This document shows, piece by piece, positions 1 through 64,000 of a DNA stretch of 64,000 nucleotides; position 1 is the stretch's first letter, and every line of letters starts with the position of its first letter. Location of the stretch: positions 255,001 through 319,000 of the forward strand of contig CAJHZI010000428.1 of the NCBI GenBank assembly GCA_905160935.1, given 5' to 3'. Source of the DNA: Enchytraeus crypticus. Lineage: Eukaryota > Annelida > Clitellata > Enchytraeida > Enchytraeidae. The translations under genes and the position numbers were made by a program. Below the pieces are notes generated by a model. That model made no database searches. It saw only the letters and a list, made by a program, of their open reading frames with translations, and had not been told where the DNA came from.

Positions 1-450
1 TATATCTAAAACATCGAAATAATCAAATATATCGTTAACTTACCAATAGGGACGAGCTTTGGCTGAGAGTTCACTGAACGATAAAGGCACAACTCTATGA
101 AGACTTGTAGAAAAGATATGGACGCAACGCCAAACATCTTCCCGGTATTAAACCGGAATAGAAAGATGGAGTCGGGTGGTGGACACGCGATAACTTTCCA
201 AATCCTTCAATGGAAATATATTATCCGGAGATACTAATCCTGACTCTCCACTTATTTACACATCCCACATTATCTGATTCCTGGTAGGCTATCCGGAGTA
301 GAATCCTGTGTGTTCTTCTAATATAAGAGAGAAATTATTACCCATTTGTCCTAACAACTGCAATATTCTACAGGATCCTTTTATCTAACTTTGTAAAACA
401 CTATCAGCATATTATACGATACATTCCATATTATGCAAGCATTGGAGGCT

Positions 451-560
451 GGATTTAGCGCAGTTGGTTAAGCTGAGCGATAATAAATGTAGTTAAGCTA
501 TGTCAAGACAGGTTTGTCTTGAATTGGTGACCACATTGGAAGACCGATTGTTGACAGTTT
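451..560 (+). mobile_element. Possible SINE-F, tRNA-like head
   Basis: GGATTTAGCGCAGTTGGTTA resembles a tRNA 5' end and box A; TTGGAAGACCGATTGTTGAC recurs at 28238-28272 after a related GCGCACTCAGTTGAGCTACG. Two diverged copies only. Confidence 0.45.
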
Positions 561-744
561 TCAAAGAAAAATCCCCTTGGTCCCCAGAGCAAAGGTTCAA
601 TGTACGCATTTCAACAGAATAGAACCAACCAGTCAGCCGAATTCCAACCAGCATGAGAATCTCAGCTACACTCGTTTCAGCATAAACGGTAATTAATAAG
701 CACGACACGTGTTAAAGTATAAGCAAACCAGTGAAAATTATGAT

Positions 745-850
745 TTATCGTCCGTTTCCTCATACGAGGATAATGTCAGGGACGTCACACATAAACATAT
801 GACGTTCCTGACATAATCATTGGATGAGGAAACGGACGTTAAACCTTTAT
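745..850. mobile_element. Fold-back pair of LINE-A tails
   Basis: A reverse tail (CGTCCGTTTCCTCATACGAG, TGTCAGGGACGTC) and a forward tail (GACGTTCCTGACATAATCAT, GGATGAGGAAACGGACGTTA) face each other around a 12-15 bp spacer, making an imperfect hairpin of about 45 bp per arm. Confidence 0.75.
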
Positions 851-878
851 TTTTATTACATGTATAAAAATTTTATAT

Positions 879-900
879 TTATGTAAAAAATAATATATAC

Positions 901-975
<75 letters not shown>

Positions 976-1144
976 TTATATATATACATGTATACAAGTA
1001 GGCCTATGCATATATATAATTTATATATATTAACATGTATATATATATAATATATATATATATAATATATACGTGTATATACACACACACATATGTATAT
1101 ATATACACATATATATATACAGGCCTATATATATATATAGAATT

Positions 1145-1192
<48 letters not shown>

Positions 1193-1311
1193 CAGAGAGA
1201 GTATAGCTGCGAGCACTTTGACTACTTGACGACGAGTGCGGAGCTCTTGCTTCAACAGATGAGATGAGCGCAGAACTGTTAGAGAGAGAGAGAGAGGGAG
1301 AGAGAGAGAGT

Positions 1312-1349
<38 letters not shown>

Positions 1350-1425
1350 CAAAGAGAGAGAGAGAAAGTGAGAGCGACAGAGAGAGCTAGTGAGACGAAG
1401 AGAGAGAGAGAGAAAGGGAGAAAAA
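879..1425. repeat. (TA)n and (GA)n microsatellites
   Basis: (TA)n at 895-975, 1020-1070 and 1125-1190, then (GA)n at 1281-1425. More of the same kind at 1815-1877 (TA) and 1980-2130 (GA/GAA). Confidence 0.95.
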
Positions 1426-1444
1426 TATAGAAATGGAGATATAT

Positions 1445-1806
1445 AGATATCTTCAGTGCACTGCCAAGTGGCAGGTTCAAGGTACATATTCATACTCAAA
1501 GTCTGTTTTCTCGCTCCATAAGAGAACTCCTTAGATCAACAAGTTAATCCCTTCACAAAGTCTGTGCCTTATGACCTTATGTAACCTATAGCTTGGGAAA
1601 ATATGGCTTCTGAGGTGATTACCCTTTGCCTTCTTCAGTTTGGTGGATTAATTAACATTTAATCCTGGGGGAAAATATTTCATGGTGAGGTGGGTCCCCT
1701 CTTGCCATCCTCAGCTCCTGCCTTTAGTCGCCTCTTACGTACACGCGGCTGATTGTTTGCGGTTGCCCAATTCTGCAGTGGTCCAACCACACCCGAGCAC
1801 AACACG
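1445..1806 (+). repeat. Dispersed repeat family B, longest copy
   Basis: TTCAGTGCACTGCCAAGTGG, CTCCTTAGATCAACAAGTTA, AGTATGGCTTCTGAGGTG-like, ATCCTGGGGGAAAATATTTC and TGCAGTGGTCCAACCACACC, ending CGAGCACAACACGGGGA. The 3' ending resembles that of family C. No coding potential seen; it may be a LINE or SINE tail. Confidence 0.75.
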
Positions 1807-1827
1807 GGGAATATATACATGTATGTG

Positions 1828-1878
<51 letters not shown>

Positions 1879-2824
1879 AGATTGAGATTGTCTGAAAGAA
1901 ATTTAAAAAGAGTAAGAGACATAGAAAATGAGAGACAGAGTGATGGAAACAGATCTACAGAGATGGATAGATAGATAAAGAGTGAAAGAGAGAGAGAGAC
2001 AGAGAGATAGAGAGAGAGAAACAGAGATAGAGAGAGAGAGAGAGAGAAGAAGAAGAAGAAGAAGAAGAAGAAGAAGAAAGAGCTAAATGGTGGCAGGGAA
2101 AAAGCTAGAGAGAGAGAGACAGACAGACAGAGACAGAGACTGAGGATGATTGCAAATATATAGACATTTAAAATGTGTCTAAGTGGTGAGAGAAAAGAAA
2201 AAGGACTGAGAAGCAAAAAAAAACAAAAACCGTCTCAAAAACATTTCCTGAAAACAGAGCAGAGAATCTATCGAGCATTGAAGTCCGTTAGCCTCAAACC
2301 ACTCGAGACGTTCTGGCCTCAGTCATTGTGTATTATCCTCATCTCCTACTCTCCACATCCACCCGTTACCCGTTTACAACCATTGCAAACATTGAATTAA
2401 TCGAGGTTGTCCTCTTCTATATTTTCTGACGTAAATTATTCAACAATTTTAGTACTTTTAGGCTTCAATAAAAACATTATCTGAAAGAAATAATTTTTTT
2501 AGGAAAATCTGCAGTACACTACAATTTATCTCAAAATTATTAACATATGTACTCAGTTTACCCTATCAAATGATATCTCAAAGTCTATGAAGCATATAAA
2601 AGCCTCATATAAAAACATATAAAAGCTACAATCACATTTGACTCGCACTTCTAATACGCTATAGTTGCTCTTGTATTGAATATTTCTGTCTATAGAAGCT
2701 ATTTTTAGACTAATATCATCGCGTTAATTCCTCAATGATGAGATAATGTTACACTGTCAAACTCTCACGTCTCCGCATGTGTACTGTAATGTATGTATAT
2801 GACGTTCTCATTACCAATATTACA

Positions 2825-2922
2825 TTGTAATCACTCTCTCGCCTCTAACTCACTCTCTCACTCTCTCACTTTCTCACTCTCTCTCCCTCTCTCTCTCTCC
2901 CTCTCACTCACTCACTCACTCA

Positions 2923-2953
<31 letters not shown>

Positions 2954-3240
2954 TCACTCTGTCACTTTCTCACTCTCTCTCTCCCCTCTCTCTCTCCCTC
3001 TCACTCACTCACTCACTAACTCACTTTCTCTCTCTCTCACTCTCTCTCTCTCACTCTCTCTCTCTTTCTTTCACTCTCTCTCTCACTTCTCACTCTTTCT
3101 CTCTCTCTCTCTCTCTCTCTCTTTCGCTCTCTCTCTCTCTCTCTCTCATTCTCTCTCACTCTCTCACTCACTTTCTCACTCACTCACTCCCTAACTCACT
3201 CACTCACTCCCTAACTCACTCACTCACTCTCTCTATTTGA
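2825..3240. repeat. (CT)n / (CACT)n microsatellite
   Basis: Pyrimidine-only tract of about 400 bp, CT interrupted by CACT and CCCT. Confidence 0.95.
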
Positions 3241-3325
3241 GCAATCTATTTCTAGCATACAGTGGTCTAGCCGCTTCCGTAGAGAATTTGATAACCGAGG
3301 TATAATCTAACCTACTTTAAACTTC

Positions 3326-3327
<2 letters not shown>

Positions 3328-3367
<40 letters not shown>

Positions 3368-3560
3368 GGTTTAACGTCCGTTTCCTCATCCAAGGATGAT
3401 GTCAGGGACGTCCCCACAGCACACATCACTACAGATCGATTCACCCAGATCTGCTAAAGAAATGTGCTGAGAAGAAGTAAGGTCCTAAAATGGAAGCCGA
3501 TCAGGTGATCAAAAAATTGGCAGGATAGATAGCGTAAGTCTCTGTTGGGAAAACGATATA
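3328..3560 (-). mobile_element. LINE-A 3' end
   Basis: Reverse copy of the LINE-A 3'UTR: (TAA)n tail, AAAGGTTTAACGTCCGTTTC, AGGATGATGTCAGGGACGTC, then the block with GATCGATTCACCCAGA and GAAATGTGCTGAG, collinear with 58274-58455. Confidence 0.85.
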
Positions 3561-3973
3561 GTATTAAAGTTACTATTTTACATGTTTATAGAGATAATAA
3601 AATATGATATTGCATTGAATAGTACGGGAATATACTGTATTATTTTGACCTGTATTAAATCCTTTGCTTTACAGTTATATTTCACTAATAGTTGTCAGAA
3701 ACAAATGGCATTTCAGCTGCTTTAAGCAAGACATCTCGAGGCTCAGACTAGTTGTCCACTGAGAGAAAACCGAGAAGTAGCAGAACAAAAAGCTGCTAGT
3801 AGATTCAATGGATGCAATGTCTGCAGCTTACAATGGGAAAATCAGGAAAAGAAAAGCAAAAACACTGAGAGGAAATAAAGAGTATGGAATATAGCTAAAT
3901 GGTAGAATATGGCACGAGATGGAATCTCATGCGAAGCAGAATGGCTTTAGTTGTAAAATGTTAGTTTATACTA

Positions 3974-4098
3974 CTGGCTGGAGCCAATGGCGACGTTGGT
4001 AAGATACTCGACCGCGGATCAGTATGTACGGGGTTCAAATCCTGGGCTCGCCCGTCACTGACATCGCTTTCAAGTGAGAAAACTGACTTTGGCCTTAC
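3974..4098 (+). mobile_element. tRNA-derived SINE-A
   Basis: GGCTGGAGCCAATGGCGACG (box A-like TGGCGACGTTGG), TTCAAATCCTGGGCTCGCCC including box B GTTCAAATCC, then GTCACTGACATCGCTTTC and a GAGAAAACTGAC end. At least seven further copies lie in the window. Confidence 0.82.
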
Positions 4099-5204
4099 CT
4101 TTTTTAGCTTTAGATTTTTACATGAAACGAGTAATATTAATATTTAGCAGTTTTAATTGGGACAAATGTCAGGGGGTATTGCACCCCACTCTTCAGGTGG
4201 GCTAGCAGAACCTGGAAGTAACTGTGACATGATTAGTTCACTTGTGCTCATTTCCTCTTCCTCACGTCGCCTCTGCTTCACCTGACAATCTCATATCATT
4301 AGCACCAGCCTATCCTCTCATTTCTCTCTTTCTACGGACACCCCCCCCCCCCCCAGTGTTCATACGCTACGCATCTTACAGGAAGCTCTTTGCGTCAGTT
4401 TTGTCTCTCGATGCGGGTAATTGGAGATGGGAGGACAGAGACAGGTTATCTAAAAGATGAAGCGTTTCAGAATTGTCGTTTCTATTTACCCCTTTTGATG
4501 TTTTCAGTGATTGATGTGATAGATGAATGAATGAATGAATTAATTAATTAATTAAGTAAGTAAGTAAGTAAGTAATGTCTTACCGCGCAAGATCATTGAC
4601 GTTTTAGACAGCAAAAATGTACACATATCAGCAGTTTGTCCGTACAGTCAAGAATGGCAGCTCATTTACTAAGTACCAATCAAATTAATTCCATAGCAAT
4701 GATTGTGATTATTAAACCATATTCTTTATTTGCAATCAATTAACAATCAATAAGAAAATAAATCAATAGTACACGATATAATTAATACCAATATTAGCTA
4801 ATCACTCCAATTATTAAATCAGCATTCGTCAATGACAGTTCGTATTGCTTCATTGTACCTCTTGGTTGAGCCTGGAACAATGAAAGCATGGACATGCGTG
4901 GATTAACATGGAAGTAGCCTGACGAAATTGAGGCAGAGTTGAAGCAATCAACCCACAGGTTACATCTGTCATAAATCTATGCTCGAAGTGTTGGTTCAAC
5001 GGGCTTCCCGCAACAATAAAATACAAATCATTGACGCCAGAAGTTCTGCTGCAGAAGCGACATTTAAAACTGGACATGAAATGAAATCTATTACTATATA
5101 CATGTATAGTAATTATTTTTACTATATATGACTATATTTCAATATGTGATGTCTCTTTTCTACAGGTTGTTACGTAACTGGTAGAAGACTTGCATTATAT
5201 GTAA

Positions 5205-5525
5205 TATGTCTTATTCGAATCTTAGCCTGATATTGTCTGGTTCTCAAAGTTTCCGTGTTGTGTCCGGGATGTTTGAAGAATGGAGCAAACGGTGACTTCA
5301 CGAGCGCACGTGTCGTAGAAGGCGACTGAAGCACTAAGATACAAACCAACTTCAGAAAGGGCATTCGGTTGGCGAGCGTCTAGGCTACAGAAATGACTTT
5401 TAAAAATTAAAAAAGCGAATGGAAGATACAGTAGGGGATTGGCTGATGATATGGTGTGGGATACAGAGGAGTGGAGACGGTCTATTCTTATCCCGACCCT
5501 GGTTAAACTGGGAAGATGATGATTA
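5205..5525 (-). repeat. Family C copy, reverse
   Basis: TGTCCGGGATGTTTG, ACGTGTCGTAGAAGGCGACT, GAAAGGGCATTCGGTTGGCG, CCCGACCCTGGTTAAACTGG; mirrors 37625-37855. Confidence 0.72.
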
Positions 5526-6292
5526 TGTATGATACTGAAAGTATATAACCCGTAGCACTAAACACTGACGTTAAACATCAATTTAGTCCTATCTTACTAG
5601 CTGCATGTGTATCGTTACCACTGAGTCACCGATAGTTAAGCTGTCCAATGTGTCTACATCTTCATCTGTATTGCACTATCTAATCCCACGACACTTTCAA
5701 TGGAAGCCCGCCAACAAGGTTTTTCTGGACTTCAAACCAAAAATCGATCGACCCCCCCCCCCCTCCCAATCACCTATCTCTCTGAGATCATACCCTTCCC
5801 TTACCCACAAATCTTACAGTACAGCTCTGGGAGAAATCTTTTACTAACAAGAAAATAAGAACTTATGTTTTTATGAACTTATGATCGACTATTTCATAAA
5901 ATAACTTTACATGTATAATTTAACTTTAATTAATTAAAATTAAATTAAATAAATCTTCTTTATTAATTACATTTGAAATTAGCCAATTCGATTAGTTAAT
6001 TAATTAAAATTAAAGTTAATTAATATTAGCAATTAATTTCTTTTAAAATTATTACTGAATTGCTAGTTACAATTAGTGACAAATAGACAAGAGAAAGAAG
6101 AACTATCGGCTTTTGCGAAGCTTCAACAAAGAAGTTTACAAATTCTGCTGGTCAAGAGCCACCCTTTGTTGGTCAAGTGCACTAAAATCAAGTCCAATCT
6201 TCTCACACTGCAGACTCTAAGCGACCAATGTATAGCGAAAGATTGTGACGGAGTTTGAAATCCTGTCGCGTAAACAAGCTAAGTTAAAGCTA

Positions 6293-6414
6293 AGGTTAAC
6301 GTCAGCCTCCTCACTCGAAAGCGATGTCAGTGACAGGCGAGTCCAGGATTTGAACCCCGAACACACTGATCCGCGGTCGAGTATCTTACCGACTTTGCCA
6401 CTGGCTCCAGCCAG
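6293..6414 (-). mobile_element. SINE-A copy
   Basis: Reverse copy: GTTAACGTCAGCCTCCTCAC, GGATTTGAACCCC (box B complement) and TGGCTCCAGCCA. Confidence 0.82.
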
Positions 6415-6473
6415 TGATCGTCCAAGGCATGGATTCAGTCAAAGACTTCTCAACGATGTTCCACCAACATCAT

Positions 6474-6595
6474 TGGTTGGAGCCAGTGGCGATGTCGGTA
6501 AGATATTCGACCCCGGATCAGTTTGTGCGGGTTCAAATTTTGGTCTCCAACGTCACTGACATCGCTTTCGAGTGGGGAAACTGAGGTTAACATTT
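6474..6595 (+). mobile_element. SINE-A copy
   Basis: Forward copy: GGTTGGAGCCAGTGGCGATG, GGTTCAAATTTTGG and CACTGACATCGCTTTCGAGT. It sits 60 bp from the reverse copy at 6293, so the two can fold back. Confidence 0.82.
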
Positions 6596-6734
6596 CCCCG
6601 ATGTTCATTCGTTTTGTTCCTTCTATGCCTCATAAATGCCCACTAATTTGTTTCCAGAAGTTTGTTTATGATTGATTATTCTGCAGTGCTTTAAAGAACA
6701 CCACGACAATAGAAAGTCTTCATTTTCAGCATCT

Positions 6735-6762
6735 TCTTCTTCTTCATCGTCGTCATGATGAT

Positions 6763-6799
<37 letters not shown>

Positions 6800-6854
6800 G
6801 TCATCGTCATCATCATCATTGTCATCGTCATCGTCGTCATCGTCGTCGTCGTCG

Positions 6855-6892
<38 letters not shown>

Positions 6893-6900
6893 GGTCATCA
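6735..6900. repeat. (ATC)n / (GTC)n trinucleotide tract
   Basis: Encodes poly-Asp or poly-Ile in different frames; treated as a microsatellite. Confidence 0.93.
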
Positions 6901-7104
6901 TCACTACCATGAGGCTGAAAGCAGCAGGTGTCTGAGGGGAGTAGCCTGTATCAGACGGCAGGTCCCAGGGTGTCAGCCAGTAGGGTGCATTGGTAGGTGC
7001 TCTCTAATGTTATTTATACAGCGCGCTCTGGTGGTCGCGTCCTCTACTGAGCATTCTATTAGAGGCTGGATCTAATTCAATTTAACTGCATCACCAGCTG
7101 ATCT

Positions 7105-7193
7105 CTCTACAAACACACGTCTCTCTCTTTCTCTCTCTCTCTAACTCTCTCTCTCTCTCTCTCTTTAACTGTCTCACATACACACACTCTCTT

Positions 7194-7233
<40 letters not shown>

Positions 7234-7286
7234 CCTCACTATCTCTCTCTCTCTCTCTCTCTCTCACTGTTTCACATACACACACA

Positions 7287-7318
<32 letters not shown>

Positions 7319-7415
7319 TTCTTCCTCACTGTCTCACTCTCTCTCTCTCTCTTTCTCTCTCTTCCTCACTGTCACACACACATATACTCTCTCTCACTCT
7401 CTTTCACACTCATGT
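7105..7415. repeat. (CT)n with repeated CACATACACACA units
   Basis: CT tract punctuated by three or four copies of TGTTTCACATACACACAC-like sequence, spaced at about 100 bp. Confidence 0.9.
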
Positions 7416-7503
7416 GTAAGAAGTAAATGGACGAGTGCTTGGAAGATATGTTCTAACAACATTTAATATTAATAATACTTAATAGGGCCTACTAATCACA
7501 CTT

Positions 7504-7612
7504 CGTCACTGGCTGTATGCTACTCGACTGCTGATCAGTAGGTGCCTCAAATCCTAGGCTCGTCCGTCACTAAAATCGCTTTCGGGTGAGGAAAGTGACG
7601 TTAACTTTAGCT
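7504..7612 (+). mobile_element. SINE-A copy, diverged
   Basis: TACTCGACTGCTGATCAGTA, CAAATCCTAGGCTCGTCCGT and GAGGAAAGTGACGTTAAC; box A region damaged. Confidence 0.7.
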
Positions 7613-8154
7613 TTACCAACTTTTTAATGCAGGCCTGCCAACCTTTTACTGATGATGCTACAATCCAGAAAATGGGTTTGTTAAACCCTGACCTCAAAGC
7701 TAAACTAATTTAAGATATAAAATCTAGGTCTGGTTATGACTTTACATAAGATACTATTAGATATTAATTTTTATTAATTAGATATTAATTAGACACTATT
7801 AGGTATAAAAGATACTATTATGCTCATTTCACAAATTTCCTCTCTCTGACTGAATTAGTCTGGTGCCGAGAAGTAAAGTCTCTCTGCAGTATCGACTGAA
7901 CATAAATAAATGAAATGGTGGGGCAGTGTAACAGCTCGGATCACTGGCTCGCTCTAGTGCAGAACTATAAACAACGATTGATGACTGATTCAGGCCCATA
8001 GTGCCTATATACTTTGGAGTGATTATCTGGATTTTGGAATTTGCACCGTTTTTGGACCTTCTTTTTGCTCGCTGGCTTGATATTGTCTCAATAGTGCTCG
8101 ATGTTGCCATTGATGGCTGTAGCACTCTAATTGTTGTTGTTGTTATTATCAGTG

Positions 8155-8535
8155 AGATAGTCCAATAGCGCCTATATACTCCCCTATCAGTGAGATAGTC
8201 CAATAGCGCCTATATACTCCCCTATCAGTGAGGTAGTCCAATAGTGCCTATATACTCCCCTATCAGTGAGATAGTCCAATAGCGCCTATATACTCCCCTA
8301 TCAGTGAGGTAGTCCAATAGTGCCTATATACTCCCCTATCAGTGAGATAGTCCAATAGCGCCTACATACTCCCCTATCAGTGAGATAGTCCAATAGTGCC
8401 TATATACTCCCCTGTCAGTGAGGTAGTCCAATAGTGCCTATATACTCCCCTATCAGTGAGATAGTCCAATAGTTCCTATACTCCCCTATCAGTGAGATAG
8501 CCCAATAGTGCCTATATACTCTCCTACAGTGATAT
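8155..8535. repeat. 38-bp minisatellite
   Basis: About ten units of CAGTGAGATAGTCCAATAGC plus GCCTATATACTCCCCTAT. The unit overlaps the edge of repeat family E just upstream (7960-8150; GCACCGTTTTTGGACCTTCT), which recurs reversed at 13140-13290, 19245-19345 and 45385-45480. Confidence 0.88.
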
Positions 8536-8867
8536 AATCAAATAGTGCCTATAGTCCACAAGTGAGCAAAATCCATTACTGACTGATGACTAATTTAGTT
8601 TAGTTCTAAACGGGGTAGTTAAGTGCGACCAGCAAATGAAATTATGTTGAGAGTCTGAGGAACAATTACAATTGGTAACGCTGTTAGTTTAGCAATGGTG
8701 CCATCACTGATTCGATCATCTGATAATTTGAGAATAGCTATTATTTGCTAGTACCAAACATAGCAACAGTTAGAGTGCTACTGTCGTCCATGAGTACCTA
8801 TTCTCTCGATTCATATAATTACGTTTGAAAGGTTAAAGCTGATGTTTAATTCCTCTCATAATGATCT

Positions 8868-8985
8868 CTTCTCTCTTAGTGCACTGCCTACAGGCAGGTC
8901 CATGGTATACAACGCCTCCACTCATCTTCAACTTTAGTCTTTCTCTTCATGTTCACATACGAGTGGATCTTTAAATTATTTATAA
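8868..8985 (-). mobile_element. LINE-B 3' end
   Basis: Reverse orientation of the conserved 3' end (TTAGTGCACTGCCTACAGGC, TCCATGGTATACAACGCCTC, ACGAGTGGATCTTTAAATTA), shared with 31990-32230, 39045-39215 and 54910-55065. Confidence 0.75.
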
Positions 8986-9089
8986 CATTTCTTTTGATAC
9001 ACCATTATTTTGAGGGGACTCTGCTCGAGGTGGGCCCCCTATGCCTTCTTCAGCTAAAAAGGTTGGTTTGGTCAGGCTATGACCGCTAT

Positions 9090-9480
9090 TTTAGCAATTT
9101 TAATTATTATTTTCAAGCTTATTTTTTATTTATAAGTTTAGAGTTTTATTTACTAAATACCATCATTGTTAATTTTTTCTTTGGGTTAGGCCATTATCTT
9201 TTTCTGATTCCAGCATATTACCTAAATATTTAGTAATTTTCCATTTGCACATATCAGTTGTATTTGGTATAATTACGTTCTCTATTCTATCTATGTTTAT
9301 TTTTAGATCTCTCTTTATTAATCTGTTTTCTACATGTTCTATTAGTCGGATTTTTTCCGAAAAATAATCCCTCCTATATCTTCAGCTTGCTGATCTATTG
9401 TTTCTATATTTATTTTTTCCAAAGATCTTTAAAATAAAGTGTTTTTCTTTATTCTATGATTTTCTCACTTGTTTTGTCCC
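9090..9480 (-). mobile_element. Old LINE-B reverse-transcriptase remnant
   Basis: On the minus strand the fragments IKRDLKINIDRIENVIIPN and KWKITKYLGNMLESEKDN align by eye with [20 protein letters not shown] and [13 protein letters not shown] of the copy at 53735. Stops and frameshifts follow. The adjacent 8868-8985 piece is the 3' end of the same family, also reversed. Confidence 0.7.
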
Positions 9481-10828
9481 AATATGATCCTGTATTTCTT
9501 TAGGTATAATATCTTTATTTGATTTTATTGCTATTTGCTAGATATAAAGCAATGTAGCAATCCCTGTAGTAATCAGCAATCATTAATGGTTGCTAATCAC
9601 TATGGGATTATAGCAGTTCTGGGCTTCTGGCAACTTCCAGAAAATTCAGACTAATTAATGAGGTTGTTGTTGTCAACAACAGAGTGTAGATGGTAACACT
9701 GGTGACAGCTGAGTCACTGCCCATGGAATGCTGTGTTTAGTATTGAGAAGTTTCTCGTATCTTCTTAAATATTCCAGTCAATTCTTCGATCAATTCGCCT
9801 AATTCATCTGTGCCTAATCCTATATTTACTTCCTGTCGTTAGGCGTCAGTCGTCACTAGTCAATCGATCCCATCAACTCGTAACTGAACGTTTAGCGAGA
9901 GATCGCACTAAAGTAACGGCATGGAAAGATTTTATTGTTAGATTAGCGGCCGCCTCACGTGTCCATAACGATACGGTTTATTTATTTGACGAATAGTTGC
10001 CGGAGATAGGGTATTTCTCTCAATCTTTAATTTTCTCTTGGTGTATAAATAAAAATGGCGTCATAGGATGGGTTTACTATAATTTATGTACATTTCATTT
10101 CTATTTTATTAATTTTACCGGCATTAAGTTTTAGTTGACATAATTTTATATTTTAACCGGAATTTTAGATTCATAATGAAAGTGAAATAGAAATGATGAC
10201 CTTAGATGGAATAATAAAGTAATATTGTATGAATTTATGCGAAATTTCGCCTAATCCTAGATAATTATCGATAAAATATAAGTTTATTGTTATTTGTTTA
10301 CGACATCACATGACATGCTCTCTGTTAGGGTTTGACCTCGGATTATCTATAACGGTTAGATAGACCCTCGGGCTATTCTGTGAAAAACGTGCTAAGCATG
10401 GTAGTACTGGGTAGTGATTAATTCTAGCTAAATTTTAAGAAAAAATGACAAAAGTTATTTAAATTTGATTGTTCAGATTGGTGGCCTTGTCCTTGAATTA
10501 GATCTACAGTTTCTGAACCATGGTCCACTGATCAGAAATTATAGATTTCTATTTGAAATAGAATGGTCTATTTAGTTTAGCATTTAATTTAAGACTGAAA
10601 GTATTAGATCTCTTGAGTCCATTTTCTCTCTACCCTAGTAGGTTTATTGCATCTTTTTTGCATACAATCAACAATAAAATTTTGAACCACTGGCGGTATC
10701 AAAACTTTAATGTGTACAACAATTTTCCTTTGAGTTTATTTTTACATTTTCCTAAACGATTGATATATTCTTTAAAATGTGTTTAATGTGACTTGAGATA
10801 TAGAAATATATTCTATTTTTAGATTCAT

Positions 10829-10848
10829 AGAACTTTCTAGAATTTTCT
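10829..10848 (+). promoter_or_regulatory. Heat-shock element of the HSP110 gene
   Basis: Four contiguous alternating pentamers, aGAAc tTTCt aGAAt tTTCt, form a perfect four-unit HSF binding site. A TATA box lies 8 bp downstream, and the start codon 171 bp downstream of the element. The arrangement predicts heat-inducible transcription of the chaperone gene. Confidence 0.85.
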
Positions 10849-10855
10849 CTAGAGC

Positions 10856-10862
10856 TATATAA
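10856..10862 (+). promoter_or_regulatory. TATA box of the HSP110 gene
   Basis: TATATAA directly after the heat-shock element. Transcription would start near 10885-10895, giving a 5'UTR of about 130 nt before the ATG at 11020, with no intron needed. Confidence 0.7.
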
Positions 10863-10986
10863 GCAGACACTCTTATAAGAGCATCAGTATTTCTACAAAC
10901 TCTTCGAGACAGTATCGATTGTTGGCTTATTGTGTAAGATAAGCTGTAGGTTCATTTTACTGCTGTGCATGCAGTAGTTATTCTAA

Positions 10987-22279
<11,293 letters not shown>

Positions 22280-22407
22280 CGGAATTGTCTATATGAAAAG
22301 AGTGCTTGTCTGTGTGTGTGTCTGTACATAATGGCTGTTTGTATGTTTGTGTGCTTGTATGTGCTGTTGTTCTGCACGGAGCCTTCGTGCACTGGCACTG
22401 GACACAC

Positions 22408-22745
22408 AATGCTCTGCTCTCTCTGTGCTCTGATTGTTTGTTTTGTTGCTTTGCTTTCTCTGTGCTCTGATTGGTTGTTTTGTTGCTCTGCTCTCTCTGT
22501 GCTCTGATTGGTTGTTCTGCACGGAGCCTTCGTGCACTGGACTCACAGTGCTACTGGGCGGAGCGTATGCTCTCTGTGCTCTGATTGGTTGTTTTTTTGC
22601 TCTCTCTACTCTGTGCTCTGATTGGTTGTTTTTTTGCTCTCTCTACTCTGTGCTCTAATTGTTTGTTTTTTTTGCTCTCTCTACTCTGTGCTCTAATTGT
22701 TTGTTTTTTTGCTCTCTCTACTCTGTGCTCTGATTGGTTGTTTTG
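22408..22745. repeat. Repeat in HSP110 3'UTR
   Basis: About eight irregular units of CTCTGTGCTCTGATTGGTTG plus T-rich filler and CTCTCTCTA. It lies 130 nt after the stop, so it is probably transcribed. Confidence 0.85.
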
Positions 22746-24289
22746 TTGTCAGCTGATGACATTGGCTCCTTATTTCAATGTCAATCACTCCTGGATGTGT
22801 ATATTCGTTTGTGTGTGACTGTATGTATGTAGGGTGTGTGTGTGGTTGTATGCATGGTGGGTTTATAGCTGTAGTTCAGAGCTGTATCAACACGTATAGA
22901 ACAGTTACACGCTGATATAGTTTAGATTTGCTGCTATAGTAACTTGTCTAGAGCCGGACTGATATATTATGATTTATCTGTTCTTATTGCTGTTGAACAA
23001 AATGCTTGTTTTCTTGAAGCAGTTTACGTCAGTTTCGACATCAGGCACACGGTCGTCTGCTGGCCTAGTGTCTATTGGTGCCTGCGTGAGGTTTTTGCCT
23101 CTGGAATGGCACCGCTGTCGTGAGATCTAGCTCTCCATTGTGTCGACAGCTGCTTGTGCTTTTGCTTCGTTCAACAGCCGTTTTGATTTGTAATTCAATT
23201 GCTGCCGAATTGCTGACTGTGTTGACTATCCGTTGGTTCAGTTTTTGGCTTGCTGATGTAGAGAATATGTTGGGTTTCTATGCTAAACAGTACACAGTGA
23301 TCTCTATCATAGTCTCTAAAGAATCTATATAATTACACATATAGTTTGGTGGATATGCTCGAGTGTATAATATTTAGTTAGTGGATGCGGCTGGGTGATA
23401 AAAGCAAGATCCAAACCAGCGTCAGGAAGGGCATTCGGCTGGTGAGCGCCTAGGCTCCTGAAATTGCTACAAAGACTTACAACGAATGCAAAGCAGTCTA
23501 TTCGTATCCTGACCCTGGTTAAACTAGGATTTAAAGGGAGGATAATGAAGAGATGTGGTTTGGTGTATCTACTTAATTAGATTTTGTAGTTATTTAGATA
23601 GATATATTTGCATGCATTTATTAAATAATTAGATATATGCCTGTAAATTGTATAAAACACAGAAGTGTATTACGATATAATTAGGCCTATGTATCTACAG
23701 TCAGTTCTATCGCACTACTCGATGTAATCCCTGCTTCTCACATTAAACCAACACGTTGATTAATTCAAAGTTACTAGAGGAAAAGTTGAACCATGAACGG
23801 TGCAAGTCCGGTCAGATCACAGGTTTGGTCTCTTTGTTTAGTTTTAATAAGTATTTTGGATTATTTGTCTACTGAGACATCTTCAGTTGTGTACGTTTAA
23901 TTGGACATCTTTGTTTCTAAGATATTGTTTGTTTACTGGATGGAAGGTATAGACAGTTTGAGTAGATACATATAACCGGTTAGTTAGATTGGCAGTTAAG
24001 TGAAGCTGATGAAGTTTTTGTAAGTTATTATTAAGCGTTGATACTGTTTTGTTTCATGTAAATAGCCCGTGTCGTGCTATATATCTTGTATGTTGTAGTA
24101 GACAATTCTTATTTTCACTTTCAGCACTGTGTTGTCGTTGTTGTTTATAGATTTTGGCAAGTGTGAGGGTTACACTGATTTACGTCTACGGGGAGTTAAA
24201 AGTAAATCAGAAAATTTCTGTGAAAAATAGAATAGAAATCTGTTCAAAGTGCTGTTGTTGGTGTCTTGATGTCTTAACCGACATCGCGA

Positions 24290-24425
24290 ATGGCTGGAGT
24301 CATTGGCGATGTCAGTAAGATACTCAACCGCGGATCAGTATGTGCGGGGTTCAAATCCTGGGCTCGCCCGTCACTGACATCACTTTCGAGTGAGGAAACT
24401 GACGTTAACGTTAGCTTTACCATTA
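24290..24425 (+). mobile_element. SINE-A copy
   Basis: GGCTGGAGTCATTGGCGATG, GGGGTTCAAATCCTGGGCTC and GAGGAAACTGACGTTAACG; one of the best preserved copies, between the HSP110 and membrane-protein genes. Confidence 0.83.
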
Positions 24426-25549
24426 GCTTTGTGTTGGTAGCGAAGTGATTGAAAGCTGGGTCTATTCCAAAGGTACTGGCGTCCTGTTAGAGTCTAGAGG
24501 CTTCTCTACTAACATCATCATAATCTTTTCTAACTAAGTCATTACCGGTTCTGCGTGATTGACAGCTTTAGTTGTGGTAAGATAACGTAGATCTTGTGCA
24601 CAACAGCCAGTGTGAGCAGTGTTGTCTCTTGTGTTTAATGGAAACAATTAGGATTAGACCGCGAGTTCAACTGGAGAGCACATTGCTCTAATGAGCATGA
24701 TCAGCAGCGATGTTTAGTAGAGCCTTTCTAAATACTACGATCGTCGTTGCATTGCCGAATCAGTAGCGCACTTGCATAATGACTAAGACTCTTAGGGTTC
24801 CATTTTGAACTTGTCTAAATTGTTTAGGATTATCTAATTCAATGCTGAATGAATGAACGATATGCAGAAATATGCCAAAGAGCCTTTTTAATGTTTATTT
24901 GAACTGAATTTGACAGAATTTAAAACATGTTAGTGAGTTTGAAAGACACTGTAGCGATTTACATGGGATTAACTGACGTAACAAAAATATAACATACAGA
25001 AATTACTAGTTGAACATGCAATAACTCAAGCAGTTCAAAAGTTTTGAACTTCATTGATTTGAAAATTATCAACTTCTCGCATATATTGGCCACTTAACTA
25101 AATTTGCTTGAAATTTTTACAAATTTTTTATATTATTTAAAAAGGACTGGGGGGTTTGTTACTTAACTAGTGTGAAAGTGCTGAGCAAGCATTACCCTCT
25201 GCCTATAATAACTTCAATGATTATTTAACGCCCGATTCTTCACCCGTGCATGACGTCAAGGACTTCTTCAATTAATAAGAGCAATTACTGGTGAGATGTT
25301 GATAAACGTTAGTGGGAAATGTTTGAGAAATTGACAATAATAAATAGCTGGCACTACACTTTTGTATTTGGCAATTAGGGTTTGAGCCTGCCTAGGCAGG
25401 CATGTATCAGCGGTCGAGACATAAAGTCCAAAACCTAATCCATCACAATGATCTCGTCATCTACGCACACCAAATTGCTCATTAATGATTCGTACTATCC
25501 TCGCTGTAACGTCATAATCATCCGCGACTATAAGCCTTGCCCACTGACG

Positions 25550-25735
25550 ATTAGGGCATGCCCAGTCAAAACTAGGACACACCTAGGCTAGGACTAGGGC
25601 ATGCCCAGTTATGACTAGGGCATACCTAGTCACGACTAGGGCATGTCCTGTCATGATTATGTCATGACTGGGCATGTCCTGTCATGATTAGGGCATGCCC
25701 AGTCACGACTAGGGCATGTCCTGTCTCGATTAGGC
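25550..25735. repeat. About 18-20 bp repeat after the membrane-protein gene
   Basis: About nine units of GACTAGGGCATGCCCAGTCA, alternating with CATGTCCTGTCATGATTA. It starts about 22 bp beyond the stop at 25757, in the presumed 3'UTR of the minus-strand gene. Confidence 0.82.
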
Positions 25736-25756
25736 ATGCCGCTGACGCTGGAACAC

Positions 25757-27841
25757 TTAACGTCCCTGGTTGTAGATACTAGTGGTCCAGCCTGTCTTGA
25801 CAGCGCTGGGCTGGCCGCTAGCGTAGCCGTAGAGGGGCTGGGCCCTGCTGCAACCCCCGCACTTGTTGCTCGAGCAGGCGTTGCAGGCGGAGCAGGAGGA
25901 TATGGCCGGGGGAGGAGGCAGGGAGATCCTGGGGGGAGAGTGCACCACGGGGGGCAGGGGGCCGCAGTCCCCGCAGCCCGCCTCGTAGTTAGGGTGTTCC
26001 TGCACGTAGGTGATGCGGGGTCTGAGGCTCTGAATACGCATGACCACGAATAGGAAGCCGATGAACTGAAATTGTATTCGAAATTAATTGTAATAGCTGT
26101 AAAAAAATTTAAATTACAATGTAATTGTAGTAACTGCAAATGTATTGAGGTACGAAATTAAACGAACGAGAGGGAACTCTGTTCCAATAGCTCGATTTTT
26201 TTCTAGGATATACTAGGAGCCCTGTATAGTGGAAGGGGGCCCGAAGTGTTGACCGTTTCACTAGCTCTTAATTTTCACTTGAACCTTTTGCAGTAGAGGA
26301 AAAAGGGTATAAGTAAAAAATGCGAACTCTGTCCCGTAGCAGTGGTGCAAAGAGCCTTGACTGAGAGGTGCTTAAGGCCCCCCCCCCCCTACGCCCAGAA
26401 ATAGGTCACTTTTGCAATTTTTCGAGATTTGCAGAGTTTCTTCAGAGGTGAAAAAATTAACCCACTTCTTCCAGAACAAATGTAGGATTTTAGGTTTTCC
26501 CCTGACTTTAGTACGGATATGAGCGAGGGGGGGCTAAAATATGAGGATACACTCACTCTATGAGCCGATCGAAAAAGTGAACAAATTTTGAGCCCTCCCC
26601 TCTACAACAATTTGTCTGGTTGCATCACTTGTCCCGAAGAAGGCGGGGTGTAAGCAAAAAATGTGAACACTCTCAAAAAATTTTTTCGGGCCCCCTTAAA
26701 ATATTCCTGGATTCGCCCCTGGTCCTCATTGTCGTTAGTACTCATGAATACATTTTTATTGTAGAATCGAGTACTTCGGTGAGACCCGATTAGTAGCAGT
26801 AGTAGACTAAAGACAGATATTAATCTTAATTAGTTTCGTAGTTAGATTTAGTGGCGTCTAAAGTAACTTACCAGTATGATATCCTTGATTACCCAGTAGA
26901 CCAGTGGCACTATAGTGAACTGCAACAATAATCAGAGTTATTAACAAGCAAGTTTCTCAGAAAGCGAAATGTCTAGCTCATAAAACTAAAGTAATTAGAT
27001 AACATGTGATTTTATTTCTTCTTTTTCGTCATCAAGCATTACATAAATTATCCTTGAGGCCTAGCTGAAACAATACATAGACTTTACTGAGTTCTTGCTC
27101 AGTTGCCTCTTGCGATATGTGCAGTTTACGGTTCGTCTGTTCTACCGTTATATTCCTACATAAGGAATGTATTGCAGTCACGATAGTATTAAACAATTTC
27201 TGAAATATTCAGTCAGTTTTTTTAATCTATTTATTGCAATGTTTACACTTCTCAATGTAGATAGTAGGCTATATCTACATTGATAATAGATACTTTTAAA
27301 AAAGCTCTAAAAAAGGAAATACAATAAACGGACGTTAAAACTTTACTATTATTACGCTGAACTATAAACAAGCTCCATTTGAAATTATTTCTACATTTTC
27401 CATATATTTTAAAAAATACAGCTAATCTCCAAGAAAAATAACTCTCCCCGACGGGGAATTGAACCCCGGTCTCCCGCGTGACAGGCGGGGATACTTACCA
27501 CTATACTATCGAGGATTGTACGATTGCGCTTTCTACATAGGCTAATACTTGTGTAAACTTGCTGTGAATATGACTGATACAGGTGAAGCTCGTGTGATAT
27601 TTACTTATGTGATACTGCTTCTGTGTTTAGCTGTCTCTCTCTCTCATTCTCTCTCTCTATCACTACCTCTCTTTCTCCCTCTAACTCTATATCGCTTTCT
27701 CTCTCTTCCCCCTTAATCTCTCTCTTCCCCTTCATTCTCTTCTCTCTATTGCTCTCTCTCTCGCTCTTTCTCTTTCTCTCTCTGTCTCTATCTCGCTTTC
27801 TCTCTCTTCCCCTAATATCCCTCTTCCTCTTCATTCTCTTC

Positions 27842-27884
<43 letters not shown>

Positions 27885-29370
27885 CTACCTCTCTTTCTCT
27901 CTCTTCCCCTTAATCTCTCTCTTCTCATTCATTTTCTTCTCTCTCTCTCTCTCTCTCTCTCTCAATGTGTTGGCAGTATCAGATTTTTAAACTTTATTAA
28001 TGAAACTTTTATTCAAATAGTCCTTCAAATGTATGCGACGATTTAGGTTTATTTTACAATTTGGGTTTAGGTTATAATTTTGGTTAAAATTAATTCTGTG
28101 GTTATATTTTAGAGCTAGAATAACAAAGGTTTAAAATCAGGCGAACTGAGGTCTGGGGAGGGGATTAAGCGCACTCAGTTGAGCTACGCGTCAAATGAGT
28201 GAAGTAAAGCCACGTTGTATGCGGATAGCACTTTGTGGGCGACCACTTTGGAAGACCGAGTATTGACAGCATATTCTTAATTAAATCCGCGCCGGCTGCA
28301 ATTGATGCGCCATCAAAAGGCAACGATTACTAATAACCATGGAGAGGAAGGAGGAAATGGGTCTTAAACAAGCATCTGTGCTTCCTGAGCCAGTGTGCCG
28401 TTATGTTATGTTTCTTACCCCGAGAGGATTCCCGCCGTTCAGAGGACTCGAGTACTTATCATTGAACTGATGGATGAAGTAGAAAATGTTGATCGCTGAT
28501 TCGTAGAGTACGTAGAATGGCAGCAGTATGGCCCACGGCATCAGGTACTTCCTCCCCTGAATCTCCTGTGAGCAATCAATCAATCAATCAATCAAATGAC
28601 TAAAAATTATTATTAGCAACGAAATCTCATACAGAAGTGTCATGGCCGAACTCTGTCTTCGAGACAACTTTACAGAAAGAGTCAATTGTAGTAATAAGCT
28701 AAAAAAATTACATTTAAATTAATATCTAAACTAGTAAAAAATGTACACATATGATTGCAATTTTATACTATCCAGCAAAACACTCATTCCTGTCTTCATA
28801 TACCTAAAACTTACAATAAGCATAGGCCTAATTACGGAGCCTATATAGTAGTTTCATGTAGAAAAACTACGCGACCACAATAATGTTTTCACACCACGAC
28901 GGAAAGCTAATAGTTGCACTCATGTCTCAGACTATTCGGTGTCAAATTATTCCAAAAGTAATCTGTTAAAAATAGGCATTGAATAAAGGCAAAATACAAT
29001 AGAAAATAGATGGTTTGCATCTGAACGAAGAAATGAATAGTCCAATTAATGAATAGGCAATTTATTAGCGATTAATTTCATTCGAAAATTAAACATGCAA
29101 ATTGTCAAATAATTAACTCTTTTTAGTGAAGTATTGTATGACAGTTAAATTCTAACTACTTTCTTTCAATAGAACAATAAAACATTTAAATTAGAACATT
29201 TCATTTTAGAGAGTTATAGGCCTACGTTGGATCTTTCATTTCCATACAGCATGACGATAGCGAACAGAACCACAAGAAAATCTGCTGCAGCCAGAGCTAT
29301 GTACAGCTGATAGGTCACTTTCTCCTTCTCAGAACCGTTCACTGTATCAATCAATCAATCAATCAATCAG

Positions 29371-29402
<32 letters not shown>

Positions 29403-30003
29403 CCAATCAATCAATCAATCAGTCAATAGAGCTATGTACAGCTGATAGGTCACTTTCTCTTTCTCAGAACCATTCACTGTATCAGTCAATCAATCAGTCA
29501 ATCAGTCAATCAATCAATCAATCAATCAATCAGTCAATAGAGCTATGTACAGCTGATAGATCACTTTCTCTTTCTCAGAACCGTTCAATGTATCAATCAA
29601 TCAGTCAATCAATCAATCAATCAATAGAGCTATTTACAGCTGATAGGTCACTTTCTCTTTCTCAGAACCGTTCACTTTGTCAATCAATCAATCAATCAAT
29701 AAATCAATAGAACTGTGTACAGCTGATAGGTCACTTCCTCTTTCTCAGGCCCGTTCACTGTATCAATCAATCAATTAATACTTGGTGTTTCCCTATTTCT
29801 TTTACGGCATTCTATAATCCAGCAATATATGTATGATATGTAATACACTGTACATGTATAAATTACAAAAATCTAAATTTCTTTTAATACAAGACAATAT
29901 ATTACCAATCAGCATTACTCCAGCACTGTACAACGAAATAAAGCAGAACTTCATTGTAAGTAAAAATATTTTGAAAACGCGAGAGATAAAGAGAGAGAGA
30001 GAA

Positions 30004-30089
<86 letters not shown>

Positions 30090-31188
30090 CGAGACAGAGA
30101 GAGAAAGAGAGAGAAAGAGAGAGATTGATATTTAAACTAACAATCTAAAGGTGATAGTTCATTTGCACCAGTGAACACGGCTATTTGCACCAAGATCTGA
30201 ACGAGGGACGTTACCTGAAACAATGAGTTACGCGCTCATCAATCAATCTATCAATTAAGCAATCAATCAATCAATTCATAAACCAATCAATCAATTAGTC
30301 AATCAACCAGCCAGTCAGCCAGTCAGCCATTCAATCAGTTAATCAATCAGTTTCAATCAGTCAGTCATTCAATTAATCAGTTATTCATGCAACCAGTCAG
30401 TTAGTCGGCTAGCTCGCTTCTATTGGAGTCAGCTAGATAGCTTAGAGAAGTCTTTCAAAGACGACGGTATGTTTTAACTGCGTCAGTTCAATTTTTGATA
30501 AACGATAAATCAGTATGATATGATGTCCAACCTTAATCACACTCACAAAGTCCATTAAGAGATCGAGAATAACTCGAAAATCTTAGTATTTATCACAGAT
30601 CTTTGTCATCAGTGGTATACTATCAACAGTTAGGGCCCTAATATAGGGCCTGAGAAGGAGTGAAAGAAATAAGAGAAAGAGAGAGAGAGAAAGAGAGAGA
30701 GAGAGCGAAAGAATGAAAAAGAGAGACAGAGACAGAAAGAGAGAAACAAATAAGCACTGTCCAGCAGCTCATTTAGATATCAAGATCTCTCTCTCTCGCT
30801 TCAGTGCACTGTCAAGTGACATGTTCAAGGTATGTATTCATACTCAAAGTCTGCTTTCTCGCTCCATAACAGCACTCCTTAGATCAACAAGTTAATCTCT
30901 TCAAAAAGTCTATGAAGTCTATCCAAAGTCTAACCATACCTTATGTAGTCTATAGGTTAGGAAAAGTATGGCTTCTGAGGTGGTTTCCCGTTTCCTTCGT
31001 CAGTAAAAATTTTAAGATATATAATATAGAAATGACTGACCTATTGCTTGATAATTTGCTTGATTAATTGTAGGACTGATTGATTGACTTACCAGCGAAA
31101 AGGTGCCAATAAAGGTGATCGCTCGAGACACGTCTCTGAAACAGAAGAAAGTGTCGCACCAACCTCCCGCGTTATGTGTATAGCACAT
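25757..31188 (-). CDS. Four-transmembrane protein with Cys/Pro-rich tail, 6 exons
   Basis: Not recognised with certainty; the layout recalls LAPTM or DUF4728-type four-pass proteins. Exons in transcript order: 31093-31188, 29906-29948, 29226-29341, 28419-28565, 26872-26919, 25757-26065. They join in frame to 759 nt, 252 aa. The ATG at 31188 has an in-frame TAG 9 nt upstream. Hydrophobic segments lie at about residues 22-47, 57-79, 93-117 and 136-160. An N-G-S sequon at residue 48 lies in the first loop, which would put that loop outside the cytosol. The tail (161-252) has the PPRISLPPPP run and several CxxC-like pairs (SCSACNACSSNKCGGC). Exon 2 is only 43 nt. The intron before exon 3 contains four decayed copies of that exon's start. 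A tRNA-Asp lies in intron 5 on the same strand. Confidence 0.75.
27444..27515 (-). tRNA. trnD-GUC: tRNA-Asp (GUC)
   Basis: A 72-nt cloverleaf on the minus strand: acceptor stem TCCTCGA paired with TCGGGGA, D-loop TAGTATAGTGGTAAGTA, anticodon stem-loop CCCGCCTGTCACGCGGG with GTC at 27482-27480, and T arm with GGTTCAATTCC (box B). No intron and no encoded CCA. It matches the canonical animal tRNA-Asp and lies inside intron 5 of the membrane-protein gene. Confidence 0.97.
27625..27965. repeat. (CT)n composite repeat in intron 5 of the membrane-protein gene
   Basis: CT tract with repeated CCCCTTAATCTCTCTCTTC and TCATTCTCTTCTCTCTCT blocks of about 70-110 bp, just upstream in the sense direction of the tRNA-Asp. 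Confidence 0.9.
28150..28290 (+). mobile_element. Possible SINE-F, second copy
   Basis: AAGCGCACTCAGTTGAGCTA and ACTTTGGAAGACCGAGTATT parallel the copy at 451-560; inside intron 4 of the membrane-protein gene. Confidence 0.45.
29428..29757 (-). pseudogene. Four decayed copies of membrane-protein exon 3 start
   Basis: Copies of the first 49 nt of exon 3 (29293-29341) recur at 29428-29476, 29539-29587, 29626-29674 and 29709-29757, separated by (AATC)n. In the sense direction each has (TGAT)n, then an acceptor-like GATACAG or variant, then exon sequence. The second copy has lost the acceptor AG (GATACAT). They lie in intron 2, upstream of the real exon. Confidence 0.88.
30800..31005 (+). repeat. 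Family B copy, partial
   Basis: TTCAGTGCACTGTCAAGTGA to GGTTTCCCGTTTCCTTCGTC, in intron 1 of the membrane-protein gene. Confidence 0.72.
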
Positions 31189-31865
31189 CCTTCTACACTA
31201 ACTTATCCTGGATACAAAAAAAATTACTAAATCCAATAACTCGTCTGCTATTCGAAACTCTACAAAAGTCGTTAGTTTAACTTTTCGTTGACTCTTGTTT
31301 TAAGTTTAGTGCAGCCCCTCGGGGACAGATTGGTTCTGTTCGGCTTGCTACAGAGGACTGAGGTAGGCGAGGTTTGGTCGAGAAGGCGACAGAGCTAAGC
31401 AGGGCGTGTGTGGTATAGCTAGGCACTGGCATCGGTGACGGCGGACAGGGGTAGCAGGGGTAGCAGCGATGGGCCTGTAGTGGGCTTGTACAGTAGAGGT
31501 ATGATCGAGTTCTACATGGTAACTATTGACTACTAAGTTCTGCAAGAGTTGAAGCGGAAGATTGGGGGGGGGGGTTAGAACTTCAATAGCGACAGTCTTT
31601 TTGTATGAAGTATTCTAAACATATGCGAAAGAAAGGAGGGGGAGTGGCCTGGGTGGCTGGGGTGGGAGGGTGGCACAGGGTGGGAGGGTGGCATAGGATG
31701 GAAGGGTGGCACAGGGTGGGTGGGTGGCACAGGGTGGGAGGGTGTATAGGATGGGTGTGTGGAACGGGGTGGGTGGAACGGGGTAAGAAATGTATCAGAG
31801 AGAATTGCTGGGGTGCTTACAAGTTCCGCTAGAATGCTTAACTCATGTTTAACAAAACATAGGAC

Positions 31866-31919
<54 letters not shown>

Positions 31920-31989
31920 TTAAGAGTGTCTTAGAATACAAGAAATGAGTTGACAACAGAGATGGTGACATACATGTACATCAATCTTT

Positions 31990-32230
31990 TGGTGCACTGC
32001 CTACTGGCAGGTCCATGGTATATAACGCCTCCACTCTTCTCTGCCTTCCGCTTTCCTCTTCATTTCCACATATGAGTGGGTCTTTAAATTATCTAACATA
32101 CCTAATCTCGGTCTGCCTCTGCCTCTATTTCCTTCCATTCTGCCTTCTATGATATCTTTTAATAGACTTTCTCCCCGTTGAATATGTCCTATCCAACTCT
32201 TCTTCCTATTTCTTTTGTACAGCAGCAGAT
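31990..32230 (-). mobile_element. LINE-B 3' end
   Basis: Reverse-oriented, longest of the short copies. It includes the region coding a Gly/Arg-rich tail (GRPR-like) and the final CCATGGACCTGCCAGTAGGC block. Confidence 0.78.
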
Positions 32231-32394
32231 AAGTTGAAGGTAGATCGAATCACTGGGTCCAATATGTCGAACTCAGAAAATCTTCTACCAGCTGATGCTA
32301 TTGGGTGTTTTTATTACAATGGACTCTTTTATTCGTTTTAATATACTTTCCTCTTATTTGTTCTAATTTTAGACACACAATGGGTAAATTCACA

Positions 32395-32436
32395 ATTCGA
32401 TGACGGGTTAGAATGGATTCTAACCCGTCATCGAAT
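32395..32436. repeat. 20-bp perfect inverted repeat
   Basis: Arms ATTCGATGACGGGTTAGAAT and its exact complement, spaced by GG. No gene nearby. Confidence 0.9.
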
Positions 32437-33749
32437 GACGTTTTGTAAACCCTGACGAAGCAGCGAGATGTCAAATCTAAGCCGTTGATAATCTCATTCC
32501 CAGTTTTATTAGCGCCCTCTTGTAACAACAAACTTTGTTTAACTGAAGAAACTGACGCTAACACTAGCTTTAACATGTCTAGCTTTGGTATTTTCTACTC
32601 CAAGGATCTCTCTGTCTGTTTACTTAAGCATTAAAGTAAGCATATTTAGCAGCCGACAAGCTTGAGAAGTCAAGTATGCTTACGACTGCACCACACCGTA
32701 GCACTATATACTGAAGTAGATGTTGTCATGAATGACGGTGGCACTGCCCTTGTTGCACGCTTGAAATACAACACTACAGGCTAAAGTTGTTCGTTGTATA
32801 GTTTGGAACACATGCGAAGTCACGCATCGATGAAAATCTATGCATTGGACCTTTACATCCAAACGTCTGACACTGGTTTGAAAGCTGAGGCGTAGCAGTA
32901 ATTTCTGCATTTTACGTAGAAATTGCCTAATTTGTTGAAAACTAATAAATTACACAATTTCCACGTAATTTATTTAAATAATAAATCATCAGAATTCGGA
33001 ATATCTTCACGTGTATGACCCACAGCTCTTAATAGTAGCAGTTGCTCGACTATATTGAGTAGCGGTCTTTTAATAAAATTCATTAATACATGAAAGCTAA
33101 CAGCAGTTTAAAATAACAGTAACTTTAGATTAACCTACCAATCTTTATATTTCATTCGTTTAATTACACAGATGACAGATAACATTGTATTTACAATGTT
33201 TAAATCAGTGTAGATGAAATCCTGTAAGAGTGATGTCGTAATAAGGACTATGGAGTCGCTGTTAGGTTAGTTAGGTGTGAAGAACGCTTAATATTTTAGA
33301 ATTCTTTGATGGTCTAATCTATAGCACACTTGCCTAGGCAGTTAAGCAATAGGTCAAAGGATCGAGTGAGGGGAGGGACAGAGACTATAGCGGTATCTAG
33401 TGGTAAAGAAAAATGTTAAACTTTGTTTTACGACATTACGTAATCTGTTGGTTGCAGAGTAATAGTCTTATATATTCGTATAGGGCTATTTATAGGTGCT
33501 AATATAATTTTTAAAACAGTAAAACTACAACCGAAATGTACAATAATCCTGTTAAGAGAGAGAGAGAGAGAGAGATGTTTTAATTTCAGCATCAACGCCA
33601 AATCACTGACAAAAAACATACGTGTAAAAATTATTAGATACTAGCAAAAGAAATCATACAAAAATCAAATGAAAGCAGACATCCGAGCAAACATTAATAG
33701 GCATGCACATCAATAGAAAAAGTAAAGGTGCATATATAATTAATATAAT

Positions 33750-33955
33750 ACTGGAGAATAATGTTATGAATAACAGAGAATAATATACATAATAACAGAG
33801 AATAATGCGCATAATAACAGAGAATAATATGCATAATAGCAGAGAATAATATGCATAATAACAGAGAATAATATGCATAATAGCAGAGAATAATATGCAT
33901 AATAACAGAGAATAATATGCATAATAACAGAGAATAATATGCATAATAACAGTAA
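33750..33955. repeat. About 21-bp AT-rich minisatellite
   Basis: About nine units of CAGAGAATAATATGCATAAT. Confidence 0.88.
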
Positions 33956-34439
33956 GTAAATATTACAGAGAAAGTAGGAGTTACGATTAAAGCTTTTTGG
34001 AGTTTGATGGGTAGTTAGTCGGTGTTAAAAATAAGATTGGCATCAAGTAGTACGTTAAAATAGCCACGATCAATCAGTGGAGAGTAAAAATTGGGACACC
34101 ATGTGTTCATTTTTATAATGAACTGTGAGTTTTGTCACATGTTTCTAATTATTACACGAAATTTATAATAAAAACTACGAGAATGCGGAGTAAGAGAGAA
34201 ACAGGTTGGTAAAAAGCGGCAGAAGGTTGGTACAATATAACACGATTCCAAATGACGCCAGCAGAACGCTAATGATGAATGCCTGAAGATACTAGAGCTA
34301 ATGTATAGCAAATAATGTATAAATACACCTGGTATAATCAGAGTGCCTGCCGTACAACAGATACAACACAACAATGCCGGGTCTACGTCAAACCAACGAA
34401 CCGTGACTGCTTGATCCCTGCATGGATTCTAGTAGTGAA

Positions 34440-34574
34440 GGGGCGAGATATGTATGTTCTGTAAGTGTCGAGATATAGCAGTATAGAGAGAGATATGCAT
34501 GTTCTGAATGTGTCGATATATAACAGCAGAGAGAGAGATAGGCAAGTGTTCTGTATGTAACAACACACACAGAA

Positions 34575-34619
<45 letters not shown>

Positions 34620-34647
34620 CTTGTTCTGAATGTGCCGAGATATAACA

Positions 34648-34700
<53 letters not shown>

Positions 34701-34824
34701 CAATATATATAATATATATATATATATATTATATGTAAATATAATATATTATATATGTAGATATATAATATATATATTATATATATTATATATATATAAT
34801 ATATATATATATATATGCAATGTA

Positions 34825-34896
<72 letters not shown>

Positions 34897-35000
34897 TGTT
34901 CTGTATGTGTCAAAATATAACAATACAGAGAGAGAGAGAGATAGATAGAGAGAGAGAGATAGGGCTGCTCTGTGTAGAGACATCATATAACAGCGACTTC
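34440..35000. repeat. About 60-bp repeat broken by GA and TA microsatellites
   Basis: Units like TGTTCTGAATGTGTCGAGAT, ATAACAG and (GA)n at 34450, 34500, 34545, 34620 and 34895; (TA)n at 34650-34895 lies within the array. Confidence 0.75.
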
Positions 35001-35234
35001 TATAGAAGTTAGAGATTTGATGTCTTTAAGAAGTAAGCCCCGCTGAAGAGAATTGTTGCGACATGAGATCTATAGTGAGAGAATACCGTGTCATACCAGA
35101 GTGCACGTGTACTCTGTAGTTAGAAAAAGGTGTGGCTTAGGAACGGTTGTCAGCTAGATAGATTACTAAGGATCACAGTGATGGCGACATACATCGTTTT
35201 ATTCGACACATAACTGCAATTTAGTAACTCTGTA

Positions 35235-35480
35235 TCACCGTCATCTTCTTCTTCTTCTGCTTCTCTTGAATCTCAGTTTAGTCATAGGATCTGGATACTA
35301 CTAGACCTTGAGCCGTTCCTCTCAATCCCTCACTATATCATCGGTCATCCATAGAAATGTTTTCATTCGTTTTAGAAAATCAAATATGTAGCAATTTCTG
35401 GAGCCTATGCGCCTAATGCTCTTCCTGACATTGGTTTGGATCATAACGCTTTTTCACCTTTTACGACAGGTGCAGTCAAT
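35235..35480 (+). repeat. Family C copy
   Basis: ATCTTCTTCTTCTTCTGCTT, TCTTGAATCTCAGTTTAGTC, GAGCCTATGCGCCTAATGCT; diverged. Confidence 0.65.
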
Positions 35481-36394
35481 GTTGGGCTATTCTTTAGCAA
35501 CATGGACACAAAATGATTGAAATATAATAGCTCCACTCTGACCTTAAATCTACTAAATATTTGAGGCAGTTGTCTGGCGTGCTTTCAAAACAAATAATAT
35601 CGGCAGTCAGCCAGATATTCATAATGTAGAAACTTTACAGAGACTTTATAGACATTTCATAATCTGCTGTGGCAGCTCTACTCATGTAATAAATAAATCA
35701 TATTTCGGTTAGTTAACAAATGATGATAAAATATTGTCAATAAACAAATTATATTTCAATTAGTTAACATACGTTATGATGATAAAATAATGTCGTAATT
35801 TACATTTAATATGTCTAGATAAAATGTCTACGGAGGAAACCTTACATTTATGGGATATCTTACATTAAAAAAGCCTTCCGTGAACCAATCAGCTGATGAT
35901 TGCACAGTGGCGCCTCCAAACGAATGAAAAAATGTTCAACAGCTGTTGTTGCATTGTTCAGTGACAGAGTTGTGTACAGTGTCGCTGTCTGGTGACTAAG
36001 CGTGACTTATAAATGCTTCAGTGACAGCTGTTCATTGCTTACAGCTGCTCACAGCTTAGAGCTGCTTGCAGCTGCTTACTGCTTACAGCTGGTCACTGCT
36101 TACAGCTGCTCACTGCTTACAGCTGCTCATTACTTACAGCTGTTTACTGTTTACAGCTACTACAGGATAGAGCGAGAGCGAGAGCGAGACAGAGAGAGCG
36201 AGACAGAATGAGATAGAGAGAGTGAATTAGAGAGAGAAATAGCATTAGAAACAGCAAGTGAAAAGAATAGACTGCTTACTAGAGCATTAGAGCATTTAGA
36301 GCTTTTCTCAAATTATATCCCGCTAGCAATGTAACGTTATTTTGCAGAAACTCAGCTCATGTCACCTAGAGCTACAGCAGCTGAGCCCTGTGGA

Positions 36395-36965
36395 CTCCAG
36401 GATGAAGCAGCTGTCAGTGGTGGGCTACAATATTGCAGCTGATAGCTGTAGACTCCTGGGTGAAGCAGCTGTCAGTGGTGGACTTCAATATTGCAGCTGA
36501 TAGCTGTGGACTTCTGGGTGAAGCAGATAACAGCTGTGGACTTCTGGGTGAATCAGCTAACAGCTGTAGATTAATGGGTGAATCAGCTAACAGCTGTAGA
36601 CTAATGGGTGATTCAGCTAACAGCTGTAGACTAATGGGTGAATCAGCTAACAGCTGTAGACTAATGGGTGATTCAGCTAACAGCTGTAGACTAATGGGTG
36701 AAGCAGCTAACAGCTGTAGACTAATGGGTGAAGTAGCTGACAAATGTGGACCTCTGGATGAAGCAGCTGACAGCTGTGAAAGCAGCGGATAGCTGTGGAA
36801 GCAGCTGATAGACCCCAGGATGAAGCAACTGACAGCTGTGGAAGAAGCTGGCAGCTGTAGACCCCAGGATGAAGCAGCTGAGAGCTGTGGAAGCAGCTGG
36901 CAGCTGTAGACCCCTGGATGAAGCAGCTGACAGCTGTAGAAGCAGCTGAGAGCTGTGGAAGCAGC
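36395..36965. repeat. 30-bp repeat rich in CAGCTG
   Basis: About 15 to 20 units, mostly CAGCTAACAGCTGTAGACTA plus ATGGGTGATT, drifting at both ends. A 17-bp variant (TGCTTACAGCTGCTCAC) covers 36040-36160. Open frames on both strands arise from the 30-bp period and are not taken as genes. Confidence 0.88.
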
Positions 36966-37624
36966 TGGCTGGAGGAGAGCATCTGATTACACTAGAGACA
37001 GGGTGAACGCATGCCTCGACCAGTCTGCAGTGACTGTGTGAGGTTGTGCGTGTAAATACTAAGCTGTCTTGTTCTTGTAATAATTATGCCTAGAGGTTGC
37101 CAAATTGTCCGCTAACCCTTTAGACAAGTAACTTAACGCTGCAATAGATGTAATGAATGTCACAGATGTAGCAGAAGTAATAGTTTTAATAGAAGTAATC
37201 CAGGAAATAAATGTTATACATGTAATGGTGCTAGACTGTGTAGTGTAGGTTTTAATTAACAGTCAGATAAAAACACCTAATGTTAGCGTTAGTTTTCTCG
37301 CTCTAAAGTTACTTCAGTGACGGGAGAGACAAGGATACGTCTAGAAATTTATAAATTTCAAATGCACAAAATCTAAAAGCCGGTAAAGCTAATGTTAATG
37401 TCAGTTTCCCCACTTAAAAGCCATAATTTAAACTTAACAATAATAATTTAGACTTTTTAGACAGCGATAAATTTAGACCGCACAAGCAAACATGTCCAAC
37501 ATTATCCAAATGAAAACTAAGATATTGAAAATTGGTGGAAGACCAGGTTATGGATGTTCTGCTAACCCATGCGCGCTCTTCTCGAAAATAGGCTCAAGGT
37601 ACACACTCTCGCTATAATGTGCAG

Positions 37625-37855
37625 AATCATCATCATCATCATCTTCCCTTAAATCCCAGTTTAACCAGGATCGGGATACGAATAGACTTATCCATTCGTT
37701 TAAGTTTTGTGGCAATTACTGGAGCCTAGGCGCTCACCAATCGAATGCCCTTTCTGACGTTGGTATGAATGTTAGTGCGTTAGTCGCCTTCTACGACACG
37801 TGCAGTCACCGGTTGGACAAATCCTTCAAACGACCTGGACCCAACACGGGGAAAA
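37625..37855 (+). repeat. Dispersed repeat family C
   Basis: (ATC)n head, TCTTCCCTTAAATCCCAGTT, TAACCAGGATCGGGATACGA, GAGCCTAGGCGCTCACCAAT, TCGCCTTCTACGACACGTGC, ending GACCCAACACGGGGA. Other copies: 5205-5525 (-), 11195-11400, 19135-19190, 19875-19980, 23398-23550 (-), 35235-35480, 46550-46612, 48205-48245 (-). Confidence 0.75.
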
Positions 37856-38318
37856 TAATGTGCAGAATCAGCTTCAAATAATCAAAACTAGCAAAATATG
37901 GTTTTATTACTCTGAGAAACCACTTCTCTCATGTAGGCCTAAGTTAAAACGTTAGCTTAGAAGTGATCTGAGGTTATTTCTCGTTGCCTTACAACCTCAG
38001 CGATCAGTTGTCTACTGCGAAATACGTGCAGTTATCTGCAAGTTAGAAGTTTTGAATTGTTATTATAATCAAATACTCATAATATAAATGAATGTATTAC
38101 CTTAAGGTTGATCGAGATAAATAGATATTCAACGATAGATAAGCATTCATTTTAACTGACTGTACATGTGCAATAATAAACTCTAATAAACTGTAGCTTA
38201 AAATTATCGTACGGCTGTTGTTGTTGTTGTGGTTGCGGCCTAGCAGTGACATTAACGTTAAACCGCCCATCACAGCCTAGCAGTATCTGTTTATTTAAAC
38301 CTCTTTCAGTGTATCATC

Positions 38319-40086
38319 ATGGACGGAGCTAAAAGAAATGGAGCGGTAAGATTTTATCGTTATTTATATCGTTTTATATAGCACTTAGTAACTTATTAGT
38401 AACTTATTAAAGTTTAATAACTTTCTCCTAATTAAGTAAAAAAGTAAACACGAACTATAATGAATGATTAACTATGTCGGTATCTATCACTTTTAATACT
38501 ACATGTTATATCCGTTAGGTAATTTAGACTACTTTCCGTGTAACCAGTCCAGTGAATGTTCGAGATTATATTCCCAGATCAGCACGGTTGGGATTAGAAC
38601 CCACGAGGGTTCAATTTACCTCAGGATCAGTCATTTAAAACTTCATGACGTTAACCCTAAGCTATTAAGACATTCAAGACATTCTACGGTGTTAGTATAG
38701 AAGCAGTAACAGAGTACAGTGTTCATATGAAAGTACTAAACGGTCTTAAAGATCGGATCCATGGTGCTAAATAGGGTTGGATGTAAATGGAAGTTTATTA
38801 AACTGAGGAAGAAATGACACGAACAAGTTACAAAGCTTATATACTTTAAGATTTGGAAAACTGAGTATGGAATTTAAGAAAAATGTTTAGTAACGGTATT
38901 CAATTACAAGCACATCTTAGAGGAATATTATAATACGCGTCTTTTTGTAAATAATTTTTATTTCGCTCTAATCTTTCATTCGTAACTATTTATATTGAAA
39001 TGAATTCCGCTCGCTGATAAAAATTAAAGTCTATTAAAAGAGGTCATAGAAGGTAGAATGGAAGGAAAAAGAGGCAGGGGCAGGCCGAGATTAGGTATGT
39101 TAGATGATTAAGGACCCACTCATATGTGGAAATGAAGAGGAAGCGGATGACGCAGAAGAGTGGAGGCGTTGTATACCATGGACCTGCCAGTAGGCAGTGA
39201 ACTAAGAGAGAGATATAATTAAGAAGGAGTACAGACACCGAGGTGCAAGCTTGAAAGCTGCATGTGTGGAAGGTTTAGCAGTATAGAAGCTAATTGAATG
39301 TAGTTTAAGTGCTCTTGCTTGGTTGCTACTAATCTTCAGAATCCTGGATGATCGGTTACAGTTTTCTGCAATTCTCTTTACTTAGTTAATATTCTGTTCA
39401 TAAACAATCACGACCTGTGCTATGTATAAACATATCAGTCAATCAGTCAGTCAGTCAGGCGATAAGCAATCTAAATCACCGCTCCTCGGTGCTCGATGTT
39501 GTCGATTTATATGAGGCAGCAATTACTCTAGACTATGAATTTATCCCCTGCTGTGCCCGGGTAGCCATCGAATAGGCCAACTGTTAACTGCACGTAATAG
39601 TTAACCAAGCACGAAACAGATAACTGCAGAGCTAAACCACTTCAGAAACCATATTTTCCAAATATAAAAGCTACATTAAGGTTCGTTAACTTAAAGGCGC
39701 AACCTTTGTGATTAGATCAAATTTTTGATCAATGTATTGCTCTGACTGAGTGCGCAAGCATACAGTGAGTAGGAATTTGTAACTTGTCTCTGCCGCTTGC
39801 AATTTGATAGAACATGGATTAACTAGATTAATTCTCAATAAAAAAATTGAATGTCTCAATAGCGCAATGGTTAAAGGTGTAGATAACGTCATGAAGTTTT
39901 AAATGACAGACCCTGAGGTGTATCGAACTCTCGTGGGTTCGAATCCCAGCCGCGCTGATCTGAGAGTAAAATCTTGGACATTCACTGGACTGGCTACAGG
40001 AAAATGGATTAAATTGCCTAACGGATATAACATGTGGTATTAGAAGTGATAGATATCAACATAGTTGATCATTTCACTATAATGTG

Positions 40087-40146
<60 letters not shown>

Positions 40147-40179
40147 GGGAAAGAGTCATATAGGCCTACTGCAGATAAT

Positions 40180-40251
<72 letters not shown>

Positions 40252-40308
40252 CTATATTTACAGTATACATTATATATATGTATATTATAGAGGCCTATAT
40301 ATATATAC

Positions 40309-40347
<39 letters not shown>

Positions 40348-40349
40348 TG

Positions 40350-40390
<41 letters not shown>

Positions 40391-43247
40391 CACACACCAC
40401 ACGACCGGAGCGGCATCGTCTGTTGATGAAGAGGTTCGGAGGAAAGAACGTCGTTATGAAAAACATAAAACTATATTTATTAATTCTCATAGAGGCTTTA
40501 TGTATTCGGGCTTCCTTCAAACTTTTATTCGATATTTTTCTTTCAGTTTATTGACAAATTGCAATTATTTCGCTTTATACAGTAGATTGCTAGTCCACTG
40601 CTTCAGAAGAAGCCTAGATAAGCTACTGTTGATTCAATGAACTTATTTAGGCCTATTAATTTCCTTATACAAATTAATACGACATAGGCCTATATGTATT
40701 TATGTATTGAAGGATTTAATCATGCCTTGGTATCTTACCGACTGTGTACTTGACATGTTTGCTTATTTGATTGATTGATTGCTGCATTTTTTATTCTATG
40801 GATGAACGAATGAACGAATGATTGATTAATTGATTGGTTGGTTGATTGATTGATTGACTAATTGATTGACTGACTAATTTACTGATTTACTGATCAATTG
40901 ATTGACTGATTGATGGATTGATTGATTGATTAATTAATTGATTTATTTATTTATTTATTAACTGATTTATTGATTTATTAATTTTTTGATTGACCGATTG
41001 ATCGATCAATTAATTGACTGTTTGATTGATTGATTGTTTGATTGATCGCTCGATCGATTGATTGATTGACTGACTGATCGATTAATCGACTGATTGATTG
41101 ATATTGCAGAGAGAATGTATCAGCATTCACCTGGGACAGGCCGGGGTTCAGATAGGCAATGCATGCTGGGAGCTCTACTGTCTGGAGCACGGTATACAGC
41201 CTGATGGACATCTCTCCCAGTCCCGCCAGGCTGCAGCCACCAACCAGTACGAGGAATCCTTCTCCACCTTCTTCAACGAGACTGACTCAGGCAAGAGGGT
41301 GCCCAGAGCAATCTTTGTCGATCTTGAGCCGACCGTCGTGGGTGCGTAAAGCTGTAAACCAAAGTTTAACTTCTGTTTCAGTTTTCTTTCACAATCTATT
41401 CACCCAAACGATCTGAAAAGTACATGTGCTGAAAAGTAAGAAAAAAGATCCTAAACGGTGCCGGTCCGGTGTCACCGGTGATCAAAACACAGTCAGGCAA
41501 GATGAAATAAATCTATGGTGGGAAGGGATGTGTTTTCAATCCATACTACAAAAGTGAAAATAGCAAAACATGAGAGGAAATCAGGAGGCATATTATTCCA
41601 AATTGTAAGAAAAGACAAATAAGAAATAAGGATTTTTCAAAATTTATCTAAGATCAGTTTATTTGCTTAATAAAAACTTTCAATATATAAATATTTAGGT
41701 CAAATATAAGGATTTGATACTTAAATCCAAATTTAACTTCAATTAAATTTAGTTTATGCAAAGTTTACTTCATTTTTTATTTCAGTATATTCATTTTTTA
41801 TTATTTTTTAATGATACTTAGTTTATATAATTAATAATTTAATGAAAATATTCAGTGATTATCAATAGCTATTGATTGATTGATTTTGGATGATTGATCG
41901 ATTGATTGATTCAGACGAGATACGCACAGGAACCTACAAGCAGCTTTTCCACCCGGAGCAGATGATAACTGGAAAACAGGACGCTGCCAACAACTATGCC
42001 AGGGGTCACTACACTATCGGCAAAGAGGTCGTTGACCTCGTTCTCGACCGAATCCGCAAGTTATCCGACCACTGCATAGGACTGCAGGGGTTTCTGGTTT
42101 TCCACAGTTTCGGCGGCGGAACCGGATCTGGATTCACGTCCCTGTTGATGGAAAGACTGAGCGTCGAGTATCCGAAGAAAGCGAAGCTGGAGTTTTCAGT
42201 TTACCCCGCTCCACGGGTTTCGACGGCCGTGGTGGAGCCGTATAACTCAATCCTGACGACACACACTACCCTAGAGCATTCTGATTGCGCCTTCATGGTC
42301 GATAATGAGGCGATATTCGACATCTGCACCAGGCAGCTTGGCGTGGAGAGACCTTCCTACAGCAACCTTAACCGTCTCATCGCTCAGGTTCAGTCAAATA
42401 CCGTTCTGTCGTCCATTGTAACGTCGAGCTTCTTGTTCGATAAAATTCTCACATTGCAAGGCGTATTCCTAATTAGACCACGTCGTTGTATGTTGCCTTT
42501 GACATCTGGCAATAGAATCTCTTTAAGAAAATTGCTAGATTTGTTTAAATTGTAAAGAATTTTAATTTATTTAACTCCTGTAATAAATCAAATGTTCATA
42601 TTTTTAGAAATCATTGGAATCAAATTAACACATAACTGTCAATACACAAACAGCCACATATACAAAATTACTAGCAAATTAATAATAATAATAATAATAA
42701 TAACAATAATAATAATAATAATAAAGGTTTAACGTCCGTTTCCTCATCCAGGGATGATATCAGGGACGTTAAATTAGGTAATCGTTTGTGTATATATCTA
42801 CGACATTATGTTCACAGGTCGTCAGCTCCATCACAGCATCGCTGCGCTTTGACGGGGCTTTGAACGTCGACCTGACGGAGTTCCAGACAAACCTGGTACC
42901 CTATCCCCGCATCCACTTCCCCCTAACGACCTACGCCCCCGTCCTGTCGGCGGAGAAAGCCTATCACGAGCAGAACACTGTGGCAGAGATCACCAACAGC
43001 TGCTTCGAGCCTGCCTATCAGATGGTTAAGTGCGACCCTCGCAGAGGTATGGTCAATCAATCAATAGAAATCAATCGATGAATCTATCGAAAGATTAATC
43101 AATTTGACCAAGCAGTCAAGCCATAGCAAGCAAGTGATGAATCAATGGAATTCAACAATTAATCAACTGATGAATCAATCAATCAGACGATTAATCAATT
43201 GATCAATCAATCAATCTATATATGTCAATTAATTTTCTATCTGCACT

Positions 43248-43337
<90 letters not shown>

Positions 43338-44348
43338 TCACCTTCTATTAAGCATCTAAAGCATTAGTTTAACGTCATTTTCCGCCTCTAAATAACGTCA
43401 AGGACTGGATCTGACTACTGATCACCTGTTCCCTTAATTACTGAAAATGTTGCCATAGTAACATATTTGTAGGCCTATATGAATTTTGTAAATAAACTTA
43501 TAATAATAATAATATAATAATAATAATAATATAGTAATAATAATGTTCTCTATTAATATTATTATTTAATATTTATATTTATCTCTTTTAATTATAATAA
43601 TAATAATAATAATGGTTTAACAGACGCACCTGAGATATCAAGGCTATATAGCTTAATTATATCTAATTATATTAACACAACCTTACATAATCCTTAAAGC
43701 AAATACCAGATTGAATGATTGATTGATTGATCGATCGATCGATCGATCGATCGATCGATTGATTGATTGATAGATAGATAGATAGATAGATAGATTGATT
43801 AATTTTTTAATTGATTGTTTAATTGATTTATTTACTTATTGATTGATCGACTGACGGATCGATTGACTGATTGACTGATCGATTGACTGATTGATTGATC
43901 GATTGATTGACTGACAGGTAAATACATGGCCTGTTGTCTGCTGTACCGAGGCGATGTTGTACCCAAGGACGTAAACAACGCTATCGCAAGCATCAAAGCA
44001 AAGCGCAACATTCAGTTCGTGGACTGGTGCCCCACCGGCTTTAAGGTGGGAATAAACTACCAACCACCCACCGTCGTTCCAGGTGCCGACCAAGCCAAGG
44101 TACCACGTGCTGTCTGCATGCTCAGCAACACAACGGCTGTGGCCGAGGCTTGGGCGCGTCTAGATCACAAGTTTGACCTGCTCTTCTCTAAGAGAGCCTT
44201 TGTTCACTGGTACGTGGGGGAAGGCATGGAGGAGGGTGAGTTCTCGGAGGCTAGGGAGGACCTGGCGGCCCTGGAGAAGGACTACGAGGAGGTGGCAGTG
44301 GACTCCGTGGTCGAGGAAGGGTCCGTTGCAGAGAGCGCCGAGCATTGA
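38319..44348 (+). CDS. TUBA: Divergent alpha-tubulin, probably 5 exons
   Basis: Alpha subunit of the microtubule heterodimer. Firm exons: 41110-41341, 41915-42387, 42818-43046, 43918-44348 (stop TGA), giving 454 codons from [20 protein letters not shown]. Motifs: GGGTGSG (GTP phosphate loop), [12 protein letters not shown], and [15 protein letters not shown]-like segment carrying the alpha-specific catalytic Glu254 equivalent. Exon 2 starts at Arg2, as in many alpha-tubulin genes where ATG stands before an intron. The best candidate first exon, 38319-38345 with donor GTAAGA, would give a nine-residue lead MDGAKRNGA and is uncertain. Oddities: the K40 loop reads [15 protein letters not shown], lacking the acetylated lysine and about three residues longer. 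The C-terminus ends AESAEH with no terminal tyrosine. It is thus a divergent isotype, not a canonical one. Confidence 0.93.
38455..38690 (-). mobile_element. tRNA-derived SINE-D
   Basis: Reverse copy of a second SINE. Key blocks: GGGATTAGAACCCACGAGGG (box B complement), TTTAAAACTTCATGACGTTA and TATCTATCACTTTTAATAC. Lies in the presumed first intron of alpha-tubulin. Confidence 0.78.
39045..39215 (+). mobile_element. LINE-B 3' end
   Basis: Forward copy: GGCAGGGGCAGGCCGAGATT, then GTATACCATGGACCTGCCAG and ACTAAGAGAG. Lies in the long presumed first intron of alpha-tubulin. Confidence 0.75.
39850..40145 (+). mobile_element. SINE-D with (ATT)n tail
   Basis: AATGTCTCAATAGCGCAATG (box A-like), GTGGGTTCGAATCCCAGCCG (box B), GCCTAACGGATATAACATGT, GATAGATATCAACATAGTTG, then (ATT)n at 40089-40145. 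The fullest copy. Confidence 0.82.
40193..40390. repeat. (TA)n microsatellite
   Basis: About 200 bp of TA with short interruptions, next to the SINE-D tail. Similar TA tracts: 30005-30037, 34650-34895, 43250-43335. Confidence 0.95.
42675..42772 (-). mobile_element. LINE-A 3' tail in alpha-tubulin intron 3
   Basis: (AAT)n, AAAGGTTTAACGTCCGTTTC and ATGATATCAGGGACGTTAAA; a short, reverse, 5'-truncated copy. A separate LINE-A internal fragment is at about 41395-41500 in intron 2. Confidence 0.78.
43040..43917 (+). repeat. Alpha-tubulin intron 4: (TCAA)n, (TA)n, (TTGA)n
   Basis: From the donor at 43047 the intron has TCAATCAATCAAT-type repeats to 43215, (TA)n at 43250-43335, then GATC/GATA/TTGA repeats at 43710-43917 up to the CTGACAG acceptor. 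The two ends are complementary to each other. Confidence 0.88.
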
Positions 44349-44434
44349 TTGATCGATGTAGTGCTCGATGATAAAATAATGGGCACTTAGGTGTTAGGTT
44401 CATGGCAGAGTTTTTTGAAGATCTTTCTTGTCAC

Positions 44435-44625
44435 TCTTCAGTGCACTGCCTAGTGGCAGGTTCAAGGTACATATTTATACTCAAAGTTTGCTTTCTCGCT
44501 CCATATGAGCACTCCTTAGATCAACAAGTTAATCCCTTCACAAAGTCCATGCCTTATCCATAGCTTATGTAGCCTATAGCTTGGGAAAAGTGTGGCTTCT
44601 GAGGTGGTTTCCCGTTGCCTATTTG
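44435..44625 (+). repeat. Family B copy, partial
   Basis: TCAGTGCACTGCCTAGTGGC to GAGGTGGTTTCCCGTTGCCT, in the presumed 3'UTR of alpha-tubulin. Confidence 0.72.
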
Positions 44626-44695
44626 AAGATAGTGATTAATATTAATTGCGAGGTAGATGAGTAATTTCGAGGAGAAATGAGTCGATGTGAAAACG

Positions 44696-44701
44696 AATAA
44701 A
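44696..44701 (+). terminator. Candidate polyadenylation signal of the alpha-tubulin gene
   Basis: AATAAA about 350 nt after the tubulin stop. A family B repeat (44435-44625) lies between. Position is plausible but nothing else supports it. Confidence 0.35.
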
Positions 44702-44731
44702 GTGTTTAACATAATTATAATTACTCTGTTC

Positions 44732-44940
44732 AATAGAATGTCTTAGTAGCGTAGGGGTAACGTCATGAACTTTTAAATGACAGATTCTGAGGTGCAATGA
44801 ACCCTCGTGGGTTCGAATCCCAGCCGTGCTGATCCAAGGGTAAAATCTTGGACATTGACTGGACTGGTTACACGGAAAATGGTCTAAATTGCCTAACGGT
44901 TTAAACATGTGGTAGTAAGTGATAGATATCAACATGGTTG
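44732..44940 (+). mobile_element. SINE-D copy
   Basis: AATGTCTTAGTAGCGTAGGG, GTGGGTTCGAATCCCAGCCG and GTGATAGATATCAACATGGT, downstream of the alpha-tubulin stop. Confidence 0.8.
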
Positions 44941-45184
44941 CGTGAGGACCAGAAGTTAAAACCTCTCAGGCTGATTGATTGATTGATTTAGCATGATGGC
45001 GGGAACGTGACTATATGAACTTGAGAGGATTATAATAAATTATGCAAAAAATTCCCTGTTAGGTGTAGACTCTAGTTCCACTTAAACCTTACGATCTCGC
45101 TCATTAATGATCAGACTAAATTTATGCTTCCACGCAATGCAATGTATGTGTTCTCGTGCTATATTTGATCTACATGTATGCTTA

Positions 45185-45370
45185 CATGTAATTAGTTATC
45201 ATGTTTAATTCAGGCTTACATGTAATTACTTATGAAAGCTTACACGTCATTAGTTATCTGGGTTAACTTAATGCAAGCTAGCAAGTAATTAGTTGTGTAG
45301 TTTAATTCAGGCTTACATGTAATTCAGTTATCAAGGCTAATTCACACTTACATATACTTACTTACCTATA
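45185..45370. repeat. Irregular repeat of about 30-35 bp
   Basis: About five units around GCTTACATGTAATTAGTTAT and GTTTAATTCAG. Confidence 0.75.
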
Positions 45371-45534
45371 ACTATGCTCGTCAATGACAACAACAAGCAC
45401 TATTTAGCCAAATCCAAGCTGATGAGCAAGAAATGGCCCAAAACGGTGCAAAACTCAAAATTCAGAAAACCAGTTCAACGAAGTTATTACTTAGAACACT
45501 GATGTATCATACTTTCTCACAGTTCGGGCTGAGA

Positions 45535-45645
45535 CGGTGGCTTGTTGGGAAGTTGTTCGACAATGCATCAGTAGGTGCAGGGTTCAAATCCAGTGCTCTC
45601 CCCGTCACTGACATACTGTTCGAGCAGAAAACTGACGTTAAACTC
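45535..45645 (+). mobile_element. SINE-A copy, diverged
   Basis: GGGTTCAAATCCAGTGCTCT, CCGTCACTGACAT and AAACTGACGTTAAAC; 5' part altered. Confidence 0.7.
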
Positions 45646-46246
45646 GGCTTTTATATCAGCAATAGTGCCTCTTAACAACACACAAAGCTGTGTGGTTGTG
45701 GTTCAGTTTTCACTTACACATTTGATATCATGTTTGTATTTGTATTCGTAGTGTGAACTAAATGTATCGCTATGTCGCTTTCAATGTATGCCTATCACTT
45801 GCTATATATGTCTGTAAATATCTGTGTGTGTGTGTGTGTGTGTGTGTGTATTAATGTCATACAAGTTGTCCTTAACCACTGTAATAGTCTGTATTCAATA
45901 AAACCACTACAAACGTTGCCTAGGACTTCCTCCTCTTCTCAACCAGTGAAGAGCTCAATGCAGTGAAATACAGGCCTTCATGGGATAAGAGAACGACTCT
46001 AAAAACTGTAGGGTACGTCAAGGGTGATGAGAGGCATTTAAAAGACTCATATAAGATCATTGGTTCTGCTAGCACAAAATAATACCAGTTCATCTTCCCC
46101 GCACAGCTACTATCTTCCTCAACACACCCTCGATCAATCAATTGTTTTCTCAAGTTTTGATTTTAAATTATTTTCTCATGAACATCTCAATACCTGCGTT
46201 ATTCGCCTCTTACAGAAAACTGTAACCATGGGATGTACCTATAGAG

Positions 46247-46370
46247 GCGGCGCCAGTGGCAACGTCGGTAAGATACTCGACTGCGGATCAGTATGTGCGG
46301 GGTTCAAATCCTGGGCTCGCCCGTCACAGACATCGCTTTCGAGTGAGGAAACTGACGTTAACACTAGCTT
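46247..46370 (+). mobile_element. SINE-A copy
   Basis: GCGCCAGTGGCAACGTCGGT, GGGGTTCAAATCCTGGGCTC and GAGGAAACTGACGTTAACAC. Confidence 0.82.
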
Positions 46371-47137
46371 TTTTTAGCTATTTTATTAGAGACAGAACAT
46401 ATGTTACTCTCAGTAGCTCTGAACCCAGGAAGTCTCAGGCACATTTGTAAGCCTACAGGCTTAAGTATTAACATTTATTATCATGCTCTGAACAAGAACG
46501 TTTCAATTTTGCTATAGAGTTAGCAGGTATGCACAAACTTAGCATATTCATCATCATCATCTTCCCTTAAATCCCAGTTTAACTAGGGTTGGGATAAGAT
46601 TAGACTTTGCATACTAATTATGCAACAGAAATTATTCGTGCACCAGTAGCACAAATTCAACAGTTTTTCACTCTGAGCACAGAATTTAACACGGGTGTGA
46701 GTCTTTAATGGATGATACCTTTTGTCTAATGCAATGTTTCATAAATACATTATTTCTCACAAGCCAGCACAACAAATTCAGAGATATTTGTTATGTTGAC
46801 TTGTTAGAAATTATAACATATTTTTAAATGATAACACAAGTTGCACATTTTCTAGAAAACAACGAAGAGAAAGTAGCTTCAGACTCCTGTCAAACATTTC
46901 ACACCAGCTTGTGGACAACACTTTTCTCAACACACAATATATTTATGATTCAATCAACGTATCTGTACAAACTTTATAACAAAACTGCGCCAGTAGCGAC
47001 CACAGAGACTACATTTGTAACCGTTATAAGAGTAAGCGCAGTTAACATCCACAACTATATAGTTATAGCAAAACTATAATTACACACTTGTACTATCAGG
47101 TTATAAATTAATAGTAATCTGTGCTTCTGACATCTGA

Positions 47138-47200
47138 CGTCCCTGACATTGCCTTATGGCGAGGAACCGGACGCTAAATTCTTATTGATTCTTCATTGAT
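47138..47200 (+). mobile_element. Short LINE-A-related element with TTGA-type tail
   Basis: GACGTCCCTGACATTGCCTT, GGCGAGGAACCGGACGCTAA and ATTCTTATTGATTC; nearly identical to 14383-14440. Lies just downstream of the PSMD8 3' end. Confidence 0.7.
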
Positions 47201-47306
47201 GGTAACTACAAAATACAAGTTGACAACAGCACAGTTGTAACTATCCAATGACTACAGCTCTCCTACAGTCCTTAGACCAGTCTCCTAGAGAACATGCTAG
47301 AAGCTT

Positions 47307-50300
47307 CTAGACAATCATCTCGAGCTCTCTGGCGTAGTCTATAGCCTGCTGGGCTAGATCATAAGAGGGTATGACGTCGTCAGCTTTCTTCTCTCTCTCA
47401 AAGTGCAGCATCCCATCGGCTGCATTCAACTTCCAGTTCCTCTGTACACATACATACACAGACATACAGCCACATGTAATCACATACATACACATACACA
47501 CAGCCACATGTACTCACATACATACACATAGATACAGCCACACATACCCACACACATACACATACATACAGCGACACATACTCACATACATCCATCTCAA
47601 AGGTAGTTTCCCAATGTATTCCTCAGGCAGGATTTGAATTCGGTGCCTTCTGGAATATTAAGCCAATGAAGTTACTGTAACAAAAGTGAGACAGGATGGA
47701 GCGCTTAGCATGAAGAAGCAAGCTTGCAGCTGCTTTGTGATTGGTCTACTATACAGTGTCTCAAACACAACATGAGACACAAGGATTAATATGAAATAAA
47801 AATGAATAGCTATTAAAACCTTTAGGATGAATTCCTGCATCTCAGCCTGCTCGCCTGTCTTAAAGTTGAGCATCCGCATAGCTTCGTGCACTGAGATCTT
47901 ATCATAGGCCTTCTCTATACAGCTGCCTATCTCCACCCTACACACACACACATAAGAATAGCTTAGGCCTTCTCTATACAGCTGCCTATCTCAATATATC
48001 ACACATAAATATAACATAAATCATACATTCATACACACATACCTCCATCATACATACATTGACACAAACATACATACACACATAAAATGTTTAAAGTTCA
48101 CAGTGAATTGGCAGTAAACTTGAACAAGTCAGTGAATACATCGGCTATGAATGATTACATTTCACTATTCATTAAATTTGTTGGAACAGTTGGTTAATTA
48201 ATCCCAACCCTGATTAAACTGGGATTTAAGGGAAGACTATGATGATAGTTGGAACAGTAAGTAAGACTTAAATCCCGAGTTTTTGTATCTTTATATAGAG
48301 ACTGTTTATTTCACTGAACTACAGAATTCAATGGTGACATAAAATTAAAATGAAGCAATTTTTAACAAATATTTCAATTTTCTTTCAATCTTCATTTTAT
48401 TCTCTCACGGCCAAACAGCCGCTGAAGACTGAGCAGATTGTTTAGAGAGGAGAGAGAAAGAGAACCTGAGTGTAGAGATGAGATGAGGCATGAAGAAGAG
48501 ATAGTCCTGGGCCGGTGTGTTACCCTGCGCTGCAAAAACCTGCTCAATCAATCAATCAATCAATCAATCATTGCACACTTGCACAAGCACCAATCAATAG
48601 ACACTCAATCACTGACTACACAAGCACACAGCACTGACCCAAACACTATTATAGAATATACTAGAGTCTATAGAGTCTAGAGTTTAGAGTGAGACATGGC
48701 TGTGATGAACTGACACTTTATGTAAATTGCAATTATTACCGTAGAGTCGCACATATTCTGTCAGCTCAATCAATATCTGATACCATGAGAAAGAATATAT
48801 GTTTATTTCGAAAACAACATCAGTGTAAAGTCGTATACATACAAAGTGTACAAAAACAGAAATAAAACTAAAAGATTACAACAAACATAATCAATGACCA
48901 TGACGTGATAATGATTTATACAATGACATAATTCATTGGCTGATTCATACAATGATAGACAGACTGTACCAGAATGATGGAGTGAATGATTGATTGTTGA
49001 TAAACTGAGCGATTGATTGATTAATGATGTTGTGGGAGCGGTCCTCCATAAGATCTTACTTTATATTCACCCTATGTTTAATAATTGATTGATTGATTGA
49101 TAACCTTGATGTAGCTGCCCTCCATCAGATACTGCTCTATATTGACTCAGTGTTTAATAATTGATTGATTGATTGATAACCTTGTTGTAGCTGCCCTCCA
49201 TCAGATACTGCTCTATAGTGACTCAGTGTTTAATAATTGATTGATTGATTGATAACCTTGTTGTAGCTGCCCTCCATCATATACTGCACTATATTGACTC
49301 AGTGTTTAATAATTGATTGATTGATTGATAACCTTGTTGCAGCTGCCCTCCATCAGATACTGCTCTATATTGACTCAGTGTTTAATAATTGATTGATTGA
49401 TTGATAACCTTGTTGTAGCTGCCTCAATCAGATACTGCACTATTGACTCAGTGTTTAATAATTGATTGATAAATTGAGCTGATACTGCATAGTGATCAGT
49501 GTTAATAATTGATTGATTGATGATAACCTGTGCAGCTGCCTCCATCAGATACTGCACTGTATTGACTCAGTGTTTAATAATTGATTGATTGATTGATAAC
49601 CTTGTTGTAGCTGCCCTCCATCAGATACTGCACTATATTGACTCAGTGTTTACTGATTGATTGATTGATAACCTTGTTGTAGCTGCCCTCCATCAGATAC
49701 TGCACTATATTGACTCAGTGTTTAATAATTGATTGATTGATTGATAACCTTGTTGTAGCTGCCCTTCATCAGATACTGCTCTATAGTGACTCAGTGTTTA
49801 CTGATTGATTGATTGATAACCTTGTTGTAGCTGCCCTCCATAGATACTGACTCAGTGTTTAATAATTGATTGATTGATTGATAACCTTGTTGTAGCTGCC
49901 CTCCATCATATACTGCACTATATTGACTCAGTGTTTAATAATTGATTGATTGATTGATAACCTTGTTGTAGCTGCCCTTCATCAGATACTGCTCTATAGT
50001 GACTCAGTGTTTACTGATTGATTGATTGATAACCTTGTTGTAGCTGCCCTTCATCAGATACTGCTCTATAGTGACTCCGTGTTTACTGATTGATTGATTG
50101 ATAACCTTGTTGTAGCTGCCCTCCATAAGATACTGCACTATATTGACTCAGTGTTTACTGATTGATTGATTGATAACCTTGTTGTAGCTGCCCTCCATCA
50201 GATACTGCACTATATTGACTCAGTGTTTACTGATTGATTGATTGATAACCTTGTTGTAGCTGCCCTCCATCAGATACTGCTCTATAGTGACTCAGTGTTT

Positions 50301-53300
50301 ACTGATTGATTGATTGATAGATAACCTTGTTGTAGCTGCCCTCCATCAGATACTGTTCTATATTGACGGGGTGTTTGATGTACTTGTCATTCTGCCTCAC
50401 GTCTACCGGCAGTAGCTCTAGCTCAGTGTGGAAGTCAGCGAGCTTGTTCTGAGACAAGAGTCGCAGCAGGTTCAGTCCAAGCAGCTGATTCTTGTACGCT
50501 GACTCTCGTATGCCAGCCGGGCTGCAACACAACACAATGATGAGCTATCGTCCAGCTCAGGGTCAGCACAATCATGTCAGGGGCAGCACAATCATGTCAG
50601 GGGCAGCACAATCATGTCAGAGGCAACACAATCATGTCAGAGGCAGCACAGTCATGTCAGGGGCAGCACAATCATATCTGGGGCAGCACAGTCATGTCAG
50701 AGGCAGCACAGTCATGTTAGGGGCAGCACAGTCATGTCAGGGGCAGCACAGTCATGTCAGGGGCAGCACAGTCATGTCAGGGGCATAGATATACATAGAG
50801 GATATCAATGCTCACAGATAGTCTAGACAGAGGATAGCAATGCTTACAGATAATCTAGCTACACACAGAGGATAGTAATGCTCACAGATAGTCTAGATAG
50901 ACATAGAGGATAGTAATGCTCACAGATAGTCTAGATAGACATAGAGGATAGTAATGCTCACAGATAGTCTAGATAGACATAGAGGATAGTAATGCTCACA
51001 GATAGTCTAGATAGACACAGAGGATAGTAATGCTCACAGATAGTCTAGATAGACACAGAGGATAGTAATGCTCACAGATAGTCTAGATAGACATAGAGGA
51101 TAGTAATGCTCACAGATAGTCTAGATAGACACAGAGGATAGTAATGCTCACAGATAGTCTAGTAACACAGATGATATAATGATCACAGATAGTCTGATAA
51201 CGATTAGAGTATGTAATGCTGCACCCCGTATGAGTCTAGATAAACATAGAGATATTAATGCTCCAGTATAGTCTAGTAGATCTATAGAGGATTATTAAGT
51301 AATGCTCAGATAGACAGATAGTCTAGATAGACATAGAGGATAGTAATGCTCACAGATAGTCTAGATAGACATAGAGGATAGTAATGCTCACAGATAGTCT
51401 AGATAGACACAGAGGATAGTAATGCTCACAGATAGTCGAGATAGACATAGAGGATAGTAATGCTCACAGATAGTCTAGATAGACATAGAGGATAGTAATG
51501 CTCACAGATAGTCTAGATAGACATAGAGGATAGTAATGCTCACAGATAGTCTAGATAGACACAGAGGATAGTAATGCTCACAGATAGTCTAGATAGACAT
51601 AGAGGATAGTAATGCTCACAGATAGTCTAGATAGACACAGAGGATAGTAATGCTCACAGATAGTCTAGATAGACACAGAGGATAGTAATGCTCACAGATA
51701 GTCTAGATAGACATAGAGGATAGTAATGCTCACAGATAGTCTAGATAGACATAGAGGATAGTAATGCTCACAGATAGTCTAGATAGACATAGAGGATAGT
51801 AATGCTCACAGATAGTCTCACAGATAGAGATAGACATAGAGGATAGTAATGCTCACAGATAGTCTAGATAGACATAGAGGATAGTAATGCTCACAGATAG
51901 TCTAGATAGACATAGAGGATAGTAATGCTCACAGATAGTCTAGATAGACACAGAGGATAGTAATGCTCACAGATAGTCTAGATAGACATAGAGGATAGTA
52001 ATGCTCACAGATAGTCTAGATAGACACAGAGGATAGTAATGCTCACAGATAGTCTAGATAGACACAGAGGATAGTAATGCTCACAGATAGTCTAGATAGA
52101 CACAGAGGATAGTAATGATCACAGATAGTCTAGATAGACATAGAGGATAGTAATGCTCACAGATAGTCTAGATAGACATAGAGGATAGTAATGCTCACAG
52201 ATAGTCTAGATAGACATAGAGGATAGTAATGCTCACAGATAGTCTAGATAGACATAGAGGATAGTAATGCTCACAGATAGTCAAGATAGACATAGAGGAT
52301 AGTAATGCTCACAGATAGTCTAGATAGACATAGAGGATAGTAATGCTCACAGATAGTCTAGATAGACATAGAGGATAGTAATGCTCACAGATAGTCTAGA
52401 TAGACATAGAGGATAGTAATGCTCACAGATAGTCTAGATAGACATAGAGGATAGTAATGCTCACAGATAGTCTAGATAGACACAGAGGATAGTAATGCTC
52501 ACAGATAGTCTAGATAGACACAGAGGATAGTAATGCTCACAGATAGTCTAGATAGACACAGAGGATAGTAATGCTCACAGATAGTCTAGATAGACATAGA
52601 GGATAGTAATGCTCACAGATAGTCTAGATAGACATAGAGGATAGTAATGCTCACAGATAATCTAGATAGTAGCATTTGAGCTGAGCCATGTAACGCTCAA
52701 ATGACTCAACGTCTTTCTTCTTTATAGACCACTGAGCACCTATCTCCAGTATATCACCTGAACCAATCAATCAGTCAATCAACCAATCAATCAGTCAGTC
52801 AATCAACCAATCAGTCAGTCAGTCAACAAATCAATCAGTTAGTCAGTAAACCAATCAATCAGTCAGTCAACCAATCAATCAGTCAGTCAGTCAACCAATC
52901 AGTCAGTCAGTCAGTCAGTCAGTCAACCAATCAATCAGTCAGTCAATCAACCAATCAATAAGTCAATCAGCCACTCAATCAATCAATCAATCAACCAATC
53001 AATCAGTCAAACAAATTGTTAGCTCGTTAACTAGTGAACAACTTTAATAAAAGAAATAGTTTCATAAAAAACCTAAAATATAGCCCTTTAAAATCAAATC
53101 TATCAAATAATAAACATTTAGCCTCTAGGAAATAGCAACTAAAGCAAAACTGATTTACATACTAGATATATAAAGAAATTCACGCAGTAGTTTTACGTAC
53201 GTGCATATGTGACCTCGAGCAGCTCTTGATTAGGGCTCTGTGTGGGTAGAAAACTGAACTGTGCCTGCGTCAACTTTACCTACAAATACCATTTTAAAAC

Positions 53301-55382
53301 CTGACATTGTTTTAAACACATACAAATCCTGAAGAATCTGATTGGTGAATACAAGCAACCCAGATGTTTGGCTTTTTTCACATCGGCTCGTAGGACAAAA
53401 TTTTGATTTTACTCTACTTTTACCGTAAACTAAGATTAGATACAATTTATTAAAAGAATGGAAAATCTAGACTGCAACTTACTCTAATTAGAAATTTGGC
53501 GAAAAATGAATTAACTTTTCTACGTTCATTATAATTTTATTACTACAAATATAGCAGTACTATTATCAATAAAGTAGTGCAAACTCTAAAAGTAATCTAG
53601 TCCCAGTCACTGATGAATAGACCAACAGTGAATGCCGCAGTAGAGGAATTAGTAGGAGCTCAAGAAAACAATAGGAAACATCATAAATGCTTTTCAATCA
53701 TTACTAATGTTTGAAATAAAATGTTAATGTTAAAATGTTAATGTTTGATGATAAACTGAATAAGAGAGATTTAAAACTAAATACAGATAAAACAGAAAAA
53801 TATACCATTGGAAACAAAAATGATCAGGAATGGAAGAAATGCAAATATTTAGGTGCTAACTTGGATACTGAAAGAGACATAATCCATAGAAGGCAATTGT
53901 GTATGGCTATTTTTAATAAATATAAGATGAAAATAACAAATAGCAAAATAACAATGAAAACAAGAATAAATATATTTAATGCTTATATTACGCCAGTTTA
54001 CTTATATAATAGTGAGCTATGGACATTAACTTCAAAACAGGAACACGAAATTGACATATTTCATAGAAGTCTATTAAGAAAAATACTTGAAATATATTAC
54101 TCTCACATTATAAGCAACGATAACTTATACATCAGAACAAATGAAAAATGGAGTCTTGCAATTAAAACACGAAGACTAAAATGGATAGGTCTCTTACTTA
54201 CATCACCGAACAATGCGCCTGTAAAACTTGCTTTACATGAGAATAAAAAATCTCAGACAAAACAAAGAGGTTGTCAAAATAAGCAAACATGGATCAAATT
54301 AGTAAATAAAGATCTCAAAGATGTAAATCAGAATTTGAACATATTGGATGAGAGCATCTGTGATCTGGCTGAGGATAGAGCGAAGTGGAGTCAATTAACC
54401 TTGAAACCTACTGCAGGGTCCAAATAGGACGTAGTGCAGTCTTAGTAGTAGTAGTAATGTTTGAAAAGGCTTTATAATTTTTGTGTCATAAAAATGGTAT
54501 GTTGTGGTATGGTATAAAAATGGACCACACTGTTATATGGATTTGAAACATGGACATTAAGGAAGGAAGATGTCAGGAAACTAGAAGCTTTGGAAATGTG
54601 GATAAGGAGAAGAACGAAAAAGATTAGCTGGACCCAAAAAGTTACAAATGAAGAAGTCTTGAGGAGAGTGGGTACAGATAGACACTTGATAAGTGCCACA
54701 AGAAATAGGAAAAATTGGATAGGACACATTCTAAACAGAGATGTTTGCTAAAGGAGGTTTAGTAGGTAGAATAACATAACATAACATTACATTGTCAGGA
54801 AGCAATTATGTGCTTGTTTAAGACTCAGGCTCTTAACTAAAACCATTTAGTATTAATCAAATCATACAGACTTAATGTCAACATGTCAAATTTATACATA
54901 GGCCTAGCCTATGGTAGGGAAAGGGAACAGAGAGACCAAGAGTAGGCATGTTAGGTGATTTAAAGATCCACCCGTAAGTGCCATGAAGAGGAAAACAGAA
55001 GACAGAAAAGAGCAGGCTTTACATACCATGGACCTGTCAGTTGGCAGTGCACTAAGAGAGAAAAATGGTACACAGTGTGCACTATATCAAGCTTAGAGGC
55101 ATACTTTAGATACGAATATATAATTCTAACCTGCCAAATGTCTTTAAAATCTGAGACAGAAGAAAAATATAACATAATTTTTTATATTGTTAAAGCCGGT
55201 AACGATGATTAGGTGATTTTGAATGACTAGATATAGAATTGAGCGAGAATAGAGGATACCTTGAGCTGATCGAGGAGTCTGCCGCACTCACTGAGGCCTT
55301 GAGGGGTCTCTCTTTGAGTGTACGCCCTCCACTCCTCCATCAGCTTATCGTGCAGAGGAATTATTTCTCTTCCTGCGCTCAT
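47307..55382 (-). CDS. PSMD8: 26S proteasome lid subunit PSMD8/Rpn12, 7 exons
   Basis: Non-ATPase regulatory subunit 8 of the 19S lid. Exons in transcript order: 55260-55382, 53201-53279, 52655-52757, 50326-50521, 48466-48539, 47820-47937, 47307-47441 (stop TAG). They join in frame to 828 nt, 275 aa. Conserved blocks: [80 protein letters not shown] and the C-terminal YARELEMIV typical of Rpn12. Donors are variable (GTATCC, GTACGT, GTGAGC, GTTATC, GTTCTC, GTTTTA). Introns 3 and 4 are filled with tandem copies of the preceding exon end plus its donor. Intron 1 holds retrotransposon fragments. Confidence 0.95.
49085..50325 (-). repeat. About 70-bp array of PSMD8 exon 4 end, donor and (ATCA)n
   Basis: About 16 copies, 65-78 bp each. 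In sense each has CAGTATCTGATGGAGGGC, the CTACAACAAG exon end, the GTTATC donor, then (AATC)n. The real exon 4 end is at 50326. Copies carry substitutions and small deletions (for example 49418-49560), so they are not coding. Confidence 0.92.
50565..50786. repeat. 20-bp minisatellite at the 3' end of PSMD8 intron 3
   Basis: About 11 copies of GGCAGCACAATCATGTCAGG and close variants, ending about 45 bp from the exon 4 acceptor. An open frame through it (QHNHVRGS repeats) is a by-product of the repeat. Confidence 0.9.
50805..52654 (-). repeat. 38-bp minisatellite made from PSMD8 exon 3 end and its donor
   Basis: About 48 head-to-tail 38-bp units with a degenerate stretch near 51160-51310. In the sense direction each unit holds TCTAGACTATCT followed by GTGAGC, matching the last 15 or so nt of exon 3 (TCTAGATTATCT at 52655) and its splice donor, then 23 nt of intron start. 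The array begins directly at the real donor and fills most of intron 3. Units differ mainly by a C/T (CACAGAGG or CATAGAGG). Confidence 0.93.
53735..54427 (+). mobile_element. LINE-B reverse-transcriptase C-terminal fragment, 230 codons open
   Basis: [54 protein letters not shown] and [11 protein letters not shown] match the thumb and C-terminal layout of RTE/Nimb-type endonuclease-RT elements. No stop over 230 codons suggests a fairly recent insertion. It lies antisense in PSMD8 intron 1. Confidence 0.85.
54527..55065 (+). mobile_element. Second LINE-B fragments with 3' end
   Basis: Reading from about 54527, [19 protein letters not shown] and [14 protein letters not shown] give the same RT C-terminal region as the preceding element but a diverged copy. 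After a gap, 54910-55065 holds the family's 3' end (reads like [14 protein letters not shown], then CCATGGACCTGTCAGTTGGC and CACTAAGAGAG). Confidence 0.75.
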
Positions 55383-55734
55383 GTTTATTTCTATTTATCA
55401 CAATAATTTTATTAAATTCGGAATCTTACTCCGCGTTCTTCGCCTACCAAGATTGACAGTTCTGCTTTCTTCTTAACTATACGTAATTATACTGGTTCAG
55501 AAAGTCGTTAAGACTTGTAACTCCAGTTTAGTCGTAATATTATACCTCATCAGACATAAATTTATAAAGGGGAAAAATTGCTAGAATTTCATACCTAGAT
55601 GAGTCAATCCAAATTAAACAGAGACATACATACCAGTATACATACACCACCTCCAAATATACCTTCCTAGACTGATCTACCTAAAAACATATTTACATAT
55701 ATACATACACATACATACATATACATCTCTCTCC

Positions 55735-56085
55735 TCAGTGCGCTGCCAAGTGGCAGGTTCACTTAAGGTACTTTCTCGCTCCATTTATGAGCACTCCTTG
55801 GATCAACAAGTTAATCCCTTCACAAAGTCTATGCCTTATCCATATCTTATGTAGTCTATAGCTTTGGAAAAGTATGGCTTCTGAGGTGATTTCGCGTTGC
55901 CTTCCACAGTTAAATGGATTAATTATCATTTAATTCTGGGGGAAATATTTCATGGTGAGGTGAGTCCCCTCTTGCCATCCTCAGCTCCTGTCTTTAGTCG
56001 CCAATTGCGTACACGCAGAAGATTGTTTGCGGTTGCCCTATTCTGCAGTGGTCCAACCACATCCGAGCACAACACGGGGAGTACA
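55735..56085 (+). repeat. Family B copy
   Basis: Near full-length counterpart of 1445-1806, ending CGAGCACAACACGGGGA. Lies between PSMD8 and acylphosphatase. Confidence 0.75.
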
Positions 56086-56664
56086 AATACATAGCCTATA
56101 TAAAGTGGAATGGAGTACAGGAAAATATAAGATATCTCTCAGATCTCCATTGTGATTATCACATGTCAGCGTGTGTTCTTATTTACTATGTAAATAAAGA
56201 ACAAATTAAATTAATTAAAAACTGTCAAGCAATAAAATGAAGTATTTCTCGGTTTCTTAGGCTCGTTTAATAGCCAGGTAGTAATTAGTTTCATCGATAT
56301 GAAAAATGTATTTTATCCGTTTGTGTTGTTATTTATAGTATATTTGGACTGGTTTGGGGGATTTTAGAATGTGCACCTTGTGATTCAACTTGATGTTGAA
56401 ACCTGGGTATGAAATATCTTCATTGCATTGTTATGCTGTCACAACAAAGAGAGAGTATGTAGAACTAGCATAGAAGTATATGACTCAGCACTGAGGTACT
56501 TTCCATTGTCATCATCAAGATATGTGTAGGTCACTTATTACAAAATACATCTAGACAGTATTGCGTTTGTCAGTAATCATTCCTTTAAGATCGTCAATGG
56601 AATGTGTAGTAAATATTTGTTAATATTTTAGACTGCCCTGAGGTGACCTGTTAGGACTTTGAGG

Positions 56665-59600
56665 ATGGCTTCAACAGTAAGACTTATGTCTGTGGACTAT
56701 CAGGTGTTTGGTAAAGTTCAAGGTAACCTTAACCTTTAGATTAACTCTTTCAAATTTTAACCTTTAGGGTATTAAATGTACAGTTGAGATTACGTTCTAT
56801 TAACTCCCATATGTCTCATATGTCATGAGTATTGAATTTGTCAAATCTTCTGTTTTTTTCAGGAATAGGTAGATACCTTGTGCATACTCAAGTGCATATT
56901 TAGTATAAAAGGTAAAGCTACATTGAGAGTCATGCAGCGACCACAATCTTTGTCGTCAGCTAGACTTCTGTAGGCCTAATTATGGAATTTTTTAACAAAA
57001 TATCTATTGCATGAAGTATTTTAATATATTTATCTCAAGTAATCTAAATGCTAAATAATATTACAATGAATCCAATTTATGAAATTTTATTTATTTGTTC
57101 CATATAGTTGCACACATGCCAACCACATGTGTTTACAAAGTTTCCCTTCTTGGTTGCTGTTTTTGTAGTTTTTATGATTTCTTCCTTTCCCCTATATGGT
57201 TATTAAAATGAGTATATTGTAAAAAAAGCATTTATCGAAGTAGAAGAAATTATTTAAAAGTTTTAAAAGAATGGAATTTGTCGATATATATAAAAATTAC
57301 AAGTAATAACGGATATTGTTGTTCTTATTGCTTTACGAATAAAAGGATATGATTTTTAAAAGCATAATTATTAAACTTATTCTCTTTATATATCACTCCT
57401 CTTAGCTACCTGCTTGCTCAGTCTTCCATAAATTTTCATTTCTATGCAGATGACACTCAACTGTATATTTCCTTTTCTAATCAAGATTCCGATCAGAAAC
57501 TGGCCCATCATTCATCCATTCTAGACAAGGTTTATTCCTGGTTTTGTGCTAACCGTCTTGCTGTTAATCCTTCCAAAACTGAATACCTTTTAATTGGCAC
57601 TCCTTTGCAAAGAAATAAAATTACTAATAAATCTGTTAATTTTCAGAATCTTGCTCTTTCACCTTTTCGATCCGCCAAAAACCTTGGAGTCATATTTGAT
57701 GAAAACCTTGACTTTAAATCCCCTATCTCTTCTGTTTGTCGCGCTTCTTTCTTCCAGATTCGTCAGATTAGGCAAATACGTCCATCCCTTACTAGAAATT
57801 CAGCCACTATCCTTGCTAATTCTATAGTTCATTCAAAGCTCGACTACAGTAATTCATTATTACATGGATTGCCTACTTCTTCTCTCAAATCGTTTGCAGC
57901 ACGTCCAAAATTCTCTTCTCGACTTCAATTTCGCTCTCTTTCTTTACTTCGCAGACTTCACTGGCTCCCTGTTAATCAACGCATAAAATATAAAATAGCT
58001 CTATTAACTTTCTAAACTCTGCGATTTGGCAAGCCTTCTTACTTATCTGAAATTCTTCTTCCCTATCGTCCCTCACGTTCACTTCGTTCCACCCATGCCA
58101 ATCTTCTCTCTGTTCCAAATATTCTGACATCATTGGGCAGACGTTCTTTTTCTTACGCAGCACCCACAATCTAGAACTCTTTACCTGCTAATCCTCGCTC
58201 TTGTTCTTCTCTTACAACATTCTCTAGCAAGCTTAAAACTTACCTTTTCCCACTATAGACATAATCAATATACACTGACCATTTTTGATCACCGGACTGG
58301 CTTTCGTTTAGGACCTTACTTCTCCTCAGCACATTTATTTTGCAGATTGGTCTGGGTGAATTGATCTGTAGTGATGTGTGCTGTTGGGGACGTCCCTGAC
58401 ATCATCCCTGGATGAGGAAACGGACGTTAAACCTTTATTATTATTATTATTATTAAAAGTATGACTCAACTTTCAATCTCTTCAAATTTTATATAAACGT
58501 TGAACATGTACTTTATTTTTGTTGCAGGAGTGTTCTTCAGGAAGGTTTGAATTAACTTTCTATTTTTATATAACGGTGTTTTATCGTGTTTTATCGTTCA
58601 GTTTGGAAGAAATGCGGTTTAAAATGCTGATGTGATATAATTTTATAAATTCTATTCATATTGACTCTTGATGGACAATATTCTCTTCGTCACATTGAAT
58701 GGATCTCTTGTATTATAATAAATAAAAGTACTATATAACTAGAAATCGGTCACTTATTTATTATTTATTTTATTGATTTGACCTAAATTAACAAAAATTT
58801 CACAATCATTATATTAATTAGCCTTTTCTCTATTAATGTACTAAGTTAAAATATGTTTTTGATTGTCCAGTTTATCAAATCAATAATACAGGTGTTAGTT
58901 AATTTTAAATATTGATAGATTGATGAATGAATGAATGATTGATTGAATGAATGATTGACTGACTGCCTCACTGTTTGGATTGCCTGAGTGACTGATAGAT
59001 TGATTTATTGCTTGATTTACTGATTTATAGATTGATTGCTTGATTTAATGATTTATATATTGATTTATTTATTGATTGATTGATTGATATATTGATTGAT
59101 TGATTGCAGTACACAAAGTCAAAGGCTAGTGCCCTGGGTTTGGTGGGTTGGGTAAAGAACACAGACACAGGCACAGTGGTGGGAATAGTACAGGGCTCAA
59201 CTGATAAAGTCAAAGTCATGTATGACAGCTTTCAAATCTAGTAGATTCTCAGAAATATAAGCTGAGCTGATTGCACTAAATCTTGTTCATATCTGATAAC
59301 ATTGCACCATCTTATCCTCAATTACACAAGTTTTATTTGTTAGATTTGGATATTCCTTGTGATTAATTATTTTTAAAGTATTAACATTATTCTATTACAA
59401 AAGGTATATACTTACCAACATCATTGAATCTTGTTGATGCGTAGAACTAATAATGAAATACGGAAATCTTCGTCAGATGTATCTGCCTCATCTGCTGCTT
59501 CAGCGTCACTATTGTTTTCATACCTTGAAGCATTGAGTGCATAGTGATGATATCTTGGCAGATTACAAATATCCGCTTTTCTGTAATAACCGAACAACTG

Positions 59601-60108
59601 CATAAAGTTTTAACAATATCTCGGTAATTGTACTAGTACCATTTATTTCTAGTGATACTCGTGTATTGCTTTGAGTCTAATCTGAAATTATCTGTTTTAA
59701 AATCTTCAGAATTGTCGTATTTATTATTATATGTTAGCATATAATTCTCTCTCTCTCACTGTCTCTCTCTCTCTCTCTCTCTCTCTCCCTGGCACTTTCT
59801 CAACTGTTCTACTTATTGGCAGGTCCAACGTTCATTATATTTACTCCTACTCACAATCAGCTGTCCTGATTCACCACTCCATCAAGCTTAACAAGTTAAT
59901 CCATTCATATGATTATAATTAGATAAATTAATTGAATGATCTGTTGCGCACGTATTTTGTTGATTTTATTTCTCTGTGTGGTGACTGGCGCAGGAAGAAC
60001 TGGCTGGAGAAAGAGGGCAGTCCTCAGTCCAAGATCAGCCGATGTGAGTTCAGCAATGAGAGACAGATTGCTTCTCTCGAGTTCAAGGATTTCAGAGTTG
60101 TGCACTGA
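56665..60108 (+). CDS. ACYP: Acylphosphatase, 4 exons
   Basis: Small cytosolic enzyme that hydrolyses acyl phosphates. Exons: 56665-56722, 58528-58544, 59110-59219, 59994-60108 (stop TGA). They join in frame to 300 nt, 99 aa, the normal family length. VDYQVFGKVQGVFFRKYT carries catalytic Arg24, which binds phosphate; GLVGWVKN carries Asn42, which positions water. The GxVxGxxFR signature is intact, and the C-terminal part KNWLEKEGSPQSKISRCEFS fits. Exon 2 is a 17-nt microexon coding the second half of the signature. Intron 1 contains a truncated LINE; intron 2 ends in (TTGA)n. Directly after the stop, the last coding bases are repeated in the 3'UTR. Confidence 0.95.
57378..58455 (+). mobile_element. 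5'-truncated L2/CR1-like LINE (LINE-A) in acylphosphatase intron 1
   Basis: An open frame from about 57378 reads through the reverse-transcriptase active site INFHFYADDTQLYISF, then NRLAVNPSKTEYLLIG, KNLGVIFDENLDF, SKLDYSNSLLHGLP and RRLHWLPVNQRIKYKIALLTF. It is broken by in-frame stops at 58013 and 58173, the latter in place of the usual Trp of SYAAPTIWNSLP. The 3'UTR ends GACGTCCCTGACATCATCCC, then GGACGTTAAACCTTTA and (TTA)n to 58455. Clade assignment is by motif memory only. Confidence 0.9.
58528..58544 (+). CDS. ACYP: 17-nt microexon of acylphosphatase
   Basis: Between GTTGCAG and GTTTGA. It supplies most of GVFFRK, including the catalytic arginine codon AGG. Skipping it would remove the active site and shift the frame, so its recognition is essential. 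Confidence 0.88.
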
Positions 60109-60290
60109 TGTGCGCACAGAGTTGTGCACTGATGTGCGCACAGAGTTGTGCACTGATGTGTGTGCAGATCTGTGCACTTATATGTGCAGAGCTGTGCACT
60201 TATATGTGCAGAGTTGTGCACTTATATGTGCAGAGTTGTGCACTTATATGTGCAGAGTTGTGCGCTTATATGTGCAGATCTGGGCACTCA
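60093..60290 (+). repeat. 24-bp tandem repeat including the acylphosphatase stop codon
   Basis: The end of the coding exon, AGAGTTGTGCACTGATGTGC, is repeated about eight times in units of roughly 24 bp, drifting to AGAGTTGTGCACTTATATGTGC. The first copy contains the true stop (60106-60108); the rest form the proximal 3'UTR. Confidence 0.88.
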
Positions 60291-60814
60291 GTAATGCGCT
60301 GAATTGTCTGCTTGCACTCGTCAGGTTATCGGATGCGTTTGTCTGGCCACCTAGTCAATCCTGGACCTGCTAGACTCTGAGTTTAATTGTTAAATGTCTA
60401 GTTTTTAGCATTGAGGATCTTGTTCTGTTACATCCTGTGTTGTGCTCAATAGATTGTCTTGAACTGTTCTATAACTAGATGTCATGTGAGAGTTCGGCTG
60501 TTCACCTGAGTTATACACTTGTGAAGACACACAGTAGACATCTTCATAATGTTCAACTTCAGTTGTTTGAATATAAAATACCCTACGGTAAACTTATTGG
60601 CTAACTTTGTTTTTATTTCAATGCTATTTTTTGAACTTAGAGGAGGCTTGACTTATGTTGATCGGTTAGTGAACGGGTATTGTAGGGACTAGAGCAGTGG
60701 ATTCCTCAGTGTATGAATGAGTCAAGCTAGGCTAGAAATGAGGTTATTGATCACAATGTCTCGGTAACTTGTTTTTACAGTGTATGTTGTGACTTGTTTA
60801 ACTTCTGTTCTGAT

Positions 60815-60820
60815 AATAAA
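60815..60820 (+). terminator. Polyadenylation signal, acylphosphatase
   Basis: AATAAATAAA about 700 nt after the stop, at the end of non-repetitive sequence suitable for a 3'UTR. Confidence 0.45.
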
Positions 60821-61295
60821 TAAAAATGTAAATATAATCTGTGTTATTCTAATTCAGCTAGTTGATTTTCATCGGAATTTAGGGTAATTTGCGTTTTTAT
60901 CATTTGAAGTGGTGTGTTATTCTGGCAGTTACATCTTCAAAGTCTATGTGACTAGATCTAGTTACATAGATTAAAACTATTTATATGACTCTGTTAATAT
61001 GTAAAATAGCAGATAGATCAAATATAAAGTTATAGTGCTAGTATTAGTAATCCCTAATTAATGGAATTCTTTGTAAATTATATTATTGGACATGATTTTA
61101 TCTTTAGATATACTTAGCAGGTTTTGATTTTGTTCTGTTGTTGTGGTCAATGTTCTTGTCTCATTGTTTTAACACTGTAGTGTAGCGCTGCTCTTGTTAC
61201 ATTTTTTACATTATATTATAGACACACTGTGCGGGTGAATGTGCAGTGTGGTTACAAACTGAACGTGTTGTTAGTGCATTGATAGTAGTGGAGCC

Positions 61296-61530
61296 TGATA
61301 ATAAAGGATTAGACTAATCCTTTATTATCAGGCTCCAGTCTCTACTGGAGCCTAATAATAAAGGATTAGTCTAACAGCTCCAGCCTCTACTGGAGCCTGT
61401 TGATAGAGGATTAGTCTAACAGCTCCAGTCTCTAGTGGAGCCTGTTAATAGAGGATTAGTGTAACAGCTCCAGCCTCTATTGGAGCCTGATAAGAAAGGA
61501 TTAGTCAACAGCTCCAGTCTCTGTTAGTTA
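61296..61530. repeat. Perfect palindrome followed by tandem repeats
   Basis: A 24-bp inverted repeat with a one-base spacer (arms start TGGAGCCTGATAATAAAGG) is followed by about four units with CCAGTCTCTACTGGAGCCT and AAAGGATTAGTCTAACAGCT. Each unit contains a smaller CTCCAG/CTGGAG dyad. Confidence 0.88.
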
Positions 61531-62384
61531 TCAGTTAGCAGAGTTAGTTATATATCCATGTTACCTTTCATAAAAAGCACTGGGTCAGAATGCATAGTTG
61601 CTTGTTGAGACCAGCGCAAAAAAAGCTCTAATAAAAACCTGTCCAGTGAGTATCCGGGTTTTTATTTCATTTTCTTATTAGTTTATATTGAAATCTGTCA
61701 GAACATAGAAACTAGACAGGTACAGGCATATAAAACTGATTGTTTGATTAAGTTGACTTGTAAGGCGCTTCATATATAGGCCTAGTCTTCTAACTAACAA
61801 TAAAAACTAGAACTAGAATACTAAGTAGTGTAGTCAGGAGCTTTATAGTTTACCTTAGGGTTTCAAATTTGAAACTCTCGGATCAATTATGAAGTTACGA
61901 AAATAGTTATTAAATTATTGAATTGCTATGGTGCAAAATTATTCACTCCAGATAGTCTTAACACATATAGAATGTCATACATAATTATTTGTAAATCTGA
62001 CTGCAAAAATATTAAGGTAGCACACTAAAATTAGAAAAAATTCATAATTTGAATTTAACAAATCCACCTAGATTGAGTCAAGCATTTTCGGATTTTTATG
62101 GAATACTCTCATCACTTTTGTCCTTTGATATTAACCTTCATTCGATATTTCAATGCCGTATCATTTAGACTATCCATTGTCTTCTGTAGGCTCGTCTCGC
62201 TTCTCGCTACCATTCCTTTGTACCGCTACCATTTTAAAATTTGTGTCGGAACCAGCCTTACCTGAATATATGCTGTTAGATACTGTAAGACATGTAAATG
62301 CAAAAACTAATATATATTTGTATTGTTTTTACTATCTTTATTTAATGTCAGGCTGATGAAGAAGAAAGTAACTACAAGAGTTTG

Positions 62385-62545
62385 GTTCAGTTCAGTTTGT
62401 ACGAAGTCTGGGTTCGGTTCGGGTTCGGCCAGAGTCTGGGTTCGGGTTCGGTTCGGTTCGGCCAGAGTCTGGGTTCGGGTTCGGTTCGGGTTCGGTCAGA
62501 GTCTGGGTTCGAGTGCGGTTCGGTCAAAATTCTAGATTTTAGGGT
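62385..62545. repeat. GGTTCG-rich repeat
   Basis: About four units of GCCAGAGTCTGGGTTCGGGT with GGTTCGGTTCG filler; strongly G-skewed on the plus strand. Confidence 0.85.
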
Positions 62546-63114
62546 TCGGTTCGGTTCGATTCCCATCTCTAATTTAAAGTATGAAATTTGTATTGCTTTA
62601 TAATTTAGATTGAACTCTAGCATGTTCCAAACTTATATTCTGTTACTAGATGATAACTCTTATCTATGGTGTATTGCAAATGAAACATGGCGGCTTCTTT
62701 GTTTATTTAATGAGAATTCCTTCATAAAAAATATTTTTTAATTTACATAAAGATTTTCACAAATTGCAATCTCTCCGATAGTGCGTTAGTATTGAATTGT
62801 GTCCCTATATCGTTATTCTGTTATCGATTGTTGATAATAATTATTTGATTGCCCTTTTTAGTTACTGAAGCCGGTTGTCTATAATCTCAAACTATTTGCT
62901 TTTGTAACTTAGAATTTATTTTCACTTATGGGTTTTTAAAGGTATTAGTGTTAATTAAGTTAGGATAATTGAGACCTTAACCTATTCATAATATACTAAG
63001 TGTAAATATTTCACTTAGAGCGATGCCCTGGCGCTGTTTTCAGGTCACCCGTGTAATATTCAAATGTCCCCTATCCTCTTGAGCTGTAAAAAAGTAAACA
63101 CGCATTATATGATT

Positions 63115-63335
63115 ATAGTGAAATGATGGACTGTGTTGATATCTATCACTTTTAATACCACTTGCTTAAACCGTTAGGCAATTTAGTCTATTTTCCGTTC
63201 AACCAGTCCAGTGAATGTTCGAGATTATACTCCCAGATCAGCACGGTTGGGATTAGAACCCGCGAGGGTTCAATTCACCTCAGGATCTGTCATTTAAAAC
63301 TTCATGACGTTACCCCTATGCTATTAAAACATTTA
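63115..63335 (-). mobile_element. SINE-D copy
   Basis: Reverse copy: GATATCTATCACTTTTAATA, GGGATTAGAACCCGCGAGGG and TTTAAAACTTCATGACGTTA. About 450 bp upstream of the zinc-finger exon. Confidence 0.78.
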
Positions 63336-63782
63336 AAATGTAATAGCTGTGGTCACTTTGTAAATAATACAGATTATCAAGGTCATAAATATTTACTATT
63401 TATTATTTTTCATTGCTATGTCAACGTTATGTTCACTTTCATAAATTAATAAATTTTAAACATTCTGTGTCCGCAAATATTAAAATTATTGTGAATTATA
63501 GGTAACAGTAATATTAACCATTTTCTGTCAAACAACTGTGACAATATGAACTTGTCTGCGATAAAAATCTTAAGTCAGTGGCATCTGTTGTCGCTAAATA
63601 ATTTCTGTCTTGCAAAACTAAAGTAATCAATATGCTTGTGTAAAATTAACTTTGAGCAGGCATCGGTAAAGAATTCGTATTAATTATTTGCCCTACATGC
63701 TATCGTAGATAACAGGTAATCAAGTAGGTTCTGGCTGATAGAACTATCATTAACAAACTGTTGAACTTGTTTCAGAGTCAAA

Positions 63783-64000
63783 ATGTCGAAGCTACAGCAG
63801 CGCAGCGTCCACTACACATTTATCTGCGACCTCTGCGGGCTAGCCTTTGCCTCGCAGAAAGATCTAGACATCCACCATTCCTCCCACTCTTCCTCTGTCG
63901 TTCTCTCTTCCAACTCCACTCAACCTTTCGCTTGTCCCACCTGCGAAGTCTCTTTTGAATCATCAGGTCTCTTACGACGACATGTTCTCAGCGGCTGCAA
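63783..64000 (+). CDS. C2H2 zinc-finger protein, 5' end only
   Basis: ATG at 63783 within an exon that follows a TTGTTTCAG acceptor (63775), so the first exon would be non-coding. The frame runs to the window edge, 72 codons. Finger 1: CDLCGLAFASQKDLDIHHSSH (C-X2-C-X12-H-X3-H). Finger 2: CPTCEVSFESSGLLRRHVLSGC (C-X2-C-X12-H-X4-C, a C2HC type). A Ser-rich linker of about 25 residues lies between. The product is probably a nucleic-acid-binding protein; no family can be named. Confidence 0.65.
   Translation, partial: MSKLQQRSVHYTFICDLCGLAFASQKDLDIHHSSHSSSVVLSSNSTQPFACPTCEVSFESSGLLRRHVLSGC

Follow-up and report, generated by a model that had tools for sequence, protein, structure and literature searches.

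How does a spliceosome settle on one donor when the same site is offered to it dozens of times in a row? Splice-site choice is usually studied in minigenes with few competing sites; intron 3 of a PSMD8 gene, located on the minus strand of the 64,000 nucleotides of DNA analysed here (the window), is a natural test, as it places 43 donors identical from position −3 to +6 in the gene of a proteasome subunit, where junction reads per unit would weigh exon context against local sequence and position.

The first-pass annotation had named the gene PSMD8, and rightly so. In the gene model it consists of seven exons, the spliced reading frame of which is intact and encodes 275 amino acids; the product matches human PSMD8 in a protein search (E about 3e-79), with CYY.DY conserved, and Pfam family PF10075 in a family search (E 6.9e-38). 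A protein search of the assembly found no second PSMD8, all seven exon matches lying inside the window, and the family search of the assembly added a single weak match, on contig C620. A pattern search for PSMD8 relatives among genome contigs of bacteria and archaea gave 15 matches, none of which was confirmed. Exon 3 (52655..52757, minus strand), which is supported by the intact spliced frame and by the match to human PSMD8, ends with ...KCYYLDY(L) at the real donor, CTATCTAGATTATCT/GTGAGC. It is followed by intron 3 (50522..52654; 2,133 nt, phase 2, GT...TTGCAG), by exon 4 (50326..50521), which ends ...EGSYNK/GTTATC, and by intron 4 (48540-50325), all on the minus strand in the gene model. 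Inside intron 1 an antisense open frame is present (53720-54427), which we take to resemble a fragment of a non-LTR retrotransposon.

Most of intron 3 is occupied by a tandem array with a period of 38 bp (49.2 copies and 93% matches in TRF), which opens the intron and reaches 15 nt into exon 3. The first annotation had correctly put it at the exon 3 donor, with borders at 50805 and 52654; its true limits are 50786 and 52669. Read on the minus strand, it begins with ...CTATCTAGATTATCT/GTGAGC at the real donor (GT at 52654-52653), after which come repeats of GTGAGCATTACTATCCTCTRTGTCTATCTAGACTATCT. Unit-by-unit alignment gave 49 unit starts including the real donor, hence 48 further ones, in accordance with the original description of the intron as about 48 copies of its own 5′ splice site. 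GTGAGC is exact in 43 of them, again counting the real donor, that is, in 42 of the 48 further units; three more carry GTGATC or GTAAGC, which brings the donor-like units to 45 of 48, and the other three are degenerate. The units had further been called near-perfect decoys with 12–15 nt of exon, which is right, with about 15 nt of exon per unit, except for a degenerate block of about 164 nt (51152..51315, minus strand). Variation at the donor positions does not exceed that in the remainder of the 38-bp unit, so no purge of decoys is seen. Higher-order block structure, looked for in the array as a sign of segmental expansion, was not found (956/2,000 shuffles). Between the array and exon 4 lies a separate array of 20-bp units (50557..50785, minus strand; 11.4 copies in TRF).

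Where did the units come from? The last 15 nt of exon 3 are identical to the unit at 14 positions when compared in register, and the chance of a match of at least this quality, given the composition of the exon, is about 4e-8. A register-free alignment of the exon 3 edge was not significant (it scored 12.5 against its own intron, compared with at most 10.0 against another intron and at most 14.0 in 100 shuffles); the claim of an exon copy therefore rests on register and on uniqueness of the motif, not on raw similarity. As for the latter, the exon-plus-donor motif CTATCTAGAYTATCTGTGAGCATTRC has 38 exact matches in the 524-Mb genome, every one of them within the intron 3 array, while the motif read backwards has none; exact matches only were searched for. 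By this measure the array is a local copy of the junction and not a dispersed satellite, an origin that was rejected on the same grounds, and it most likely arose by copying in place. The 38-bp unit was not found in viral contigs either. The direction of copying was most likely from exon to intron, as the exon side encodes a conserved stretch of protein (CYY.DY). A single unit (50848-50885), with only two more between it and the far end of the array, keeps the GATTATCT of the exon, while the others have GACTATCT (T versus C), a weak indication as it concerns one unit. Register, motif uniqueness, the conserved exon side, and this T-bearing unit together suggest that the intron received copies of exon sequence.

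What would follow from a wrong choice can be read from the translations. Use of the first donor leads to the 275-residue protein; each of the 45 donor-like decoys would lead to the same product of 102 residues, since the codons that span the first donor are CTG TGA, so that all of them end at one immediate TGA. The expectation that decoys would usually shift the frame was thus not borne out, as all 45 give an immediate stop instead. Reading through into intron 4 likewise meets a stop soon (after VIYQSINQ).

It had also been proposed that the spliceosome faces dozens of locally equivalent donors, and here the annotation was right. From −3 to +6 the real donor is identical to all 42 exact decoys, and, scored with a leave-one-out matrix, it is the weakest of the 22 donors of the window (0.61); 46 of the 129 GT sites in intron 3 score at least as high. 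Site strength thus fails to explain the choice, and a stronger real donor as the selector was rejected. By the matrix, the number of decoys is not peculiar to intron 3, as introns devoid of donor arrays are also rich in equal-scoring sites (34 in intron 5 of an HSP110-like gene and 21 in PSMD8 intron 6). Masking of the decoys by RNA structure was rejected as well: the predicted mean unpaired probability in intron 3 is 0.55 for the real donor and 0.54 for the 42 decoys, and in intron 4, which also carries an array, the difference has the wrong direction, 14 of the 15 decoys (mean 0.52) being predicted as more accessible than the real donor (0.41). What remains to select the first donor would be exon sequence beyond the last 15 nt, or the order of transcription. 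That the exon sequence next to a donor can influence its use, either way, is illustrated by human DOK7, where an SRSF1 site immediately upstream of a pair of donors moves the choice away from the upstream one (PMC5585400).

Intron 3 is not the only place in the window where an exon edge has been copied. A second donor-type array fills much of PSMD8 intron 4 (49011..50367, minus strand; TRF and BLAST), with a unit of mostly 72 or 76 bp, and reaches 42 nt into exon 4; by BLAST, the edge of exon 4 together with its donor recurs in 15 copies, 13 of 54 nt and two of 42 nt, in addition to a 16-nt fragment (lowest E 7e-21). In both introns, 3 and 4, the tandem unit thus spans the exon-intron boundary, and many units of the intron 3 array have kept their splice signals. 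Within PSMD8 intron 5, 25 nt from the start of exon 6 recur without a mismatch, as found by BLAST and in the sequence (47968..47992, minus strand), with no AG at the edge of this copy. The remaining cases lie on the plus strand in an HSP110/HSPA4-like gene (14 exons and a single stop in the gene model; best solved match Heat shock protein 105 kDa, E 3e-113; Pfam HSP70, E 1e-135) and are of the acceptor type. Its intron 5 carries a copy of the start of exon 6 with AG (14742..14783; 40/42 identical), and use of this decoy acceptor would add 123 nt (14750-14872), or 41 codons, in frame and without a stop, so that an alternative protein is possible; intron 9 carries a copy of the start of exon 10 (18672..18793; 113/122 identical), the use of which would bring a stop. 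Two degenerate, weak copies upstream of exon 12 in intron 11 (20412..20514; TRF and sequence) score 10.0 in the alignment, which is not above shuffles (11.0). The alignment test is clear for PSMD8 introns 4 and 5 and for introns 5 and 9 of the HSP110-like gene; counting PSMD8 intron 3, which is supported by register, and the weak intron 11, exon-edge copies of the donor and the acceptor type are present in 6 of the 22 window introns (from the gene models of PSMD8, the HSP110/HSPA4-like gene, and four alpha-tubulin exons). The window also contains a tRNA-Asp (GTC) gene on the minus strand (27444-27515).

The habit extends beyond the window, with numerous smaller arrays at other exons. A survey elsewhere in the genome covered 30 of the 57 exon matches to CCT chaperonins and 20 of the 27 to proteasome subunits; three of the 30 CCT loci (L029, L047, and L048), with long single open frames, were dropped, leaving 47 exons. 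A same-strand copy of the exon's own edge within the adjoining 600 bp, at E 1e-5, was present at 11 of the 47, which are not independent as several loci overlap or share one gene; pairs from different genes gave one match in 2,078, and reverse-strand copies of the own edge were found at none of the 47. Donor and acceptor boundaries are both represented, but unequally: ten of the 11 exons have their copies at the acceptor and a single one at the donor (binomial P 0.012), which makes donor arrays like those of PSMD8 the rarer kind in the survey. Two loci, L033 and L075 (15 nt each, E 8e-4), fall below the line and are outside the 11; with L033 included the CCT count is 9/30. At L075, a proteasome-family exon, the end GGAATCTGCTGT/GTATGTCTCTC recurs downstream in donor-type repeats plain by eye. 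Six loci (L038, L046, L050, L054, L055, and L067) have acceptor-type arrays of two to four units, each composed of intron end and exon start, with AG kept in most units as judged by eye. For one CCT-family gene, two places with equal scores and frame lengths were noted (G000:C259:222108-222410 and C400:247840-248142), perhaps an unmerged haplotype or a recent duplication.

Repeats with a period of at least 15 follow the same side preference. Upstream of the exon matches they make up 28% of the first 50 nt and 6–10% at 300–600 nt, downstream 16% and 11–15%, respectively; at single upstream points, a repeat is present at 13/47 exons at 25 nt versus 3/47 at 325 nt (P 0.012) or 5/47 at 475 nt (P 0.065). 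The introns of the window have a milder gradient, with repeats covering 33% of the last 60 nt, 24% of the interior, and 15% of the first 60 nt. A donor array much like that of PSMD8 was encountered at L070/L079 (G000:C774:1391000-1394295, minus strand), where the exon matches proteasome subunit beta type-2 (PSMB2; E 1.7e-16) and ends CTACAAACCAG/GTACAC. The units behind it, of 51 and 54 bp, carry the identical donor; 13 strict-motif donors including the real one are followed by further degenerate units, and the sequence beginning with ACATGACAGAG... after the array is likely the next exon. The frame is open throughout, so use of a decoy would insert repeats of 17–18 residues and not end the protein.

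These observations are, with good confidence, explained by a donor-type minisatellite of the little-studied kind known as mirage in lancelets, the decoys of which are tolerated passengers, the use of the first donor being set by exon context. A segment of about 15 nt of exon and 23 nt of intron across the exon 3/intron 3 junction would have been duplicated in tandem on the intron side, and the duplicated junction would have expanded to about 49 units, presumably through slippage or unequal exchange. Splicing would stay on the first donor, the sole one joined to a complete exon 3, which would be selected by its exon context; as no more than the final 15 nt of the exon are present in the units, these would lack the upstream context that fixes the choice, and PSMD8 would stay functional because splicing keeps to the first donor. 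Counted in its favor are, besides register, motif uniqueness, and the intact frame from the first donor, the recurrence of a donor array in intron 4, the exon-edge copies in the survey, and the reports that lancelet mirages do not disturb regular splicing (PMC3087553, PMC3902484). Against it count the weakness of the real donor, the lower predicted accessibility of the real donor in intron 4, the many equal-scoring sites in introns devoid of donor arrays, the negative test for block structure, and the non-significant register-free test.

Alternatively, some transcripts might use a decoy donor, run into the TGA, and be passed to nonsense-mediated decay, whereby the supply of proteasomes would be tuned through array length and the levels of U1 or SR proteins. 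This is unlikely, even if the identical early stop from all 45 donor-like decoys, the identity of the exact ones to a weak real donor, and the presence of donor arrays in two adjacent PSMD8 introns and in a PSMB2-like gene would all suit it. However, arrays are not confined to proteasome genes: CCT, HSP110-like, and other genes have them too, for the most part next to acceptors, as would be expected of a mutational habit more than of a device specific for the proteasome. The donor positions bear no sign of selection. A role of the decoys in buffering or regulating splicing, raised by the first-pass annotation, thus received no positive support here.

Less probable again is a stepwise removal of the intron, in which splices within the array would shorten it before the final splice and possibly leave microexons of 7 nt. 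An AG does lie seven bases upstream of the GT (TCTATCTAG/ACTATCT/GTGAGC), in register in most units, but GT-AG pieces of 31 nt are probably too short for splicing, so that pairs would need to skip units, and a transcript that retained one or two of the 7-nt pieces would be out of frame. An error of assembly that inflated or collapsed the copy number is improbable to about the same degree: tandem arrays are difficult to assemble, but the units differ from each other (an A/G variant, single changes, and the degenerate block), and comparable arrays are present at other loci. An unrelated satellite resembling the exon end by chance, for which only the outcome of the register-free shuffle test at the exon 3 edge could be cited, can practically be dismissed given the in-register match, the absence of the exact motif elsewhere in the genome, and an exon-edge relation that holds at many other exons.

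The mirage explanation could be carried further. The whole genome might be strewn with arrays of its own junctions, 3′ ones for the most part and 5′ ones now and then, with a spliceosome that passes over dozens of locally identical sites because it reads the whole exon; decoys that are in frame, as in the PSMB2-like gene and in intron 5 of the HSP110-like gene, might sometimes be used and give "stuttered" proteins, and the arrays would be a live source of new exons and introns. We regard this extension as rather doubtful.

The host probably belongs to another lineage than the one in which mirages are known. Its assembly has 151 homeodomain matches, the strongest of which are scattered over several contigs and presumably include Hox genes, and its COX1 (L080) reads in the invertebrate mitochondrial code, TGA being Trp and AGA standing at conserved Ser positions; both point to a bilaterian. 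A sponge, considered at first as the host, was dropped in view of these results. AGG codons are present in this COX1; to our knowledge, they are absent from COX1 of Branchiostoma. With the scattered homeodomain matches, this means that the host is probably not a lancelet, and the lancelet idea on the origin of exons and introns would be extended to probably another lineage. COX1-like matches with in-frame TGA were also noticed on five other contigs (G000:C361, C424, C796, C373, and C166); these are probably nuclear copies of mitochondrial DNA.

In a search of openly licensed papers, no such arrays were found outside lancelets and the human gene IFI6, whose minisatellite was reportedly treated by Turri in 1995; a paper on lancelet Adh is said to contain the first description of a mirage. 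In IFI6 (6-16/G1P3), two downstream units of the minisatellite are used as donors, which results in three mRNAs (PMC4526556). What IFI6 shares with PSMD8 is a minisatellite at the end of an exon, with units capable of acting as donors, but while those of IFI6 are used in mRNA, the donor-like decoys of PSMD8 would end the frame at once. Tandem copies bearing splice signals are likewise the subject of Rogers 1989, Zhuo 2007, and Gao and Lynch 2009, but there arrays or internal duplications with AG/GT serve to explain new introns, as cited in PMC3087553. The closest relatives are the lancelet mirages themselves, tandem repeats across exon-intron boundaries; a globin paper describes them in two globin genes and cites Adh3 and others (PMC3087553), to which PGBD5 was added and for which troponin C is cited (PMC3902484). 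According to the former, the globin mirages (BflGb6 and BflGb9) apparently do not interfere with regular splicing, their units could act as cryptic sites, both boundaries can be duplicated, and mirages may give rise to introns (PMC3087553). Judged by its structure in the sequence, the PSMD8 array is a mirage, and its unit lengths are of the same order as those reported for lancelets (10–72 bp for Adh3, 60–160 bp for the globins and PGBD5; PMC3087553, PMC3902484). We thus consider it a real, large, and locally made mirage array of the donor type, which stands apart from the lancelet cases by its copy number, with up to 48 further units in one intron, by its occurrence in two adjacent introns, and by a host genome in which such copies are frequent at the exons surveyed; 11 in 47 is a frequency at which the mirage idea becomes statistically testable.
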